Origin: Candidatus Colinaster equi
GTDB lineage: Bacteria; Bacillota; Clostridia; Lachnospirales; Lachnospiraceae
Direction: 5' to 3'
Assembly (NCBI GenBank): GCA_018064425.1
Contig: JAGHVF010000026.1
Span: forward strand, 1-55,038
Length of the DNA stretch: 55,038 nt
Below, in pieces: positions 1-55,038 of the stretch (its first letter is position 1; each line of letters begins with the position of its first letter). The translations under genes were made by a program, and so were the position numbers. The notes beneath the pieces are model-generated. The model was given only the letters and a program-made list of their open reading frames with translations, made no database searches and had not been told where the DNA came from.

Positions 1-1151
1 TTGCTAGTATTGCATCTGAAAATAACCTTGATATGTTAAAGGCTTATTCAGTAATAGATATTCTAAGTTACGCATCAGACTGTACAGATGAGGAAGCTAA
101 CGAGATAAGTATAGAATATATAAACACTATTAGTGGTGTTACTGGTACGAAACCAATTGAAGAGCAGGCATATGACTTTGTGAATGATACATATAACGAA
201 TTAGTAGGAGATATGTATGCAAGGAGCACATTTACAGAAGAAGAAAAGCAAGCTATAGAGGAAAATGTATATGATATGATTGACATCTTCAGAGAAAGAA
301 TGAAGGTGAACGATTGGTTAAGTGAAGAAACTAGAAATACAGCAATTGAAAAGCTTAATAGCATGGATGTTAACATAGGCTATCCGGAAGAAATGTTAAA
401 TGACTTTTCAGGAATTAAATATGATAATAATAAGGATTTCTTTCAGAACATGCTTGCAATAAGAAGCGAAGACGAAAAAGCGTGGAAATTTGCAGCAGGA
501 AAGAAGTTTAACAAAAAAGCGTGGGGAGCTATCATGTCTGCCGCTACAGTAAATGCATGTTATGTACCAAGTCAGAATAGTATTAATTTCCCTGCGGCAA
601 TTTTAAGAAAGCCATATTATGATAAGGACGCAACACTTGCCTATAATATGGGCGGAATAGGTATTGTTATTGGTCATGAAATGTCACATGCCTTTGACAC
701 AAACGGAAGCCAGTATGATAAAGATGGAAACTTAGTTAACTGGTGGACAGATGAAGACAGAGAAGCTTTCAGACAAAGGACTAAAGCGGTTGGGGAACGA
801 TACGCAATGTATGAAATACTCGATGGCGAGTCACCTAACGCTGACCTTGTAATTACGGAGACTGTTGCTGACCTCGCCGGAACTTCAGTTGTTCTTGATC
901 TTTTGGCAGGGAAGGAAAAGGAAGGAATCCAAGTTAATTATGAAGACTTCTTTATTGCGGATGCTACATGCTGGAGAAGACTTCTTACAAAGAATGTTGT
1001 ACAAGAGAAATTAAAGACTGATTATCATGCACCGGATTTCCTTCGTGTAAATGTTAATGTATCACAGTTCGATAAGTTCTATGAGACTTTTGATATAAAA
1101 GAAGGTGACAGAATGTATACGAAGCCAGAAGACAGACTGAGCGTATGGTAA
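1..1151 (+). CDS. M13-family zinc metallopeptidase (PepO/neprilysin-like), 5' end outside window
   Basis: The reading frame is open to the left edge, so the gene starts upstream; the first in-window Met is at 33. About the C-terminal 380 residues are present. Seen: the substrate-binding stretch CYVPSQNSINFPAAIL, the zinc motif HEMSH (in VIGHEMSHAFD) that supplies two His ligands and the catalytic Glu, the downstream ETVAD motif that supplies the third zinc ligand, and the terminal Trp typical of the family. M13 enzymes are endopeptidases acting on short peptides, in the cytoplasm or anchored outside; the missing N-terminus would decide which. No clear terminator follows the stop. Confidence 0.95.
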   Translation, partial: ASIASENNLDMLKAYSVIDILSYASDCTDEEANEISIEYINTISGVTGTKPIEEQAYDFVNDTYNELVGDMYARSTFTEEEKQAIEENVYDMIDIFRERMKVNDWLSEETRNTAIEKLNSMDVNIGYPEEMLNDFSGIKYDNNKDFFQNMLAIRSEDEKAWKFAAGKKFNKKAWGAIMSAATVNACYVPSQNSINFPAAILRKPYYDKDATLAYNMGGIGIVIGHEMSHAFDTNGSQYDKDGNLVNWWTDEDREAFRQRTKAVGERYAMYEILDGESPNADLVITETVADLAGTSVVLDLLAGKEKEGIQVNYEDFFIADATCWRRLLTKNVVQEKLKTDYHAPDFLRVNVNVSQFDKFYETFDIKEGDRMYTKPEDRLSVW

Positions 1152-1322
1152 TTATTTTATAGCTAATATAGATTGAATTCAAGAATAGAATATCAAAGCT
1201 CCTATACTAATGCTTTCATCAAAAAATGATACTGTGTGGCCTTCATATGAATAGGAATATAGAAATCCTATTTGTCTCTCTAAGATATGAGTGAAAAAGA
1301 GGTTACTTTATGAAATTCTGCT

Positions 1323-1383
1323 TATCAACTATTGGTTGAGTACGGTATTGTATTGTTTTTTTACAATATCAACTGTTGGTTCA
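1323..1383. repeat. Direct repeat pair upstream of the Xre regulator gene
   Basis: TATCAACTATTGGTTGA (1323-1339) and TATCAACTGTTGGTTCA (1367-1383) match at 15 of 17 positions and lie 44 bp apart, start to start. Each is close to a CAAC-GTTG dyad. Between them is a small hairpin, TATTGT-T6-ACAATA (1351-1368). Their place just ahead of a helix-turn-helix gene suggests operators for autoregulation. The rest of 1152-1438 shows no gene. Confidence 0.4.
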
Positions 1384-1438
1384 TGACATAAAAATGAGAT
1401 ATAAGATAGAGTTTATATCGAAAGGAGGGTTCCCGAAA

Positions 1439-1906
1439 ATGAATCAGGAAAAAATAGGTAAATTTATCGCATTATGTAGAAAAGAATGTGGGTATACTCA
1501 GGCGACTCTTGCCGAAAAACTTGGGATAACTGATAGAGCAGTTTCAAAGTGGGAGACAGGAAAAAGTATGCCGGATGTATCTTTAATGCTTGAATTATGC
1601 AATCTATTAAAAATAAGTGTTAATGAACTCCTGACAGGGGACTATATTGCTATGGATAACTATAAACAAAAGGCAGAAGAAAATTTAATTGAGTTGCAAG
1701 GGAAAAAAGAAAAGGCAAATAAAAGTCTATTACGAACAGAACTGGTATGGTTGGTAATTGCGATACTTCTCGTACCTGTGCATGGGATGATAAATTACTA
1801 CTATCCCAATAATAATGGTACAGGTGTTGGATTATTGCTTGCAATTATCGGAATCATAATGTTTGTTATTTATTTCTTCCGTCATTATGAGATTAAACTT
1901 AAATAA
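1439..1906 (+). CDS. Xre-family helix-turn-helix regulator with C-terminal membrane anchor
   Basis: The start at 1439 is chosen for the strong AAAGGAGGG at 1421-1429; an in-frame upstream start at 1376 would run through the repeat pair and is rejected. The product is 155 residues. An N-terminal Xre/Cro HTH (residues about 7-60, with GYTQATLAEKLGITDRAVSK and WETGKSMPDV) is followed by a charged linker and two hydrophobic segments (about 100-116 and 128-147). Such HTH-TM proteins are common in clostridia and are thought to be DNA-binding regulators tethered to the membrane; the signal they sense is unknown. It is monocistronic and convergent with the fru operon. Confidence 0.85.
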   Translation: MNQEKIGKFIALCRKECGYTQATLAEKLGITDRAVSKWETGKSMPDVSLMLELCNLLKISVNELLTGDYIAMDNYKQKAEENLIELQGKKEKANKSLLRTELVWLVIAILLVPVHGMINYYYPNNNGTGVGLLLAIIGIIMFVIYFFRHYEIKLK

Positions 1907-1945
1907 TAAATCTACACTACATAGCCAAATTATATTGAATTGTTT

Positions 1946-2019
1946 AGAAGAATGACGAAATACTAGTTCATTAAAGTATAGGTTTCTCATTTTGAAACTA
2001 TTACATTAGTCATTCTTCT
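1946..2019. terminator. Inverted repeat at the fru operon 3' end, possible two-way terminator
   Basis: AGAAGAATGAC (1946-1956) and its exact complement GTCATTCTTCT (2009-2019) flank the fruR stop codon, with an inner GTTTC-N7-GAAAC hairpin (1982-1998). The second arm lies inside the last codons of fruR. It sits between convergent genes, but no clear T-tract follows, so termination is only a suggestion. Confidence 0.35.
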
Positions 2020-2733
2020 ATACGATTCATCTATTTCGGAATCTGTAATAACTTTGGCATCATCAAAATCAGCAAAAGCTATAGAAGTGACATTTCCGAA
2101 TTTCTCATGATCTGCTAAAACAAATCTCTCACGACTATTCTCAACAGCAACGCTCTTTATCACAGCCTCGCTATTATCAGGTGTTGTATATCCCTGTAAA
2201 GGATGAACCCCATTTGCTCCTATAAAGCCCTTAGTGAAATGAAATCTGCTAAGCGTAAGAAGTGCCTCACTTCCTACAACTGCCTCAGTAATTCCCTTCA
2301 TTTCTCCACCAAGTATAATAACCTTTATATTCTTAAGTGATAGCTTTCTAGCATGATTCACCGCATTTGTTACTACTGTAATGTTAGGTGCATCAAGATA
2401 ATCAATCATACAGCCCGTCGTAGTTCCTGCATCAAGATAAATGAAATCTCCTTCTTCTACAAGTGATGCTGCATATTTTGCAATTTGATGCTTTTCGTTA
2501 ATACATACAGTTTCTTTTTGCGAGACTGATAATTCGCTTGTAGAAAGTGTACTGCTCGTTAATATTGCGCCTCCAAATACTTTTGTCAGCTTTTTTGCTT
2601 TATCAAGTTCTGTAAGGTCACGTCTTGCCGTTGATTCAGATATATTCAGAGTCTCTCTAATCTCTGTCAGTGTAACGCTTCCTTTTTCTTTTAATAGCTT
2701 TAAAATAATCTCATGCCTCTGCTCAGTAAGCAT
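1987..2733 (-). CDS. fruR: DeoR-family transcriptional regulator of the fructose operon
   Basis: 248 residues. The N-terminal DeoR winged HTH (MLTEQRHEIILKLLKEKG, then ISESTARRDLTELD) is followed by a DeoRC sugar-phosphate sensor domain with the usual DAGTTT-type phosphate-binding loop, GGE and GANG motifs. DeoR regulators of fructose operons respond to fructose 1-phosphate, which is the product of the FruA-encoded transporter here. It is the last gene of the operon, 54 bp after ptsI, so it would be co-transcribed and control itself. The likely binding sites are the direct repeats at 7651-7680. The ribosome binding site GGAGG sits about 11 nt before the ATG, which is a little long. Confidence 0.9.
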   Translation of the reverse strand: MLTEQRHEIILKLLKEKGSVTLTEIRETLNISESTARRDLTELDKAKKLTKVFGGAILTSSTLSTSELSVSQKETVCINEKHQIAKYAASLVEEGDFIYLDAGTTTGCMIDYLDAPNITVVTNAVNHARKLSLKNIKVIILGGEMKGITEAVVGSEALLTLSRFHFTKGFIGANGVHPLQGYTTPDNSEAVIKSVAVENSRERFVLADHEKFGNVTSIAFADFDDAKVITDSEIDESYRRMTNVIVSK

Positions 2734-2787
2734 AATGCTCTTGTCCTCCCAAACATATGTCTCAGATTATATTAACTATACGGACTA

Positions 2788-4416
2788 TCAATTGCAAGCT
2801 CTTGAATCTAATATCTGCTTTCTTACCGGAAGAACCAACCCCGGTGATACTGACAATTCATCTACTCCCATAGCAATAAACTCATGAGTCAAAGAAGTAT
2901 CCCCGGCCAATTCACCACAGATACCCGCCCAAATTCCGGCTTCATGTGCATTATCAACAACTAATTTAATCATCTTCAATACAGCCGGATGATGTGAATC
3001 ATAAAATGTATCCAGCTTCGAATTCTGGCGATCAATTGCCAGCGTATACTGAGTAAGGTCATTAGTTCCTATACTAAAAAAGTCTACCAACTTTGCCAGT
3101 TCATCACTAATCATAACTGCTGCCGGAGTCTCTATCATTATTCCGGTAGCAGGGTTACCTATCTCAATTCCCTGAGATTTCAATTCACGCTTTACCTCAT
3201 TCTCCATTTCTCTAATTCTATTAATCTCTCTTACACTTGTTATCATTGGATACATTATCGCCAAGTTGCCATACGCACTTGCACGGTACAAAGCTCTAAG
3301 CTGTGTCTTAAATATTTCCGGTCTACTTAAACAGATTCTAATGGCACGACATCCCATTGCAGGATTCTCTTCATGTTCCATTTCAAAATAGTCACACTGC
3401 TTATCAGCACCGATATCAAGCGTTCTGATAATAACAGGCTTGCCAGCCATTGTCTCTAATACTGCTTTATATACCGCAAGTTGTTCTTCTTCCGTTGGAA
3501 ATCTATCTTTCTCCAAATATACAAATTCACTTCTAAAAAGTCCTATGCCTGCAGCATCATTAGCAAGTACCTGTGCTAAATCCTTGCTGTTTCCAATATT
3601 AGCGTACAATCGTATTTTCTTTCCATCGACTGTAACCGTCTCTTTTCCTTTGAGAGAGAGGAGGAGCTGCTTTTTCTCCAGCTCCTCATTCAAAAGGGTT
3701 TTATATTTCTCAATAATGATGTCATCAGGATCAACTATAAATACACCACTATTTCCATCAACAATTCCCAGCTTACCGTCCAACTCCTTCGTAATTATAA
3801 AGTCAGTGTCAATAAGCGATGGGATTCCCATAGTTCGCGAAAGAATCGCTGTATGAGAATTAACTGATCCCTGAGTTGTTACAAAAGAAATCACCATATC
3901 CTTATCCATCTGAACTGTTTCAGAAGGAGCCAAATCCTCTGCTACAACAATAACTGATTCATCTCCTGACACACTAGCATTTTTCTTCCCGGATAAAATA
4001 CTGATTAATCTCTCTCCAACATCCTTAACATCAGCAACTCTGCCACTCATATAGTCATCATTCATTGCAGAGAACATCTGCGCAAAATTATCCGCTGTCA
4101 TGGCTATGGCATATTCTGCATTAACCTGCTGTGTCTCAATTATGCTATTTATAGAATCAATAAAATCATCATCTTGAATCATTGTCTGATGGAATCCGAA
4201 TATGCCGGCATTGGCTTCGCCTACTTCCTTAACAGCTTTTTCATATAAGTCACTAAGATCTGACAATGCCATCTCTGATGCCTTTGCATATCTCTCTTTC
4301 TCAGCTTCAGTATCAGTCACCCTAACTCGTTTTACCTGCTGCTGATTCTTCTCATATATTGAAATTCTACCAATAGCTATTCCTCTGAATACACTTTTTC
4401 CTACATATTTTTCCAT
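2788..4416 (-). CDS. ptsI: PTS enzyme I (phosphoenolpyruvate-protein phosphotransferase)
   Basis: 542 residues, a little shorter than the usual 570. It takes phosphate from phosphoenolpyruvate and passes it to HPr in the cytoplasm. Seen: the phosphohistidine motif GSVNSHTAILSRTMGIPSL with His188, the PEP-binding region GIGLFRSEFVYL and GCRAIRICL, the signature FFSIGTNDLTQYTLAIDR, and the catalytic Cys in ICGELAGD near the C-terminus. It lies 19 bp downstream of ptsH. Finding ptsI inside a fructose operon, rather than in a general ptsHI operon, suggests either a dedicated phosphorelay or that this locus serves the whole cell. The rest of the genome would decide. Confidence 0.95.
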   Translation of the reverse strand: MEKYVGKSVFRGIAIGRISIYEKNQQQVKRVRVTDTEAEKERYAKASEMALSDLSDLYEKAVKEVGEANAGIFGFHQTMIQDDDFIDSINSIIETQQVNAEYAIAMTADNFAQMFSAMNDDYMSGRVADVKDVGERLISILSGKKNASVSGDESVIVVAEDLAPSETVQMDKDMVISFVTTQGSVNSHTAILSRTMGIPSLIDTDFIITKELDGKLGIVDGNSGVFIVDPDDIIIEKYKTLLNEELEKKQLLLSLKGKETVTVDGKKIRLYANIGNSKDLAQVLANDAAGIGLFRSEFVYLEKDRFPTEEEQLAVYKAVLETMAGKPVIIRTLDIGADKQCDYFEMEHEENPAMGCRAIRICLSRPEIFKTQLRALYRASAYGNLAIMYPMITSVREINRIREMENEVKRELKSQGIEIGNPATGIMIETPAAVMISDELAKLVDFFSIGTNDLTQYTLAIDRQNSKLDTFYDSHHPAVLKMIKLVVDNAHEAGIWAGICGELAGDTSLTHEFIAMGVDELSVSPGLVLPVRKQILDSRACN

Positions 4417-4435
4417 ATGAATGGTACTCCCTTAA

Positions 4436-4693
4436 CTATAACTTTGTAGCAACAAAGTCTGTGAAAGCTTCCATAGCTGCATCTTCATCATCACCATCAA
4501 AAGCGAATGTAACAGTATTGCCACACTTAATTCCAAGCGCCATAATCGTGAAAACTCTTTTACAGTCACCTACCCTACCATCAAAAATAATACTAATAGA
4601 GCTCTGGTAATTTTTAGCCAGTTTTACCAATTCAGTCGCCGGACGAGCGTGAACTCCTTCCGGATCAGCGATAACATGATTGAATTCTTTCAT
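4436..4693 (-). CDS. ptsH: HPr phosphocarrier with Arg in place of regulatory Ser46
   Basis: 85 residues. The active-site region DPEGVHARPAT carries His15, which receives phosphate from enzyme I and hands it to EIIA. In low-GC Gram-positives Ser46 (context KSIMGVMSLG) is phosphorylated by HPr kinase to trigger CcpA carbon catabolite repression. Here the aligned stretch reads KRVFTIMALG, so position 46 is Arg and no other Ser or Thr takes its place except Thr49. This HPr can therefore still feed transport but should be blind to HPr kinase. The gene lies between fruA and ptsI, 27 bp after fruA. Confidence 0.93.
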   Translation of the reverse strand: MKEFNHVIADPEGVHARPATELVKLAKNYQSSISIIFDGRVGDCKRVFTIMALGIKCGNTVTFAFDGDDEDAAMEAFTDFVATKL

Positions 4694-4720
4694 ATAACAT
4701 ACCTCAATAAATTCTACTTT

Positions 4721-6619
4721 CTATTCCTCAACTCTCTTCTTGAATGCTCCAAGAAGGATAGCTCCTACAACTGTTCCTATTACAAGGGCAAGAAGATAGA
4801 GAAGTGCATTGCCTACCACTGGGAATACGAAAATTCCACCATGTGGAGCCATCAATGTACACTTAAAGAGCATACTAAGTAATCCGGCTATACCTGAACT
4901 AATCATACATGCAGGAAGAACCTTAAACGGATCTGCCGCTGCATATGGAATAGCACCCTCTGTAATAAATGCAAGTCCCATAATGAAGTTTGTTGGACCA
5001 GATTCTCTCTCTTCCTTTGTGAACTTATTCTTAAAAAGAATTGTGGCAAGAGCAATAGCACACGGAGGAACCATACCACCTACCATTACAGAAGCCATAA
5101 TATCATAGCTACCTGCTGCGATTGCTCCAACACCAAATACATACGCTGCCTTGTTAAATGGGCCACCCATATCGATTGCCATCATGGCTGCAAGTACAAA
5201 TCCCAGCAAAAGCTTGCTCGAATCGCCCATGCTTGTCAGTCCTGAATTAAGAGCTGTATTAATGAATCCCATTATTGGTTCAACAACATACATCATAACT
5301 ACACCGGTTGTAAAAATACCCACGAGCGGATAAATAAGAACCGGAGCTATTTTCTCAATAGCGGATGGAAGTCTGTCGCAAAGTTTTCTTAACATCTTAA
5401 TTATGTACCCTGCCAGGAAACCTGCAACAATAGCTCCTAAGAAACCTGATTTACCGTTAGCTGCAATTGAACCACCGATAAAACCAAGTGCAAGAGCCGG
5501 TCTGTCGCCTATTGCCATAGCAATATATCCTGCCAGAATTGGAAGCATAAATCCAAATGCCGTACCACCAATTGACTTGAATAATGCCGCTGCCGGAGTA
5601 ATCGAACCAAAGTTACCTCTATCTGCTTCAGAAAGAGAATTAAGATCAATTCCGAGTCCATCAATAAGGAACGCAATAGCTATAAGAATACCACCACCTA
5701 CTACGAATGGAAGCATATGCGATACACCATTCATAAGCTGCGTATATATCTGATGTGCTACACTACCGTTTGATGACTTCTGTACTGCAGCATTACCATT
5801 CTTAGCATGATAGACAGATACATTTCCGTGAAGCGCTCTGTCAACAAGCTGATCTCCCTTATTAATTCCTTCTGACACAGCACACTCGATTACACGCTTT
5901 CCATCAAATCTATCCATTGGAACCTGCGCATCTGCTGCGACAATAATACATGTTGCGTTAGCAATCTCTTCTGCTGTAAGAACATTCTTAGCACCACCAG
6001 AGCCTCTTGTCTCAACTTTAACAGATGCCCCTGCCTTTCTTGCTGCCTTCTCAATCCCCTCGGCTGCCATATAAGTGTGCGCGATTCCTGTAGGGCATGA
6101 TGTAACGGCAAGGATTGATGGCCTATTACCGCCTACTGAAAATTTCTCATTGACACTCTTAGTCTGAACATCAGCAATATCAATAATTGATCGGAACTCG
6201 TCAACTGACTTGGCTCTTCTCAATTTGTCTGCAAACTTCTCATCCATCATAAGCATTGAAAGCTTGCTCAATACATCAACATGTACATTGTCGCCTGTAT
6301 CAGGAGCAGCAATTAGAAATAACAGTGTAACCGGTTCACCGTCAAGGCTGTTGAATTCTACGCCATTCTTAATAACCATCGCTGCAAGTCCCGGTTTATT
6401 AACAGCACTGCATTTACCGTGCGGAACCGCAATTCCTTCACCACTTCCTGTCGTTCCTTCCTCTTCTCTTGCGAATACCTGTGCACGGTACTCATCCACA
6501 TTATCAATTTTTCCACTCTTTACCATAAGTTCTATGGCCTGATTAAGAGCATCTTCCTTTGATGTACAAGAAGCAGTCAGATTGATACTTCTTACATCAA
6601 GCAAATCTGTGATACGCAT
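4721..6619 (-). CDS. fruA: Fructose-specific PTS permease EIIABC
   Basis: 632 residues in the order EIIA-EIIB-EIIC. EIIA (about 1-145) has its phospho-His in GEGIAVPHGKC (His68). EIIB (about 165-265) has its phospho-Cys in AVTSCPTGIAHTYMAAEGIE (Cys175). EIIC (about 285-632) is a multi-helix membrane channel, starting near residue 290, with GGPFNKAAYVFG and EGAIPYAAADPF motifs of the fructose family. It brings fructose in as fructose 1-phosphate, the substrate of the fruK product encoded 11 bp upstream. The single-chain IIABC form has no separate EIIA gene nearby, which is complete for function. Confidence 0.96.
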   Translation of the reverse strand: MRITDLLDVRSINLTASCTSKEDALNQAIELMVKSGKIDNVDEYRAQVFAREEEGTTGSGEGIAVPHGKCSAVNKPGLAAMVIKNGVEFNSLDGEPVTLLFLIAAPDTGDNVHVDVLSKLSMLMMDEKFADKLRRAKSVDEFRSIIDIADVQTKSVNEKFSVGGNRPSILAVTSCPTGIAHTYMAAEGIEKAARKAGASVKVETRGSGGAKNVLTAEEIANATCIIVAADAQVPMDRFDGKRVIECAVSEGINKGDQLVDRALHGNVSVYHAKNGNAAVQKSSNGSVAHQIYTQLMNGVSHMLPFVVGGGILIAIAFLIDGLGIDLNSLSEADRGNFGSITPAAALFKSIGGTAFGFMLPILAGYIAMAIGDRPALALGFIGGSIAANGKSGFLGAIVAGFLAGYIIKMLRKLCDRLPSAIEKIAPVLIYPLVGIFTTGVVMMYVVEPIMGFINTALNSGLTSMGDSSKLLLGFVLAAMMAIDMGGPFNKAAYVFGVGAIAAGSYDIMASVMVGGMVPPCAIALATILFKNKFTKEERESGPTNFIMGLAFITEGAIPYAAADPFKVLPACMISSGIAGLLSMLFKCTLMAPHGGIFVFPVVGNALLYLLALVIGTVVGAILLGAFKKRVEE

Positions 6620-6630
6620 TATAGCCCTCC

Positions 6631-7557
6631 TTACATATTCACCACTTTATTAATCTCAACTTTTTTATAAACATCCTTAACTTCCGCCTCTGTCGCAAGA
6701 TTTTCAGAAAAGGCACTTGCACTTCCTGCTGCAACCCCCATTCTGAAAGCCTCAAGATAATCTTTACTGATTAGGTATCCGGCAACAAATCCTGCCACCA
6801 TTGAATCACCTGACCCCACTGAATTCTTGAGTTCACCCCTAGGAGCATCCGCCGCATATATCGAGCCATCCTTTGCAACGATTACAGCGCCCTGTCCTCC
6901 CATTGATACAATTACATTTTGCGCCCCCTGATCATGCAGCTCTTTAGCATATTTAACAACTTCTTCCCGGGATTTAATCGTTACGTTAAATATCTCACCA
7001 AGCTCATGATGATTTGGCTTAATTAAAAATGGTTTATACTTCAGAACATTGAGCAGTAGATTACTTGTAGCATCTACCACAATATCTATCTTCTTGTCAG
7101 ATATCCTCTCTAGTATGTCTTCATATGTATGATCTGACATACTTGTCGGAATACTTCCTGCAAGAATAAGCATATCTCCATCAATCATCCGATCTAGTAG
7201 CATATAGAGTTCATTAGTCTTATCTAATGTAATCTCCGGTCCTGCACCATTGATTTCTGTGCCATCAATGTTCTTAACTTTAACATTTATTCTAGACAGT
7301 CCATTCTCTATCTGAATGAAGTTTCCTATAACTCCATAGTCTTTAACACGTCTGCAAATCTCTCTACCTGTGAATCCTGCCACAAATCCAAGTGCAGTGC
7401 TTTCAATGCCAAGGTTCTTTAAGACAATAGAGGTATTTATTCCTTTTCCACCTGGCAGGATAAGCTCCGAGCCTGTCCGGTTAGTCATACCAAGTTCAAA
7501 ATTGTCAACAGACACAATATAATCTAGCGACGGATTGAATGTAACAGTGTAAATCAT
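6631..7557 (-). CDS. fruK: 1-phosphofructokinase
   Basis: 308 residues of the PfkB ribokinase family. It phosphorylates fructose 1-phosphate to fructose 1,6-bisphosphate with ATP, joining fructose uptake to glycolysis. Seen: the family start YTVTFNPSLDYIV, the sugar-binding GGKGINTSIVLKNLG, and the C-terminal ATP and anion-hole motif NSVGSGDSMVAGFVAGY with its catalytic Asp. It is the first gene of the five-gene operon and is followed by fruA after 11 bp. Confidence 0.96.
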   Translation of the reverse strand: MIYTVTFNPSLDYIVSVDNFELGMTNRTGSELILPGGKGINTSIVLKNLGIESTALGFVAGFTGREICRRVKDYGVIGNFIQIENGLSRINVKVKNIDGTEINGAGPEITLDKTNELYMLLDRMIDGDMLILAGSIPTSMSDHTYEDILERISDKKIDIVVDATSNLLLNVLKYKPFLIKPNHHELGEIFNVTIKSREEVVKYAKELHDQGAQNVIVSMGGQGAVIVAKDGSIYAADAPRGELKNSVGSGDSMVAGFVAGYLISKDYLEAFRMGVAAGSASAFSENLATEAEVKDVYKKVEINKVVNM

Positions 7558-7650
7558 CTTAAAAATGCAATTCCCTTCTTCTTTTTTGTTAAAGTTTCAA
7601 CAGAATCAATCATACTTATTCACGAACTATCCAATTACCACTTGTGTTCT

Positions 7651-7680
7651 TTGAACGATTATAACTCATTTTGACCGATT
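7651..7680. promoter_or_regulatory. Direct repeats around a -10 box: probable FruR operator and fru promoter
   Basis: TTGAACGATT (7651-7660) and TTGACCGATT (7671-7680) are the same 10-mer with one mismatch, spaced exactly 20 bp, i.e. two helical turns on one face. On the minus strand a perfect TATAAT (complement of 7658-7663) lies inside this array, so a protein bound to the repeats would cover the fru promoter. No good -35 box was seen at the usual distance. The A of the fruK start codon is about 95 bp downstream. DeoR-family proteins often bind direct repeats, which fits FruR. Confidence 0.55.
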
Positions 7681-7691
7681 TTGGATGTGTA

Positions 7692-7718
7692 ATTTGTCAT
7701 ATCTAATGCCTGACAAAT
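7692..7718. repeat. Inverted repeat ATTTGTCA-N11-TGACAAAT upstream of the fru promoter
   Basis: Two perfect 8-bp arms, 7692-7699 and 7711-7718, are separated by 11 bp and lie just upstream of the probable fru operator. The spacing suits a dimeric regulator rather than a terminator. A second dyad, TGGTTCA-T-TGAACCA (7763-7777), lies next to ACGGAGTCCGT (7754-7764). No known regulator was matched. Confidence 0.35.
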
Positions 7719-7840
7719 GTACTTATATTTGCATAAAAGATGAACTAAGAAGACGGAGTCCGTGGTTCATTGAACCATAAACTTCATCCCTAGTATATGA
7801 TCTTTCAAATAACTCAACTATAAATCAACACTGTGTTATA

Positions 7841-8118
7841 ATGTCCTTAGCAATAAAGGGAAGATACCTTGTGACAGTACCCGGGAGATTTGAATTTGTC
7901 TTTACACCCAAGCATGGATCCTGGCTGAACATGGTTGAAGGTTTTTTGGTAAAATGACCCGTCAGATGCTCCGAGGTATTCGTGTAAAAAGCAAAGAAGA
8001 ATTTATAAAACGAATTTATAAGTACTTTGAAGAGGCGAATGAGGAGCCTGTTGTATTTCATTGGAAATACAATCTAATTGATGAAGTGAGGATACAAAAG
8101 CATGAGTACACGAAATGA
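7841..8118 (+). pseudogene. IS630-family transposase, C-terminal remnant with frameshift
   Basis: The sequence translates as YLVTVPGRFEFVFTPKHGSW then LNMVEGF, which is the C-terminal DDE region of IS630-type transposases. At the T6 run in ggttttttggtaaaatg one base is missing; in the next frame it continues with KMTRQMLRGIRVKSKEEF and EEPVVFHWKYNLIDE to a stop at 8116-8118. The N-terminal two thirds and any inverted-repeat ends are absent. The remnant overlaps the start of the next gene by 17 bp. It marks an old insertion at the left border of the accessory region. Confidence 0.8.
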
Positions 8119-8353
8119 ATTATTGGATAATTTAGATAAGTTACATACAACTGAATTGGGGGCTGTTCGAATAAAAAGAAATCTGGCACTAGATGTAGAT
8201 GATGTTGTCGGATGGTGTAGAGATAAAATCAAATCAGATCATGCTGTTATTACACGAAGCGGAAAGAACTGGTATATCAATATAGAGACCTGCATAATAA
8301 CTGTAAATGGATATAGTTATACCATTATAACAGCCCACAAGGAGAAAAGATGA
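8102..8353 (+). CDS. DUF3781 family small protein
   Basis: 83 residues, recognised by NELLDNLDKLHTTELGAVRI, LDVDDVVGWCRDKI and ITVNGYSYTIITAHK, which match the DUF3781 family of Firmicutes. The function is unknown; the family is made of small soluble proteins with no catalytic motif I can name. The ATG at 8102 lies within the last codons of the transposase remnant, so its original upstream control region has probably been lost or replaced by IS-derived sequence. No good ribosome binding site was seen, so it may be poorly expressed. Confidence 0.7.
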   Translation: MSTRNELLDNLDKLHTTELGAVRIKRNLALDVDDVVGWCRDKIKSDHAVITRSGKNWYINIETCIITVNGYSYTIITAHKEKR

Positions 8354-8435
8354 CGTCCGAGATTAGTGTTGTAACGATTTATGTACTCGAAGCTTATATG
8401 AGATAATGTACAAAATGATTTTCGGAGGGACTAGT

Positions 8436-11432
8436 ATGGCAAGGGATTATTCTAACAGTGTAATTGATTTGTTTGAAGAGCAGGCGGAGGCGAATTCGGA
8501 GAAAATTGCCGTTGTCGGTTCAGGGAAAAAATATACATATAAAGCATTGAATGAAAGGGCTAATTCAGTAGCAAACACTCTTATTTCATTGGGAATAAAG
8601 CAAGAAGAAAGAGTTCTTATAGTACTGCCCAGAGTGATTGACAATTATGTAGCGAACCTTGGAATACTTAAAGCCGGGGGCGCGTTTGTAAATGCTTCGC
8701 CTTCATACCCGGCAGACAGGGTTTTGGACATATTTGAACAGGCAGGTTGTCGGTTTGTTATAACAAACAAAAATACATTATATGAAAATGCACAAATTTT
8801 TAAATCATTGAATGTTATACCACTTTTGATAGAACAGCTTATGTCGAATCGAAATATAAATAATCCCGGCATTGCTGTTTCTAAGAGCGGTCTCTGCTAT
8901 GTGATTTTTACATCGGGTTCCACCGGTAAACCCAAGGGAGTAATGATTGAACACGGCAACCTTGCAAACTTCCTTGCAAACGAGCCGGAAAATACGGAAA
9001 CGTATCTGATTGGCAGAAATGGTTCGGTAATGCTTGCAATGGCGCAGTTTACCTTTGATATGTCGATAATGGAAGAGTTTCTGGCGTTTTGTTTCGGAAT
9101 GACACTGGTTCTTGCAACGGAGGCGGAAATTCTTGATGCACGTCTTATTAATGATTTACTTACAGAGAATAAGGTTGATGCACTTATCGTTACACCGGCA
9201 TATCTTAATATGCTTATCGATATACCAATGCTAAATGCGGCGATTAAAAGTGTTAAAGTGATGGATTTTGGCGCAGAGGCGTTTCCACCGGCTTTATTTA
9301 CAAAAATCAGAAATGTTAATTCGGATGTATTGATTTTGAACGGATATGGACCGACTGAAGCAACAATAAGCTGTACAGTTAAGGTGATTGAATCTGAGGA
9401 TGATATTACTATCGGCTTCCCGAACGGAAATGTCTGCACATATATTGTTGATGATGAATTGAATGAAGTTGAAAACGGAGAAGAGGGTGAACTGTTAATA
9501 TGCGGTAAGGGTGTCGGAAGAGGATACATGAATCTTCCCGAGCAGACTGCAAAGTCATTTATTACTTTCCACGGAATGAAAGCATACAGAAGTGGTGATT
9601 TTGCCATAAAGAGACCGGATGGAGATATTGAGTACAGAGGAAGACGGGATTCACAGGTAAAACTTCGCGGCTTGAGAATCGAACTTGGCGAAATCGAAAC
9701 AGTTTTGGGCACTCATCCTGATATTAAGCACTGCGCGGCAATTGTATACGACAATAAACTTCTTGCTTTATATTACTCTCCTTCGGAAGAGTCTCTTGAT
9801 GAAAGTAAAGTGAGAGAGTATTTATCGGAACACCTTGCACATTATCTTATGCCTGATGTGATTGTAAAAATTGATGAAATGCCAATGACAGCTAATCAGA
9901 AGATTGATAGGGCGGCTCTTAAAAAACCGGACATTTGCGAAGAAACAGCGGTATTGCCTTCGAATGAATTTGAACGTCACCTGCTTGACATTTGTCTGAA
10001 GTTCTGCCCGGGAATGCAGGAAAGCATAACTGCAAATATTATTAATGCAGGCATTTCCTCACTGGAACTTATCGGACTTATTGCAACAATCGAATCAGAA
10101 TATATGGTAAGAATCAGCATTGGTGATGTCTTTTCAAATCCGACAGTTACAGAACTTGAAAAGTTTATTAAGAACTGCACAAGAAGAGAGGTTTTCAGAC
10201 CGAAGGATCGTTATCCTGTTTCAAAGAGTCAGATGATAACATATAATGATTCGATAAAAAGACCCGATGATATGTGCTGGAATTTGAATTATTATTACGA
10301 AATGCCGCTTTCAATAGACCCCAAGAGACTGGCAAAATCAATCACCGGCGCATTTGTTATCCATCCCGAGCTTCTTAGCACGTTTTCTCTTGAGGAAGGT
10401 ATTTTATGGCAGATACCGGCTGCTGATGAATTGATGTATTTTCCTGAAATAGTATATATATCCGACAAGGAGTGGGAAGAGATGAAACCGGGACTTGGCA
10501 AGGCGTTTAATATCACCTCCGATAAACTCCTGTTTGAACTTTGTATATATGTTACCGAAAGCAAAGTTATTTTATATGTTGATTTCGCCCATATAATAAT
10601 TGATGGTGATTCGTTGGATATTTTCTTAAGAGATGTCACACTACTTTATGAGAAAAGACAGATTGAACCGGAGGAAATGTCGGCTTATGAGTTGATTTTT
10701 GAGGAAGAAAAACAGTTAGAGGCATTCTATAATGATTGCAGAAATTATTACGAATCTCTTATTGATAAGAATGCTCAAATGAGGCCAATATCCCCAAGTA
10801 TTCATTCGGACAGACTTAACCCGTTTATAATGCGTCAGCTTAAAACAAAGATGCCGGACTTTAAGAAAATATGTGAAAAATATAACGTTTCTAACAATGT
10901 TATAGCTTCGGGAGCATTCGGATATGTACTTGCAAAAGAAGAGGGACTTAAGGAATCGCTTCATTCTGTTACATATAATAACAGATCTGATTCAAGTCTT
11001 GCTAATACTGCCGGATTCCTTTGTAAAAATCTTCCTATGTATTGTAGTATGAACGAAGACATGGACTGGTCGGAATACCTTAATATGATAAAAGATCAGA
11101 TGAGAAGGAATCTTATTTATCCTGCTACCGCAGAACAGTATATGCGTGACAGCAGACCGGAATATGTTGATAATCTTGTTGTCTTCCAGTCTGAGATGTC
11201 GGATGATTTTGCCATTGACGGTGTAACTGCAAAAGGCAGCATGGTGCAGCATCCCATAGAAGCAACTTCCTTTAAGATAGTTCTTCAATTATTCCCAATG
11301 GGTGATATGCTTATGGCTGTTCTTGTCATTGACCCAAAACTTTATGATGAGGACTTTGGAAATCACTTCCTTGACATGTTGGATGAAACATTTGAAAGCG
11401 TTATGAATGATGGGGAAACAAATGGACTATAG
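8436..11432 (+). CDS. Nonribosomal peptide synthetase, A-T-C module
   Basis: The start at 8436 is preferred over 8406 because GGAGGG (8424-8429) lies 6 nt ahead; this gives 998 residues. An adenylation domain (about 1-495) shows the A3 loop VIFTSGSTGKPKGVMIEHGN, A5 NGYGPTEATIS, A7 YRSGDF, A8 RGRRDSQVKLRGLRIELGE and A10 Lys in NQKIDRAALKKP. A carrier domain (about 505-580) has the pantetheine Ser in NAGISSLELIGL. A condensation domain (about 590-990) has AHIIIDG: the catalytic second His is kept but the first His is Ala. The order ending in C, with no thioesterase, means the product is probably handed to another acceptor rather than hydrolysed. The amino acid loaded cannot be told safely by eye. 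It overlaps the exporter gene, so the two are coupled. Confidence 0.9.
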   Translation: MARDYSNSVIDLFEEQAEANSEKIAVVGSGKKYTYKALNERANSVANTLISLGIKQEERVLIVLPRVIDNYVANLGILKAGGAFVNASPSYPADRVLDIFEQAGCRFVITNKNTLYENAQIFKSLNVIPLLIEQLMSNRNINNPGIAVSKSGLCYVIFTSGSTGKPKGVMIEHGNLANFLANEPENTETYLIGRNGSVMLAMAQFTFDMSIMEEFLAFCFGMTLVLATEAEILDARLINDLLTENKVDALIVTPAYLNMLIDIPMLNAAIKSVKVMDFGAEAFPPALFTKIRNVNSDVLILNGYGPTEATISCTVKVIESEDDITIGFPNGNVCTYIVDDELNEVENGEEGELLICGKGVGRGYMNLPEQTAKSFITFHGMKAYRSGDFAIKRPDGDIEYRGRRDSQVKLRGLRIELGEIETVLGTHPDIKHCAAIVYDNKLLALYYSPSEESLDESKVREYLSEHLAHYLMPDVIVKIDEMPMTANQKIDRAALKKPDICEETAVLPSNEFERHLLDICLKFCPGMQESITANIINAGISSLELIGLIATIESEYMVRISIGDVFSNPTVTELEKFIKNCTRREVFRPKDRYPVSKSQMITYNDSIKRPDDMCWNLNYYYEMPLSIDPKRLAKSITGAFVIHPELLSTFSLEEGILWQIPAADELMYFPEIVYISDKEWEEMKPGLGKAFNITSDKLLFELCIYVTESKVILYVDFAHIIIDGDSLDIFLRDVTLLYEKRQIEPEEMSAYELIFEEEKQLEAFYNDCRNYYESLIDKNAQMRPISPSIHSDRLNPFIMRQLKTKMPDFKKICEKYNVSNNVIASGAFGYVLAKEEGLKESLHSVTYNNRSDSSLANTAGFLCKNLPMYCSMNEDMDWSEYLNMIKDQMRRNLIYPATAEQYMRDSRPEYVDNLVVFQSEMSDDFAIDGVTAKGSMVQHPIEATSFKIVLQLFPMGDMLMAVLVIDPKLYDEDFGNHFLDMLDETFESVMNDGETNGL

Positions 11433-12756
11433 AATATCTGATCATTTTACAATGAAAAAAATGGCTGCATTTACATTTATGCCGATACTTACGATATTTC
11501 TCTGCTCGGTATATACGATTGTTGACGGCCTTTTTGTATCAAACTTCTGTAGGGAAACTGCTTTTGCGGGCATGAATATTTCTGCTGCATATACATTCCT
11601 TTTTGCTTCTTTCGGGTACATGATAGGAGAGGGCGGATGCGCACTCCTTGGTAAATATTTCGGTGAAAATAAAAATCGGGAAGCCAAGGAACTTTTTTCT
11701 CTGCTGATTATGTTTTCAATAGTGTTGGGAGTGATTTTGAGCCTTATAGCATTCTTTACTCTGGATGCTTTCCTTCATGCGCAGGGAGCAAAAGCGGAAC
11801 TTTTTTTAGAAGCAAGGGCATATGGAAGAATTTTGATTCTTGGATTTCCGGCATATATTCTTCAATTTGCTTTCCAACAGTTTTTGGTTGCGGCTGACAA
11901 GCCTCAGATGGGTGTTGCTTTTGCCCTAATTGCAGGAGTTGTAAATATTGGCTTTGATGCTTTGTTTATTGTTTACTTTGAAATTGGAGTAAGAGGTGCT
12001 GCAATTGCAACTGTTCTGGGACAGATTACGGGTGTAATTGTACCTCTTATATATATTCTGGGTAATAAAGAGTTTCCCCTTAAAATTGTAAGATTTAGTA
12101 TACGTGGACAATTGAAGGACCTTCTTAAGGTTTGCGCTAACGGGTCTTCCGAAATGCTGTCAAATGTAGCGGCACAGGTGGTAAGTATTTTGTATAATTC
12201 CGTGCTTGTTATGTTGTCCGGGGTGGAGGGCGTCAGTGCGTATTCGGTGCTTTTGTATGTTACCATGATTTTCTCATGCGTGTTTATGGGATATGACATG
12301 GGCGTGATTCCGATTGTCGCATATAATTTCGGAGCCAAAAATCAGGATGAATTACGAAACGTACGAAAGCAAAGTCAAAAACTTATTTTTATCTATTCAA
12401 TAACCTTAATTATCTTGGCAAATATACTTGCGACACCTATCTGCAGTGCATTCGTGGGATATAATTCAAAAATACTGCAAATGTCGATTATAGGTATTAG
12501 GATTATGTCCGCAGGGTATCTTGTAACAGGATACAATCTTTTCGGTTCGGCACTGTTTACGGGCCTTAATAACGGGGGGATTTCAGCTTTCCTTTCAGGA
12601 GTGAGGACGTTTGTGCTTCCGATTATTTGTCTCTATATTTTTTCGTGGCTGTTTGGAATGAACGGAGTATGGTATTCATTGCCTGTTACGGAAATACTGG
12701 CATTTATAATTACATTTATCACGATTAAGGTGAACAAAAAACATTACGCGTACTGA
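11422..12756 (+). CDS. MATE-family efflux transporter
   Basis: About 444 residues with twelve hydrophobic helices in two similar halves, for example TFMPILTIFLCSVYTIVDGL at the N-terminus and GIRIMSAGYLVTGYNLFGSA in the second half. MATE proteins export drugs or metabolites using sodium or proton gradients. The start at 11422 follows GGGG at 11412-11415; 11407 is possible but has no ribosome binding site. It overlaps the synthetase stop by 11 bp, so it is translated with the synthetase and may export its product or give self-protection; that link is inferred from position only. Confidence 0.88.
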   Translation: MDYRISDHFTMKKMAAFTFMPILTIFLCSVYTIVDGLFVSNFCRETAFAGMNISAAYTFLFASFGYMIGEGGCALLGKYFGENKNREAKELFSLLIMFSIVLGVILSLIAFFTLDAFLHAQGAKAELFLEARAYGRILILGFPAYILQFAFQQFLVAADKPQMGVAFALIAGVVNIGFDALFIVYFEIGVRGAAIATVLGQITGVIVPLIYILGNKEFPLKIVRFSIRGQLKDLLKVCANGSSEMLSNVAAQVVSILYNSVLVMLSGVEGVSAYSVLLYVTMIFSCVFMGYDMGVIPIVAYNFGAKNQDELRNVRKQSQKLIFIYSITLIILANILATPICSAFVGYNSKILQMSIIGIRIMSAGYLVTGYNLFGSALFTGLNNGGISAFLSGVRTFVLPIICLYIFSWLFGMNGVWYSLPVTEILAFIITFITIKVNKKHYAY

Positions 12757-12815
12757 ATAGTAGTTTCTGCAGTTGCTGTATCGCATTTGGGTTATTTTAC
12801 AAGATTATATAACTT

Positions 12816-12845
12816 TTGAAGAAACAGATGACTATAGTGTATAAT
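12816..12845 (+). promoter_or_regulatory. Predicted promoter of the membrane protein/peptide pair
   Basis: TTGAAG (12816-12821) and a perfect TATAAT (12840-12845) are separated by 18 bp. It falls after the MATE gene and about 130 bp before the next start codon, so the second half of the locus has its own promoter. Confidence 0.55.
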
Positions 12846-12975
12846 ATAATAGGTTGTTGTAAGAAATCTAAAGAAAATAAAATGTGGAGGTAAATCCTAC
12901 TATCTGAAATCTTCGAATCTGCTGCTTGCGGCGTATGAAGAAACGGATTTAGAATTTGGAACAGGAGGGAATTCA

Positions 12976-13620
12976 ATGGAAACGAACAATATACAAAATA
13001 AAAAGACTTCTATTTTTTTGAATATCATCGCGATGATCTTCAATTTGATGGCAATCGGGGGTGTGATTTTCAATTTTTTTGCAACGGACGAACGTCCCCT
13101 TATCGTTACAAATGTGATCACAATGATACTCTGTCTCGCGGTCATGTTTTATTGGGTGTATAACTACAGGACGCCTCACGGAAACGTCATAAGATATGTT
13201 ATATTGCTCTTTGCGTTTGTCCTTGCGTCGGATGTTTTTGTTAACCAAGGCATTTCAAAAGTTTGTTTGGCGCTGACGCTCGCCTCATGCGTCTTGGTCG
13301 CATATGCCGCAGGAAGGCTTGGCAAACCCAAGGTAATAATCATCCTTTTCTCAATCGTTGCCGCATTCCTTATCGCTATTATCGTTGCCGAGAGACTTAC
13401 ACCTCCCCCACAGGGCATTAACAATGATCCTGCAGTTCTCGGACTTCCCGAAGCTATGGCAAATTCGCCGGTTCCCGCTGGCCCGCCGGAAGGAAAGGGC
13501 GGAAAAATTGCAATGTTCAGTTTCAATCTTTCAAGACTTTTGCTTTGGCTCGCAGTCGGGACTTCGTATTTTGTCAGATATAAGTCCCATAAAGATGCAG
13601 GAGAGAAAAGGGAGAATTGA
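12976..13620 (+). CDS. Six-helix membrane protein of unknown function
   Basis: 214 residues, ATG preceded by AGGAGGG at 12962-12968. Six hydrophobic segments are visible (about 13-36, 43-66, 74-94, 96-113, 116-136, 182-199), with a Pro- and Gly-rich external or internal loop at about 143-175. I do not recognise the family. It ends 3 bp before the double-glycine peptide start, so the two are coupled and it may be an immunity or export partner for that peptide; this is inference. The frame is open upstream for about 40 codons (KSYYLKSSNLLLAAYEETDL) behind a second GGAGG at 12886-12890 but has no ATG, GTG or TTG there. By eye its base composition is more GC-rich than that of its neighbours. Confidence 0.75.
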   Translation: METNNIQNKKTSIFLNIIAMIFNLMAIGGVIFNFFATDERPLIVTNVITMILCLAVMFYWVYNYRTPHGNVIRYVILLFAFVLASDVFVNQGISKVCLALTLASCVLVAYAAGRLGKPKVIIILFSIVAAFLIAIIVAERLTPPPQGINNDPAVLGLPEAMANSPVPAGPPEGKGGKIAMFSFNLSRLLLWLAVGTSYFVRYKSHKDAGEKREN

Positions 13621-13623
13621 CCT

Positions 13624-13917
13624 TTGAAAACAAAAGAAGAATTGAACGCACTCAAAGAAGTTGAAACATTAAATAATAAACTTAAGGAATTAATCGATGA
13701 AGAGCTTGTTCAAGTTTCCGGTGGCGGACAAACGCCGGAGAATATCGATGGAATTGTTGGAATCTGCATGGAAATACTAAAGCGAATGGGGTTGTGTCCG
13801 ACAGAGGAATATGTCCGCTCAATGATTGAAGCCGGCGGAAGCACATTGCGTGATTGGGCGTTGAACAAATCGGGCGGCAACAAAATGGCAAATCTAATAC
13901 CGGTATTCAAGATGTGA
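13624..13917 (+). CDS. Double-glycine leader peptide, bacteriocin or RiPP precursor-like
   Basis: 97 residues from a TTG start with GGAG at 13611-13614, 9 nt upstream, coupled to the previous stop. The N-terminal part is a charged helix, KEELNALKEVETLNNKLKEL, followed by IDEELVQVSGGG, which has the form of a double-glycine export leader (E-L-x-x-V-S-G-G) as in class II bacteriocins and many peptide natural products. Cleavage after GG at about residue 33 would free a core of about 63 residues with two Cys (GICMEIL and GLCPTEE) and a Gly-rich C-terminal half. No C39 peptidase-transporter or known modifying enzyme is in the window. It may be a bacteriocin-like peptide or a quorum-type signal; the product is unproven. 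Confidence 0.7.
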   Translation: MKTKEELNALKEVETLNNKLKELIDEELVQVSGGGQTPENIDGIVGICMEILKRMGLCPTEEYVRSMIEAGGSTLRDWALNKSGGNKMANLIPVFKM

Positions 13918-13953
13918 TTGAAGCTTAATGCGTTTAACTCCATTCTGTTTTTC

Positions 13954-13982
13954 TTGTAAAATAATTGTACTTGGCATATAAC
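13954..13982 (+). promoter_or_regulatory. Predicted promoter of the condensation-like gene
   Basis: TTGTAA (13954-13959) and TATAAC (13977-13982) are spaced 17 bp, 32 bp before the GTG start at 14014. Confidence 0.5.
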
Positions 13983-14013
13983 AAAGCCAAAGTTACATCG
14001 GAGGAATGTTAGC

Positions 14014-15291
14014 GTGAAAAGAACGTTTGACAGTTATTGTCTTTATTCTATCTCTCAATTTTCAACATATGTTATACGAAACAGATTTACCATGAAAGAT
14101 GAAGTGGATGAGAATGCTTTAAGACGTGCAGTTAATATTGCTACAAGAAGATATCCGTATTTTATGGTAAAGCTTTCGTATGCGGAAGACGGTTCTTATA
14201 TATTTGAGCCGAATGATTCCGATATAGTGGTAATAAGAAGCGGAAAGAAAAATCCTGATTTGTGTACCGAGCAAGTGAATAATCATCTGTTATATGTTGA
14301 TTACGAAGGCAGGGATATATATTTCAATTTCAGCCATGCATTGGCCGGAGGAAAAGGCGTTACACCGTGGCTTATGACTTGTATATATCAGTATGTTGTA
14401 GAGAAATATAACGTATTGCCGAATGCACCGGCTATAAGAAAGCCGGATAGTGCAATGCTTCCGGATGAAAACGCAGTGGCAAAGTACGAACAATTTGAAG
14501 ATGCGGTATTGTATCAAAACAGTAAGCTAAAGCAAAATAGGGCATCTCTTGTAAAAGACTATATAAACGGTCTGTTTAATCCGTTTAAGAAATCGCATGA
14601 ATATTACATTTTTGAATTCAAACAGGAAGATATAATTAATTTGGTCAAGGGAAGTGACAATAGTGTAAATTCCTTTTTTGATATTCTGATGTTTCAAACG
14701 ATGTGTAAGGTACTTCCGGATAAAGGTGACATTATTATTGCGGAGACTGCACATAATCCGGTTGCCGATTTGGGAATTCCAAACACAAGAAACAATTATT
14801 TGTCGCATGTATTGATTCCATATTCCCGACAGATGGCTGACTGGGACATCGAAAAACTGGGAACTTTAACCAGAGGCGCAATTATACTTCAATCCGATTC
14901 TATGTATAGTTTGTATGAGTGCAAAAGACAATATAGATTTGATGAGGAAATTGATAAAGTAAACGGAAAAGCGGCAAAACAAAAGTATGCAAAGAAAAAC
15001 AGCCTTTCCCTGGGAAAAGACGCTACGCACGGAACATTTATTGTGAACTATACCGGATATATGGACTGGGGAGAGTTGGCTGATTATATTGAATCATACG
15101 TGCATATTGTAGACGGACACCAGTTACTTGAAATCTCCGCTTTGGGTGATCGAATTTTTTGTTGTTATCACCAGGTTATTCGTACGGACAAATATATAAA
15201 TGCATTTCAGGATATTTTAAGACAACATAATATTGAATACAAAATAAAAGGACCATTTAAGAAGAACCTTTGCAAACACAAATTGGATTAA
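14014..15291 (+). CDS. Stand-alone condensation/acyltransferase-like protein
   Basis: 425 residues from a GTG start, with GGAGG at 14000-14004. The N-terminal layout (FDSYCLYSISQ, a pairwise TRRYPYFMVKLSYAEDGS strand) and the central DIYFNFSHALAGGKGVTPWL resemble the chloramphenicol acetyltransferase/condensation fold, where HHxxxDG holds the catalytic His. Here the motif is SHALAGG: one His is kept but the Asp-Gly is AG-G. It could be an O- or N-acyltransferase acting on the peptide, or an inactive relative that only binds. It is transcribed with the synthetase locus in the same direction and is the third protein of this fold class type (after the NRPS C domain) in 7 kb. Confidence 0.6.
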   Translation: MKRTFDSYCLYSISQFSTYVIRNRFTMKDEVDENALRRAVNIATRRYPYFMVKLSYAEDGSYIFEPNDSDIVVIRSGKKNPDLCTEQVNNHLLYVDYEGRDIYFNFSHALAGGKGVTPWLMTCIYQYVVEKYNVLPNAPAIRKPDSAMLPDENAVAKYEQFEDAVLYQNSKLKQNRASLVKDYINGLFNPFKKSHEYYIFEFKQEDIINLVKGSDNSVNSFFDILMFQTMCKVLPDKGDIIIAETAHNPVADLGIPNTRNNYLSHVLIPYSRQMADWDIEKLGTLTRGAIILQSDSMYSLYECKRQYRFDEEIDKVNGKAAKQKYAKKNSLSLGKDATHGTFIVNYTGYMDWGELADYIESYVHIVDGHQLLEISALGDRIFCCYHQVIRTDKYINAFQDILRQHNIEYKIKGPFKKNLCKHKLD

Positions 15292-15340
15292 GAAGAGAAT
15301 TAGTAAATGGCAAGATGGTTTCCGTATGATATCACACAGG

Positions 15341-15376
15341 TGGTGCACCATGAATAAATATGGTATAATCATACCA
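15341..15376. promoter_or_regulatory. Two TGGT/ACCA dyads over the promoter of the DtxR-type gene
   Basis: TGGTGCACCA (15341-15350) is a perfect 10-bp palindrome and TGGTATAATCATACCA (15361-15376) has perfect 6-bp arms around AATC. The second one contains the -10 box TATAAT (15364-15369). Centres are 23 bp apart and both share TGGT and ACCA ends, so one dimeric regulator probably binds both and blocks transcription. The regulator encoded immediately downstream is the obvious candidate. Confidence 0.5.
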
Positions 15377-15406
15377 GTGTATGCACAAAATAGGTAGGGG
15401 ATATCA

Positions 15407-15775
15407 ATGAAAGAATCCGGAGAGATGTATCTAGAGACGATACTGTTGTTGTCCTATTCCAATGCTAAGGTGCGCTCTATTGATGTGGCAGCAGCACTTA
15501 AGGTGTCAAAGCCCAGTGTTAGCAGAGCGATGGGAGTGTTAAAGGGCGAAGAATATATAACGATTGATGATAAGGGATATATTTCGCTGACAACAGAAGG
15601 CCGAAGGGTGGCCGAGAATGTGTATGAGAGACATACAGTATTGTCGGAGGCATTGATGCAAATCGGTGTTGATGAAGATACAGCTGCTGAAGACGCATGT
15701 AAGATGGAACATGTTATCAGTGAAGCCAGTTTTGAAGCAATTAAACGGCATATGAATATGAATAAAAAAATGTAG
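15407..15775 (+). CDS. DtxR/MntR-family metal-dependent regulator
   Basis: 122 residues, short of the usual 140 for MntR. The N-terminal winged HTH (SGEMYLETILLLS, then VAAALKVSKPSVSRAMGVLK) is followed by the dimer and metal site region ERHTVLSEALMQIGVDEDTA then EDACKMEHVIS, which carries Glu, Cys and His residues at the places that bind Mn or Fe in the family. There is no SH3-like C-terminal domain. It is likely to repress metal uptake genes when iron or manganese is high; the feoAB operator-like dyad at 25343-25362 in this window is one possible target. It probably also controls itself through the dyads just upstream. Confidence 0.88.
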   Translation: MKESGEMYLETILLLSYSNAKVRSIDVAAALKVSKPSVSRAMGVLKGEEYITIDDKGYISLTTEGRRVAENVYERHTVLSEALMQIGVDEDTAAEDACKMEHVISEASFEAIKRHMNMNKKM

Positions 15776-15818
15776 GTATAATCGGTTGGGAGAATATATG
15801 TAGGGGGCTACACTATAG

Positions 15819-18731
15819 ATGGGTAAGATTATATCGGATAGGGTGCTTAATAATACAGCCTTGTTGAAGGATTTGGCTGAGATGGTGTGCGATAAGGCGG
15901 TGTGCATTGATTTGGACACGCAGGATGTATACTCGGTTGCGTATGAAAACGGCGAGTTTATTGAGCATGTAACTAATATGAAGTGGGCGGAACTTAGAGA
16001 ACGGATGATTGAAGCAACAATCTTTGATCAGCGTAATCAGGTTCAGCCTTTTTTTGATGAGAGAATTCTTGATAAACTCAAGGAAAAGCGTATTATCCGT
16101 TTTTCGCTGCGTAACAATTATCAGGTAGATGGCTCCGAATATATTTGGAGAGATGTTGCCGTAAGAACACTTGAGCATAATGGCAGCAGGTTGTTGTTGT
16201 ATTACACGGTTAATATAGCAGGAGCATCGTTGGAATATAACGAATATGATAATACGGTATACGATACGGAGACATCACTCTACAGTCGCAAGTACCTGGC
16301 TAAGATGATAAAAACGGAATATCTTAAGTTGGATTCGTGTCAGGTATTGTTGCTATATCTGGAAGAGCTCAATATAATGGGACAGTCCCGAACAGGTAAA
16401 GCAGTTAAGAGAGCTGCGGAGGCGGCACTTTCGCTGCGTAAGAATAATTGCCATTTATATAGGTATTCATCGGACGAAATTCTGGTGGTGTTACTCAACG
16501 GCACAGGTGAAGATGTTGACGAATATCGTATGGAATGGCAGGAGAGAATGGAATATCTGTCTGCCAATGATGCGGTAAAGTATATGCTTTTAACGGCTTC
16601 GGCATCTGCCACAATACCGTTCTCTGTTTATGATCTTATTGATAAATGTGAAAGAATTGCTTTTACAAAGAAAAAACAATATGAGAAAGAGGCAATACAG
16701 GAAGCCGAAGAGAGATTAAATAAGCAGCGAATCAACAGAATAAGGGAGTATTTGTGCGAAGATTATTTGTCTCTGTATGAGATAGATTTGGAGAACGATA
16801 CGTATGAGACCGTGATTGAGAATACAGATCCGAAGTGTCGTGTTGTACCTATGAGTGGTTGCTACAGTCAGGTATTTGAAAAAGAGTGTAGATTGTACGT
16901 GTCCGGACGTTCATTAGAGGAGCGTCTGAGAGTAGGCTCTATAGCTAATTTGCGTAAAGCACTTATCACAGAGAAAAGAGTGGAATGTGAGTTTGAAACA
17001 GCTGACAATTCGTGCATGTGGAGACGTGCAATATTCCAGGTAACGAAAGCACAGGAAGGCATACCCAAGAAGGTGGTTATGGCTCATGTGGCTATTGATA
17101 CTTCCGAAGTTGAACGTATGCGTAAGCAGAAGACGCTTGTAGATGCTTTTCAGGAGCAGGAAGAGACAAGTAATGTCAGAAAAGACTTTATCTCTAAGAT
17201 GAGTCATGATATACGTACACCTCTCAATGCCATCATCGGTATGACGATGTTAGCTCAGAATGCAGGTTCGGACAGACGTAAGGTAGATGAATGTCTGTCA
17301 AAGATAGAGGCGGCATCTAATCAGATGTTAGAGCTTGTTAATGAACTTTTGGATATCAGAAAGATTGAGACCGGTGCCATGGAATTGGCACATGACATAT
17401 TCTCCGTTGCGGAATTGGAGATGCAGGTGCACAATCTGCTATTACCTACGGCGGAAGAACACAAGCACAAATTCGTTATATCAATGCATGATATCAGCGA
17501 AGAAATGTTATTGGGAGATATTAACAGAATACAGCGTATTGTTAATAATATCGTAAGTAATTCCATCAAATATACACCTGACGGCGGTGAGATAAGCATG
17601 GATATATCCGAAGAACCGGGGGCAGACAGTGAGCATATTGTGCTGCATCTTGTTTTTAGTGATAACGGTGTCGGTATGTCGGATGAATTCTTACGTAAGA
17701 TATATGATCCGTTTTCAAGAGCATATGATCCACGAGTGCAGGGACGAACCGGTACGGGACTGGGTATGGCAATTACGAAGAATCTTGTCAATCTTATGGG
17801 CGGAACGATTATTATTGATTCCAAGCTGAATTACGGTACAACGACAATGGTGGACATTCCTATTGAAGTACGCAAATTCAACAATAAGGAATTGATTAAG
17901 AAAATGGACGACTTCGGACTGTTTGTTTTTTGCGAGAGCGGCTGCAAACACGATGAATGTATGATGGGCAGCAAATGCCTGTGTGATGTGCTTAACGGTG
18001 TCGGCTTGTCTTTATATGAGTATTCTTTGAATGATGACGTAAAACTTATTGATTTTGTAAAACAAAACAGTGCAGTAAGCAGATTCGCGGCCATTATTAT
18101 TTGTCGGAAGTATACAGAAGAAAATGGCGATAAGATAAAAGAGATAAGGAAAAAACTCGGCGCGGGTGTACCAATCATTTTGTCGATTCAGGGAGATTGG
18201 CTGGATATTGAACTGGAGGCCAGGTCAAAGGGCGTTAACTATTTCATTAGAAGGCCAATTCTTTTAAAAGAATTGAATGAGATGATTCAGGATGTATACG
18301 ATCAATCAATGAAAGAGGATGAGACTGACGAACAGGGCGGTTTTCCGGATTGCACGGGTAAACGTATACTCGTGGCGGAAGATAATGATATTAATGCCGA
18401 GATCATTATTGAGATATTGTCGATGTCGGGAGCGACAATTGACAGAGCGGCCAACGGTATGATAGCTTTTGAAATGATGAGAGATGTGCCGGAAGGCTGG
18501 TATAACCTGATACTAATGGATATAGAGATGCCTTTGATGAACGGATATGAGGCTACCAAGAATATTCGAGCTTTGGATAGGGCAGATGTAAAGGTATTGC
18601 CGATTGTGGCTATGACAGCCAATGCTTTCTCATCTGATGCGCAGATGGCTATTGAAGCAGGTATGAACGAACATTTGACCAAGCCTATAGAAATAGACAG
18701 ACTTGAGAAAATGCTTCGAGATTATATGTAG
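15819..18731 (+). CDS. Hybrid sensor histidine kinase with degenerate GGDEF and C-terminal receiver
   Basis: 970 residues, no clear membrane helix, so probably cytoplasmic. From the N-terminus: a PAS-like region (1-125), a degenerate GGDEF domain (about 140-275; the signature reads YSSDEI), a second PAS-like region (about 300-430), HisKA with the phospho-His in SHDIRTPLNAIIGM (about residue 462), HATPase with NIVSNSIKYTPDGGEI and GTGLGMAITKNL, a diverged receiver-like region (about 700-830) and a full receiver at 845-965 with Asp in LILMDIEMPLMNG (about residue 900). It should autophosphorylate and pass phosphate to its own receiver; no output domain is present. Such hybrids are abundant in Lachnospiraceae. 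The signal is unknown. Confidence 0.9.
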   Translation: MGKIISDRVLNNTALLKDLAEMVCDKAVCIDLDTQDVYSVAYENGEFIEHVTNMKWAELRERMIEATIFDQRNQVQPFFDERILDKLKEKRIIRFSLRNNYQVDGSEYIWRDVAVRTLEHNGSRLLLYYTVNIAGASLEYNEYDNTVYDTETSLYSRKYLAKMIKTEYLKLDSCQVLLLYLEELNIMGQSRTGKAVKRAAEAALSLRKNNCHLYRYSSDEILVVLLNGTGEDVDEYRMEWQERMEYLSANDAVKYMLLTASASATIPFSVYDLIDKCERIAFTKKKQYEKEAIQEAEERLNKQRINRIREYLCEDYLSLYEIDLENDTYETVIENTDPKCRVVPMSGCYSQVFEKECRLYVSGRSLEERLRVGSIANLRKALITEKRVECEFETADNSCMWRRAIFQVTKAQEGIPKKVVMAHVAIDTSEVERMRKQKTLVDAFQEQEETSNVRKDFISKMSHDIRTPLNAIIGMTMLAQNAGSDRRKVDECLSKIEAASNQMLELVNELLDIRKIETGAMELAHDIFSVAELEMQVHNLLLPTAEEHKHKFVISMHDISEEMLLGDINRIQRIVNNIVSNSIKYTPDGGEISMDISEEPGADSEHIVLHLVFSDNGVGMSDEFLRKIYDPFSRAYDPRVQGRTGTGLGMAITKNLVNLMGGTIIIDSKLNYGTTTMVDIPIEVRKFNNKELIKKMDDFGLFVFCESGCKHDECMMGSKCLCDVLNGVGLSLYEYSLNDDVKLIDFVKQNSAVSRFAAIIICRKYTEENGDKIKEIRKKLGAGVPIILSIQGDWLDIELEARSKGVNYFIRRPILLKELNEMIQDVYDQSMKEDETDEQGGFPDCTGKRILVAEDNDINAEIIIEILSMSGATIDRAANGMIAFEMMRDVPEGWYNLILMDIEMPLMNGYEATKNIRALDRADVKVLPIVAMTANAFSSDAQMAIEAGMNEHLTKPIEIDRLEKMLRDYM

Positions 18732-18756
18732 AATTTTTTTAAACGGAGGAACAGAT

Positions 18757-19296
18757 ATGGAATTAACACAAGCAATTGAAACAAGAAGAAGTATCAGAGC
18801 ATATAAGGCTGATGCAACAGTAACAAAGGATCAGATTTGCGAGATGATAAAGGCAGCAGGTCAGGCTCCGTCTTGGAAGAATTCACAGACAGCCAGATAC
18901 TATGTTGCAATGAGTGATGAGATGATGAATAGAGTGAAGGATGAGTGCCTTCCGGAATTCAATGCCAATAATTGTGTCAATGCGAAAGCTCTTATCGTAA
19001 CAGCATTTGAAACAAAGAGAGCAGGCTTTGACAGAGAAGGCAATCCGGATACAGAACTTCATGATGAGTGGGGAGCATATGATCTTGGATTACAGACGCA
19101 GAATTTATTATTAAAGGCAAGAGATATGAGCTTGGATACACTTGTTATGGGTATCAGAAACGGTGAAAAATTGAGAGAGATTTTTGCTATTCCGGATAGC
19201 CAGATGGTAGTTAGTGTTATTTCAGTAGGTGTAAGAGAGAATACTCCGGATATGCCTAAACGTAAGGAAGTTGATGCAATTGCGAAATTTTTCTAG
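18757..19296 (+). CDS. Nitroreductase-family protein
   Basis: 179 residues; the start at 18757 follows AACGGAGGA, whereas the frame open to 18703 overlaps the previous gene. The N-terminus AIETRRSIRAYKADATVTKD carries the RRSxR FMN-binding motif, APSWKNSQTARYYVA follows as the usual second motif, and AYDLGLQTQNLLLKARDMSL plus GIPDS-like AIPDSQMVV complete the fold. The family uses FMN and NAD(P)H to reduce nitro compounds, quinones or similar; the true substrate is unknown. It stands 26 bp behind the kinase gene. Confidence 0.9.
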   Translation: MELTQAIETRRSIRAYKADATVTKDQICEMIKAAGQAPSWKNSQTARYYVAMSDEMMNRVKDECLPEFNANNCVNAKALIVTAFETKRAGFDREGNPDTELHDEWGAYDLGLQTQNLLLKARDMSLDTLVMGIRNGEKLREIFAIPDSQMVVSVISVGVRENTPDMPKRKEVDAIAKFF

Positions 19297-19349
19297 GTAT
19301 TTTGCATGCAGATGCGCATGATTACATTGCACATATGAGTGAGGTAAAA

Positions 19350-19922
19350 ATGAGGAAATTGTTTAAAATTATGCCATTAGTGATGGCAATGTTTGTAATC
19401 GCCGGATGTACCGGGACATCGAATATAGATGAGACCGGTGAGACGTCAAGCGAGATTGTCAGTTTCGAAGAGGAGACTACATCAGAGTCAATTCTTTGTG
19501 AAGAGTGCGAGAGCGACACTGTTACTGAGATTTGTGAAACAAGTTCGGTTACAGAAGTTGAAAGTGAATCGACAACTCAAAAGAAAATCAAACCTGCAAA
19601 CAGTAAAAGTAAAGAGGTGCAAAAAGAATCTGTCGCGGAAACACAAAAGAAAGTTGATGTAATGCAGTCAAATACTGTGCCGATACAGAACCAGACCGTG
19701 GATGCAAATAATGGTGCTATAGTAAGTCCCGGCCAAACGTCAACAGTAACTAATCCTGTGTCGGATTCTTCCGATCAATCAGCATCGAATGATGCGCCGG
19801 GCAATCCAACTCAAAATGATAATGCAAGCATAACCGATCCGTCTTCAGATGTACCGTACAGTAGGGACGATGATGGAAAAGGAAAGGAAGCGGACGAGGA
19901 GGCATTCTGGAATTGGGAATAA
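19350..19922 (+). CDS. Low-complexity lipoprotein
   Basis: 190 residues from the ATG at 19350, with GAGG 5 nt ahead; the frame is open further upstream but lacks a signal there. MRKLFKIMPLVMAMFVIAGC is a lipoprotein signal with lipobox VIAGC, so the mature protein is anchored outside the membrane at Cys20. The rest is rich in Ser, Thr, Glu, Asn and Gln with no recognisable fold (a stretch of STTQKKIKPANSKSKEVQKE, then SDSSDQSASNDAPGN) and ends DEEAFWNWE. It may be a spacer or surface stalk. It is 21 bp from the TIR gene and probably in the same transcript. Confidence 0.75.
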   Translation: MRKLFKIMPLVMAMFVIAGCTGTSNIDETGETSSEIVSFEEETTSESILCEECESDTVTEICETSSVTEVESESTTQKKIKPANSKSKEVQKESVAETQKKVDVMQSNTVPIQNQTVDANNGAIVSPGQTSTVTNPVSDSSDQSASNDAPGNPTQNDNASITDPSSDVPYSRDDDGKGKEADEEAFWNWE

Positions 19923-19943
19923 AACTGTTTGAGGAGATGGACA

Positions 19944-22313
19944 ATGTCAAATTATAAGTACGATGCTTTTATAAGTTATAGGCATCTTGAACCGGACAGC
20001 TTTGTAGCAGAAAATGTACATAAACTGTTAGAGAGTTATACTATTCCGAAGAATCTTAGGAAGACTTTGGGAAAAAAGAAGATAGGGAGAGTGTTTCGTG
20101 ACAGAGAAGAACTTCCTATTACAGATAGCTTAAATGACCAAATAGTAGATGCTCTGAATCAATCGGAATTTTTGATTGTAATCTGTTCACCGCGTTTGGA
20201 AGAATCCAAGTGGTGTAAGAGGGAAATAGAGACATTTGTTGCAAAGAACGGCAAGGGTAAGGTGTTGCTTGTATTGGCAGACGGCGAACCCGATACCGCA
20301 TTTCCGAAGATTATATATGATGGCAGCAGTGAACCTTTGGCGGCTGAGGCAAGAGGCAACAGCAACCGCGAGAGATTGCGTAAACTAAAGGTAGAAAAGC
20401 TTCGAATACTCGCTCAAATGCTGAATGTGGGATTTGATGATCTCAAACAACGTCAAAAGGAACGTCGCATCAAAACAATATTGACCGCAGTATCGTCTGC
20501 TGCGGTTATTGCTATTGCTTTTGCTGTACTGGCGGTAACATCTGCTGTAAAAATCAGCAAGCAGGCGGAGAACCTGGCGTATGATAAAGCTTTGCAGATG
20601 GCGGATGAATCACAGCGACTTTTGCAGGACGATAAGCGACTTGAAGCGCTTGCAGTAGCATATGATGCCTTGACTGTCGCAGATGATACGAAGATGCCAT
20701 ATACACCGGAAGCAAGATATGCTCTGGTAGATGCACTGAGAATATATGATTCTGCCGGATATTCAAAATCGGTACTTGAAATCGATACAAGTGATACTGT
20801 ATGTGCGATGGAATTTAACAGCAATCCGTTTGAGGTGATATATGCTGATGCGTCAGGTAATGTGGCAGTATGGCTTTACAAGGAATACAGAAAAGTATTC
20901 GAGACCTTTGACGGAATAAGAAACTCACAAAGTGAACATATTGTGGGTTTTATTGATGCTGACCGTTTTTACTATATCAATAATAATGGCGAAGTTGTTC
21001 TTGCATCTATTAAAAATCAGTCTGAAGATATGAAAGTTTTGAATGATGCACATTTTAACAGTGTATACATTAATGCGGCTTGCGATAAGCTGGTAGCCGA
21101 AGCGGACAAAACTTTGTATGTGTATGATTTGAATGATTATAGTGTGATATACAAGGATAGTATTGAAGACACAGCCGATGATGCGACGAAGTATGCGGAT
21201 TGTATCGGATGGGATGATGCAAACGGATATATACTCTATTCTGTATGTAAGGAAGATGCATCGGATATCGAGACTTTGAAAGTGGCTGATATTGCATCGG
21301 GTGATTGCATATTCGAGGCTGATTTTGCAAATGCCAAGATGTGTGATTGCACTTGCCATGGCGGAGAATTTTATGTGCTCAGTACGTGCGCTGAGGGAGA
21401 TTTGAATAAGTCGTATGTGTGTGCCCTTAATGTTAAGGAAAAGGAAGCAAAGTGGAATTCTTTGTTTAACGGGGCGGCCGGTCAGTTATGGTACACTATG
21501 GGTGATACATTGGCTGTAACGGCAGGCAATGATTTGTATCTGTATGATTGCGGCAACGGCACTTTGTTAGGTAACTATTCGTTTAATGATGGTGTCGGAT
21601 GTCTGACGGAGTATGATAATGTGTTGTACGTGCGCAATCTTAACGGTGAGTGCTCTGCATTGGATGTAAGGACCGGGGCTTATACATATCTTGGAAAAAT
21701 GATTGAGTGTACGAGACTGAATGCCCTTAAAGCGTTGGAAATTACGCCATATAACTATGCGTATATGGGCATTGCCGCCAACGGTAATGATAATCATTTG
21801 ATATTCTATAATTATATGGATAACGCTTATGCGACTGTATATGACGGCGAATTGCTTACACCTGCACAGGAAACATATTTGGGCAATGATGCATATAATA
21901 TGGCCAAGGATTGGGGCGTTGATGTTCGCAATACAATATACTCGATAGTTACAGACGGAGAAGATGTTGCGGTTATATCATATAAAAACGGTATAACAAC
22001 TGTTTATGATATGCATTCATCTAAAGAAATATATTCACGCAATATCAATAGTGTGATAGACAGATATCTGGGAACGGACATATACGGCAACAAATATTTC
22101 GGCAACGATAATAGGACAGTAATGGTATCGCCTGACAAAGAAATCATAGCCGCTATTGATGATATGCTCGGATTAACGTCAGATGCTACCGGCATCGTCA
22201 TGGATTCATACGATGAGCAGCGTCACCCTGTACAATTGCGATATGACATATATGACAAAGATGAATTGCTTGAAGATGCCGTTTCAAGGATGTCTCATTA
22301 CCACTACAGATGA
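19944..22313 (+). CDS. TIR-domain protein with membrane helix and propeller-like C-terminus
   Basis: 789 residues; the ATG at 19944 has GAGGAGA at 19931-19937, so the TTG at 19929 is not used. The TIR domain (1-150) starts YKYDAFISYRH and keeps the Ser-rich ICSPRLEESKWCKREIETF loop, in which Glu94 is the residue expected for NAD hydrolysis. A single membrane helix (about 178-202, ILTAVSSAAVIAIAFAVLAV) follows, then about 580 residues of YD/VWL-type beta repeats (VIYADASGNVAVWLYKEYRK, TLYVYDLNDYSVIYK, DVAVISYKNGITTVYD) that look like one or two beta-propellers outside. In clostridia this type is common; roles in signalling or in defence are both possible. Confidence 0.85.
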   Translation: MSNYKYDAFISYRHLEPDSFVAENVHKLLESYTIPKNLRKTLGKKKIGRVFRDREELPITDSLNDQIVDALNQSEFLIVICSPRLEESKWCKREIETFVAKNGKGKVLLVLADGEPDTAFPKIIYDGSSEPLAAEARGNSNRERLRKLKVEKLRILAQMLNVGFDDLKQRQKERRIKTILTAVSSAAVIAIAFAVLAVTSAVKISKQAENLAYDKALQMADESQRLLQDDKRLEALAVAYDALTVADDTKMPYTPEARYALVDALRIYDSAGYSKSVLEIDTSDTVCAMEFNSNPFEVIYADASGNVAVWLYKEYRKVFETFDGIRNSQSEHIVGFIDADRFYYINNNGEVVLASIKNQSEDMKVLNDAHFNSVYINAACDKLVAEADKTLYVYDLNDYSVIYKDSIEDTADDATKYADCIGWDDANGYILYSVCKEDASDIETLKVADIASGDCIFEADFANAKMCDCTCHGGEFYVLSTCAEGDLNKSYVCALNVKEKEAKWNSLFNGAAGQLWYTMGDTLAVTAGNDLYLYDCGNGTLLGNYSFNDGVGCLTEYDNVLYVRNLNGECSALDVRTGAYTYLGKMIECTRLNALKALEITPYNYAYMGIAANGNDNHLIFYNYMDNAYATVYDGELLTPAQETYLGNDAYNMAKDWGVDVRNTIYSIVTDGEDVAVISYKNGITTVYDMHSSKEIYSRNINSVIDRYLGTDIYGNKYFGNDNRTVMVSPDKEIIAAIDDMLGLTSDATGIVMDSYDEQRHPVQLRYDIYDKDELLEDAVSRMSHYHYR

Positions 22314-22327
22314 TTCTTTTTCGAAAC

Positions 22328-22923
22328 CTCTTGACACTTAGAAGCGCTTTCCTGCATTCACCGCTTTATTTTTTTGTGGGCGGGGCATATAAGTGTATGT
22401 TTTCTGAAACGGCCATTGTGCTAGAAAAGCTTTACGCATTCGGATTATCAAAAACACGACGTCGCTCAAACTCACGTGACAAAATAGGCACTTTGCTTGA
22501 CGGCGAAAAAAGAATATGTTCAAAACGTTTGCTACCATGCCTTAAAGGTTTAGCAGGCGGATTATATAAAAACGCCGACGGTTGCGAAACTGTTTGACGC
22601 TAAGACAAAATCTAGAACTTCGTTTACGAAGTTCTTATTTTGTCTAAGCTAGTTTGAGCACCGTCGCGTTTTTAATAATCCGCCTGCGTAAAGCTTTTTA
22701 GGATGGTAGCATGTTTTGAACATATCTTTTTTCAGCCGCCAAGCTAAAGCGCCAAATTTTGTCTACGTTTCAAACAAGTTCGCTGACGTCTGTGTTTTTG
22801 TATAATCCGCCTGCTAAACCTTTAAGCACAATGGCAAAGTTTCAGAAAACATACACTTATATGCCCCGCCCATTTAGCAAATGGCATGTGGCGAATGCAG
22901 GAAAGAGCCCCCAAGTGTTAGAG
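22328..22923. repeat. Giant non-coding palindrome (about 596 bp), possible MITE-like element
   Basis: The whole span between the TIR stop and the feoB stop folds on itself about 22625. Perfect arms include 22347-22359 with 22893-22905 (13 bp), 22377-22410 with 22839-22872 (34 bp), 22412-22422 with 22825-22835 (11 bp), 22514-22526 with 22713-22725 (13 bp) and the centre AGAACTTCG-TTTA-CGAAGTTCT (22614-22635). Each arm holds two diverged copies of a unit of about 120 bp that share GGATTAT and GACAAAAT. Open frames in it are short and mirror each other across the axis, so it is not coding. It has no transposase and no match I know. Confidence 0.85.
22614..22645. terminator. Central hairpin of the palindrome, possible two-way terminator
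   Basis: AGAACTTCG-TTTA-CGAAGTTCT is a perfect 9-bp stem, flanked by AGACAAAAT (22603-22611) and ATTTTGTCT (22637-22645). A- and T-rich flanks on both sides would let it terminate transcription of the two convergent genes; the T-tracts are short, so strength is uncertain. Confidence 0.4.
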
Positions 22924-25302
22924 TCATACGAAAAAGAATCCGATGGCAGTGCCAATGAGGTGAACCATGAAGGCGGCAAGCCAGGCAATAACACATTGCA
23001 TAATGCATACCAGAATTGCACTTTTGGTGCCGAGTTCACGCTTTATGGCGGCAATTGCGGCTACGCAAGGAGTGTAAAGCAGTGAGAATACCAGGAATAC
23101 CGTAGCAGTTAGCGGAGTAAATAAGCCGGACAAGCTGCTGACATTGCCACCCAGTAATACTGTTAATGTACTGACAACACTTTCTTTGGCGACAAAGCCT
23201 GTGATAAGTGAGGTTGCAACTTTCCAATCACCAAATCCAAGCGGAGCAAATAACGGTGTAATCAGTGTTCCGATCATTGAAAGGAGACTGTTTTGGGAAT
23301 CCGTTACTACGTTGAGTCTGCTGTCAAAGGATTGCAGAAACCAGATGATTATGGAAGCCAAGAAGATGATTGTAAAGGCTTTGTTGATGAAGTCTTTGGC
23401 TTTGTCGGCAATTAATTGCAATACACTTTTGGGACTTGGCATACGATAGTTGGGCAACTCCATAACGAAGGGAACGGGTTCGCCTTTGAAACGTCTGAAG
23501 CGCTTGAGTATAAGTGCGTATGCTATGGCAATTACTATTCCGGTAGAATAGAGTGCAACTATGATTAGAGCCATTTTTCCGGGGAAAAAGGCTGCTGTGA
23601 ACAATGCATATATCGGTAACTTGGCTGAGCAGCTCATAAAGGGAGTTAAAAATATCGTCATTTTACGATCTCTGTCGGACGGCAAAGTACGTGTAGACAT
23701 TATAGCCGGTACGGAGCAACCGAATCCGATGAGCATAGGTACAAAGCTTCTGCCGGACAGACCGATTTTACGTAGCAGTTTGTCCATAACAAAGGCAATA
23801 CGTGCCATATATCCGCTGTCTTCGAGTATAGATAAGAAGAAAAACAGCACGATAATAACAGGCAGGAAATTAAGAACAGAACCGACGCCTGCAAATATTC
23901 CGTCAATAATAAGCGAGTGCACTACCGGATTGATGCCGTATTCCGTTAATGCATAATCTACAAATGTGGTCAGCGAATCAATGCCTTTACTTAACAGGCC
24001 CGAAAGAAATGAACCTATTGGACCGAATGTCAGATAGAATATTAACGCCATAATGATTAGGAAGGCAGGAATAGCGGTAAATCTGCCGGTTAATACCTTG
24101 TCGATGCGTTTACTTCTTAGATGCTCTTTGCTTTCGTGCGGTTTGACAACGGTTGCATCGCACAATTTTTCTATAAATCTGAAACGCATATCCGCAAGAG
24201 CGGCCTCACGGTCCATTCCGCTTTCTTCTTCCATTTGAGAAATAATGTGTTCCAATGTATCCTTTTCGTTGTCATCAAGCCCCAATCGTTTAAGGATTGA
24301 TTCGTCACATTCTACCAGTTTGGTGGCAGCGAATCTTACGGGGATGCCGCTTGCCTTGGCATGATCCTCTATAAGATGAATAATGGCATGTATGCATCTG
24401 TGAACAGCACCGTTACCAATGCCGTCTTCGTCGCAAAAATCAACACGTCCGGGACGTTCTCTGTGTTTGGCTACATGCAAGGCATGGTCAATCAATTCGT
24501 TAATACCCTCATTTTTAGCTGCAGATATCGGAACTACCGGAATACCTAACAAGGTTTCCAATTGGTTAATCATAATGGTACCACCGTTTTCACGGACCTC
24601 ATCCATCATATTGAGAGCGAGTACCATAGGAATATTAAGTTCAATCAGCTGAAGTGTAAGATACAGATTACGCTCGATATTGGTAGCGTCAATAATGTTA
24701 ATCAATCCTCGTGGGCGGTCTTCCAACAAGAATTCACGTGTAACTATTTCTTCGGATGTGTAAGGTGACAAAGAGTATATGCCGGGAAGATCGGTTACAT
24801 TGGTATTGGCTATACCTCTGATTGCACCGTCTTTGCGGTCGACGGTAACACCCGGGAAGTTGCCGACATGCTGGTTGGAACCGGTAAGCTGGTTGAAGAG
24901 AGTAGTCTTGCCACAGTTCTGATTACCGGCCAGACCGAAAGTGATTATCTCGTTGTCACGTAATGCTGCACCTTCTCTGCGCACATGGTATTTTTTGCTT
25001 AGGTCCAATTCACCCATGCGGGGGTGCTCAACCGATTTAAGACGTGACTTCGGAACTGCAGTATCGTGTGTATCATGAATGCCGTGTATGTCAATGTATG
25101 CGGCATCCGATTTACGTAGCGTAAGTTCGTAGCCTCTGACGCGAAGCTCCAACGGGTCGCCCAAAGGAGCGGTCTTACTTAATGTTATCTCGGTGCCGGG
25201 AGTTAATCCCATATCAAGAATATGCTTACGCAGTGCACGGTCCGAACAATTTACTTTTTCTATAATGGCATCTTTGCCGATTGATAATTCATCCAGTCTC
25301 AT
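22924..25302 (-). CDS. feoB: Fused FeoA-FeoB ferrous iron transporter
   Basis: 792 residues. The first about 75 residues are FeoA (SIGKDAIIEKVNCSDRALRK, LTPGTEITLSKTAPLGDP), then FeoB begins. Its GTPase shows G1 GNQNCGKTT (126-134), G2 NFPGVTVDRK, G3 DLPGIYSLSP and G4-like LNMMDE. The membrane part has the gate motifs LPVIIVLFFFLSILEDSGYM and SFVPMLIGFGCSVPAIMSTR, the latter with the conserved Cys. FeoB takes up Fe2+ under low oxygen. The FeoA-FeoB fusion is normal in several clostridia. The stop lies 1 bp from the edge of the palindrome. The start at 25302 has AGGTAGGG ahead. Confidence 0.96.
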   Translation of the reverse strand: MRLDELSIGKDAIIEKVNCSDRALRKHILDMGLTPGTEITLSKTAPLGDPLELRVRGYELTLRKSDAAYIDIHGIHDTHDTAVPKSRLKSVEHPRMGELDLSKKYHVRREGAALRDNEIITFGLAGNQNCGKTTLFNQLTGSNQHVGNFPGVTVDRKDGAIRGIANTNVTDLPGIYSLSPYTSEEIVTREFLLEDRPRGLINIIDATNIERNLYLTLQLIELNIPMVLALNMMDEVRENGGTIMINQLETLLGIPVVPISAAKNEGINELIDHALHVAKHRERPGRVDFCDEDGIGNGAVHRCIHAIIHLIEDHAKASGIPVRFAATKLVECDESILKRLGLDDNEKDTLEHIISQMEEESGMDREAALADMRFRFIEKLCDATVVKPHESKEHLRSKRIDKVLTGRFTAIPAFLIIMALIFYLTFGPIGSFLSGLLSKGIDSLTTFVDYALTEYGINPVVHSLIIDGIFAGVGSVLNFLPVIIVLFFFLSILEDSGYMARIAFVMDKLLRKIGLSGRSFVPMLIGFGCSVPAIMSTRTLPSDRDRKMTIFLTPFMSCSAKLPIYALFTAAFFPGKMALIIVALYSTGIVIAIAYALILKRFRRFKGEPVPFVMELPNYRMPSPKSVLQLIADKAKDFINKAFTIIFLASIIIWFLQSFDSRLNVVTDSQNSLLSMIGTLITPLFAPLGFGDWKVATSLITGFVAKESVVSTLTVLLGGNVSSLSGLFTPLTATVFLVFSLLYTPCVAAIAAIKRELGTKSAILVCIMQCVIAWLAAFMVHLIGTAIGFFFV

Positions 25303-25342
25303 ATTATATCCCTACCTACGTTTCTCATTTACATAAAGCTAC

Positions 25343-25391
25343 GAGTTAGCCTCTGCTAACTCATACTAGCACAATGCATTGAAGATGTAAA
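25343..25391 (-). promoter_or_regulatory. feoB promoter with DtxR/IdeR-like dyad at the start site
   Basis: On the minus strand TTTACA (complement of 25386-25391) and TAGTAT (complement of 25363-25368) are 17 bp apart and a TG precedes the -10. Directly after the -10 box is GAGTTAGC-CTCT-GCTAACTC (25343-25362), perfect 8-bp arms containing TTAGC and GCTAA, like the iron boxes of DtxR-type repressors. A protein there would block RNA polymerase and switch off iron uptake when iron is plentiful. Confidence 0.65.
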
Positions 25392-25484
25392 GGGAAAAGG
25401 ATGGCTGGTCAAAATTGCATTTGAAGAAATATCTTAAAAGCAGTACACTTTAAATGTTACAAAACCTGATGTAAAGTGGTTGAG

Positions 25485-27167
25485 ATGGGATTTGTCGTAA
25501 AGTTAGGACAATGGATAAATATAAAGAAGTGTAGTGTTTTTGGGGAGAGCTTTGTGAAAATAGTAAGGGAATATAAAAATGTTATATTGGTCAGTTTGCT
25601 GTTTGTTATAGGCGGAGCCGGACATATATTGTTGTATGGTGTTGATATGGCTGACAGTATTTGTCAGATTTACTATGGTGTATGTGTGCTGGTGTGGGCA
25701 TTAACTGTACGAGAGCGCATTATTGACAAGAGAGTCCGCAACTTTTTTATTGGAATAGCGGGATTATTGCTTATTGCATTCCTTATTCAGTTGGCAAGGT
25801 ACAAATTTATATGGGACAACGTTATTGCTTTACGTTACCTGTGGTATTCGTATTATGTGGTACTTGAAGCCATTCCGTTACTCACTTTTTTGATTGCGGT
25901 TTCAATCAATCTTTCTGAAGAGAACAGAATAGATAAGAGATATTTACTTGTGGGGATCCCGTGCGTAGTTATTATTTTTCTGATTTACACCAATGATTTT
26001 CACAACCTTGTTTTTGTCACTGCGGGAGAAACCGCAGGAACAACAGGAAGTTACGGCCACGGAAACATGTTCTACGTTTGTTATGCATGGATATATATTC
26101 TCTATGCATTAGCCCTGGGAATCATAACGAGGAAGTGTGCCATATATTCAGCTAAGAGAAAGATTTGGGTACCGTTGCTTTTTTTTATAACGGGTTTTGC
26201 GTTTCTGGTTTTGAGTATATTTGATGCACCGAAGTTGTTTGGAATCTCGATCTGGTCATTTATTGAAGAGTATGCATTTTTGGCCATTGGCCTTACGGAA
26301 GCGTGTATTCAGGTAGGCCTGCTTCAGGCGAATACCGGCTACAAGAGACTTTTTGGCCTTTCCGAAAGAATGATAAAAATAACCGATGCATCCGGTAATA
26401 CGCTTTATGCGTCCCAAAATGGTGAGAAGTCTTTTGAAGAAAGTGACGATATACGTGTTCTTAAAAAAGAAATAAGCGGCGGTTATGTCTCATGGGTTGC
26501 GGATCTTACGAAATTAAATGAACTGAACAGAAAAATAAATGAAACAACCGATAGAATTGAAACGAGAAATGAATTCTTAAAAAATGATATTGCCGTAAAG
26601 GAAGAACGTTCAAAACTGGATACAAGAAACAAGCTGTATGATAATATCTCACATATTGTCAGACCACAGCTTGAAAATATACGGAAGCTTATCGATGCGA
26701 TAAATGATGACAATTTTGATGAAAACATTGCACGAATTGCTGTATTGGATGCATATATCAAAAGAAGAAGCAATATGGAACTGATTGAAACCGACGACGG
26801 AAAATTGCCAGTGGAAGAACTGTATACAGCTATTTGTGAATCTTCCGGATATATAAGTCTGTGCAATTTCGATGTGGCTGTTACGCCGGTGAAGCAATTC
26901 AGATTGTCAAAGGAAGTTATGACCATGGCTTATGCCGCATTTGAGGCTGTTGTTGAGAATAATCTAAATGTGGCAAAGAGACTTCTTGTTTCTATGAACA
27001 TGAAGGATGGTGTGTTTTGTATAAGGTTTTCTATGGATAAAGATGCTTTGTTTGATAAAGTTTGGATCGATAATGACGAATTTCATTCTTTGAACGGAAG
27101 TGTTGATACAGATTGCGAAGATGGACTTACAGTGGTCGTCTCTTTCGGGGAAGGCGGTGAAGCGTAA
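25485..27167 (+). CDS. 7TM histidine-kinase-like sensor with degenerate catalytic part
   Basis: About 560 residues. The start is uncertain: ATG at 25485 has only a weak ribosome binding site, while GTG at 25554, with GGGGAG 6 nt ahead, starts just before the first helix and may be the real one. Seven membrane helices (about 30-260) match the N-terminal 7TM type of bacterial kinases. After a small linker come a coiled coil (LNELNRKINETTDRIETRNE), an H-box-like ISHIVRPQLENI and a weak ATPase part with VVENNLN but no clear G boxes. It may be a receptor or pseudo-kinase that works with the true kinase encoded next; the stop and next start overlap (TAATG), so they are made together. Confidence 0.75.
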   Translation: MGFVVKLGQWINIKKCSVFGESFVKIVREYKNVILVSLLFVIGGAGHILLYGVDMADSICQIYYGVCVLVWALTVRERIIDKRVRNFFIGIAGLLLIAFLIQLARYKFIWDNVIALRYLWYSYYVVLEAIPLLTFLIAVSINLSEENRIDKRYLLVGIPCVVIIFLIYTNDFHNLVFVTAGETAGTTGSYGHGNMFYVCYAWIYILYALALGIITRKCAIYSAKRKIWVPLLFFITGFAFLVLSIFDAPKLFGISIWSFIEEYAFLAIGLTEACIQVGLLQANTGYKRLFGLSERMIKITDASGNTLYASQNGEKSFEESDDIRVLKKEISGGYVSWVADLTKLNELNRKINETTDRIETRNEFLKNDIAVKEERSKLDTRNKLYDNISHIVRPQLENIRKLIDAINDDNFDENIARIAVLDAYIKRRSNMELIETDDGKLPVEELYTAICESSGYISLCNFDVAVTPVKQFRLSKEVMTMAYAAFEAVVENNLNVAKRLLVSMNMKDGVFCIRFSMDKDALFDKVWIDNDEFHSLNGSVDTDCEDGLTVVVSFGEGGEA

Positions 27168-28495
27168 TGCAACAGTTCAGTCTTTTAAGTGAAGGTTATC
27201 TGTGTCTGTTTGGGTGCTGGGCAATGATTCTTCTATGGGGAGCGGTACTTATTTTCGTGGGTGATAATCTTGTTAAACGTAATCTCCCGTTGTGGCTTCG
27301 AAACATTTTGTATGACTTATTGATTATTGGTACATATCTGAATTTTCAGTGTGTTGCGGCTGTAAGCTATAAGAAAATAAGTGATCCTTTTTTGAGTATG
27401 ATTGTGTCTTGTTACGGCACGCTTCCTGTTTATGCTATGGCCGGAATATATATAGCAGGTACGATTTTGGAAGTGTGGCTGATTTATATCAGTACGTCAT
27501 GGAATCGTACGCATATTACAAACCGATCAATCAAGGAAGCATTTGATACACTTCCGTCCGGAATTGTATGTTTTGACGCTCACGGCAAAATCATTTTCAA
27601 GAACAGGACAATGGATAGATTGTGCCAAAAGCTGACCGGTAAATTCCTTTTGAATGGCCGGCAGTTTGAAGAGGTTGCATTTTCTCATAGCGAAATAGAA
27701 GTATCAAATGAGCTTCCGACAGATGATAAAATATTGAGACTTTTATCTGAAAACGAAGCGTGGTGCTTCTATAGGACAAGTATAACGGACGGCTCTGTTA
27801 CGTACAGTATGCTTGATGCGGTGGATATTTCTGAGGAGTATGAGAAAACACGTTTTCTTGAAAAGCAGCAGGAATCCGTAAAACAATTGAACAGAAAACT
27901 CAGCGAATATCATGACGACATTTTATTGGCAATAACGGCAAAAGAGAAGCTGAATGCCAAGATAAAGATACATGATGAACTTGGTGCAGGACTTTTGTCC
28001 ATCAAGAGATATTTAACGAGCGGAGGCTCAAAAGAAGAACGCAATGCTATTCTTGAAAGAATATCGGGAAGCATTGATTATCTGAAAAGAGAGTCTGAGG
28101 ATGAAACGGGAGACGAATATGATCTTATGCTATCCACGGCAAAAACTTTGGGCGTTGATGTAAAGATTCAGGGAGAATTGCCTTTGGGCAATCCTGAAAA
28201 GCATATTGTTGCAACAGCAATACATGAATGCTTTACAAATACATTAAGGCATGCCGGCGGTGATGCGCTTTATATAGATATTACGGATAATAATGACGGA
28301 AGGTGCGCTGTATTTACAAATAATGGTGCACAGCCCAAGGAACAGATTGTTGAAAAGGGCGGATTGTTATCGCTACGTAAACTTGTTGAGGGAGCAGGCG
28401 GTACAATGGATATTTTGATTAACCCGATGTTTTCTTTGAAAATATGTATTCCCAAGGAGGATGACGAGTATGGCTTACAGGGTTTTAATAGTTGA
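27167..28495 (+). CDS. Sensor histidine kinase, LiaS/NarL-partner type
   Basis: 442 residues. Three membrane helices in the first about 110 residues, a PAS-like segment (about 120-200, TLPSGIVCFDAHGKIIFKNR), a coiled coil, then the phospho-acceptor region KIHDELGAGLLSIKRYL (HisKA_3-like), the N box ECFTNTLRHAGG and the G box KGGLLSLRKLVEGAGG. It should phosphorylate the response regulator made by the next gene, whose start lies inside its 3' end (26 bp overlap). With the 7TM protein before it this gives a three-part signalling unit; the signal is unknown. Confidence 0.85.
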   Translation: MQQFSLLSEGYLCLFGCWAMILLWGAVLIFVGDNLVKRNLPLWLRNILYDLLIIGTYLNFQCVAAVSYKKISDPFLSMIVSCYGTLPVYAMAGIYIAGTILEVWLIYISTSWNRTHITNRSIKEAFDTLPSGIVCFDAHGKIIFKNRTMDRLCQKLTGKFLLNGRQFEEVAFSHSEIEVSNELPTDDKILRLLSENEAWCFYRTSITDGSVTYSMLDAVDISEEYEKTRFLEKQQESVKQLNRKLSEYHDDILLAITAKEKLNAKIKIHDELGAGLLSIKRYLTSGGSKEERNAILERISGSIDYLKRESEDETGDEYDLMLSTAKTLGVDVKIQGELPLGNPEKHIVATAIHECFTNTLRHAGGDALYIDITDNNDGRCAVFTNNGAQPKEQIVEKGGLLSLRKLVEGAGGTMDILINPMFSLKICIPKEDDEYGLQGFNS

Positions 28496-29096
28496 TGATC
28501 AGACGCTTCCGCGTCAATACTTTGAAAGTATAGTCAATAGTTCGGATAATTATGTGCTCGTTGCTTCCATAGCATCGGCAACGGTTGCCGACGCATATTG
28601 TATAAATAACAGGGTTGATCTGATTATTATGGATATAGTTATGTCCGAAGGAATCAGCGGCCTTGAAGCCGCTGAGCGAATCAAGAGGTCGTATCCGACT
28701 GTAAAAATTCTGATGGTAACTTCGATGCCGGATTCGGATTTTTTAAGCAGGGCAAGAGAAATGAACGTTGATTCGTTTTGGTACAAAGAGGTTCAGGATG
28801 CACCGATGCTTGAGGTTATGGACCGGACAATGGCAGGAGAACATATCTGGCCGGATCATGCCCCTACGGTAAAACTCGGACTTTCGGACAGTTCTGAATT
28901 CACCGATAAGGAATTGGAGGTGCTCAGATATATTGCTATGGGGCATACTAATCAGGAAATTGCTGATGAACTTATGATAAGTGTCAACACAGTCAGATTC
29001 CATTTAACAAATCTATTATCGAAAACCGGATGTAATTCCAAAATCGAACTTGCAATTCTTGCGACCAAGAGCGGATTGGTTGTACCAAATTCATAA
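28470..29096 (+). CDS. LuxR/NarL-family response regulator
   Basis: 208 residues; the start at 28470 is set by AGGAGG at 28455-28460 (the ATG at 28461 is too close). The receiver (1-120) has VLIVDDQ and the phospho-Asp in LIIMDIVMSEG, with Ser/Thr in MVTSMP and Lys in FWYKEV. The LuxR HTH at the C-terminus reads FTDKELEVLRYIAMGHTNQE then IADELMISVNTVRFHLTNLL. It is a DNA-binding activator or repressor controlled by the kinase encoded just before. Genes downstream on the same strand, including the large surface protein, are possible targets. Confidence 0.93.
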   Translation: MAYRVLIVDDQTLPRQYFESIVNSSDNYVLVASIASATVADAYCINNRVDLIIMDIVMSEGISGLEAAERIKRSYPTVKILMVTSMPDSDFLSRAREMNVDSFWYKEVQDAPMLEVMDRTMAGEHIWPDHAPTVKLGLSDSSEFTDKELEVLRYIAMGHTNQEIADELMISVNTVRFHLTNLLSKTGCNSKIELAILATKSGLVVPNS

Positions 29097-29189
29097 AATA
29101 ATTTCAAAATACTATCTATATGTACGGGGACATCCTTTTCTCTTTGTTATATTCTATTTAAGTGAATAATGGGGAAAGGATGTTGAATT

Positions 29190-29438
29190 ATGCGCATTAA
29201 AGGGAAAAATGAGGAAAAGAATTCTGCAAAAAAATCACCTGTATTGATTGCAATTCTTATATTTCTTCTTTTAGCGGTGATTGTATTCGTTAGCATTCTT
29301 TTTATTAAACGTCCCCCTGTGGAGACTTCCAACGAATCGGCAATTTCGGAATATACGAGGATTGCTGTTGAATTCGGTTTTATTCTTCTATTTGGGACGG
29401 CAACGTTTTTATATTTAAAGAAAAAGAATTCGGAATAA
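29190..29438 (+). CDS. Small two-helix membrane protein
   Basis: 82 residues, start at 29190 with AAAGGA about 10 nt ahead. A very basic N-terminus (RIKGKNEEKNSAKKS) is followed by a hydrophobic helix (about 17-38, LIAILIFLLLAVIVFVSILF) and a second at about 58-74 (VEFGFILLFGTATFLYLKKK). I do not know the family. Basic ends suggest both termini inside. It lies between the regulator and the surface protein and could be a local accessory of either. Confidence 0.6.
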   Translation: MRIKGKNEEKNSAKKSPVLIAILIFLLLAVIVFVSILFIKRPPVETSNESAISEYTRIAVEFGFILLFGTATFLYLKKKNSE

Positions 29439-29477
29439 CATTACGTTTATTTTAATAATTATATCTGGAGGTGTATT

Positions 29478-32400
29478 TTGAAAAAGTATTTTGGCAAATT
29501 GTTGGCAGGTGTACTGATAGTGGTAATGACAGTTGGATCATTACCAAATATGGCATATGCCGAGGAAATGGCTTCCACGGATGCTTCTTATTATGAGGAA
29601 GACATGGATGCTACAGAGTTAACTGAAGAGGACACTGATTCGACGGACGAGGATTTGAGCGAAGAAACTGTTGAAAGCACACTTACCGAAGAGGAAAGTA
29701 CCGAAAGTGAGAGCGAGCTTTTGGAATCTTCATCCGATGAAGAAATGTATGCAGTAGGTTCGGGTGAAGGGGGAGATCCTGTATTTTGGATTACCGATAA
29801 AAATAAGCCCGCGGGGAAAGAATACTCTTTGAGTAAATATACTATCAAAAACGGAGATCCTCTGACTGTATCTGTAGTTCCTAAGTGGGAAAATATTGGT
29901 GAAACCAATCCTGATGATATTCCGGTAACATATACTTGGTACATTACGGATTATTACACCGGTGAGGAGCAAAAAGTAGAAGGAAATAATACCGATAGTT
30001 ATTCCTTACCAACAGATTTAGCTAATAACAATGAATATCACATTGATTGTGAAGCCAGCGCAGAATATAATTCTAAGAGCTATGATTTTGAATTTAGTTT
30101 TTGGGTATATAAGCATGATGAGGGTATAAATCCCTGGGTAAATCAACAGCTTGCATTTACGCATGGCATACCACGGGATTTGACTGCCTATAATATGTCA
30201 TGGGACGAAGAAAAAGATGTTCTGACACTGTCGGGAGCGTATATTAGGCTTCAGTATACAATGCTTTTGCCTGCAAACTCGACTATTGTTGTTAAAGAAG
30301 GTACTACAAACTATATTTACGGCAGAGTGACATTTAGAGGAGAGGGAACAATAGCTGGCGAAGGCACGCTTAATATCATTAACGAGAAGAGTTCAGGTGA
30401 TTGCGTTTCTGCTTATATGTCGCCAAAAATTTTTCCTCTTACAATTAAAGATACCAAACTGATTGTTAATAAGAAGATTGATAATAGCTATCGGGGAATA
30501 TATTCTTACACGCTTGCAGTGACCGGTGATGCTGATGTTTCTGTTACCGGTAAATGTACAGATGATTATGGAGCTATTGTATATATTCGTAGTTCATATG
30601 TACAGGATATGGGTACCAAGGTGAACATTAGTGGCAGTGATGTTTCTCTTTGGGCAACTGATAAAGTTGAAATAAATGGTTCATTTTTTGCTGAGTCACT
30701 ATTTTCAGCTATCAGAACCTCTTATAATTTAAATTATACTTTTGGACAGGGTGCTAAGGTTGTTAATCCGTCCGAATATTCCATAGGAGGCTTTTATTAT
30801 AACGCAAGCTACGGTTATGGAATACTTGATGCCTCAGGCAATCCGGCTAAAAAGGTTGAAATCCAAGGACTTAAGACATTATCTTTAGTTGGAGATATTA
30901 CCGGTGAGCCTAAACTCGGAGAAACATTAAATGTCGGTGATATTATGCCCGCCGGAGCAACGGTGGAGTACCAGTGGATGGTTTCTGATTCAAGCACCGG
31001 AGATTTCGTGAATATTGATGGTGCTAATACGACTTCTTTTGTAATAAATAATAGTTTATATGTCGGAAGAAATATAAAATGTGTCGTTAGCGGAACAGGG
31101 GAATACGGTTCAACAGTAGAAACTAATGTTGTTGGACCGATTAGAGGACCTGTAATATTTGACAAAATGTATATTGACGGCAACGAACTTAAATGGACCA
31201 CTGAAGAAATTCTGTCAGGCTCAAAAAATGTTACGTTGAGCTGTAATACCGCTAAAATAGAAATAGTTGTTACCGGCAAATCTGAAAACGACAAGATATC
31301 TATAAACGGTACTGTTTGTAATGAAAAGAAAATAAACCTTAACTCAGGTGATAACAATATAGACATCAGCGTAAAGAATTCGGAAGGTACAGCTAATTAC
31401 AAATTAAACGTACACAGAGCCACCTTGGAAGAAAAAGTCATGGTGTCGTTTGAAATGAATTCAAAAATAACTGAAAAGGAAGTTGTTTTTGAAACCTCAG
31501 ATGGGGAAAAATTCAGTCTTTCTGCCTCTGAATTGTCAAAAAACGTTGAGTTACCTATAGGAACTGTTGTAACGGCCAAGGTTTCGGATGATACAAAATA
31601 CACGAAAACAGGTACGGTCTTTTATTCGATAATGCAAAATGATAGGAGAGTATTAACCGATGATTGGAAGTCCGAGACTATTCGTTTTACGGTTGGAGAT
31701 ACAATTGCATATTCGAGCGCTACAGAAACGGTAAAAATAGATACGAATAGTTTTTATTATGCACCGGTTAATCCGAGCATCGATTGGGTAATAGAAGACA
31801 AAGATAAAGAGGGCTTCAAAATCAATTTTGCGAATAGTGGGCTGCAAATTAATAGTCTGGCTGCGACGACAAATATATGCGTTCCGTTAAGAGCATATGT
31901 TAAGGCAAATGTGAATAGTTTCGTTAACTTGTATATATATGAGGCAGACTCTACAAACAATGAACCGATTTATTCCAATAAATTCCTTGTTACTCTCGGT
32001 CTTAATACCATTAATTTTGGGAATGATTCATCATCTGCTTTTTATAAGACATCTAGTTCTACAACGGTTTACACCGGTACGGGATTTGCCGGCCTTGATC
32101 CATCGAAGGACTATTTATTCAAATTTGATTGGTGTAGTCCCAAGGATGAAGATATAGAAGCGTACAATGCGGTATTCGGCGACTGTTGCGTGCGCTTGAA
32201 TGCAGAAGAGACGTTCAGACTTAGCGGTGAATCTGCAGGTAGAACAAGATATTATATTAGTAATACTCCCGGGGCAAGTGCGACTAACAGAACAGCTAAG
32301 GCTTATTTTTCTATTCCAAGTTGGATGGACAGCTCTGCTATGGAAAAATATAAGTCTAATTATGTATGCGATAGAAGCGAGCTTTTTGATAGCATTTCTC

Positions 32401-35354
32401 TTAACTACGAGAAAGCGGGGCTCGGATATGTAAAAATTGTGGCCAAGGAAGGTAAAATCGGCACTGCAAATATTACTGTTTATGATACCTTGAAAAGAGA
32501 GGCATTCAAATTAAGGGTTGATGTATCCAATACCTTTGATGAATTGAAAATTCATCCGGAAACAACAAGCTTTTCATATAATATTTACCAGAATACCGGA
32601 TATGATATTGTGGTTTCCATGTCCGGGGAGGATGTTTCAAGGATAAAGCAGTTTGAACTTGTTGATAAAGATAAAACATCTGTAAGTGAGTATTTTAATA
32701 TTTCTGAGGTTGATTACAAGACACTCTGTATTAAACCGATTGAGAATTACTATGAAAAAAGCGAAGATGCAAAACAATTGGTTAAGAAAAAATCGGTTGT
32801 TTACTATTTGAGAGCAGAGCTTAAGAATGGCTCATATGTATATAGCGATAAGCCGATAACCATTAAGCTTTCGAAGACGGCACCTGCTGTTTCGGCAAAG
32901 TCAGTCTCATTTAACTCGTTCTATTCGGATAACGTGCAGAATATAACATTAACATCCAAACAGGGTGTTGTTTATAAGACTGTACTTAACAGTACAAAAA
33001 TGACTGCATTACCTTCATGGCTTAAATTGAGTAATGATGGTATGAAACTTTCATGTAAGGAAAGTGGTTATAAGGGAAGTGCGAAGTTGCATCTGAATGC
33101 TTATGTAGAGGGCTATGATGCACCGGCTGCCATCACGGTTTCTGTTTCCGCAGCATCAAAGGTACCTAATGTTAAACTTAAAAATGCAACAATAAAGGTG
33201 CCTGCTGATAAACAAAGCTATGAAAAATGTCCGGTATACATTGTTAGTAAAGATAAAAAGGTATCGCTGGATTCTTTAAATATTACCGGTGTAAGGGTTG
33301 CTACGCAGTATGATTTGGCAAGATTAAGCTCCAAGGATGCGAAGAAGTATGCCGCATCAAACGATTATGCTGTAGAGACTGATACTGATTTTACGGAAGG
33401 ATGCTTCTATATACTAAACAAGAATACATACACGGATCCCGTAAGTGGAACGGTTCTGCTCATTTTTACCGTTGGAAACGATTCAAAACAGGAATTCAGT
33501 CTCCCTCTTACGGTTAAGGCTTTAGCATTAAATGCAAAAAATAAATGGAAGACGGATGTGACTTCTGTTACTTTTAACACTGCGTCGGGTGGTAGTGTTT
33601 CGTGGACTGCAAAGTATGTTAAAGTAGTTTATCCGGTAGACTGCTGTAGTCACAATCTAAGATGTGAGCTTTACAATCCCGCCGGTGATAGTGGCAGCTC
33701 GAATTTTAATGCAGCTGTGTTGGGTTATGATGATACGCAAATAGAAATAAAGTGTAATCCGAATACTCCCGCAACATCGTCAAATAAGCCATATACTCTT
33801 GTAATAACGGATGAAAAGAACCTTAATTTACCACCGCTTAAGGTAAAGCTGTTTGTTACACAGAAACTGCCTACGATGTCTTTTGCCAAAAACAGTACTA
33901 CTTTTATCCAGGAACAGTCGGTGGGTACTTTTACGACTGCCGTTAAGACATCGGATAAGGATTTCAAATTTGACAATATGCAATTGGAATTGACGGAAGC
34001 AAATTCAAAGTTGAAAGTTAACTCCAGTTTGTCAATATTTTATGATACATGGAAATTATATAAAGGTGACCCGGATGCCAATCCGGATGATTATCTCTAT
34101 AAAGTAATCTATAGCTATCAAGATAAGACACTTACTGTTTCGCAAAATACAAAGCACGGGTTATTTGACAATACTAAAGATGAAAAATATACTTTCGTAT
34201 TAAAGTATAAAAATAATAATAAGTGCAAGGCTTCGTTTAAGGTTACTTCCGTTTCGCCGACAGGCTCAAAGGGATTAACACTTAAGGCAAATAAAAAGAG
34301 TGTCAACTTAAACCTTAATGCAGGCATCAGCAGCGGTTCGTCGTATGACAAAGCTAAAGTTATGCTGATTCCTTCAAATGATAAGTTTGATTATAAGATG
34401 GCAGATGTTAAGGTTTATACAAGTACCAAAAAGGATGAAGCTCATAGGGCACCGGATGATGCAATTAAGGTGTCATTTGCGCCATCGGAAGGGAACTACG
34501 AAGCAGAGATATCTGCCGGTTCGAAGTGTGAAGCAGGCAAGACATACTATGTGGATTGTGCTTTGCAATTCGGTCCAGCATACTCATATGTGATGGAAAC
34601 CAAGCCGGTTACTATTGCTGTTAAGATTTTGCAAGATAACGTTAAGCCTGAGGTTTCACTTAAGGCCTCCGGATATCTGGATATTAATAATGTTGGCTCA
34701 AAAGTTAAAATTACTCCTACATTCAAGAATATGTCTTCCGAATTTTGGGAGAAGGGTTCGTATGATGTTAAGATTTACAAATATAACGGCAGCAAAGATA
34801 AGGTAGGAGAGCAATTTGGTGACATCAGTTTTGACAAATATACGAAAGAATTAGTAATAAATTCAGATAGGAGTACATTCTTAAACGGAGAAATGCAACC
34901 TTCCGGTAAAAATGTGATATATAAAATGTATATTACAAGTGATATTGGCAATCCGAGCGAGAAATTATGCCATATTGAGTCAAAGCCTATTGTTATTAAT
35001 GTAAAAGCCTCAACCGCTAAGGTTAAGCAGAGTACCAAGAGTGTAATGTTGTATAAAAATGACCGATTTGACAGTGCGTATGTAACATTAAATTTAACCG
35101 ACAGCAATATGGATGCATTCAGACGCTATCGCAAAATAAGCAAGGTTGTCTTGGACAATAATATGTATGATGTGACAGCTTGCAATTCTGATCCGAAAGA
35201 AGGTACATATACTTATGCAATCGGATTTAAGGGTAACGACATGACGATTGCTCAAAAAGCGAAGGCACAGACAATAAAACTGAAGGTATATCTGGAAGGC
35301 TCCGATATCACAAAACCTGCCGCAACGGTTTCTGTTTCGGTGAAAGTGAAATAG
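29478..35354 (+). CDS. Giant secreted surface protein with Ig-like/cadherin-like repeats
   Basis: 1958 residues from a TTG start with GGAGG at 29467-29471. The signal peptide is about 1-28 (KKYFGKLLAGVLIVVMTVGS, then AYAEE). After it comes an acidic Glu/Ser/Thr-rich stalk (about 30-90). A carbohydrate-binding-like beta repeat stretch follows (TIVVKEGTTNYIYGRVTF and RGEGTIAGEGTLNII), then an Ig-like domain with VEYQWMVSDSSTGDF, then a Cadherin-like beta-sandwich segment (SENDKISINGT) and many diverged all-beta domains to the C-terminus. There is no LPXTG signal, no SLH repeat and no membrane anchor, so it may be released or held by cell-wall binding. It probably mediates adhesion or carbohydrate binding; the exact domains need searching. 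Confidence 0.85.
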   Translation: MKKYFGKLLAGVLIVVMTVGSLPNMAYAEEMASTDASYYEEDMDATELTEEDTDSTDEDLSEETVESTLTEEESTESESELLESSSDEEMYAVGSGEGGDPVFWITDKNKPAGKEYSLSKYTIKNGDPLTVSVVPKWENIGETNPDDIPVTYTWYITDYYTGEEQKVEGNNTDSYSLPTDLANNNEYHIDCEASAEYNSKSYDFEFSFWVYKHDEGINPWVNQQLAFTHGIPRDLTAYNMSWDEEKDVLTLSGAYIRLQYTMLLPANSTIVVKEGTTNYIYGRVTFRGEGTIAGEGTLNIINEKSSGDCVSAYMSPKIFPLTIKDTKLIVNKKIDNSYRGIYSYTLAVTGDADVSVTGKCTDDYGAIVYIRSSYVQDMGTKVNISGSDVSLWATDKVEINGSFFAESLFSAIRTSYNLNYTFGQGAKVVNPSEYSIGGFYYNASYGYGILDASGNPAKKVEIQGLKTLSLVGDITGEPKLGETLNVGDIMPAGATVEYQWMVSDSSTGDFVNIDGANTTSFVINNSLYVGRNIKCVVSGTGEYGSTVETNVVGPIRGPVIFDKMYIDGNELKWTTEEILSGSKNVTLSCNTAKIEIVVTGKSENDKISINGTVCNEKKINLNSGDNNIDISVKNSEGTANYKLNVHRATLEEKVMVSFEMNSKITEKEVVFETSDGEKFSLSASELSKNVELPIGTVVTAKVSDDTKYTKTGTVFYSIMQNDRRVLTDDWKSETIRFTVGDTIAYSSATETVKIDTNSFYYAPVNPSIDWVIEDKDKEGFKINFANSGLQINSLAATTNICVPLRAYVKANVNSFVNLYIYEADSTNNEPIYSNKFLVTLGLNTINFGNDSSSAFYKTSSSTTVYTGTGFAGLDPSKDYLFKFDWCSPKDEDIEAYNAVFGDCCVRLNAEETFRLSGESAGRTRYYISNTPGASATNRTAKAYFSIPSWMDSSAMEKYKSNYVCDRSELFDSISLNYEKAGLGYVKIVAKEGKIGTANITVYDTLKREAFKLRVDVSNTFDELKIHPETTSFSYNIYQNTGYDIVVSMSGEDVSRIKQFELVDKDKTSVSEYFNISEVDYKTLCIKPIENYYEKSEDAKQLVKKKSVVYYLRAELKNGSYVYSDKPITIKLSKTAPAVSAKSVSFNSFYSDNVQNITLTSKQGVVYKTVLNSTKMTALPSWLKLSNDGMKLSCKESGYKGSAKLHLNAYVEGYDAPAAITVSVSAASKVPNVKLKNATIKVPADKQSYEKCPVYIVSKDKKVSLDSLNITGVRVATQYDLARLSSKDAKKYAASNDYAVETDTDFTEGCFYILNKNTYTDPVSGTVLLIFTVGNDSKQEFSLPLTVKALALNAKNKWKTDVTSVTFNTASGGSVSWTAKYVKVVYPVDCCSHNLRCELYNPAGDSGSSNFNAAVLGYDDTQIEIKCNPNTPATSSNKPYTLVITDEKNLNLPPLKVKLFVTQKLPTMSFAKNSTTFIQEQSVGTFTTAVKTSDKDFKFDNMQLELTEANSKLKVNSSLSIFYDTWKLYKGDPDANPDDYLYKVIYSYQDKTLTVSQNTKHGLFDNTKDEKYTFVLKYKNNNKCKASFKVTSVSPTGSKGLTLKANKKSVNLNLNAGISSGSSYDKAKVMLIPSNDKFDYKMADVKVYTSTKKDEAHRAPDDAIKVSFAPSEGNYEAEISAGSKCEAGKTYYVDCALQFGPAYSYVMETKPVTIAVKILQDNVKPEVSLKASGYLDINNVGSKVKITPTFKNMSSEFWEKGSYDVKIYKYNGSKDKVGEQFGDISFDKYTKELVINSDRSTFLNGEMQPSGKNVIYKMYITSDIGNPSEKLCHIESKPIVINVKASTAKVKQSTKSVMLYKNDRFDSAYVTLNLTDSNMDAFRRYRKISKVVLDNNMYDVTACNSDPKEGTYTYAIGFKGNDMTIAQKAKAQTIKLKVYLEGSDITKPAATVSVSVKVK

Positions 35355-35376
35355 TATTAATCTTATATAAAATGGA

Positions 35377-35408
35377 CCGATAGAGAATAACTCTATCGGC
35401 CCTTTTTT
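35377..35408 (+). terminator. Rho-independent terminator of the surface protein gene
   Basis: CCGATAGAG-AATAA-CTCTATCGG (35377-35399) is a perfect 9-bp stem followed by CCC and T6. It stands 20 bp after the stop and before the convergent ilvE. Confidence 0.85.
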
Positions 35409-35425
35409 GACTATCTAAAATATAA

Positions 35426-36451
35426 TTACTCAATGACTCTTATCCAACCCTTAGGTGCTTCGATACGACCCATTTGAATGCCTGTAAGTGTATCGTAAAG
35501 CTTCTGTGTAATCGGTCCCATAGCATTCATACCGGATGGAAGACAAATCTCTTTGCCATGGTCTACAATCTTGCCTACAGGTGAGATAACGGCAGCTGTT
35601 CCGCATAATCCACACTCGGCCATGTCTTTCAATTCATCGACATATACTTCTCTTTCTTCTGCCTCAATACCAAGGTAATCTTTGGCAACCTGGATAAGTG
35701 AACGTCTTGTAATAGAAGGAAGAATTGTATTTGACTTAGGTGTTACAATCTTGCCATCCTTTGTAACGAATAAGAAGTTGGCACCGCCTGTCTCTTCAAC
35801 CTTTGTACGTGTTGCCGAATCAAGATACATATTCTCATCGTATCCCTCTGCATGAGCAGTAACGATTGCATGAAGGCTCATGGCATAGTTAAGACCGGCT
35901 TTGATATGACCTGTTCCGTTCGGAGCAGCTCTGTCGAAGTCGCTAATCTTGATGGTAAGCGGCTTTACACCACCTTTGAAATATGGTCCTACCGGTGTTG
36001 CAAAAGCTCTGAACTGATAATCTGTGGCAGGCTTAACACCGATAACAGGATTGATACCGAACATATATGGTCTGATATAAAGTGATGCACCTGAACCAAA
36101 AGGAGGAACCCATTCTTTGTTGGCTCTTACCAACTGGTCGATTGCATCAAGAAATCTCTCTTCAGGGAACGGAGGCATCTCAAGTCTCTTGGCTGAATCA
36201 ACCAATCTGGAAGCATTGAGATCGGGACGGAATACAACTGTCTTGCCGTCCTGTGTTGTATATGCTTTCATTCCTTCAAATATAGTCTGTGCATATTGCA
36301 ATACACAAGCACATTCGCTCATGGTAATCATGTCGTCTGTAGTGATTGCACCGTCGTCCCATTTGCCGTCTGTATAATTGGAAACATAACGGTAATCGGT
36401 CTTCATATAGCCAAAACCTAGATTGGCCCAGTCGATATTCTTCTTTTCCAT
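35426..36451 (-). CDS. ilvE: Branched-chain amino acid aminotransferase
   Basis: 341 residues of the class-IV PLP fold. It moves the amino group between glutamate and the keto acids of Leu, Ile and Val, at the last step of their synthesis. Seen: the start MEKKNIDWANLGFGYMKTDY typical of the family, CVLQYAQTIFEGMKAY, the PLP lysine in HIKAGLNYAMSLHA, the EETGGANFLFV motif and CGTAAVISPVGKI. AAAGGAGA lies ahead of the ATG. It stands alone and no other ilv or leu genes are in the window. Confidence 0.95.
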   Translation of the reverse strand: MEKKNIDWANLGFGYMKTDYRYVSNYTDGKWDDGAITTDDMITMSECACVLQYAQTIFEGMKAYTTQDGKTVVFRPDLNASRLVDSAKRLEMPPFPEERFLDAIDQLVRANKEWVPPFGSGASLYIRPYMFGINPVIGVKPATDYQFRAFATPVGPYFKGGVKPLTIKISDFDRAAPNGTGHIKAGLNYAMSLHAIVTAHAEGYDENMYLDSATRTKVEETGGANFLFVTKDGKIVTPKSNTILPSITRRSLIQVAKDYLGIEAEEREVYVDELKDMAECGLCGTAAVISPVGKIVDHGKEICLPSGMNAMGPITQKLYDTLTGIQMGRIEAPKGWIRVIE

Positions 36452-36665
36452 AATTTATCTCCTTTTTTACTTATATATAATAGGTAATCCATATTGATGA
36501 TATGGTTTAAACGCATCAGATACATTTTATACCCGTAAAATGAAAAAAACAATTACTATTATGTGCCATTTTTCATAATTGCCATTGAATAGTACTGTGG
36601 ATATTATGTTAATTCCAAGATAGTGCGTTTTTTTGACTAAATATACGAAGAAATGGCAAAAGAAT

Positions 36666-36694
36666 TTGAATATTATGTTAATATGTGTTAAAAT
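36666..36694 (+). promoter_or_regulatory. Predicted promoter of the chemoreceptor gene
   Basis: TTGAAT (36666-36671) and TAAAAT (36689-36694) are spaced 17 bp and lie 51 bp before the start at 36745. Apart from this, 36452-36744 is AT-rich intergenic DNA between divergent genes with nothing else I can support. Confidence 0.5.
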
Positions 36695-36744
36695 GTTGGA
36701 GAAAAGTGGTGGGGAAAATCTACCAAATTATGGAGGAATTAGTT

Positions 36745-38475
36745 ATGAACGACAACACAACCAAATCAAATGGTGAGTCAGTGTTGAATACTAAGGTGAC
36801 ACTCTTTCAGTCAATCGGTTTCAAGATTGCTGCATTGGCTGTTGCTGCCGCTGTTTTATCAGCAGTTATTTGTATTCTGATGCTCACAAACATTGCGAAG
36901 TCAACAGCCAAGGGACTTGTTGAGAACAACATCGGAGATTTGACAACTTCGTACAGCAAAATTGTCAATACCGACCTTGAAGCTAAAGGTACTCTTACAT
37001 ATGATGATTACAATGCAATTTTAGCAGATGTTAAGATTAAGGGTATGGATAGCTCATATGCTTATCTCGTTACAGCAGATGGCACTATGCAGTATCATCC
37101 GACAGCTGACAAGGTAGGCAATCCTGTTGAGAACGAAGTAGTAAAAGGCTTGGTAGGAGAACTTGCAGCAGGAAGAACACCTGCGGATGCGGTTGTTACA
37201 TATTTCTACAAGGGTGCATACAAGATTGCAGGTTACAGCATTCTTTCAGACAGAAGTATCCTTGTTGTTACTGCTGATGAAGATGATGCATATTCATTTA
37301 CAACAAAGATTACAAGACTTGCAATTATTCTTCTTATTGTTATTCTTGTTGTATTCTCTATTGCAGGTACGGTATTTGCTATGTTCCTTACAAAACCGAT
37401 GGCAACAATCAGAGAGCTTATCAATGAGACAGCAGATTTCAATTTCGAGTCTAAGAATCGTATGAAAGCGATGGTTAAGCGCCGTGATGAAATCGGAACA
37501 ATCGGTAAGTCACTCAAGGTTATGAGAGACAACCTCAGAGCTATGGTAGTTGAACTTAACGGTACAGGTGATATCCTTGAGACAAAGGTTAACGATGTAC
37601 TTGAATCAAGTACACAGATTGATTCAATGTGTACAGATACATCTTCTACAACAGAAGAGCTTGCAGCAGGTATGCAGGAGACAACAGCTTCTACAGAGAC
37701 TATTATGAGCAACATCGAGTCTATGCAGGATGAAGCTAAGGATATTAAGCAGTTGTCTGTAGATGGTGAGAAACAGTCAGAGGATATTAAGGCAAGAGCA
37801 GGTAAGCTTAATGAGACTACAAGAATGGCTACTGACAGAACAACATCTCTGTATAATGATATGAAAGCTAAGACAGAGAAGGCTATTGCAGATTCTCAGG
37901 CAGTATCTAAGATTAATGAACTTACAGATGCAATTATGGCAATTTCCAACCAGACAAGTCTTCTTGCTCTTAATGCCAACATTGAGGCAGCCAGAGCAGG
38001 TGAAGCAGGTAAGGGATTTGCAGTTGTTGCTACCGAGATTGGAACACTTGCAAGCCAGACATCAGATACAGTCGGCAACATCAATGAGATTGTTGGTGTA
38101 GTTAACGAGGTTGTATCAAGAATGGCAGATACACTTACAGAGTCAATCAACTTCCTTGAGAATGTTGTTATTAAGGACTATGAGCAGTTCTCAGATGTCA
38201 GCGTTCAGTACAAGAATGATGCTGAGAGCTTCCAGGATAGCATGGAGAACATTGAGAAGACGGTTGTACTTCTTACAACAGCTATTGATCGTGTTGCTGA
38301 TTCCCTTCAGGGTATTTCTAATACAATCGGCGAGGCAACAGTCGGTGTTACCGATATTGCCGGTAAGACATCTGATATTACAGCAAAGACTTGTGATAAC
38401 AGAGTAGCAGTTGACGAGTGTATGGATGCTGTCGGACAGCTTAGAAATATCACAGCTAAGTTTAGACTTGGTTAA
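36745..38475 (+). CDS. Methyl-accepting chemotaxis protein
   Basis: 576 residues; the ATG at 36745 has GGAGG at 36732-36736. Helix 1 is at about 24-48 ([20 protein letters not shown]). A single Cache-type outside domain (about 55-180, [20 protein letters not shown]) is followed by a second helix (about 188-215) and a HAMP linker. The signalling domain has the conserved tip [20 protein letters not shown] (residues about 408-427), which binds the CheA kinase and CheW. It senses a small molecule outside and controls swimming direction. The ligand is unknown. No flagellar or che genes are nearby. Confidence 0.93.
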
Positions 38476-38490
38476 GTATGAGTTTTCATT

Positions 38491-38522
38491 GGGGCAAGGT
38501 ATAGACCTTGCCCCTTTTTTTT
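38491..38522 (+). terminator. Terminator of the chemoreceptor gene
   Basis: GGGGCAAGGT-ATAG-ACCTTGCCCC (38491-38514) is a perfect 10-bp GC-rich stem followed by T8, 16 bp after the stop. Confidence 0.95.
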
Positions 38523-38570
38523 AGTAAAATATATGAGATGTATATCATACTGAGATGATGGTAACGGAAG

Positions 38571-39566
38571 ATGCAGCAGATTAATCAAGATATTACGAAC
38601 AATACATATAAGTCAATATATCTTCTTTACGGACAGGAAGCATACCTGCGCGTACAGTATAAGAATAAACTGGTGAATGCGCTTGTATCGGCTGATGATA
38701 CGATGAATTACAATTACTATGAGGGCAAGAATGTCAATGTCGGTGAAGTGATTGATCTAGCGGAGACGATGCCGTTTTTGTCACAACGTCGAGTTATCGT
38801 ACTGGAGAATACGGGACTTGTCAAAGCCGGGGGTGAACAACTTGCGGAATATGTGGGCGCAATACCGGAATCAACAGTGATAATTATGGCTGAGACGGAG
38901 ATTGATAAGCGCAGTAAGTTGTATAAAGCTATTAGTAAGAGCGGGCACTCTACTGAATTTGATACTCAATCAGCAGAGACATTAACTCGCTGGGTAATAA
39001 GCAAGATGAAGGCCGAACGTAAGCGCGTGACAGGACATACAATTGATGTGTTCTTAGAGACGGTTGGAAGTGATATGTCCAATATCAGTACAGAACTTGA
39101 GAAGTTGTTCTCTTATACTCTTAATAAAGAAGAGATTACTTTGGAAGATATTAAGGCAGTATGCAGCGTTCAATTATCCAACAGAATATTTGAGATGATT
39201 GGTGCCATAGCTTGTTGCGACGGCAAGAAGGCATTACAGATATATCATGAATTATTGGAATTGAAAGAATCGCCTTTCGGTATATTGGCATTACTTGTAA
39301 GACAGTTTAACAATATGCTGCAGATTGAAGAGCTATGGGAGAAGAGGTGCTCTGATAAGCAGATAGCTGAGAAGACAGGTCTGGCACCGTTTGTTATTAA
39401 TAAGATTAAACCACAGATACAGAATTTTACTCATGAACAGATGATAGACATACTTGAGCGATGTGCATCATACGATCATGAGATTAAGAAGGGCAATTTC
39501 ACAGCCGAGATGGCCATAGAGATGTTAATAATAGAATGCAGTTCTAAGCAGATAGGAGTACAATGA
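38571..39566 (+). CDS. holA: DNA polymerase III subunit delta
   Basis: 331 residues. It opens the sliding clamp as part of the clamp loader at the replication fork. Recognised by the N-terminal IYLLYGQEAYLRVQYKNKLV, MPFLSQRRVIVLENTG, SKSGHSTEFDTQSAETLTRW and the C-terminal LLVRQFNNMLQIEELWEKRC then SCASYDHEIKKGN-like region (ERCASYDHEIKKGNFTAEMA). The family is weakly conserved but the length and layout fit. The next gene starts inside its stop codon (ATGA). Confidence 0.92.
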   Translation: MQQINQDITNNTYKSIYLLYGQEAYLRVQYKNKLVNALVSADDTMNYNYYEGKNVNVGEVIDLAETMPFLSQRRVIVLENTGLVKAGGEQLAEYVGAIPESTVIIMAETEIDKRSKLYKAISKSGHSTEFDTQSAETLTRWVISKMKAERKRVTGHTIDVFLETVGSDMSNISTELEKLFSYTLNKEEITLEDIKAVCSVQLSNRIFEMIGAIACCDGKKALQIYHELLELKESPFGILALLVRQFNNMLQIEELWEKRCSDKQIAEKTGLAPFVINKIKPQIQNFTHEQMIDILERCASYDHEIKKGNFTAEMAIEMLIIECSSKQIGVQ

Positions 39567-40174
39567 CACCAAAGATAAACGGAATATACAAACATTTCAA
39601 AGGAAATTTATATCGTGTTATTGCGATTGCAAAACATAGTGAGACCGGACAAGATATGGTGGTATACCAGGCTTTATACGACAATTATGACATGTATGTC
39701 AGACCGTATGAGTCCTTTGTATCTCCGGTAGATCATGTCAAATATCCGGATGTAACTCAGGAATATCGATTCGAACCGGTACCCGATCCAAGTTGCATAA
39801 TTACCGGGAAAGATGCATTTGACCGAAACAGTCAAAACGAGGAAACAGACAATATGACACTTGTGTCAGCAAAGGAAAATACGGTTACCTCAATGGCAGA
39901 TTGCAAAGATGATACAAAAAACTGCGAAAAGCAAGACGAATCCGGTATTATTTTACGAAAAGAAGTGGAAGAATTCTTAGATACGGATTCTTTAACTGAT
40001 AAGCATAATATTTTAATCAGACTTCGTGATAGTATTACACAGGATGAGATAACAATAATGTCTACTGTGATGGATATTGAAATTGATGACAGCAAGAGTA
40101 TTGATGAAAGATATGAGCAATTAATGAAGTGCATCGATACTATGCAGAAGTTTGAGACAAACAGGTTGCGGTAA
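39563..40174 (+). CDS. DUF1653-domain protein
   Basis: 203 residues, overlapping the holA stop by 4 bp. The first about 70 residues form a DUF1653 domain (GIYKHFKGNLYRVIAIAKHS, then MVVYQALYDNYDMYVRPYESF), an SH3-like small beta fold of unknown function found in many bacteria. The rest is acidic, low in complexity up to about residue 125, then a predicted helical tail (VEEFLDTDSLTDKHNILIRL). The role is unknown; translational coupling to holA is only positional. Confidence 0.85.
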   Translation: MTPKINGIYKHFKGNLYRVIAIAKHSETGQDMVVYQALYDNYDMYVRPYESFVSPVDHVKYPDVTQEYRFEPVPDPSCIITGKDAFDRNSQNEETDNMTLVSAKENTVTSMADCKDDTKNCEKQDESGIILRKEVEEFLDTDSLTDKHNILIRLRDSITQDEITIMSTVMDIEIDDSKSIDERYEQLMKCIDTMQKFETNRLR

Positions 40175-40226
40175 ATGGGATAGCCGCGAGGGTTACGTTA
40201 GAACCGGTTTATGGAGGATTAATGGT

Positions 40227-41252
40227 ATGAAGTTATTGTCGGTAGCTATTCCCTGCTATAATTCGCAGGCGTATATGGGTAAGTGTATTGAATCGTTGCT
40301 TGTAGGCGGTGAAGATGTTGAGATAATTGTTGTTAATGATGGTTCGTCGGATGATACGGCTAAGATTGGCGAAGAATATCAAAGAAGATTTCCGTCGATA
40401 GTTAAATTAGTCAATAAAGAGAACGGAGGCCATGGTTCGGCTGTTAATACCGGCATTGAGAATGCGACAGGTATGTATTTTAAAGTTGTTGACAGTGACG
40501 ACTGGGTAAAGGAAAGCGCATATCTCCAGATACTTGAAAAATTGCGCGAATTGTCGGGCTCGGATAAAGTATTGGATATGCTTATCAGTAATTTCGTGTA
40601 TGAGAAGGAAGGCGAAGAGAAGAAGAAAGTAATGCGTTTCGGTCATGCACTTCCGAAAGACAAAATGTTTGGCTGGGATGAAGTCGGACATTTTAGAAAA
40701 GGTCAGTATATCCTTATGCATTCGGTTATATATAGAACAAAACTGCTCAGAGAATGCGGCTTAAGGCTGCCGGAGCATACATTCTATGTAGATAACATTT
40801 TTGTATTTAAACCGCTTCCTTATGTTAAAAATATGTATTATATGGATGTCAATTTCTACAGATATTATATAGGAAGAGAAGACCAGTCCGTTAATGAGAA
40901 AGTGATGATATCTCGTGTTGATCAGCAGATAAAAGTCAATCGCATTATGATTGATTATATGCGTGAGAATCGACATATGATATGGCGAAATAAACCGGTG
41001 AGAGAGTATATGATTAATTATCTGGATATTATCACAACGATTAGCTCTATTATGTTGATTTTGTCAGAGACGGAAGAGAACCTGATTAAGAAAGACAATT
41101 TGTGGACTTACCTTAAGGAGAGCGATACATATTTATTCTACAGATTGAGACTGGGACTTCTTGGCAGTACGATGAATCTTCCGGGCAAAGGCGGCCGAAA
41201 GATATCTGTGGAAGGCTATAGAATTGCAAGAAGATTCTTCAAATTCAATTAA
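40227..41252 (+). CDS. Glycosyltransferase family 2
   Basis: 341 residues; the ATG at 40227 has GGAGG at 40212-40216; the frame is open upstream into the DUF1653 gene end. The GT-A fold shows LLSVAIPCYNSQAYMGKCIE, the nucleotide-binding IIVVNDGSSDDT, GHGSAVNTGIENATG and the metal-binding VDSDDW (DxD). It transfers a sugar from a nucleotide sugar to a wall, capsule or lipid acceptor; the sugar cannot be told. No membrane helix is seen, so it works at the inner membrane face. Confidence 0.92.
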   Translation: MKLLSVAIPCYNSQAYMGKCIESLLVGGEDVEIIVVNDGSSDDTAKIGEEYQRRFPSIVKLVNKENGGHGSAVNTGIENATGMYFKVVDSDDWVKESAYLQILEKLRELSGSDKVLDMLISNFVYEKEGEEKKKVMRFGHALPKDKMFGWDEVGHFRKGQYILMHSVIYRTKLLRECGLRLPEHTFYVDNIFVFKPLPYVKNMYYMDVNFYRYYIGREDQSVNEKVMISRVDQQIKVNRIMIDYMRENRHMIWRNKPVREYMINYLDIITTISSIMLILSETEENLIKKDNLWTYLKESDTYLFYRLRLGLLGSTMNLPGKGGRKISVEGYRIARRFFKFN

Positions 41253-41271
41253 TCACATTTTACGATTAAAT

Positions 41272-41320
41272 AAAAAGAAGGCGACCGGGATGATGATTCC
41301 CGTGTCGCCTTAATTGTTTA
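41272..41320. terminator. Two-way terminator between the GT2 gene and glyA
   Basis: GGCGAC-CGGGA (41280-41290), loop TGATGAT, TCCCG and GTCGCC (41298-41309) form an 11-bp stem with one bulged T. An A-rich stretch lies on the left and a T-rich one on the right, so it serves both convergent genes. Confidence 0.85.
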
Positions 41321-41338
41321 TAGTAGTTGTTATGCTTT

Positions 41339-42580
41339 TTACTGAACAAGCGGATATTTGTCTGTAAGTGTCTTAACAATGGCACGTGCCTCTTCAACAC
41401 CGTCAGCACCCTTCTTTACTACAAGAGAAATAGCTTCAGCAATCTGATCCATATCCTCTGTATTCATACCTCTGCTTGTTACGGCCGGAGTACCGAGACG
41501 AATACCTGATGTAACGAATGCCTTCTGAGGATCGTTCGGAACAGTGTTCTTATTGGCTGTGATATGGGCTTCGTCAAGAAGCTTTTCAATCTCTTTTCCT
41601 GTAAGTCCCTGTGGACGGAGGTCAAGGAGCATAAGATGATTATCTGTACCGCCGGATACAATGCTCAAACCTCTCTTAAGAAGTCCGGCTGCAAGAGCCT
41701 GTGCGTTATCGATGATATTCTTACCATATTCCTTAAACTCAGGAGAGAGAGCTTCTTTGAAGCAAACAGCTTTACCTGCAATAACATGCATCAAAGGACC
41801 ACCCTGTATACCCGGGAAAATAGCTTTATTGAAGTTGTATTTGTCTGCAGCTTCCTGGTTGCACATAATCATACCGCCTCTTGGTCCGCGAAGTGTCTTA
41901 TGTGTAGTAGTTGTTACAACATCGGCATATGGGAATGGGCTTTCATGATAGCCTGTGGCAACAAGACCTGCGATGTGTGCGATATCTACCATAAGTACAG
42001 CACCGACTTCATCACAAATCTCACGGAATTTCTTAAAATCTATTTTTCTTGCATAAGCAGAAGCACCGGCAACAATCATCTTAGGCTTGCATTCAAGCGC
42101 GATGCGTCTTACTTCATCATAATCTATAAAACCGTCATCATTAACACCATAGTGTACGCAGTTGAAATATTTACCTGACATATTAACCGGTGAGCCGTGT
42201 GAGAGATGTCCGCCATGGTCGAGATTCATACCCATAAATGTATCGCCCGGGTTGAGTACAGCAAAGAATACGGCCATATTTGCCTGAGCACCTGAATGCG
42301 GCTGAACATTTACATAATCACAATGGAACAACTCTTTAGCTCTTTCTCTTGCAAGATCTTCAACAACGTCAACGCAATCGCATCCGCCGTAATATCTCTT
42401 GCCCGGATATCCTTCTGCGTATTTGTTGGTTAATGGGCTACCCATTGCAGCCATTACTGCTTTACTAACCCAGTTCTCTGATGCAATAAGTTCAATGTGG
42501 CTGTTCTGACGTTCCTGCTCTGCAACGATGGCATCGGCAATCTGTGGATCAACAGCTCTTACTTCGTCTAATGAATACAT
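41339..42580 (-). CDS. glyA: Serine hydroxymethyltransferase
   Basis: 413 residues. It converts serine and tetrahydrofolate to glycine and methylene-tetrahydrofolate in the cytoplasm, the main source of one-carbon units. Seen: [35 protein letters not shown], the PLP lysine in [16 protein letters not shown], and [20 protein letters not shown]. The length fits. The gene stands alone with its own promoter and terminator. Confidence 0.97.
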
Positions 42581-42628
42581 AACTTCTACCTTTCTTTGTT
42601 AAATATGAAAAAATTACTTTCAGTGATG

Positions 42629-42656
42629 ATTATATCATAACAAGTGCAGTTTGAAA
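42629..42656 (-). promoter_or_regulatory. glyA promoter
   Basis: On the minus strand TTTCAA (complement of 42651-42656) and a perfect TATAAT (complement of 42629-42634) are 16 bp apart, about 50 bp before the glyA start. Confidence 0.55.
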
Positions 42657-42696
42657 CAATAACTTTGCGGTATGGCAGTTATGCACTGAACGAATA

Positions 42697-42721
42697 CATA
42701 CATATGTATGGTTGTATACAA
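42697..42721. promoter_or_regulatory. Paired palindromes between glyA and the lipid kinase gene
   Basis: CATACATATGTATG (42697-42710) is a perfect 14-bp palindrome. Next to it is TTGTATACAA (42712-42721), a perfect 10-bp palindrome that also occurs at 49233-49242 before the first SNF transporter. They lie about 40 bp upstream of the glyA -35 box and about 140 bp before the kinase gene. The form suits a GntR-type dimer. Confidence 0.45.
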
Positions 42722-42861
42722 AAAGTGTTCTGTTTTTTGTAAATATGTTAAGATATATGGTGAATGTAGACGTATTTATTGTGTAGATAATCCTATTTAC
42801 ATAATATATGCTATCTGCTAAAATAACGTCAATTAGTATGATATTGATGTGGGGGATGGAT

Positions 42862-43824
42862 ATGTATCATATTATTCTAAATCCTTCTTCTCGTTCGGGA
42901 AGAGGTATGAAAATATGGCTTAAACAAATTGAACCGATTCTGAAAGAACGTGGTATTAAATACGAATTGTACATGACCAAAGGGGATGACAAGAATGCTC
43001 CGATGGTGCAGGAGATTATGAGTAAGTACGATGGAACCGAACGTATCAATCTGATTGTTCTTGGCGGAGACGGTACGGTTAATGAGGTTGTTCAAGCCAT
43101 TGATGATTATGATAAAGTGCAACTTAGTATTATTCCTACAGGTTCAAGCAATGATTTGGCCAGAGATATTGGCATATCTGTTGATCCTGCGGATGCACTT
43201 AGACATCTTTTGGATGAACCAACGTCGATTGATATGGACTTAGGCGTTGTTCATTATGAGAATAGTCTTGTCAGAAACGGTAATATGTCAATACCGGATC
43301 GCTATTTTATGGTAAGCACCGGCATCGGTTTTGATGCTGCTGTTTGCGAAGAAGCGATGCATTCCAAATTAAAGAATGCATTGAACAGATGCGGACTCGG
43401 TAAATTGACTTATTTAAGTGTTGCATTGAAACAGCTTATTGCAACCAAATATATTACGGGTGAACTCATTCTTGACGGAGATGAGGATAATATCATTTCA
43501 TTAGAGAAGCTTTTATTTGTTGCAGGTATGAATCATAGATTCGAAGGTGGCGGATTTATGTTTGGACCTGAAGCGGATGCGACTGATGGATTGATTGATA
43601 TGTGTGTTGTATCCAAGTTACCTAAGCCTAAGATATTACGAGTTTTACCGTCTGCTTTCAAAGGAAAGCATTTTGCCTTTGACGGTGTGGATAGCTATAG
43701 AGCGAGCAGTTATGCTATCAGAACATCCGAACCGTTATGGGTTCATACTGATGGAGAAGTAAAAACAAGAGCTGATTATGTGTCAGTGATGCTCAAGGGG
43801 GGAGCGGTACACTTCACATATTAG
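42862..43824 (+). CDS. Diacylglycerol kinase-like lipid kinase
   Basis: 320 residues from the ATG at 42862, where GGGGG lies 6 nt ahead; an ATG at 42856 is too close to it and 42808 has no site. The catalytic domain has YHIILNPSSRSGRG, the nucleotide loop LGGDGTVNEVVQAI and GSSNDLARDIGI. A second half has STGIGFDAAVCEEAM and GGGFMFGPEADATDGLIDMC. YegS/DgkB-type enzymes phosphorylate diacylglycerol or a related lipid at the membrane. The following PAP2-like gene on the same strand may act on related lipids. Confidence 0.92.
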   Translation: MYHIILNPSSRSGRGMKIWLKQIEPILKERGIKYELYMTKGDDKNAPMVQEIMSKYDGTERINLIVLGGDGTVNEVVQAIDDYDKVQLSIIPTGSSNDLARDIGISVDPADALRHLLDEPTSIDMDLGVVHYENSLVRNGNMSIPDRYFMVSTGIGFDAAVCEEAMHSKLKNALNRCGLGKLTYLSVALKQLIATKYITGELILDGDEDNIISLEKLLFVAGMNHRFEGGGFMFGPEADATDGLIDMCVVSKLPKPKILRVLPSAFKGKHFAFDGVDSYRASSYAIRTSEPLWVHTDGEVKTRADYVSVMLKGGAVHFTY

Positions 43825-43879
43825 CAAACGTTGGAATGAGGAGCCGACGTAAGCGTACAGACGCTTGAAGAGGATAATT

Positions 43880-44566
43880 ATGAAAGAATTGTATAAGAAG
43901 TACCATCATGCACTCCCTGTCTTGATTTATTTTGCTGTCTATATGGCATGGTTTAATTATATCGAGACGCATCGAGCAGCAAGTTACCATGTTATTCATG
44001 TTGCTTTGGATGATAAGATTCCGTTTTGTGAATTCTTTATTGTACCGTATCTGATTTGGTTTGGATATGTGGCATGGATTGTTGTATATCTTTTCTTTAA
44101 AGATAAAGAAGGATATTGTAGAGCATGTACATTCCTAATGACAGGAATGACTGTCTTTTTGCTTGTGTCTACATTCTTCCCGAATGTACAGCATTTACGT
44201 CCGTATTATATGGCTAGGGACAATGTGTTTACGCATATGGTTAAATATTTGTATTCGATGGATACTCCGACCAATCTGTGGCCAAGCATTCATGTGTACA
44301 ATTCAATTGCCGTATATATCGCCGTAGCACATAATGAGAGATTGTCATCTAAGCCGGTTGTAAAAAACGGATGCTTTGTACTTAGTACACTTATTATACT
44401 TGCGACAATGTTCCTTAAACAACATTCGGCATTTGACGTGATGACTGCTTTCATAATGGCAGCGGTTGTTTACGTGGTTGTGTACCGTATGGATGTTGTC
44501 AAATCGATGCAGAAGAGTATATCACACAGACGTAATCGTAAAAGCTATCGGGCAATAATAAAATAG
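43880..44566 (+). CDS. PAP2-superfamily integral membrane protein
   Basis: 228 residues; the start at 43880 has GAGGAT about 6 nt ahead. Six membrane helices are seen (about 12-28, 52-75, 84-103, 140-160, 170-188, 190-208). The PAP2 motif parts NLWPSIHVYNSIAVYIAVAH and KQHSAFDVMTAFIMA supply the His and Asp of the phosphatase site. It could dephosphorylate a lipid phosphate or transfer a head group. It lies 55 bp after the lipid kinase gene, so both may share a transcript and act on the same lipid pool. Confidence 0.85.
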   Translation: MKELYKKYHHALPVLIYFAVYMAWFNYIETHRAASYHVIHVALDDKIPFCEFFIVPYLIWFGYVAWIVVYLFFKDKEGYCRACTFLMTGMTVFLLVSTFFPNVQHLRPYYMARDNVFTHMVKYLYSMDTPTNLWPSIHVYNSIAVYIAVAHNERLSSKPVVKNGCFVLSTLIILATMFLKQHSAFDVMTAFIMAAVVYVVVYRMDVVKSMQKSISHRRNRKSYRAIIK

Positions 44567-44574
44567 AACATGTT

Positions 44575-44608
44575 AATCCTGTGCATAGCGCACAGGATTA
44601 TTTTTTTT
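44575..44608 (+). terminator. Terminator after the PAP2-like gene
   Basis: AATCCTGTGC-ATAGC-GCACAGGATT (44575-44599) is a perfect 10-bp stem followed by A and T8. Confidence 0.93.
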
Positions 44609-44665
44609 CCGAATCTCTTATATATAGATGTAAACAAAAATAATTGTGATTTTACACAAATGGGG

Positions 44666-44754
44666 TTGCGTCCAATTGTATATTATGCTAGAATATCCAC
44701 TGGTGGCAAACAAGTGTCCGCGATACACAGACAACCAAGTACAAGTGTACGCGA
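44666..44754 (+). promoter_or_regulatory. Threonine operon promoter and leader with direct repeats
   Basis: TTGCGT (44666-44671) and TAGAAT (44689-44694) are spaced 17 bp. In the leader the 14-mer ACAAGTGTCCGCGA (44710-44723) returns as ACAAGTGTACGCGA (44741-44754), one mismatch, 31 bp apart (three turns). Just before the start codon at 44783 there is no terminator-like structure, so a bound regulator is more likely than attenuation. Confidence 0.45.
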
Positions 44755-44782
44755 GGGCAAGACAAACCAAAGCGGGATGTAT

Positions 44783-45229
44783 ATGGAAAAAGAAAACAGA
44801 GAATTTTATGTAGTAAGGCAGCGCGCGGTTCCCGAAGTCTTGTTGAAGGTGGTTGAAGCAAAACGTCTGATTGATTCGGAGAAGGCGTTGAGTGTAGCCG
44901 AAGCAACAGACAGAGTTGGAATAAGCCGCAGTTCTTTCTACAAATATAAGGATGACATATATAGATTTCATGATGATACACAGGGAACAACGGTGACTTT
45001 GACATTTAATATGGATGACGAACCGGGACTTTTATCGGATGTACTTAAGATTGTGGCAGAATACGGAGCCAATATTTTGACCATTCATCAGAGTATTCCT
45101 GTCGGAGGAGTTGCAAGCCTGACAATAAGTATTCAGGTGTTGGAGACAACAAAGGATGTATCAGAAATGATTGAACAGATGGAAAGTACATCGGGAGTTC
45201 ATCATGTCAGAATAACAGCAAAACAATAA
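44783..45229 (+). CDS. ACT-domain protein, UPF0735 type (PheB-like)
   Basis: 148 residues from the ATG at 44783; the ATG at 44777 directly abuts the GCGGG site and is less likely. An N-terminal HTH-like part (VVRQRAVPEVLLKVVEAKRL, then VSDRVGISRSSFYKYKD-like AEATDRVGISRSSFYKYKDD) is followed by an ACT amino-acid-binding domain (about 70-148, TVTLTFNMDDEPGLLSDVLK and ILTIHQSIPVGGVASLTISI). Proteins of this family often come directly before homoserine dehydrogenase genes in clostridia. It is likely to bind an amino acid and regulate the operon or the next enzyme; the mechanism is unknown. Confidence 0.9.
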   Translation: MEKENREFYVVRQRAVPEVLLKVVEAKRLIDSEKALSVAEATDRVGISRSSFYKYKDDIYRFHDDTQGTTVTLTFNMDDEPGLLSDVLKIVAEYGANILTIHQSIPVGGVASLTISIQVLETTKDVSEMIEQMESTSGVHHVRITAKQ

Positions 45230-45254
45230 TGGCGATTGACGCAAGGAGGATATT

Positions 45255-46457
45255 ATGATTAAAGTTGCAGTTTTAGGTTACGGTACAGTAGGTAGCGGTG
45301 TTGTTCAGGTTATTCAGGATAACGCAGCGCTTATCAGTAAAAGAGTGGGAGACGACATTGAAGTAAAGTATATTCTTGATTTGCGTGAGTTCCCGGGTGA
45401 TAAGAATGAAGATAAAGTAGTACATGATATTAATGTTATTTTGGATGATCCGGAAGTTAGCATTGTATGCGAAACAATGGGTGGTGTAAATCCTGCCTTC
45501 CAGTTCTCTAAGGATGCTTTGGCAAAAGGTAAGAGCGTATGTACCTCCAATAAGGAACTTGTAGAGAATCATGGTCCGGAGCTTATTGCACTTGCTAAGC
45601 AGAATAACTGCAATTACTTGTTTGAGGCAAGCGTAGGCGGCGGTATTCCGATTATTCGCCCGATGAATTCGTCACTTGCACCGGAAGAGATTGTTCGAAT
45701 CATGGGTATTTTGAACGGAACAACCAATTTCATTTTGACAAAGATGGCAAAGGAAGGTGCTGCATATGCTGATGTTCTTAAGCAGGCTCAGGAACTTGGA
45801 TATGCCGAGCGTAATCCGGAAGCAGATGTAGAAGGTCATGATGCGGGAAGAAAGATAGCGATCCTGTCTTCACTTATGACAGGAAAAACTGTTAAGTTTG
45901 CAGATGTACATACGGAAGGTATTACAAAAATTGAGACAATAGATTTTGAATATGCTGCCAAGATGGGCAAATCAATAAAGCTTATTGCTATGGCTGAGCA
46001 GAAGGACGGCAAGCTTACCGCATTGGTTGCACCGTTTATGATTGGCGCCGATCATCCGCTTAACGGCGTGAATGGCGTATTTAATGCAATATATGTGACA
46101 GGCAATATGCTCGGTGATGTAATGTTCTACGGACAGGGAGCCGGTAAACTTGCAACAGCAAGCGCCGTTGTATCCGATGTTATTGAGTGTGCGCGTAATT
46201 TGGACAGAACTCTTCCTGTTGTTTGGGACGACGAGAAGCTTGATGTTGAGGATTACACAGCAAGTGAGCGTTGCTTCTTTGTAAGGGCAGCAATCGGCAG
46301 TCGTAGCCAGGTACTTAATACATTCGGTTCGATTAATGAGATAAGAGTTACGGATGAGGAATTTGCATTCGTTACAAATAAAATGTCTGAGCAGGCATTT
46401 AACAAGCTTATTGCCTCTGTTGATAAAGTTATTTCAACAATCAGAGTGGCTGAATAA
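45255..46457 (+). CDS. hom: Homoserine dehydrogenase
   Basis: 400 residues. It reduces aspartate semialdehyde to homoserine with NAD(P)H, the branch point to threonine and methionine. Seen: the Rossmann start IKVAVLGYGTVGSGVVQVIQ, CETMGGVNPAFQFSKDALAK, the catalytic Lys region EASVGGGIPIIRPMNSSL and the substrate motif GILNGTTNFILTKMAKEG plus AERNPEADVEGHDAGRK. It is about 30 residues shorter than enzymes with a full C-terminal ACT domain, and the end has only a short diverged one; the separate ACT protein just before may supply feedback control. AAGGAGGA precedes the ATG. Confidence 0.96.
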   Translation: MIKVAVLGYGTVGSGVVQVIQDNAALISKRVGDDIEVKYILDLREFPGDKNEDKVVHDINVILDDPEVSIVCETMGGVNPAFQFSKDALAKGKSVCTSNKELVENHGPELIALAKQNNCNYLFEASVGGGIPIIRPMNSSLAPEEIVRIMGILNGTTNFILTKMAKEGAAYADVLKQAQELGYAERNPEADVEGHDAGRKIAILSSLMTGKTVKFADVHTEGITKIETIDFEYAAKMGKSIKLIAMAEQKDGKLTALVAPFMIGADHPLNGVNGVFNAIYVTGNMLGDVMFYGQGAGKLATASAVVSDVIECARNLDRTLPVVWDDEKLDVEDYTASERCFFVRAAIGSRSQVLNTFGSINEIRVTDEEFAFVTNKMSEQAFNKLIASVDKVISTIRVAE

Positions 46458-46486
46458 AGAATGGCGTTTGCAGGAGTGAGGATATT

Positions 46487-47689
46487 ATGAAATATGTTGT
46501 TGTTTTAGGAGACGGAATGGCGGATGAGCCGATAGAAGCATTGGGTAATAAGACGCCGCTTGAATATGCCGACACACCGAATATGGATAGACTTAGCAAA
46601 GTATCGGAAATAGGTATGGTACATACAATTCCGGATGGAATGAAGCCGGGTTCGGATACAGCTAATTTGTCGGTTATAGGATATGATCCGAAAAAATACT
46701 ATTCCGGAAGATCACCGCTTGAAGCGTTAAGCATTGGTGTGCCGATGGAAGATACCGATATTGCGATAAGATGCAATATTGTTACTATATCGGATGATGA
46801 TGTTGCATTTGAGGATAAAACAATCATCGATCACAGTTCGAGCGAAATCAGTACAGAGGATTGTGCTGTATTGCTTGATGCGGTTAAGGAAGCATTACAG
46901 GATGAAATTTATCAATTTTATCTTGGTACAAGCTATAGACATTGCCTTATTTGGAAAAACGGTTCGGTTGTAGAACTGACACCGCCTCATGATGTGCTTA
47001 CCAGACAAATCGGTCAGTATTTGCCTGATGATGCGGCACTTCGCAATATGATGGAAAAGAGTTATGAGATATTAAAGAATCACCCTATGAACATCGAGCG
47101 CAAGAAGAAGGGACTTAATCCTGCCAACTGTTGCTGGTTCTGGGGAGCAGGCACCAAACCGATGCTTGATTCTTTTGAAGAGAAGACAGGCAAGAAAGGT
47201 ATGATGATATCTGCGGTTGATTTGCTTAAAGGTATTGCAGTCGGAGCAGGAATGGGTGTTGCCGAGGTCGAGGGTGCAAACGGTGGCCTGGAGACCAATT
47301 ATGAAGGCAAGACCGATGCGGCGATTAAAGCTTTGTGCGAAGACGGATATGATTTTGCCTATATTCATGTTGAAGCTCCGGATGAGATGGGACATCAGGG
47401 AAGCCCGGAGAGAAAGATAAAAGCAATTGAATATCTTGATAAAAGAGTGATTGGAAGATTGACGGATGCTCTTGATAAAAAAGGCGTTGATTACAGAATG
47501 CTGGTTTTACCCGATCATCCTACACCTTGCAGAGTCAGAACACATACAGCGGACAATGTACCTTATATGTTGTATGATTCGACCGAACATGTTGACAGCA
47601 AATTTGATTATAACGAGAAATGCGGCGAAGCCAGCGGCATTTTGATGGCAAAAGGTCATGAGTTAATTAATCATTTGTTTGAGAAATAG
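46487..47689 (+). CDS. ApgM-like phosphomutase, proposed homoserine kinase
   Basis: 400 residues of the alkaline phosphatase superfamily: the N-terminal metal site VVLGDGMADEPIEALGNKTP, PDGMKPGSDTANLSVIGYDP with the catalytic Ser/Thr region, and the C-terminal VEAPDEMGHQGSPERKIKAI and LPDHPTPCRVRTHTADNVPY metal ligands. By sequence it is an archaeal-type cofactor-independent phosphoglycerate mutase. But the bacterial branch that lies between hom and lysC has been proposed as the missing homoserine kinase of threonine synthesis. No thrB is in the window, which agrees with that role. Function is by context. Confidence 0.88.
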   Translation: MKYVVVLGDGMADEPIEALGNKTPLEYADTPNMDRLSKVSEIGMVHTIPDGMKPGSDTANLSVIGYDPKKYYSGRSPLEALSIGVPMEDTDIAIRCNIVTISDDDVAFEDKTIIDHSSSEISTEDCAVLLDAVKEALQDEIYQFYLGTSYRHCLIWKNGSVVELTPPHDVLTRQIGQYLPDDAALRNMMEKSYEILKNHPMNIERKKKGLNPANCCWFWGAGTKPMLDSFEEKTGKKGMMISAVDLLKGIAVGAGMGVAEVEGANGGLETNYEGKTDAAIKALCEDGYDFAYIHVEAPDEMGHQGSPERKIKAIEYLDKRVIGRLTDALDKKGVDYRMLVLPDHPTPCRVRTHTADNVPYMLYDSTEHVDSKFDYNEKCGEASGILMAKGHELINHLFEK

Positions 47690-47718
47690 AAATTATAAAT
47701 TGTGATGAGGAAAATGTG

Positions 47719-49038
47719 ATGAAAAAAGTTGTTAAGTTCGGAGGAAGCTCGCTTGCCAGTGCAGAGCAGTTTATGAAGGTCGGCGAGATAGTAAGAAGCG
47801 ATAGCGCGAGAAGATATGTCGTGCCAAGTGCACCGGGAAAGAGATATACATCAGATACAAAAGTAACTGATATGTTGTATGCATGTTATGCACTTGCTGA
47901 GGCAGATAAGGATTTCTCTAAGCAGTTGAAGGCTATTAAGGCAAGATACAATGAAATAATTGAAGGCCTTAAGCTTGATATGACTCTTGATGAGGAATTT
48001 AAAGTAGTTGAGAAGAATTTTAAAGAAAAGGCCGGTAAAGATTATGCGGCCAGCAGAGGCGAATTCTTAAACGGTAAGATTATGGCTGTATATTTGGGAT
48101 ATACTTTTATCGATGCAGCTGAGGTTATCAGATTCGATGAGGAAGGAAACTTTGATTCCGAGACTACAAATGCATTGCTCGGAGCAAAGCTTAACCAAGT
48201 TGATTCGGCTGTTGTTCCGGGATTCTATGGCGCATATGCAGATGGAAAAGTTAAAACATTTTCACGTGGCGGTTCGGATATTACCGGTTCGATTGTAGCG
48301 AGAGCAGCGAAAGTAGATGTATATGAAAATTGGACTGATGTATCCGGATTCTTGGTAGCAGACCCTCGTATTATTGATAATCCTGCCGGAATTGAGACAA
48401 TCACATACAGAGAACTTCGAGAGTTGTCATATATGGGAGCATCCGTATTGCATGAAGATGCTATTTTCCCTGTAAGAAGAGAAGGTATTCCGATTAATAT
48501 CAAGAATACAAATGCACCTGAAGATGCAGGCACATGGATTGTGGAAAGTACATGCCAGAAGTCAAAATATACCATTACAGGTATTGCCGGTAAGAAGGGA
48601 TTCTGCTCTGTTAATATTGAAAAAGCCAAAATGAATGGTGAGATTGGTTTCGGTAGAAAAGTTCTTCAGGTATTTGAGGATAACGGAATCTCATTTGAAC
48701 ATATGCCTTCGGGAATTGATACAATGACGGTGTTCGTTCATCAGGATGAATTTATGGATAAGGAGCAACAGGTAGTATCAGGTATTCATCGCCTTAGCGA
48801 GCCTGATAGCATAGATATTGAATCGGACCTTGCTCTTATTGCGGTTGTAGGTAGAGGTATGAAATCTACAAGAGGTACTGCCGGACGTATCTTCTCGGCA
48901 CTTGCACATGCCAATGTCAATGTTAAGATGATTGACCAGGGCTCATCCGAATTGAATATCATTATTGGTGTTGCCAATAGTGATTTTGAGACTGCTATCA
49001 AGGCAATCTACGATATTTTTGTTACAGTAAGCTTATAA
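47719..49038 (+). CDS. lysC: Aspartate kinase
   Basis: 439 residues from ATG at 47719, with TGAGG 9 nt ahead (GTG at 47716 is an in-frame alternative). The kinase domain has VVKFGGSSLASAEQFMKVGE and GRGGSDITGSIVARAAKVDV, then WTDVSGFLVADPRII. Two ACT domains form the C-terminal 150 residues (YTITGIAGKKGFCSVNIEKA and LALIAVVGRGMKSTRGTAGR), the sites of lysine or threonine feedback. It makes aspartyl phosphate, first step to Lys, Thr and Met. It is the last gene of the operon. Confidence 0.96.
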   Translation: MKKVVKFGGSSLASAEQFMKVGEIVRSDSARRYVVPSAPGKRYTSDTKVTDMLYACYALAEADKDFSKQLKAIKARYNEIIEGLKLDMTLDEEFKVVEKNFKEKAGKDYAASRGEFLNGKIMAVYLGYTFIDAAEVIRFDEEGNFDSETTNALLGAKLNQVDSAVVPGFYGAYADGKVKTFSRGGSDITGSIVARAAKVDVYENWTDVSGFLVADPRIIDNPAGIETITYRELRELSYMGASVLHEDAIFPVRREGIPINIKNTNAPEDAGTWIVESTCQKSKYTITGIAGKKGFCSVNIEKAKMNGEIGFGRKVLQVFEDNGISFEHMPSGIDTMTVFVHQDEFMDKEQQVVSGIHRLSEPDSIDIESDLALIAVVGRGMKSTRGTAGRIFSALAHANVNVKMIDQGSSELNIIIGVANSDFETAIKAIYDIFVTVSL

Positions 49039-49048
49039 TTTTTATATA

Positions 49049-49126
49049 AGACCTGTCCTTTGTGATATGCATTATTGCGTGCGTTAACGTAAAATCGGTG
49101 CATATCGTAAGGGGCAGGTCTTTTTT
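49049..49126 (+). terminator. Long terminator after lysC
   Basis: AGACCTG (49049-49055) pairs with CAGGTCT (49115-49121), and inside it GATATGCA (49064-49071) with TGCATATC (49099-49106); a T6 run (49121-49126) ends it. It closes the threonine operon. Confidence 0.85.
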
Positions 49127-49217
49127 GCTTGGTAAAAATACATATTTGTATGGAAAAAATTTACCGGTTTAACGCAATGATAAGTATTGTGTGCTTTAAT
49201 AATTATTTCCCGTGTGG

Positions 49218-49243
49218 TATACTTTGTTGGTATTGTATACAAT
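49218..49243 (+). promoter_or_regulatory. Extended -10 and GntR-like palindrome before the first SNF gene
   Basis: TGGTATACT is an extended -10 (TG at 49215-49216, TATACT 49218-49223). ATTGTATACAAT (49232-49243), a perfect 12-bp palindrome, lies right at the likely start site, 26 bp ahead of the coding start. Its core TTGTATACAA is the same as at 42712-42721. A repressor bound there would block initiation. Confidence 0.5.
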
Positions 49244-49268
49244 TTTGTAGATTGGGAAGTGTGTATTT

Positions 49269-50609
49269 ATGGAAAAAAGAGAAAAGCTTGGAAGTAGATT
49301 GGGCTTTATTTTGCTTAGTGCGGGTTGCGCAATCGGATGCGGAAACGTATGGAAATTCCCTTGGATGTGCGGACAGTACGGTGGCGGAGCTTTCTTACTG
49401 GTATATTTTGTATTTTTAATTATACTTGGAATTCCGATGTTAAGCATGGAATTTGCATTGGGACGTTCAGCACAGGTAAGCCCTGTTAAGATGTATCACA
49501 AATTCGGTGAAAAGGGCCGTAAATTCCGTTTTCACGGATATATGTCGCTTATAGGTTCCATCGCATTGATGGCATTCTATACAGTGGTTGCCGGCTGGAT
49601 TATGTATTACCTTGTAAAATTTGCGACGGGAACATATGAGAATTTGGGATTTGGAAGTATGATATCTAATCCTACAATCAATGTATCCTATATGGCAGTC
49701 GTTGTGATTGTTTCTTTTACGATTCTTATGTTTGATATTTCGAAAGGTCTTGAGAACATCACAAAGAAGATGATGCTTGTGCTGTTTGCGCTGATGATAG
49801 TTCTTTCAATCAGCAGTATGTTTATGAGCGGTGCTGCGGAAGGTCTCAAATTCTATTTGATACCCGATTTTGGTAAGATTAACGGTGACGTTATAGTGGC
49901 TGCAATGAATCAGGCATTCTTTTCGCTGTCAGTAGGTATGGGCTCAATGGCAATCTTCGGAAGCTACATTGACAAAGGACGCAGCTTACTTGGTGAATCT
50001 ATTACTGTTGCGTCACTTGATACGTTGGTTGCAATTATGGCGGGACTTATTATTTTTCCGTCTTGTTATACATTCGGAATTGAGCCGGGGGCAGGACCAT
50101 CATTGCTTTTTGACACGATGGCAGTTGTTTTTAGCAATATGCAGGCCGGCAGACTGTTTGGAACGATGTTCTTTGCATTTATGACATTCGCGGCGTTATC
50201 GACTGTTTTGACTGTATGTGAGAATACAGTAGCCTGTGTATGCGAATTGCTTGGCTGGAAGAGAAGAAAGGCATGTATGGTGTCGTGTGTGGTTGTTTTT
50301 GTTCTTTCGTTAACTACTGCACTCGGATACAGTGTATGGCATTTCGAACCGTTCGCAGAAGGAAGTGCATGGCTTGATTTATGGGATTTCGTTGTATCAA
50401 GTAATTTTCTTCCGTTTGGAAGTGTTATTATTGCTTTCTTTTGCACAAGTGACAAGTTCGGTTGGGGCTGGGATAACTTTATGGCAGAAGTTAATACCGG
50501 AAAAGGCATAAAAGTAAAGAATTGGATGAAACCTATATTTAAATATGTTGCACCGTTGCTTGCATTATTTATTTATATATATGGTATCATCACATTCAAT
50601 TACGGTTAA
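49269..50609 (+). CDS. Sodium-dependent transporter, SNF family
   Basis: 446 residues, about eleven membrane helices. The start REKLGSRLGFILLSAGCAIG then CGNVWKFPWMCGQYGGGAFL is the sodium and substrate site of helix 1 of neurotransmitter:sodium symporters, and QAFFSLSVGMGSMAIFGSYI is helix 6. Bacterial members take up amino acids such as Leu, Trp, Tyr or Met with sodium. The substrate is not predictable. It is preceded by an operator-like palindrome and followed by a paralogue. Confidence 0.93.
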   Translation: MEKREKLGSRLGFILLSAGCAIGCGNVWKFPWMCGQYGGGAFLLVYFVFLIILGIPMLSMEFALGRSAQVSPVKMYHKFGEKGRKFRFHGYMSLIGSIALMAFYTVVAGWIMYYLVKFATGTYENLGFGSMISNPTINVSYMAVVVIVSFTILMFDISKGLENITKKMMLVLFALMIVLSISSMFMSGAAEGLKFYLIPDFGKINGDVIVAAMNQAFFSLSVGMGSMAIFGSYIDKGRSLLGESITVASLDTLVAIMAGLIIFPSCYTFGIEPGAGPSLLFDTMAVVFSNMQAGRLFGTMFFAFMTFAALSTVLTVCENTVACVCELLGWKRRKACMVSCVVVFVLSLTTALGYSVWHFEPFAEGSAWLDLWDFVVSSNFLPFGSVIIAFFCTSDKFGWGWDNFMAEVNTGKGIKVKNWMKPIFKYVAPLLALFIYIYGIITFNYG

Positions 50610-50730
50610 AGTCAGGAAGTACAAATGTATATAATGTGCGGATAACGGTGCGGGTGTCGATTGAGATACGCCGGGGCGCTATTCAAACGAATATATGAAT
50701 ATATATAGAAATGAGAGGCTGGGATAGAAA

Positions 50731-52092
50731 GTGGAAACAAAGAAAAAAGAAGGATTTGCCAGTACATTAGGATTCATTCTGGCAACAGCGGGATCGGCAG
50801 TAGGACTTGGAAATATATGGAGATTTCCGTATTTGGCTGCAAAATACGGTGGCGGATTTTTTTTGCTGGTCTATATAATTTTGGCACTTACATTTGGATT
50901 TACACTTATGATAACAGAGCTTGCTATCGGCAGAAAGACCGGTAAATCGGTTGTCTCTGCGTTCAAAACAATGGATGGCAAATTCGGTGCATTGGGAATA
51001 GTCGAAGCAATTGTTCCGATAATTATTGTGCCGTATTATTGTGTAATCGGCGGCTGGGTAATCAAATATTTGTCTGTTTATATGTTCGGTCATGAGGCGG
51101 AAGCAGCTGATGATGGTACATTTTTCTCGGCACACATATCCAATTGCTCAAGTTCAACATTATTCTTTGCCATATTTGCGGTGATTACAGCTATAGTAAT
51201 AGTGTTTGGCATAGAGAAGGGTATAGAGACAGTCAGCAAGTTTATGATGCCTGCACTTGTTGTACTTATAATTGGCGTGGCTGTATATACTATGATGATT
51301 CCGGGAGCATTGGATGGAATAAAGTATTACCTTTTGCCTAATTTCAATGATTTTTCGGGAATGAAATTGCTTAAAACGGTAGTTGCGGCAATGGGACAGC
51401 TGTTCTATTCGCTGTCGATTGCGATGGGTATATTGATTACGTACGGTTCGTATATGAAGAAGAGTGATTCTTTGGAGAAATCCGTACATCAAATCAGTTT
51501 CTTTGATACATTTATTGCATTCTTAGCCGGACTTATTATTGTTCCGGGAGTATTTGCGTTCAGCGGAGGAGACGCAGGGGCAATTAATGCAGGTCCAAGC
51601 CTTATGTTTGTTACGTTACCCAATGTATTTGCATCAATGCGAGGAGGCAGAATTGTCGGTATATTATTCTTCCTTTTGGTTACATTGGCGGCTTTGACTT
51701 CTTCGATTGCATTGCTTGAGGCTATGGTTGCGGGAGTTATGGATCTTACAAAAATGAAAAGACCTGTAGCAACACTTGTTTGCTTTATCATTGTAATTGT
51801 TTTGGGCTTAACATCTGTATTCGGTTACAGCATATGGTCTGATGTTACAATATTCGGATATCAATTCTTAGATTTCTATGATTTCATATCCAATAATGTA
51901 ATTATGCCATTGGTGGCTCTGCTTACATGTGTTGTTGTCGGATATGTTGTCGGAACAAACTGGGTAGAAGAAGAGGTGCTTATCGGACAGAAGAAATTTG
52001 CTGCAGTAAAAGTATTTCGCGTTATGGTTAAGTATGTCTGTCCTATAGGAATGATTATTATTCTGGCTTCAGCATTTGTTATGTCATTGTAG
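50731..52092 (+). CDS. Sodium-dependent transporter, SNF family (second copy)
   Basis: 453 residues from a GTG start. It has the same fold markers as its neighbour (TLGFILATAGSAVGLGNIWR, FPYLAAKYGGGFFLLVYIIL, GQLFYSLSIAMGILITYGSY) but only modest identity by eye, so it is an old duplication or a second acquisition rather than a recent copy. Helix 1 reads AGSAVGLGN, closer to the general family than the SAGCAIGCGN form of the first. The 121-bp gap between them has a TATAAT-like box (about 50630) but no operator seen. Confidence 0.93.
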   Translation: METKKKEGFASTLGFILATAGSAVGLGNIWRFPYLAAKYGGGFFLLVYIILALTFGFTLMITELAIGRKTGKSVVSAFKTMDGKFGALGIVEAIVPIIIVPYYCVIGGWVIKYLSVYMFGHEAEAADDGTFFSAHISNCSSSTLFFAIFAVITAIVIVFGIEKGIETVSKFMMPALVVLIIGVAVYTMMIPGALDGIKYYLLPNFNDFSGMKLLKTVVAAMGQLFYSLSIAMGILITYGSYMKKSDSLEKSVHQISFFDTFIAFLAGLIIVPGVFAFSGGDAGAINAGPSLMFVTLPNVFASMRGGRIVGILFFLLVTLAALTSSIALLEAMVAGVMDLTKMKRPVATLVCFIIVIVLGLTSVFGYSIWSDVTIFGYQFLDFYDFISNNVIMPLVALLTCVVVGYVVGTNWVEEEVLIGQKKFAAVKVFRVMVKYVCPIGMIIILASAFVMSL

Positions 52093-52131
52093 TCTTACAA
52101 GGACAATATTGATATATAGTGTAAAGGATTA

Positions 52132-52160
52132 AGACGTGCCGTTTTATGGCACGTCTTTTT
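52132..52160 (+). terminator. Terminator after the second SNF gene
   Basis: AGACGTGCC-GTTTTAT-GGCACGTCT (52132-52156) is a perfect 9-bp stem followed by a T-run. Confidence 0.93.
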
Positions 52161-52400
52161 GTTGTGACGACGAGGAAAATACATCAAGCTTGCGCGAATG
52201 TATTTGACGACCGTTAAGTAGCCGAAAGAACTTGCAAAGAGTGATTTAGCGCTATTTTGTGTTGATGAATATAGAGATGATTTAATTGTTCATAACAATG
52301 CAAATGTAGATACAATATATATAATTGAAATAATATAAACAGATAATAGATATAAATTACGATTATTTTGAAAAAATATAAATAAATTTGAAAAATAGTG

Positions 52401-52429
52401 TTGACAATTCGCAAGACAAGGAGTATAGT
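52401..52429 (+). promoter_or_regulatory. Strong rRNA-like promoter of the candidate RNA gene
   Basis: TTGACA (52401-52406), 17 bp, then TATAGT (52424-52429), preceded by an A/T-rich UP-like tract. It matches the rRNA promoter at 54280-54308 in TTGAAAAATWGTGTTGACA upstream and in TATARTAACACT downstream. Confidence 0.8.
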
Positions 52430-52432
52430 AAC

Positions 52433-52750
52433 ACTATAAACAAGAGAGAGAAAGAAATCCTACTTAATCAGGTAGGTGTCTATAGATGAGAGTAGACAAA
52501 GTAAAAGAAAGAATATAAGGAGGGCGGACCACCAGACTACTAAGCTTATATTTAAAGAGACGTTAGTTGGAGCATAGAACGAGCGAGAGATGATAATCGC
52601 AGCACATAAGTGCACATGGTAAAAATGCTATTGGAGACGTCAAACAATTGAATAAGGAGATGGATTGAATTAACAGAAAGAGAGGTATAGTCCATTGGAG
52701 CCATCGTTTTAGAGGCGGATATCAGATTTCGAATCGGGTATCCGCTTTTT
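52433..52750 (+). ncRNA. Candidate structured non-coding RNA, about 320 nt, family not identified
   Basis: A strong promoter and a strong terminator enclose a span without any plausible gene. Possible stems: ACTATA (52433-52438) with TATAGT (52686-52691) as closing stem, CCTAC-N8-GTAGG (52459-52476), GTCTA-N10-TAGAC (52478-52497), GCGA-N10-TCGC (52583-52600), GCAC-ATAA-GTGC (52602-52613), GACGT (52559-52563) with ACGTC (52637-52641). The word TTGGAG comes three times at exact 64-nt steps (52567, 52631, 52695). The signature sequences of RNase P, tmRNA, SRP RNA and T-box are absent. A raiA-motif RNA or an unnamed class are options I cannot test. Confidence 0.6.
52715..52750 (+). terminator. 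Terminator of the candidate RNA
   Basis: GCGGATATC (52715-52723) pairs with GGGTATCCGC (52736-52745, one G-U), inner GATT-TCG-AATC extends it; T5 follows. Confidence 0.9.
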
Positions 52751-52867
52751 AATGCGTATATTTTGACAGCAGACTACTTTGCAATTGCGATACATAAGTT
52801 AATGGTGTAAAATGGTGAAGTTTGATAAAGAAATACGTGCAAATCGGAAAGTGTTGAGAATAGATAT

Positions 52868-54208
52868 ATGAGCGAAAGAAATAAGAAAAACGATAGTAAA
52901 AAAGTAATTCGAAAGAAACGTAGAGTCAGAAATCAGATAATAGCTTACGGAGTGGTAACTATTATATTGATTGGCTTGGGAATCGGTGGATATATTGGCG
53001 TATCTCGCCTGTCAAAAGAGATTGATCAATTGACGGAAGCGGCTGCTGAAACCACACAAGAAGAAACAGAGAGTGTGACAATTCCTGAAGAGAATCAGAT
53101 AGAAATTGTTGAACCCGAAACAGAGAGCGAGCCGGTTGAGTATTCAAAAGAGGAACTTTTGGAGGAACTGGTGCAGTCGTGCATAGATGAAATGCCGTTA
53201 GAGGATAAAGTTGCCGGCCTTTTTGTAGTGACACCCGAAAGCTTGACTGGAACAGATAAGGTGATTAAGGCCGGAGATGCAACAAAAGAGGCGCTTGCAA
53301 AATATCCTGTTGGCGGACTTATATATTTTAAACAGAATATTCAATCTGAAGAACAAATAAAGGAAATGCTTGCTAATACAAAGGAGTATAGTAAGTATCC
53401 GATTTTTCTTGCTGTCGATGAAGAGTTAGGGGAAGTTGCGCGCGTACAGTCTGCTTTGCAACTTGATAAAACGAAGACGGCTAAGGAACTTGGAGAAATA
53501 TCGGATGTACAGGCAACGAAGGATGAATATGGCATAATCGGAAACAGATTGCTTGAATATGGTTTCAATCTCGATTTTGCACCGGTAGCAGATATTTTGC
53601 TTGATGAGAATAACAAGGCGATCGGAGACCGTTCATTTGGTCAAGATACAAAAATTGTATCCGAACGAGTGTCGGCATCTGTTGAAGCTTTGAATGATTG
53701 CGGCGTTTTTTCGTGTCTTAAGCATTTCCCGGGCCAAGGTGCGGCCAACGGTGATACGCATGAAGGCATTGCTGCGACAACAAGGTCGGCGGATGATATT
53801 CGTGCCAATGAATTACAGCCGTTTGTTAGTGGAATAAGTGCCGGCACTAATATGATTATGGTGGGACATTTTGCGGCAGAGAGTCTGACAGGAGACAGCG
53901 CTTTACCGTGTTCTTTATCTAAAGAAGTGATGACTGATCTGCTAAGAGGCGAATGCCAATATGACGGAGTGATTATTACAGATGCACTGGCTATGAGTGC
54001 CATTTCTGACTATTATACATCCAAAGAAGCGGCGGTTAAGGCGTTGAAAGCCGGAGCGGATATGCTGCTTATGCCAAGCGATTTTGAAGAGGCGTATAAC
54101 GGCGTTCTTGAAGCTGTGAAGGAAGGCACAATTGATGAGCAGCGAATTGATGATTCACTGGCAAGAGTTTACAGGGTAAAATATGCTTCAACTATTGAGG
54201 ATGAATAG
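52868..54208 (+). CDS. Membrane-anchored GH3 beta-N-acetylhexosaminidase (NagZ-like)
   Basis: 446 residues. A basic N-terminus, one membrane helix (about 20-42, QIIAYGVVTIILIGLGIGGY) and an acidic Glu/Thr-rich linker (50-95) put the catalytic domain outside. The GH3 domain shows KHFPGQGAANGDTHEGIAAT (catalytic His-loop of NagZ-type enzymes, His in DTHEG) and VIITDALAMSAISDYY with the nucleophile Asp at about residue 371. It cleaves terminal N-acetylglucosamine from wall fragments. No C-terminal GH3 domain is present, as in NagZ. It may serve wall recycling. Confidence 0.92.
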   Translation: MSERNKKNDSKKVIRKKRRVRNQIIAYGVVTIILIGLGIGGYIGVSRLSKEIDQLTEAAAETTQEETESVTIPEENQIEIVEPETESEPVEYSKEELLEELVQSCIDEMPLEDKVAGLFVVTPESLTGTDKVIKAGDATKEALAKYPVGGLIYFKQNIQSEEQIKEMLANTKEYSKYPIFLAVDEELGEVARVQSALQLDKTKTAKELGEISDVQATKDEYGIIGNRLLEYGFNLDFAPVADILLDENNKAIGDRSFGQDTKIVSERVSASVEALNDCGVFSCLKHFPGQGAANGDTHEGIAATTRSADDIRANELQPFVSGISAGTNMIMVGHFAAESLTGDSALPCSLSKEVMTDLLRGECQYDGVIITDALAMSAISDYYTSKEAAVKALKAGADMLLMPSDFEEAYNGVLEAVKEGTIDEQRIDDSLARVYRVKYASTIEDE

Positions 54209-54279
54209 GCAAAAAACGCCTTCAAATCAATGTTTGAATACAGACAATAAAAAAAGATAAAAAAAATTGAAAAATTGTG

Positions 54280-54308
54280 TTGACACTACATGATTGTTTG
54301 GATATAAT
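54280..54308 (+). promoter_or_regulatory. rRNA operon promoter
   Basis: TTGACA (54280-54285), 17 bp, TATAAT (54303-54308), a fully consensus pair with an A-tract UP-like region upstream. A CGTCT-GACGA-AGACG hairpin follows in the leader. Confidence 0.9.
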
Positions 54309-54384
54309 AACACTTGCGTCTGACGAAGACGTAAAAACAAAAAAGAGATTCACATTGTTAGTAATGTGTGTTTCCTATGCGAAA

Positions 54385-54470
54385 GCAGGGGTATCGAAGT
54401 GGTCATAACGAGGCGGTCTTGAAAACCGTTTGTCCGAGAGGGCACGTGGGTTCGAATCCCACCCCCTGCG
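54385..54470 (+). tRNA. tRNA-Ser(UGA) in the rRNA leader
   Basis: The acceptor stem GCAGGGG pairs with CCCCTGC, anticodon loop CTTGAAA gives UGA (reads UCA), the long variable arm GTCC-GAGA-GGGC marks a class II tRNA and the T arm is GTGGG-TTCGAAT-CCCAC. CCA is not encoded. It lies between the promoter and 16S, so it is released from the rRNA precursor. Confidence 0.97.
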
Positions 54471-54650
54471 CTATCAGATTTTATCTGATGTATGAACTTT
54501 GACAACTAAACAGCAATGCAACCCTGAAAGATTCCTACATCATTCAATACTGTCTCTGGTATAGAATGGTAAGAATAATTCAGAGAACCAAAACCTTTAT
54601 TGGTAAATTTAAGGATGAAAGCTAGTGTAAACTAGCCGGATTAAAACTTT

Positions 54651-55038
<388 letters not shown>

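Follow-up and report, generated by a model that had tools for sequence, protein, structure and literature searches.

Is a palindrome that fills the whole gap between two convergent genes a terminator, a structured RNA or a mobile repeat? The question is raised by the window analysed here, a stretch of 55,038 nucleotides from Candidatus Colinaster equi, in which a gene for a TIR-domain protein and feoB run towards each other. A sequence-only reading had described the gap as one inverted repeat and had argued for a mobile or recombining element rather than a simple terminator. The region was indeed found to form a single rod over 22312–22940, with a main stem of 264 pairs. Folding of both strands, which that reading had proposed as a check, predicted a long hairpin on each of them: minimum free energies were –342.8 (plus strand) and –358.9 kcal/mol (minus strand), far below the means of 20 dinucleotide shuffles per strand (–150.5 ± 6.7 and –155.3 ± 6.3 kcal/mol). 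All of the perfect arms described earlier (34, 13, 13 and 11 bp, with a 9-bp hairpin at the centre) were located in the main stem. The 13-bp Watson-Crick runs lie at 22347–22359/22893–22905 and 22553–22565/22675–22687 and the 11-bp run at 22412–22422/22825–22835; further runs of 12 bp pair 22312–22323 with 22929–22940 and 22515–22526 with 22713–22724. The boundary had been misplaced. Rather than 1 bp beyond feoB, as had been stated, the repeat starts within the stop codon of the TIR gene (TGA, 22311–22313) and extends 17 bases into feoB (stop codon 22924–22926), so that its outermost 12-bp stem is built partly of feoB codons. Among the ORFs of the window, two (95 and 108 aa) overlap the element. 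Coordinates are collected in Table 1.

An intrinsic terminator consists of a short GC-rich hairpin followed by a T run. The rod measures 629 bp with no T run after it, and its sole fit to the terminator pattern is the 9-bp apical hairpin, which by pattern only is terminator-like in both directions (2 found; shuffle mean 1.0). Elsewhere in the window, Rfam identified only rRNA and tRNA: the start of a 16S rRNA gene at 54652–55038 (model positions 1–368), within which the window terminates, and a tRNA ahead of it at 54385–54470. The large product of 19929–22313, encoded next to feoB, has an N-terminal TIR domain, also matches a ThsB-type TIR profile and gives a sub-threshold match to PQQ_2; it is possibly a defence or signalling protein.

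Table 1. Features of the window element and places of its family, F1, in the host genome. Positions without a contig name refer to the window.
Feature	Position	Strand	Remarks
Whole hairpin element, F1 copy 1	22312..22940	.	629 bp; from fold and matches to other copies
TIR-domain protein gene	19929..22313	+	Converges on hairpin; Pfam PF13676, PF08937
feoB (FeoA-FeoB fusion)	22924..25302	-	Reads into hairpin from opposite side; Pfam PF02421, PF04023
Outermost arm, left	22312..22362	+	First 12 bp perfectly paired; unlike outer arms of other copies
Outermost arm, right	22890..22940	-	Final 17 bases within feoB
34-bp perfect stem, left side	22377..22410	+	Inverted-repeat search and pairing
34-bp perfect stem, right side	22839..22872	-	Inverted-repeat search and pairing
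Outer module, Y strand	22411..22492	+	Motifs CTAGAAAAGCTTTACGCA, GCTCAAACT, GACAAAAT
Outer module, X strand	22750..22838	-	Motifs CTTAAAGGTTTAGCA, GCGAACTTGTTTGA, GACAAAAT on minus strand
Stem joining outer and inner modules, left	22492..22526	+	Inverted repeat, pairing
Stem joining outer and inner modules, right	22713..22747	-	Inverted repeat, pairing
Inner module, X strand	22528..22620	+	Orientation opposite to outer module
Inner module, Y strand	22632..22712	-	Duplex drawing
Tract B, likely source of off-register copying	22541..22566	+	26/26 with 22801-22826
Tract A', likely overwritten by B	22801..22826	-	Poorer match to B in other copies
Core motif in common with F2	22589..22597	+	ACTGTTTGA
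Partner-strand core motif GCTAGTT	22648..22654	+	F2 counterpart GCGAGTT
Apical hairpin, 9 bp with 4-nt loop	22614..22635	.	AGAACTTCG-TTTA-CGAAGTTCT
Complete F1 copies	window; C44:7876-8400		C44 copy between rplL terminator and rpoB promoter
F1 at contig end	C44 start		3' of rpoC
F1 at contig end	C45 start		3' of PHP-like phosphatase gene
F1 at contig end	C48 end		3' of tsf
F1 at contig end	C27 start		3' of prepilin-like gene
F1 at contig end	C78 start		Before GntR-like gene

The earlier claim of repeated units of about 120 bp holds as well. An asymmetric module of about 120 bp occurs twice in the rod. The outer copy holds the inner one, flipped, in its apical loop, which gives the order Y X y' x' along the element. 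The two strands of each module carry different motifs at the internal loops: the X strand reads CTTAAAGGTTNAGCA, then GCGAA.CTGTTTGA or GCGAACTTGTTTGA, then GACAAAAT, and the Y strand CTARAAAAGCTTTACGCA, then GCTCAAACT, then GACAAAAT, with variants in other copies. Since the inner module is flipped within the outer loop, the closest relatives noticed in the sequence-only reading are out of register; both were confirmed, 22541–22566 being the exact complement of 22801–22826 (26 of 26 bases) and 22425–22437 that of 22686–22698. The architecture is common to all four F1 copies whose sequence extends far enough (window, C44, C27 and C48), and the broken ones, C27 with Y then X and C48 with X then Y, are consistent with the module order as far as they can be read. 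The nested build may have arisen by insertion into a loop, or by duplication of the arms and inversion of the centre.

A repeat occurring only once would not be expected to be mobile, as the earlier reading had itself pointed out. In the host genome, a draft of 2.33 Mb in 79 contigs (G000), F1 was found at six places by matches to the element and at a seventh via its outer end. The right end of the element recurs at three of the contig ends, so that the seven places represent at least five copies. The two complete copies share 80% identity and the same modules; their outer arms differ, and each pair of arms is matched to itself. The five contig-end copies have GCACTTAAAGAATCA[AG]GGGCGACACC in common, whole or in part. 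Eight further outer-end matches in the genome (E 0.2–3) were dropped as chance. Neighbouring genes were named by inspecting their proteins, with only the TIR protein and FeoB scanned against Pfam. All five known right ends of F1 face a gene reading into the element (feoB, rplL, tsf, the PHP-like phosphatase gene and rpoC), and by eye four of these five genes have a terminator-like hairpin between them and F1. Inverted repeats of such size are otherwise rare: in 419,069 bases scanned (the window plus 20 stretches totalling 364,031 bases; self-match score of at least 60 within 1,500 bases) the only other one longer than 100 bp was another F1 copy, such a scan being blind to copies cut at contig ends.

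Outside its own genome F1 was not recovered. DNA searches gave no convincing relative in 19 genus-mates and none in phages and plasmids; the 396 other genomes of the family yielded only short matches in seven (21–37 bases, E 0.004–0.009), judged to be chance, and neither IMG/VR (22-mer and 25-letter pattern) nor GTDB contigs (25-letter pattern) contained it. Within these searches, relatives in other genomes, whose absence the earlier reading would have counted against mobility, are therefore lacking as far as close sequence similarity is concerned; families of similar architecture are common in Lachnospiraceae. The multi-copy hits that a BLASTN search had been proposed to reveal are present in the own genome; a clean empty site was not obtained: of the sister genomes parsed at rplL-rpoB, 14 of 15 have no long hairpin (L041 was unparsed), and these sites are too diverged to give a base-exact empty site for F1. 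feoB was dropped as an anchor, sister proteins being at most 62% identical. No target site duplication (TSD) was seen at the two complete copies, the other copies being cut so that their ends cannot be paired, and the Y1 transposases of the genome lie at C28 and C9, neither of which is an F1 place. The multiplicity thus speaks for the mobility proposed earlier, and that this exact family moves is something we infer.

The fifteenth rplL-rpoB gap, in the genus-mate G018, holds a 194-bp hairpin without BLAST relation to F1. It belongs to a second family, F2, which was detected in four of the eight genomes searched (G018, G004, G015 and G019). The F2 core pattern occurs in 62 GTDB contig stretches, mostly labelled Lachnospiraceae or Pseudobutyrivibrio and many with ruminant titles. 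Two are labelled Saccharibacteria (TM7; L143 3840–3963 and L141 364–399), one core lying in a 175-bp hairpin and the other in none; horizontal transfer or a binning error may account for them. By self-BLAST, 55 of 64 F2 cores lie within a hairpin of 50 to 766 bp, the upper figure (L130) being an overestimate as its fold has long unpaired stretches. The nine cores without a hairpin are in part at contig ends. F2 occurs in either orientation relative to its neighbours, in 27 tandem, 10 convergent and 3 divergent gaps (40 of 54 with both neighbours called). An F2 covariance model, R1, matches at least 38 of 397 family genomes and at least 34 of 334 genera, scoring being limited to 8 candidates in each genome. 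Twenty R1 loci were followed up: 17 were drawn and are mostly long near-perfect hairpins (L186 and L189 are not clean ones), two were skipped, and one had no inverted repeat by the measure used. Nesting is also seen in F2: in L146, L169, L170 and L177 the outer arms carry a flipped core and enclose an inner one. In a large F2 element at L132 1897–2290 the left arm seems, by eye, to carry a direct repeat of about 90 bp, perhaps reflecting arm growth by tandem duplication.

F1 and F2 have the motif ACTGTYTGA ... GCKAGTT in common at the apical internal loop; by eye they also agree farther out in a CTTAA that faces CTAAA, with the strands in the same order. The former motif was picked after F1 had been seen. 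In 422,483 bases searched it matched only F1 copies, with about 0.2 chance matches expected, and it is present in 27 of the 60 loci L182–L241. Judged from these sequence motifs, which are post hoc, common descent of the two families is likely but not proven. R1 gave no match to the window element at E up to 10 with filters off, only chance-level matches to other F1 copies (E 5.2, 6.6 and 9.3) and none in the host genome at E 0.001 among the 8 of 273 candidates that were scored. Since R1 fails to find F1, only the architecture and the post hoc motifs carry the behaviour of F2, and of the third family described below, over to F1.

Direct signs of transposition came from this third family, F3, comprising 16 loci (L202–L217) in two 6.9-Mb genomes of one genus (G379 and G065); 15 were used after one with unclear boundaries had been dropped. 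Apart from L216 the F3 hairpins are 257–295 bp long, with long and nearly perfect stems. Perfect 8-bp TSDs flank 7 of the 15 copies, compared to 1.0% of 210 swapped flanks, and at four more copies 7 of 8 flanking bases are alike, the control covering perfect repeats only. Hairpins of such design therefore do transpose. At L246 1627–1674 of G065 we noticed a palindrome of 48 bp that consists of nothing but F3 ends and whose flanks agree at 7 of 8 bases; it looks like an F3 copy that has lost its centre. TSDs were found in none of 43 F2 elements and none of 23 elements of other families. Reading the ORFs of six G065 loci by eye revealed no autonomous partner or transposase of F3, nor did any of the three families yield a transposase (for F1, the Y1 genes of its own genome were considered).

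We also asked whether the hairpins use the loops of host terminators as targets. At the 3' end of tsf, G018 (L264) has a plain terminator with an 18-pair stem, and in G004 (L260) the same two terminator arms enclose an F2 hairpin of 195 bp, the sequence to either side being collinear; this could be a loss in G018 rather than a gain in G004. G004 is the only one of 16 parsed sister tsf loci with a long hairpin (two were split and unparsed, L250 was partly masked). At rpoC none of 17 sister loci has one, a partial 18th (L288) being left out. F1 occupies the ends of rplL, tsf and rpoC in its genome and F2 those of rplL and tsf, so that two gene ends are common to two families. A T run on either side of the hairpin was counted in 5 of 42 F2, 3 of 15 F3 and 7 of 23 other elements, with controls per side of 2.5, 0.83 and 2.0. 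Since T runs beside hairpin ends are not clearly commoner than expected, terminator loops were rejected as a general target, leaving the tsf case on its own.

The arms of these hairpins appear to change together. In the window copy tract A' matches tract B exactly; A' of other copies agrees with B of the window at 21 of 26 (C48) or 22 of 26 bases (C45 and C44 start), and in C44i A' has 18 matches in 28 columns with its own B. Within the tract A' of the window differs from C48 at 5 and from C45 at 4 of 26 positions, and just beyond it is identical at 52 of 54 and 40 of 40. Because the exact 26-bp match is confined to the window and its flanks are near-identical to C48 and C45, the tract looks as if it had been rewritten from B; the reverse history, with the identity lost in the other copies, is less simple. 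Of 195 stem pairs compared between the complete F1 copies, 27 are changed on both arms (20 of these remain Watson-Crick pairs), a count reached in none of 10,000 shuffles; 6.5 were expected, a somewhat too low figure since changes cluster in the outer arms.

The pattern is sharper in F3. We compared the three closest copy pairs with no member in common (91–97% identical). Their 352 stem pairs show 20 changes on both arms, 18 of which leave a Watson-Crick pair, and 5 on one arm only. With 22 left and 23 right stem positions changed, 1.4 coincidences were expected and at most 7 occurred in 10,000 shuffles. In L213 one strand of an asymmetric loop, which reads CAGTTCCGGTTTCGGG or nearly so in five sisters, is replaced by the exact partner of the opposite arm. 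Copies from G237, at 71–81% identity, show more one-arm than both-arm changes. According to the parts of two reports cited here, template switching during replication makes and mends stems (PMC8794818), homogenises the arms of inverted repeats and inverts their spacers (PMC8604942). The paired stem changes of F3 point to such copying, and together these similar hairpins suggest that the two arms rewrite each other during evolution. With both-arm changes between similar copies, F3 offers a good test case for template switching. Copying of arms from host flanks was rejected as a general origin: the longest matches average 9.9 bases in 42 elements, compared to 9.5 (largest 12) in 84 swapped-flank draws. 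Matches above this maximum were seen at L155 (18 bases), L142 (17) and L145 (13), those of L155 and L145 looking like a second F2 copy nearby. The rplL copy of G018 has 14 of its bases present again just upstream.

How should the element be classified? F1 looks like a mobile hairpin of the MITE type with unusual length and nested build. It is MITE-like, yet we do not file it as a MITE because a target duplication was sought and not found. We consider it probable that F1 is a dispersed mobile hairpin without its own transposase, whose arms are kept paired by template switching; occurrence at seven genomic places and paired change of the arms support the mobile or recombining repeat of the sequence-only reading over a simple terminator. 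F1 would be moved by a transposase supplied in trans. During replication the polymerase would switch template inside the extruded hairpin and copy one arm onto the other, so that pairing could persist even as the sequence of the arms drifts rapidly; in the window copy an arm that is not the partner would have served as the template for rewriting a 26-bp tract. Asymmetric internal loops may persist because they are needed for recognition, growth would come either from one hairpin inserting into another's loop or from duplicated arms and an inverted centre, and gene ends may be favoured because insertion there does least harm. A wider reading, possible rather than probable, is that the giant mobile hairpins of Lachnospiraceae, with F1, F2 and F3 among them, make up one broad superfamily built on a shared asymmetric core, whose members insert into the loops of host terminators and into their own apices, grow like nested dolls and keep their arms identical by template switching. 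If this were true, double substitutions in the stems would mainly reflect one-step copying between arms and not selection on RNA.

The same data must be weighed against a structured RNA, that is a long double-stranded 3'-UTR element acting in stability, as an RNase III substrate or in regulation, with its pairs kept by compensatory selection. Conserved asymmetric internal loops and the placement mostly 3' of genes would fit, as would both-side changes in 24 of the 35 core pairs of the F2 consensus (40 of 50 cuttable hairpin-bearing cores aligned, ten nested or near-duplicate ones left out). In F2 stems G-U is also favoured over A-C mismatches by 64:29 on one strand (67 elements), so that some selection at the RNA level or a strand-biased mutation is possible. 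We nevertheless regard this explanation as unlikely. The ratio of 20 to 5 in F3 means many both-arm changes for so few intermediates, and near-perfect stems of about 50–75 pairs, estimated by eye, would all need selection at scattered sites. F1 shows no clear strand preference (A-C/G-U 3/0 in the window copy and 2/2 in the other), F2 lies in either orientation to its neighbours, and Rfam returned nothing above its curated scores for the window element or the elements of 15 loci, the two matches in L107 (E 0.18 and 0.58) falling below threshold.

A bidirectional terminator or insulator, grown on the spot between convergent genes by template switching and immobile, would account for a convergent gap filled from stop codon to stop codon, for the terminator-like apical hairpin and for 37 of 40 F2 gaps being convergent or tandem. 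The six other genomic places, including the non-convergent rplL-rpoB gap, refute it as a complete account, and the ends of such hairpins lack a clear enrichment of T runs; we hold it to be quite improbable, with a terminator effect as a possible by-product. That the palindrome is an artefact of assembly or amplification, a false inverted duplication, is scarcely credible. The genome is a draft and several of its contigs end inside copies, but this is where a true repeat would break them; moreover the differences between the arms are numerous and follow a pattern, and a second complete copy lies on another contig.

Our literature searches returned nothing on long repeated hairpins in Lachnospiraceae. 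Group IIC introns also sit after terminators. No such intron was detected by Rfam in the window, nor in L002 at E up to 1. Similar to the MITEs and small mobile hairpins covered in the consulted part of PMC2229807 (Correia/NEMIS, RUP, CIR, RPE and RU-3), F1 is dispersed, intergenic, bounded by inverted terminal sequences and able to fold into a stem-loop. Those elements measure 103–155 bp, whereas F1 reaches about 530–630 bp and, unlike what is described there, combines two opposed modules in one rod and has different, yet in each case paired, outer arms in its two complete copies. REPINs have REP ends with a tetranucleotide tag and are moved by RAYT transposases. They are mobile hairpins too, in which an excerpt of PMC3116915 reports compensatory changes on the two hairpin sides to be common. 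Their modules flank a spacer, whereas those of F1 are nested and no link to a RAYT was found; REPs, at 20–40 bp in the cited portion of PMC3733652, are far shorter. Bacterial stem-loop repeat families are likewise repeated and foldable, with 67 of 92 models spanning 31–200 bp, and nesting and arm overwriting are not among the features described in the section of PMC2267715 considered here. IS1272 uses inverted repeats as targets, which invites comparison with the F2 copy inside the tsf terminator; as far as the extract of PMC5678879 goes, it has its own transposase and replaces the inverted repeat without a TSD. By contrast, the terminator arms remain at the F2 site in tsf, and F3 makes 8-bp TSDs. 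If the hairpins do land in terminator loops and in each other, this would be a distinct target preference and a route from a small element to a 600-bp palindrome. There is a further parallel with template-switch mutations, where paired changes, arm homogenisation and spacer inversion occur as they do here; in the cited parts of PMC8794818 and PMC8604942 the setting is RNA genes and genes of yeast rather than a family of mobile hairpins. Covariation of two arms is the usual sign of a functional RNA, and in such hairpins it is strong and seems to come from DNA copying between the arms, visible already between F3 copies that are 91–97% identical. The choice between compensatory selection and template switching thereby becomes directly testable in bacteria.
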